Origin: Deltaproteobacteria bacterium
Lineage (GTDB): Bacteria > Bdellovibrionota_F > JAHFAK01
Direction: 5' to 3'
NCBI GenBank assembly: GCA_023250585.1
Contig: JAHFAK010000119.1
Location: forward strand, 1-6,501
DNA length: 6,501 bases
In this document: positions 1 to 6,501 of the stretch, piece after piece
Layout of the letters: every line of letters starts with the position of its first letter
Position numbering within the stretch: position 1 is the first letter of the stretch
Position numbers and translations under genes: made by a program
Notes under the pieces: model-generated
What the model saw: only the letters and a program-made list of their open reading frames with translations
What the model was told of the DNA's origin: nothing
Databases searched by the model: none

Positions 1-93
1 AGTAAAGCATATGAAACATTACAGATAGTAAGTTTTGATAAGCGAATTATCAGCAATGCCAAGGTAATGGGATTAACCGATAGCAATGTATGA
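1..93 (+). CDS. PIN-domain protein (VapC-like), C-terminal end only
   Basis: Frame 1 is open from the left edge to TGA at 91-93 and gives 31 residues. The stretch LQIVSFDKRIISNAKVMGL resembles the end of PIN-domain ribonucleases, where a strand is followed by (T/S)FDK and a helix of the kind xxAKxxG; the Asp of FDK is usually the last acidic residue of the metal site. PIN proteins such as VapC act as toxins that cut RNA and normally pair with a small antitoxin gene. The rest of the gene and any partner lie outside the window. The stop codon lies at the edge of a short repeat (96-122), so the original end may have been changed. The assignment rests on a short tail and could be wrong; another fold with a similar ending is possible. 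Confidence 0.5.
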   Translation, partial: SKAYETLQIVSFDKRIISNAKVMGLTDSNV

Positions 94-95
94 AT

Positions 96-122
96 GACAA
101 ATGGTGGGGACCAACATATGGA
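96..122. repeat. Repeat family C, copy 1 (half element)
   Basis: This 27-base stretch (beginning gacaaatggtggggacc) recurs at 1891-1917 with one difference (A at 113, G at 1908). In the second copy it forms the right arm of a hairpin together with 1870-1884; here no complementary left arm is visible, so this copy looks truncated. It lies just after the PIN gene stop codon and directly before the nucleotidyltransferase remnant, that is, at the join between two unrelated gene pieces. Confidence 0.7.
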
Positions 123-310
123 TGACAGCTGGTCAAGTAAAAGAAGAGATGAGTATTCTTGCTATTATGATTGATACCAATAGACCAAAAGATCGAGAAC
201 GTATTGGAAAGCTCATTCATGAAGGTACGTTCGATCAAAAGATACTCGAATCGATAGTGGATCGATATGGTCTTCGACAACGATGGGAGAAACTCATTGA
301 AAGCACGTGA
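101..310 (+). pseudogene. Nucleotidyltransferase-type protein, C-terminal remnant
   Basis: The open frame gives 69 residues from ATG at 101, but the first seven codons are repeat sequence (96-122). From about residue 10 the text (QVKEEMSILAIMIDTNRPKD, then RERIGKLI, then VDRYGLRQRWEKL) resembles the C-terminal part of nucleotidyltransferase-like proteins linked to toxin-antitoxin loci. In these a helix is followed by RPKD, an 'I..L...G..D' helix and a final 'RYGL..RW'. The catalytic N-terminal half (GS and DxD motifs) is absent, so I read this as a fragment of a larger gene joined to the repeat. An intact small protein starting at ATG 149 (after GAAGAG) is an alternative. The stop overlaps the next gene by 14 bases, as in a former two-gene unit. 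Family assignment is by eye and moderate to weak. Confidence 0.45.
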
Positions 311-470
311 AAAATCAGTACAAGACCTTTTTCAAGCAAAGAAGGAAAGACGTCAGGAATTATCAAAACTCCCTATTGAAGAAAAAGTGAAAATTCTAGT
401 ACTACTCCAAAAAATGGCAAGCCCTATCTTTACAGCACGTGGTTTGAAAAGAATCCCATGGAAACTATAA
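297..470 (+). CDS. Small conserved hypothetical protein, 57 aa
   Basis: The product is a short, highly charged helical protein: an N-terminal KKERRQEL segment, then SKLPIEEKVKILVLLQKMA, ending in RGLKRIPWKL. This pattern (charged helix, LPxEEKxxIL, LQKxA, RGxxxxxWxL at the end) resembles small uncharacterised proteins I recall beside nucleotidyltransferase or PIN toxin-like genes, where an antitoxin role is only a guess. I chose TTG at 297 because GGGAG at 284-288 sits eight bases before it and because it overlaps the upstream gene by only 14 bases. ATG at 267 in the same frame would add ten residues and lie deep inside the upstream reading frame. It probably formed a two-gene operon with the upstream nucleotidyltransferase before that gene was truncated, so it may be an orphan. 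No catalytic motif is visible. Confidence 0.6.
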   Translation: MKAREKSVQDLFQAKKERRQELSKLPIEEKVKILVLLQKMASPIFTARGLKRIPWKL

Positions 471-476
471 ATGAAT

Positions 477-517
477 AAGTGCCATCCACCTTCTGGGGAC
501 AAACGGAACAGGCACTT
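477..517. repeat. Repeat family A, copy 1 (REP-like hairpin)
   Basis: The segment is bounded by the inverted pair aagtgcc (477-483) and ggcactt (511-517). Inside it ttctg (491-495) can pair with cggaa (504-508) through one T/U-G wobble. Bases 479-510 align without gaps to 1156-1187, with 27 of 32 identical and the last 13 (gacaaacggaaca) identical. It starts seven bases after the stop of the 57-residue gene and lies before the DUF4160 promoter. Size and hairpin form resemble repetitive extragenic palindromes. Confidence 0.65.
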
Positions 518-538
518 TTCGGGAGAATAAGCTATTAC

Positions 539-567
539 TTGCATCTAGCGATATTTTTTAATAATAT
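539..567 (+). promoter_or_regulatory. Probable sigma70-type promoter of the DUF4160-DUF2442 pair
   Basis: TTGCAT (539-544) and TAATAT (562-567) are separated by 17 bases, close to the sigma70 consensus. The expected start of transcription, about seven bases after the -10 box, falls on or next to the ATG at 575, so the message may have almost no leader. No Shine-Dalgarno sequence precedes that ATG, in keeping with this. Confidence 0.45.
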
Positions 568-574
568 AAATAGT

Positions 575-835
575 ATGCCGATTATTAGTAGGTTTTTTGG
601 AATAGTGATAGCTCTTTATTGGAATGATCATACTCCTTCACATTTTCATGCAAAATATAGTGGAGAAGAAGCAGTTATTGAGATTGAATCGGGTAAAATT
701 CTTAAGGGAAGTTTGTCGAAGAGAGCTATGACTCTTATCGAAGAGTGGAGAAAACTCCATGTTAATGAATTAATGAGCGATTGGGAATTAGCACGTCAAA
801 GAAAGCCATTACGTTATATAACACCTTTGGAGTAA
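575..835 (+). CDS. DUF4160 family protein (toxin-antitoxin-like pair, first gene)
   Basis: This 86-residue protein matches the DUF4160 pattern along its whole length: MPIISRFFGIVI at the start, then WNDHTPSHFHAKY (residues 16-28, with conserved D18, H19, P21, H23 and H25), an acidic IEIESGKIL strand, and a C-terminal EEWRKLHVNELMSDWELA helix. DUF4160 genes very often stand next to a DUF2442 gene, as here, and the pair is suspected of being a toxin-antitoxin or stress system; the biochemical role is unknown to me. ATG 575 was chosen because the family begins MP.ISRF; the open frame continues upstream to an ATG at 479 but those 32 codons lie in repeat A and the promoter. The stop is three bases before the next gene, so they are co-transcribed. 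The gene looks complete and undamaged. Confidence 0.85.
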   Translation: MPIISRFFGIVIALYWNDHTPSHFHAKYSGEEAVIEIESGKILKGSLSKRAMTLIEEWRKLHVNELMSDWELARQRKPLRYITPLE

Positions 836-838
836 AAA

Positions 839-1084
839 ATGATATTACATGTTGTTGAAGCAAAATATGAAAAGGATTATCAAATTCATTTGAAATTTAA
901 TGATGGATCTGAAGGTATTGTTGATCTGAAAGATGAACTCTATGGTGAAATGTTTGAACCGCTCAAAAATTCAAAATTATTTAAAAAATTTAAGATAGAT
1001 CCAGAATTAGAAACGATTGTTTGGCAGAATGGAGCAGACTTTGCTCCAGAATTCTTACGTGATCGTCTTCTTGTAAGTGAATAA
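839..1084 (+). CDS. DUF2442 family protein (toxin-antitoxin-like pair, second gene)
   Basis: The 81-residue product has the DUF2442 layout: an N-terminal strand pair ending in LKFNDGSEGIVDLKDEL (about residues 19-35), then 'F.PL.....F..FKID', then the signature IVWQNGADFAPEFL near the C-terminus, equivalent to the family's 'v.WpnG.DlaPE.L'. It is a small soluble protein at the normal family length. GGAG at 829-832, inside the end of the DUF4160 gene, lies six bases before the ATG and serves as ribosome binding site. The three-base gap and shared direction make a two-gene operon with DUF4160. DUF2442 is often annotated as a possible antitoxin or DNA-binding partner; that role is not shown by the sequence. 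No terminator is obvious behind it. Confidence 0.85.
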   Translation: MILHVVEAKYEKDYQIHLKFNDGSEGIVDLKDELYGEMFEPLKNSKLFKKFKIDPELETIVWQNGADFAPEFLRDRLLVSE

Positions 1085-1155
1085 GGTAAGAGAAAAGGTG
1101 AACGTCAACAATTCGTCAAAAGGCTTTGGTCATAATAGTAGTAATCGAGAAGAAG

Positions 1156-1187
1156 GTGCCATTCATGTTCCGGAGACAAACGGAACA
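1156..1187. repeat. Repeat family A, copy 2 (REP-like hairpin)
   Basis: This copy aligns to 479-510 with 27 of 32 bases identical and the same internal spacing. It forms a cleaner hairpin: atgttccg (1165-1172) and cggaacat (1181-1188) pair perfectly over eight bases around an eight-base loop. The T-to-C change at 1171 relative to copy 1 restores a C-G pair where copy 1 has a wobble, so the stem rather than the exact sequence appears preserved. With copy 1 it brackets the DUF4160-DUF2442 pair in direct orientation, with a period of 677 bases. Confidence 0.65.
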
Positions 1188-1278
1188 TCTATTGTCAAAT
1201 CCTGAAAAGACTGAGGAGGTGTTTTTAGGATCTATTGCTTTAAAAACTTGTTTCTACAAATGTTATCATAAAGTATTA

Positions 1279-1306
1279 TTGCAAACTTAATAAAGTTTAC
1301 TATAAA
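1279..1306 (+). promoter_or_regulatory. Probable promoter of the RNase H gene, with internal palindrome
   Basis: TTGCAA (1279-1284) and TATAAA (1301-1306) are 16 bases apart. Transcription would begin at about the ATG (1313), so the message may be leaderless; the only Shine-Dalgarno-like bases (AAGG, 1308-1311) are too close to the ATG to work normally. The spacer carries a six-base inverted repeat, aaactt (1283-1288) and aagttt (1293-1298), which might be a regulator site or chance in AT-rich DNA. Confidence 0.45.
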
Positions 1307-1312
1307 TAAGGT

Positions 1313-1795
1313 ATGGAAGATTGTACAATCTCAGTCTATGTAGATGGAAGCTGTAATACTGAGAATAAAATTGGAGGTTGGGCGGCAGTCGTTCTCATAA
1401 GTGACAAAGAAATAGTTTTATCTGGGTGTGAAAAAAATACAACAAACAATAGAATGGAACTTATATCAGTAATTAAAGCAATAGAATACGTTGAAGAAAA
1501 TATGCTTAGTTTTAGTAAGTTGATTATTTATTCTGACAGTCAATACATTTGCAGATTACCAATGAGAATAGATAAAATATTAAAAAATAACTTTATAACT
1601 AAAAGTGGTAAACAACTAGTAAATTCAGATCTCTTACGAATTATCTTTGGTTATTTTAATAAATTGGAAATAAATTTAATAAAAGTTAAAGCTCATCAAA
1701 AAGAAGTAAATGGCCAAAAAAAATTAAATAGATTCGTAGATATGTTATCAAGAAAAATTGTTAGAAATGAAACCACCATGTTAAATAATAAATAA
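1313..1795 (+). CDS. rnhA: Ribonuclease HI family protein
   Basis: RNase HI cuts the RNA strand of RNA-DNA hybrids using two metal ions. The 160-residue product has the full catalytic set: D11 in YVDGSC, E49 in TTNNRMEL, D75 in YSDSQY and D143 in RFVDMLSRK, plus H128 in VKAHQ, matching D10, E48, D70, D134 and H124 of the E. coli enzyme. Length is normal. It is divergent in the substrate-handling region (residues 77-108): the usual Trp positions of the basic protrusion and of 'DLW' are Ile, Leu, Phe and Leu here, and the final DxxARxxA becomes DMLSRK. It stands alone with its own promoter between toxin-antitoxin modules and looks more AT-rich than the sdh genes, with many Asn/Lys/Ile codons. 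No reverse transcriptase or phage gene is nearby. It may be an acquired accessory copy rather than the housekeeping rnhA. Catalytic activity is likely from the residues; the biological role is open. Confidence 0.88.
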   Translation: MEDCTISVYVDGSCNTENKIGGWAAVVLISDKEIVLSGCEKNTTNNRMELISVIKAIEYVEENMLSFSKLIIYSDSQYICRLPMRIDKILKNNFITKSGKQLVNSDLLRIIFGYFNKLEINLIKVKAHQKEVNGQKKLNRFVDMLSRKIVRNETTMLNNK

Positions 1796-1796
1796 T

Positions 1797-1831
1797 GGGT
1801 ATCTCTAAAAACATAGTTATTAGAGATACCC
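1797..1831. terminator. Strong hairpin after RNase H, possible terminator
   Basis: gggtatctctaa (1797-1808) and ttagagataccc (1820-1831) form a perfect 12-bp stem with an 11-base loop, starting two bases after the RNase H stop codon. On the + strand it is followed by an A-rich, not T-rich, stretch, so it is not a textbook terminator for RNase H. On the - strand it is followed by a T-rich run, so it may stop leftward transcripts coming from the AbiE side, or act both ways. Confidence 0.5.
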
Positions 1832-1869
1832 TAATACAAAAAAATATACCAGGCATCTGTTCGGGAAAA

Positions 1870-1917
1870 CGGTATCCCCCCATTCTATGAGACAAATGGT
1901 GGGGACCGACATATGGA
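1870..1917. repeat. Repeat family C, copy 2 (full hairpin element)
   Basis: Bases 1891-1917 repeat 96-122 with one mismatch. Here a left arm is present: cggt and ccccccatt (1870-1884, with two bulged bases) pair with aatgg and ggggaccg (1895-1908, with one bulged T), giving a long hairpin with a ten-base loop. This is the complete form of the element that appears cut at 96-122. The element lies between the RNase H hairpin and the leftward nucleotidyltransferase remnant. Confidence 0.65.
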
Positions 1918-1952
1918 GACATTTAGTAGGTGGCACATAGGAAAACATGGAA

Positions 1953-2091
1953 TTAGTAGATTTTAATTCCTTGTTTTCTTATGATTTTTCCGAGGATAAT
2001 GCTTTTTTGGAAAGCTTCGGGACTATAGCCAATCGGTTCTATGCGCGGATCAACATAGCGAGTTTCACGCCAGAGGAGTTTTTCGTTTTTA
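1953..2091 (-). pseudogene. Nucleotidyltransferase (MNT-like) C-terminal remnant
   Basis: Read on the - strand this codes for about 46 residues ending KQGIKIY. The core EKLLWRE, then YVDPRIEPIGYSPEAF, closely resembles the C-terminal part of small MNT-type nucleotidyltransferase domains (the third acidic strand and 'DPRIEPIGYTPEEF' tail), which are toxin or antitoxin partners of HEPN proteins. The N-terminal catalytic part (GSxARG, DxDL) is missing: upstream of residue NEKLL the reading frame runs straight into repeat B (2092-2153), whose translation has no resemblance to the family. I read it as a gene cut off at the repeat. An overlapping + strand frame (1947-2195) has no recognisable content and is the shadow. 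No HEPN partner is present. Confidence 0.6.
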
Positions 2092-2153
2092 GGACCGAAA
2101 CGTGCCCGGCAACTTTCGGTCGAAAAACCGACCAAAAGGTACAGGCATATTTT
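2092..2153. repeat. Repeat family B, copy 1 (62 bp, left of the AbiE module)
   Basis: Identical to 3722-3783 except at two positions (G/A at 2097 and C/T at 2101), in the same orientation, with a 1630-base period. It carries internal inverted repeats: gaccgaaa (2093-2100) with tttcggtc (2114-2121), and, alternatively, ggtcg (2118-2122) with cgacc (2129-2133). It lies 27 bases past the end of the AbiEii gene and directly abuts the nucleotidyltransferase remnant. The hairpins could also help stop AbiE transcription, although no T-run follows. Confidence 0.85.
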
Positions 2154-2180
2154 GATAAATGGAACATCCACTTCATTGTT

Positions 2181-3008
2181 TTATTTTTTATATAATACCT
2201 GTTGTATTTGTTCCGAAATTATATGAGTTAAATTTCCTGATAGATTTTTCACAAAAGTCGTATCATTAATAAACGCTAATAAATCTAATTCTATACTTTT
2301 GGCATCAACATTTTTAACAGTTTCCAATAATTTCATTTTAAGTTCTTTATGAGATTTTATTCCCTTAATACATTGAATATTAGGAATTATTTTTTTATGT
2401 AAGTACCATAGTAAATCATAATAATCCCTTCCTTTTACCGTACAGAGGGTTTTCCCTTCTTTTGATGTTTTTTCCCATTTCCGATAAAGTACAGCATTAA
2501 TTTTTGTGGCCATAAGGGTAGGTAAATCAAAGGTCTTGATGAGCAGGGATTTATTAAATTTAAAAATAGGAATAATTTTTGTTTCATAGTTTGAAAAATT
2601 AAATTCATTGAAAATTTCTATTTTTAAATATAGTAAATCAGATTCACTTGTATGTGCTAAACCTAATGTGTGCAGGATAGGAATTTTTAAATATACTCTA
2701 AATTTTTGGCACTTACATACAATATCTCTATCGAGTTCCTTCTTAAAGAATATAACCATATCTTTTGCCATTTTCTCTAAATCAGTATTGTTTGTATCAA
2801 CAAAATCTAAATCTTCAGAAAGTCTTTCTAATTCATAACAATGCCGAAGTGCTGAACCTCCATAAAATATGAGGTCCCGATAGTTTTTGTGAGAATAAAG
2901 ATAGGATAAAACAAGAATTTGCAGATAATCTTTGACGAGATTTCTTTTGAATGCCTGGACGGTATCTGTGTTCTCCTTCAGTATTTTTTGTAAATAATCT
3001 AAGTGCAT
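2181..3008 (-). CDS. abiEii: AbiEii/AbiGii-family nucleotidyltransferase toxin
   Basis: AbiEii is the toxin of the AbiE phage-defence/toxin-antitoxin system, a DNA polymerase beta-type nucleotidyltransferase that arrests growth of the cell when unrestrained. The 275-residue product shows the family motifs in order: FYGGSALR (residues 48-55), RLSEDLDFV (62-70, with the metal-binding pair D66 and D68), KIEI (129-132), K169 in the LMATKINA helix, and KGRDYYDLLWYL (192-203). These match the GG(S/T)xLR, S.DLDF and RDxxDL signatures. Nothing is missing, and the length is usual. It follows AbiEi after 2 bp; AAAGGA about 3017-3022, inside the end of abiEi, gives a good ribosome binding site. Transcription comes from the AbiE promoter. 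Both genes are AT-rich and bracketed by repeat B, suggesting acquisition as a unit. Family call is firm; phage defence activity is inferred from the family. Confidence 0.9.
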   Translation of the reverse strand: MHLDYLQKILKENTDTVQAFKRNLVKDYLQILVLSYLYSHKNYRDLIFYGGSALRHCYELERLSEDLDFVDTNNTDLEKMAKDMVIFFKKELDRDIVCKCQKFRVYLKIPILHTLGLAHTSESDLLYLKIEIFNEFNFSNYETKIIPIFKFNKSLLIKTFDLPTLMATKINAVLYRKWEKTSKEGKTLCTVKGRDYYDLLWYLHKKIIPNIQCIKGIKSHKELKMKLLETVKNVDAKSIELDLLAFINDTTFVKNLSGNLTHIISEQIQQVLYKK

Positions 3009-3010
3009 AG

Positions 3011-3649
3011 TTATGTGTCCTTTCTAAAAAGAGTAGTCAGAATCGCGTTTAATCGTGGTGAATTTTCTAAGTGTACATATTTTCTAAATTCATAAATATC
3101 TTTTGTATTCATACTATCAGTATTGAGCCGTAGTTCTTCGATTGAGTTTTTGTGTGTTAAATACTTTTTTCTCAGATACACATAATCAAAGAGCGCTTTT
3201 GCTTTTGTTGCCTCAAAAATGGTAAAGCCGTCGCGATTGTGCATCGTATATCCGGTGAATAAATCTTTTTTAATCGTATGATAGATAAAGGTACCAAGCG
3301 AATTCGAAAAATGTGCTGTCTTCCATAAACTCATGTTAGTTATATTTACAACAGACTCCGTGAGTATATTATGTTTATGGAGAACATATTCACCACTGAT
3401 ATACGAGGAAGGGTAAAGAACATTTGCGATAAACTCTACAAACGTAGAATACCTTCCTTCTTTTTGAATTGTATCAATATAACTTTTTGATGTATATAAT
3501 CCTTTCTTCAGCCGTGCAATTTTTCCTGACTTGGAATATCGCGATAATACGATTCTCAGATAATAATCCTGGGGAATAAGATTCTTAGCGATCGTACTAT
3601 CAAAAAAAGGAAGTTTTTCTAATAGGCGTATAATTTCTTTACTGACCAT
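3011..3649 (-). CDS. abiEi: AbiEi-family antitoxin and transcriptional repressor
   Basis: AbiEi neutralises AbiEii and represses its own operon. The 212-residue protein begins with a winged-helix DNA-binding region (about residues 1-55) ending in the typical GKIARLKKGLYTS (42-54), followed by the antitoxin body with PSSYISGEYVLHKHNIL (about 80-95) and FEATKAKALFDYVYL (about 145-160), both common in this family. It is soluble, with no signal peptide. The ATG at 3649 is preceded directly by a 49-base perfect palindrome with no Shine-Dalgarno sequence; the predicted leader is only about 19 bases, so translation starts on a short, structured leader. Being the first gene before the toxin fits the usual AbiE order. 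The upstream palindrome is the expected kind of operator: in studied AbiE systems AbiEi binds inverted repeats in its promoter. Confidence 0.87.
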   Translation of the reverse strand: MVSKEIIRLLEKLPFFDSTIAKNLIPQDYYLRIVLSRYSKSGKIARLKKGLYTSKSYIDTIQKEGRYSTFVEFIANVLYPSSYISGEYVLHKHNILTESVVNITNMSLWKTAHFSNSLGTFIYHTIKKDLFTGYTMHNRDGFTIFEATKAKALFDYVYLRKKYLTHKNSIEELRLNTDSMNTKDIYEFRKYVHLENSPRLNAILTTLFRKDT

Positions 3650-3703
3650 ATATTATTTCTAATAGTATACACTTATTGTATACTATTAGAAATAATATGT
3701 CAA
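3650..3703 (-). promoter_or_regulatory. AbiE promoter with a 21-bp perfect inverted repeat operator
   Basis: On the - strand TTGACA (3703-3698) and TACAAT (3680-3675) are spaced by exactly 17 bases, a near-consensus sigma70 promoter. Two arms of 21 bases (3650-3670 and 3678-3698) are perfect inverted repeats around a 7-base spacer. The palindrome covers the edge of the -35 box, the whole spacer, the -10 box and the leader, and ends at the ATG of abiEi. A protein bound here would block RNA polymerase, and in RNA the 3' arm is in the leader. AbiEi is the likely ligand. Confidence 0.8.
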
Positions 3704-3721
3704 TATGTCAAACAAACAAGC

Positions 3722-3783
3722 GGACCAAAATGTGCCCGGCAACTTTCGGTCGAAAAACCGACCAAAAGGTACAGGCATATTTT
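3722..3783. repeat. Repeat family B, copy 2 (62 bp, right of the AbiE module)
   Basis: Direct copy of 2092-2153, 60 of 62 bases identical, placed 18 bases upstream of the AbiE -35 box. The G-to-A difference at 3727 breaks one pair of the outer stem (gaccaaaa against tttcggtc) while the inner stem ggtcg/cgacc is unchanged. Its right side borders the sdhC upstream region, so it marks the boundary between the accessory stretch and the core operon. Confidence 0.85.
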
Positions 3784-3838
3784 TGGAAAATATAACTATA
3801 GCATAGATCCAGTTCTCACCGATGGTTTAATTTTTTCA

Positions 3839-3866
3839 TTGAAAACATTTTTTCAAGTTGTACAAT
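3839..3866 (+). promoter_or_regulatory. Probable promoter of the sdhC-sdhA operon
   Basis: TTGAAA (3839-3844) and TACAAT (3861-3866) are separated by 16 bases, giving a start near 3873 and a leader of about 19 bases before the ATG at 3892. The -35 box is part of a seven-base inverted repeat, ttgaaaa (3839-3845) and ttttcaa (3850-3856), around four bases; this could be a regulator site but may be chance in AT-rich DNA. Confidence 0.5.
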
Positions 3867-3891
3867 GACAAAAATTTTTAATAGTTAATAC

Positions 3892-4575
3892 ATGAACACC
3901 TTAAAAAAATATTTTTGTTCTTCTATTGGACGTAAACAAATTGTTGCACTAACGAGTTTAGCGCTCATTGTATTTGTTATTGTTCATTTAGCGGGGAATT
4001 TGTTTATATTTTTGGGTGCAGAGGCTTTTAATCACTATGCAGCGAGTTTAGCGCAGTTGAGACCTGGACTCTATATTGCGGAAGCCATTCTTCTTATTCT
4101 TTTTTTGATTCATATTGTTTTTACGGCAACACTCGTGATTGAAAATAGAAAAGCGCGAAAAAATAGATATGCACTGCAACCAGCATGTAGCGAGGCAACT
4201 CGTTCATGGTCAACACGGCTCATGCCTCTAACGGGAACGGTAATCTTGATTTTTATTATAACTCATTTACTCGACTTTACGTTCGCTGATCATGAAGGAA
4301 GCAGATCACTGCTTTTTGGTGAATCTATGGGACTCTATGGCGTTGTGGTTAATTCGTTTCGCGATATTCTTCATTCCTCATATTATATTCTTGCGATGTT
4401 TTGTATTTCATCTCATTTAATACATGGCGTAGAAAGTTTTTTTCAGACTTTTGGACTCAACCATACTCGCTATACTCCTCTGATAAAAAAAATAAGTGTA
4501 TTGTTTGGCCTTGGTATTGCTTTTGGATATAGTAGTATTCCTGTGTATGTAATAATAAAATTTGGGAGCCCCTGA
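3892..4575 (+). CDS. sdhC: Succinate dehydrogenase/fumarate reductase cytochrome b subunit (b558 family)
   Basis: This is the membrane anchor of complex II: it holds the flavoprotein/iron-sulfur dimer on the inner membrane and passes electrons between quinone and the iron-sulfur subunit through haem b. The 227-residue protein has five hydrophobic helices, at about 17-41, 62-84, 112-131, 159-180 and 200-222. Histidines lie where the di-haem family needs them: H32 (IVHLAGNLF), H74 (LIHIVF), H125 (ITHLLDF) and H175 or H178 (SSHLIHG); the H32-H74 spacing of 42 equals that of the first two ligands of B. subtilis SdhC. It begins with the usual amphipathic stretch and SSIGRKQIVALT. No clear Shine-Dalgarno sequence precedes the ATG. 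The last residues (GSP and the stop) are encoded by the left arm of the palindromic element at 4565-4691, so the original end may have differed. It is followed by the flavoprotein gene on the same strand. Confidence 0.92.
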   Translation: MNTLKKYFCSSIGRKQIVALTSLALIVFVIVHLAGNLFIFLGAEAFNHYAASLAQLRPGLYIAEAILLILFLIHIVFTATLVIENRKARKNRYALQPACSEATRSWSTRLMPLTGTVILIFIITHLLDFTFADHEGSRSLLFGESMGLYGVVVNSFRDILHSSYYILAMFCISSHLIHGVESFFQTFGLNHTRYTPLIKKISVLFGLGIAFGYSSIPVYVIIKFGSP

Positions 4576-4691
4576 AAAATGTCCATCTACGGCGTTGGTT
4601 AGCCGAGATCGCTCCTTACGGCGTAACTAGAAGTATGCCTCAGTTGGCTCTCAACTAACCGCCTTGTAGCTGAACATTTTTGAGAGGCTCC
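4565..4691. repeat. 127-bp palindromic (MITE-like) element between sdhC and sdhA
   Basis: The two ends (4565-4602 and 4655-4691) are long imperfect inverted repeats: ggagcc, a few mismatches, aaaaatgt, ca, ctac and ggttag recur in the same order on opposite strands. The centre contains a further small stem (ggcgta 4620-4625 with tatgcc 4634-4639, one wobble) and a short direct repeat tacggcgt of the left arm. In RNA this would fold into one long hairpin in the operon transcript. No target duplication or protein gene is visible, so it may be a non-autonomous transposon or a REP/ERIC-like element. It overlaps the last 11 bases of sdhC, and fills most of the 154-base gap before sdhA. Confidence 0.75.
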
Positions 4692-4729
4692 TGTAATATA
4701 TATTGAGGATAGAAGAAAGATACATAATT

Positions 4730-6501
4730 ATGCTTGATGCAAAAATTCCTACGGGTCGTTTGAGTGAAAAATGGACAAACCATAAAGCTCATATAAAACT
4801 TGTTAATCCTGCAAATAAAAGAAAATATCGTATTATAGTTGTGGGAACTGGACTTGCCGGTGCTTCGGCAGCTGCATCACTCTCCGAACTTGGATATAAT
4901 GTTGATGTGTTTTGTATTCAAGATAGCCCACGCCGTGCCCATAGTATTGCGGCACAAGGTGGAATTAACGCTGCTAAAAATTATCCGAATGACGGGGACA
5001 GCGTATATCGACTTTTTTATGATACAATAAAAGGTGGAGATTTTCGATCGCGCGAAGCAAATGTGTATCGCCTAGCTGAAGTAAGTAACAACATTATCGA
5101 CCAATGTGTTGCTCAAGGTGTTCCCTTTGCCCGTGAATATTCAGGATATTTGGATAATCGTTCATTTGGCGGGGCACAAGTATCGAGAACGTTTTATGCC
5201 CGTGGACAAACCGGTCAGCAGCTTCTTTTAGGTGCCTACAGCGCCTTGATGAAAGAAGTTCGTAAAGGATCGGTGAAGCTTTTCCCGCGTACTGAATTAC
5301 TCGATATTGTTGTCGTTAACAATCAAGCACGAGGAATAGTTACCCGTAGTTTAGTCAGTGGAAAAATAGAAAATTACGCTGCCGATGCGGTTGTTTTGGC
5401 AACTGGCGGCTATTCAAATGTTTTTTATCTCTCAACAAATGCAAAAGTATGTAACGTAAGTGCGACATGGCGAGCTCATAAGCGCGGGGCTTTTTTTGCA
5501 AATCCCTGTTATACACAAATTCATCCAACGTGTATTCCCGTTCATGGAGATTATCAATCGAAATTGACTTTAATGAGTGAAAGCCTTCGTAACGATGGAA
5601 GGGTGTGGGTTCCCAAGAAAAAAGGAGATTCCAGAAAGCCCCAAGAGATACCTGAAGCAGAACGTGATTATTATCTCGAGCGGAAATATCCAAGTTTTGG
5701 AAATTTGGTTCCCCGGGATCTTGCAAGTCGGAATGCAAAATATCAATGCGATACAGGCAAAGGAGTAGGACAAACAGGTCAAGCTGTATATCTCGATTTT
5801 TCTGATGCAATAAAACGTTTAGGAAAAGAAACGATACAAGAACGCTATGGAAATTTGATCGAAATGTATGAACGCATTACCGGTTCTAATCCTTACACAG
5901 AACCAATGATGATCTATCCCGCTGTTCACTATACTATGGGTGGACTGTGGGTTGATTATAATTTGATGAGTACTATTCCTGGTTTATTTATTATTGGCGA
6001 AGCAAATTTTTCTGACCATGGAGCAAATAGATTGGGTGCAAGCGCGCTCATGCAAGGCTTAGCTGATGGCTACTTTGTACTTCCGTATACTATTGGTGAT
6101 TATCTTGCGGGCATTACACCGGGGAAGTCCGATACTTCATCGAAAGAATTTAAGTATATTCAAAAAGAAGCAGAGGAACGAATTACCCGTTTATTATCGG
6201 CTCAAGGAAAAAAAACGGCCGATGAATTTCATCGTGAATTAGGAAAGCTCCTCTGGGATAACTGCGGGATGTCACGCAATGAAAAGGGTTTACAAGAAGC
6301 TCTCAAGAAAATTCCTGCGCTTCGTGAGGAATTTTGGAAAAATATAACGATCCCGGGTTCGGGAAGTGAATTCAACCAAACACTCGAGCGAGCAAATCGG
6401 ATTGCTGATTTTCTAGAATTTGCGGAAACGCTTGTTTTAGATGCGCTTACACGCAAGGAATCATGCGGGGGCCATTTCCGTGAAGAATCCCAAGATACAG
6501 A
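4730..6501 (+). CDS. sdhA: Succinate dehydrogenase/fumarate reductase flavoprotein subunit, truncated by the window end
   Basis: The flavoprotein oxidises succinate to fumarate (or the reverse), passing electrons to the iron-sulfur subunit. The frame is open from ATG 4730 to the window edge, giving 590 residues of an expected 640 or so. Visible sites: FAD-binding VVGTGLAG (G39, G41, G44); H71 in [11 protein letters not shown] for covalent FAD; H265 in [17 protein letters not shown] (283-291); R329 in the PRD motif, equivalent to the proton-shuttle Arg of E. coli FrdA; H400 in AVHYTMGG; and R434 in [11 protein letters not shown]. All are intact. The N-terminal [17 protein letters not shown] and the [11 protein letters not shown] stretch are typical of the form paired with a single b558 anchor. 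GAGGA and AGAAAGA (4705-4720) supply a ribosome binding site. The iron-sulfur gene sdhB is expected just past the right edge. Direction of the reaction (succinate oxidation or fumarate reduction) cannot be read from this sequence. Confidence 0.96.

Follow-up and report, generated by a model that had tools for sequence, protein, structure and literature searches.

The question raised by this locus is why an AbiE toxin-antitoxin module should lie between two near-identical direct repeats, and whether such a bracket marks an excisable cassette, as a preliminary description of the sequence proposed. The window that we analyzed, a stretch of 6,501 nt, makes up the whole of contig C45, one of the 164 contigs of a 2.24-Mb genome. 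The two same-orientation copies described around the module are confirmed at positions 2092-2153 and 3722-3783 (both + strand); they are 62 nt long, identical at 60 of 62 positions, and have a spacing of 1630 bp. A 41-nt core occurs twice in the window, versus 0 occurrences in 200 shuffles, and both copies carry the tail ACAGGCATATTTT. The left copy does lie 27 bases from the toxin stop (the toxin ORF ends at 2181), and the right copy is located between the AbiE operator and sdhC. The preliminary description had itself raised the objection that the pair might belong to a larger, ordinary duplication. However, similarity between the copies ends sharply at either 62-bp edge, and we therefore reject a larger duplication as their source. 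Contig C117 opens with a sequence identical to the last 120 bp of the window (6382-6501), which makes it probable that these contigs adjoin. As this overlap is exactly 120 bp, it suggests that assembly joins are longer than 62 bp; since, in addition, the gene/repeat junction at the left copy (described below) was found at no other place, an assembly artefact is unlikely.

The identity of the module between the repeats is borne out by Pfam and PADLOC. The AbiEii-like nucleotidyltransferase toxin gene (275 aa; 2181-3008, minus strand) matches Pfam PF08843 at 7.6e-18 and PADLOC at 4e-31, and the AbiEi-like antitoxin/repressor gene (212 aa; 3011-3649, minus strand) matches PADLOC at 1.4e-44, with a Pfam AbiEi_4 match below the cut-off. 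The two ORFs, with 2 nt between them, form one operon. Ahead of it is a perfect inverted repeat with two 22-bp arms, 5 nt apart (3650-3698), which ends 23 bases short of the right repeat copy and overlaps a good match to a sigma-70-like promoter on the minus strand (3703-3675). This layout resembles that of the known AbiEi operator, in which 3 bp separate two inverted repeats of 23 bp (PMC7319586), and we predict that it is probably the AbiEi operator. The genome is rich in the AbiEii toxin family, with 14 matches in 2.2 Mb. No strong flanking repeat was present at the eight other AbiEii loci scanned, and the assembled genome showed neither a further AbiE cassette nor a circle.

When the 62-bp unit was counted throughout the whole genome (E<=1e-3), as the preliminary description had suggested, we found 42 units at 28 loci, including direct pairs around genes other than AbiE. 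At 12 of the 28 loci, both orientations occur within 200 bp, typically as REPIN-like, head-to-head inverted pairs of about 120 bp (e.g., on C26, C34, and C132); the remaining 16, which include both window copies, are singlets. Most of the units inspected are intergenic, and several abut a stop codon. At L031 672-791 and L025 2529-2587, the stop codon of the adjacent gene lies within the unit or overlaps with it, as though these units had entered the 3′ ends of genes. The outer half of the unit is itself palindromic (GACCGAAACG..TTTCGGTC), a hairpin is possible in each unit, and none of 200 shuffles folds as well as either repeat-bearing transcript (z -5.1 and -3.9). The terms "dispersed" and "hairpin-bearing", which had been applied to the repeat before its copies were counted, were thus well chosen. 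Neither strand of the 62-mer contains the GTAG tag, which is expected in some groups of REP-associated tyrosine transposases (RAYTs) only. Published work interprets REP singlets as what remains of REPINs, and describes REPs as neighbors of RAYT genes (PMC3116915). The window repeats belong to a REP hairpin family with about 40 copies. Because this family combines inverted pairs, singlets, and linkage to a RAYT-like gene, we regard the window copies as REP singlets, that is, half-REPINs. A repeat specific to AbiE is rejected, given that the family is genome-wide and that the eight other AbiEii loci scanned are without strong flanking repeats.

The RAYT-like gene in question is located on C32 (L025 2586-3239) and encodes a Y1 transposase of 217 aa, in which NHMHLLL is the HUH motif and YIYQNP holds a candidate tyrosine. 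It matches Pfam at 2.2e-7 and NCBIfam REP_Tyr_transpos at 2.4e-19 (69.6 bits, below the cut-off of 80). A + unit of the window family lies on one side of the gene, and the tail of a - unit lies on the other, at the contig end. A second REP-like family, with an 18-nt core (GGTGGGGACCGACATATG), has 31 core matches in the genome. One of its units is found in the window at 1891-1936 (+ strand; core region 1891-1917), and a further core region is at 96-122. Copies of this second family stand, as an inverted pair, on either side of a second RAYT-like gene (C47:4479-5186) that is related to the one on C32. Two repeat families, each beside its own RAYT-like gene, match the published picture of REPs and REPINs (PMC3116915). 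Judged from sequence, the C32 gene would have RAYT activity, and it probably helped the window family to spread.

Further repeats are present in the window. A large 130-nt hairpin between sdhC and sdhA (4566-4695; RNA fold -49 kcal/mol, z -4.7) has no Rfam match; C96 and C156 carry relatives that are about 80% identical, and the hairpin is another dispersed palindromic element. A third short repeat, GTGCCATCCACCTTCTGGGGACAAACGGAACA, with a REP-like look and 84% identity between its copies (479-510 and 1156-1187), brackets a DUF4160/DUF2442 gene pair at 572-1084.

The bracket around AbiE is not unique within the family. In three cases, two REP loci are no more than 1.65 kb apart, versus 0.55 expected under random placement (Poisson P about 0.02), and each of these pairs has a same-strand unit on either side. 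The C45 pair encloses AbiE, the C30 pair a gene for a 446-aa product that matches nothing in Pfam, and the C32 pair a fatty-acid desaturase gene. In the simple direct pairs on C45 and C30, the members differ at 2 of 51 columns, and only 3.4% of all pairs in the family are so close. This closeness hints at local duplication or gene conversion, a hint that is weakened by subtype structure in the family. Together with the excess of close pairs, the unusual similarity of the members makes local duplication or recombination at REPs possible. As similar direct pairs surround unrelated genes, and the eight other AbiEii loci scanned are without strong flanking repeats, the bracket is best viewed as a property of the REP family and not of AbiE.

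The left copy sits on a rearrangement breakpoint. A 200-bp segment next to it (1890-2089, + strand) has 99% DNA identity to C54:12856-13055, the only differences being at 1931 and 1948. On C54, the segment continues into an MntA-like gene that is intact (NCBIfam 4.4e-10, below cut-off; Pfam NTP_transf_2 1.2e-11), as is its HEPN partner (8.6e-14). A lone REP is located 60 bp upstream of HEPN and is identical to window 2091-2122 at 32 of 32 positions. In the window, what is left of this type VII module is a 3′ remnant of the MntA-like antitoxin gene (1953-2090, minus strand), which has 98% aa identity to the intact C54 copy. The remnant stops at 2089/2090, within two bases of the REP start at 2092, and AbiE now lies on the far side of the REP from it. 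Since the MntA-like gene is truncated at the REP, and C54 is the only place in the genome with the missing MntA/HEPN part, the window shows the loss of one toxin-antitoxin module. However, the C54 REP does not have the second half of the 62-mer, so that a direct deletion from a C54-like arrangement would be insufficient alone. Recombination at a dispersed repeat, which the preliminary description had offered as an alternative, is in keeping with a left copy that marks a rearrangement.

Searches beyond this genome place the repeat in a narrow setting. It was not found in 40 relatives, and an exact 21-mer of it was absent from the genome contigs and viral contigs searched, sets that may omit near relatives. 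The repeat core was in no other genome searched, with the phylum represented by one genome besides the source genome. Judged by SdhA (78%), an Omnitrophota MAG is the closest of the named genomes; it has neither AbiE nor REP upstream of sdhC, and is too distant to decide the matter. A phage source of the AbiE region was discarded, as there was no DNA match in phages and none in viral contigs, as was a plasmid source, since the two plasmids that match do so through distant AbiEi proteins only.

The family, its paired arrangement, its RAYT linkage, and the breakpoint are direct observations, and we consider it likely that the repeats are REP/REPIN-type singlets, that AbiE is an ordinary chromosomal type IV toxin-antitoxin locus between them, and that a rearrangement took place at the left unit. 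Under this explanation, a REP/REPIN-type family would have spread through the genome, probably aided by the Y1/HUH transposase-like RAYT on C32; an ordinary AbiE operon would have come to lie between two REP units; and a rearrangement at the left unit would have removed the 5′ part of MntA together with its HEPN partner. Weighing against it are the missing GTAG tag, the sub-threshold NCBIfam score of the RAYT, and the excess of close REP pairs with unusually similar members. We infer the order of events at the left unit, where the likeliest history would be REP insertion or a deletion at the REP edge, perhaps with later homologous recombination between REPs. It is unlikely that the direct pair is dedicated to excision, although an occasional RecA-type event across the 62 bp could remove the 1630 bp. 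The excisable AbiE cassette of the preliminary description thus finds no positive support, the repeats being a genome-wide REP family that also brackets non-AbiE genes and is not seen as strong repeats at the eight other AbiEii loci. The geometry also argues against it, because the mobile-looking units of the family (REPINs and RAYT genes) have head-to-head arms, whereas the AbiE pair is head-to-tail.

Other explanations deserve consideration. It is possible, if rather unlikely, that AbiE was captured by homologous recombination, with a REP-AbiE circle or fragment integrating into a single resident REP and giving direct copies at its ends, an event that would partly overlap the favored REP-singlet explanation. 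The direct orientation, the confinement of similarity to the REP, the closeness of the copies (2/62 differences, with the tail ACAGGCATATTTT in both), and the breakpoint at the left copy are all in keeping with capture. However, over 51 columns, the left copy differs from a copy on C125 at only one and from the right window copy at two, no donor REP-AbiE arrangement was found in the genome, and recombination within the REP alone leaves the cutting of MntA at the outer edge of the REP unexplained. The GC content of AbiE (about 27-32%, versus about 39-44% for sdhA) would also favor capture, but the flank left of the repeat is AT-rich too, so that GC does not single out AbiE. It is improbable that the copies have been retained for a role in transcription or at the RNA level, the one as a 3′ hairpin behind abiEii and the other as an insulator that separates the divergent promoters of abiE and sdh. 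The left copy lies directly behind the toxin stop and the right copy between the divergent promoters; these locations, the strong RNA hairpins, and a weak terminator-like match (3738-3721, minus strand) are suggestive of such a role, but REP units of this family occur at many unrelated loci, the left copy is without a terminator match on the abiE strand, and such effects would be secondary to REP spread. This role can hold alongside the REP-singlet explanation, as a possible by-product.

In IS200/IS605 elements, the hairpins at both ends lie on one strand, and the head-to-tail copies in the window have the same disposition. A RAYT might accordingly cut single-stranded DNA at both same-strand REP hairpins and move AbiE as a REP-bounded, helper-mobilized cassette; a RAYT is present in the genome, and the E. 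coli TnpAREP cleaves beside REP on one strand (PMC8266576). We nevertheless regard such mobilization as very improbable, as there is no second copy of the cassette in the genome, the other AbiEii loci checked are without such repeats, the arms around this genome's RAYT genes and in its REPINs are inverted, the bases ahead of the repeat include no conserved string, and the same pair structure surrounds unrelated genes. A broader version, in which head-to-tail REP singlets act by analogy as IS200/IS605-like ends, a RAYT excises and reinserts whatever gene lies between, and REP pairs constitute a generic toxin-antitoxin shuttle, is a long shot; if it were true, the swap of MntA/HEPN for AbiE beside the left REP would be one such event.

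According to the REP-singlet explanation, the bracket is accounted for by a known kind of repeat, and a REP unit stands at the breakpoint between two toxin-antitoxin modules. The locus hence provides a concrete, testable case of REP-linked toxin-antitoxin module turnover in a poorly sampled phylum. Compared with IS200/IS605 elements and their non-autonomous derivatives, it has in common the Y1/HUH transposase family and hairpin ends, but the repeat pair encloses AbiE and not a transposase, and has no conserved target string or second copy. Like other AbiE type IV systems, it has AbiEi and AbiEii homologues in the usual order with an operator-like inverted repeat ahead; it differs in that the operon is bracketed by REP singlets and its sequences are distant from curated models. 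Relative to the REP/REPIN systems with RAYT (TnpAREP) of Pseudomonas and E. coli, the window family has no GTAG tag in the 62-mer and about 40 units as opposed to hundreds. It is likewise short, palindromic, mostly extragenic, and present in tens of copies, with inverted doublets, singlets, and a RAYT gene flanked by REPs, and our verdict is that it is a lineage-restricted newcomer to this known kind of repeat and most likely not a dedicated cassette.
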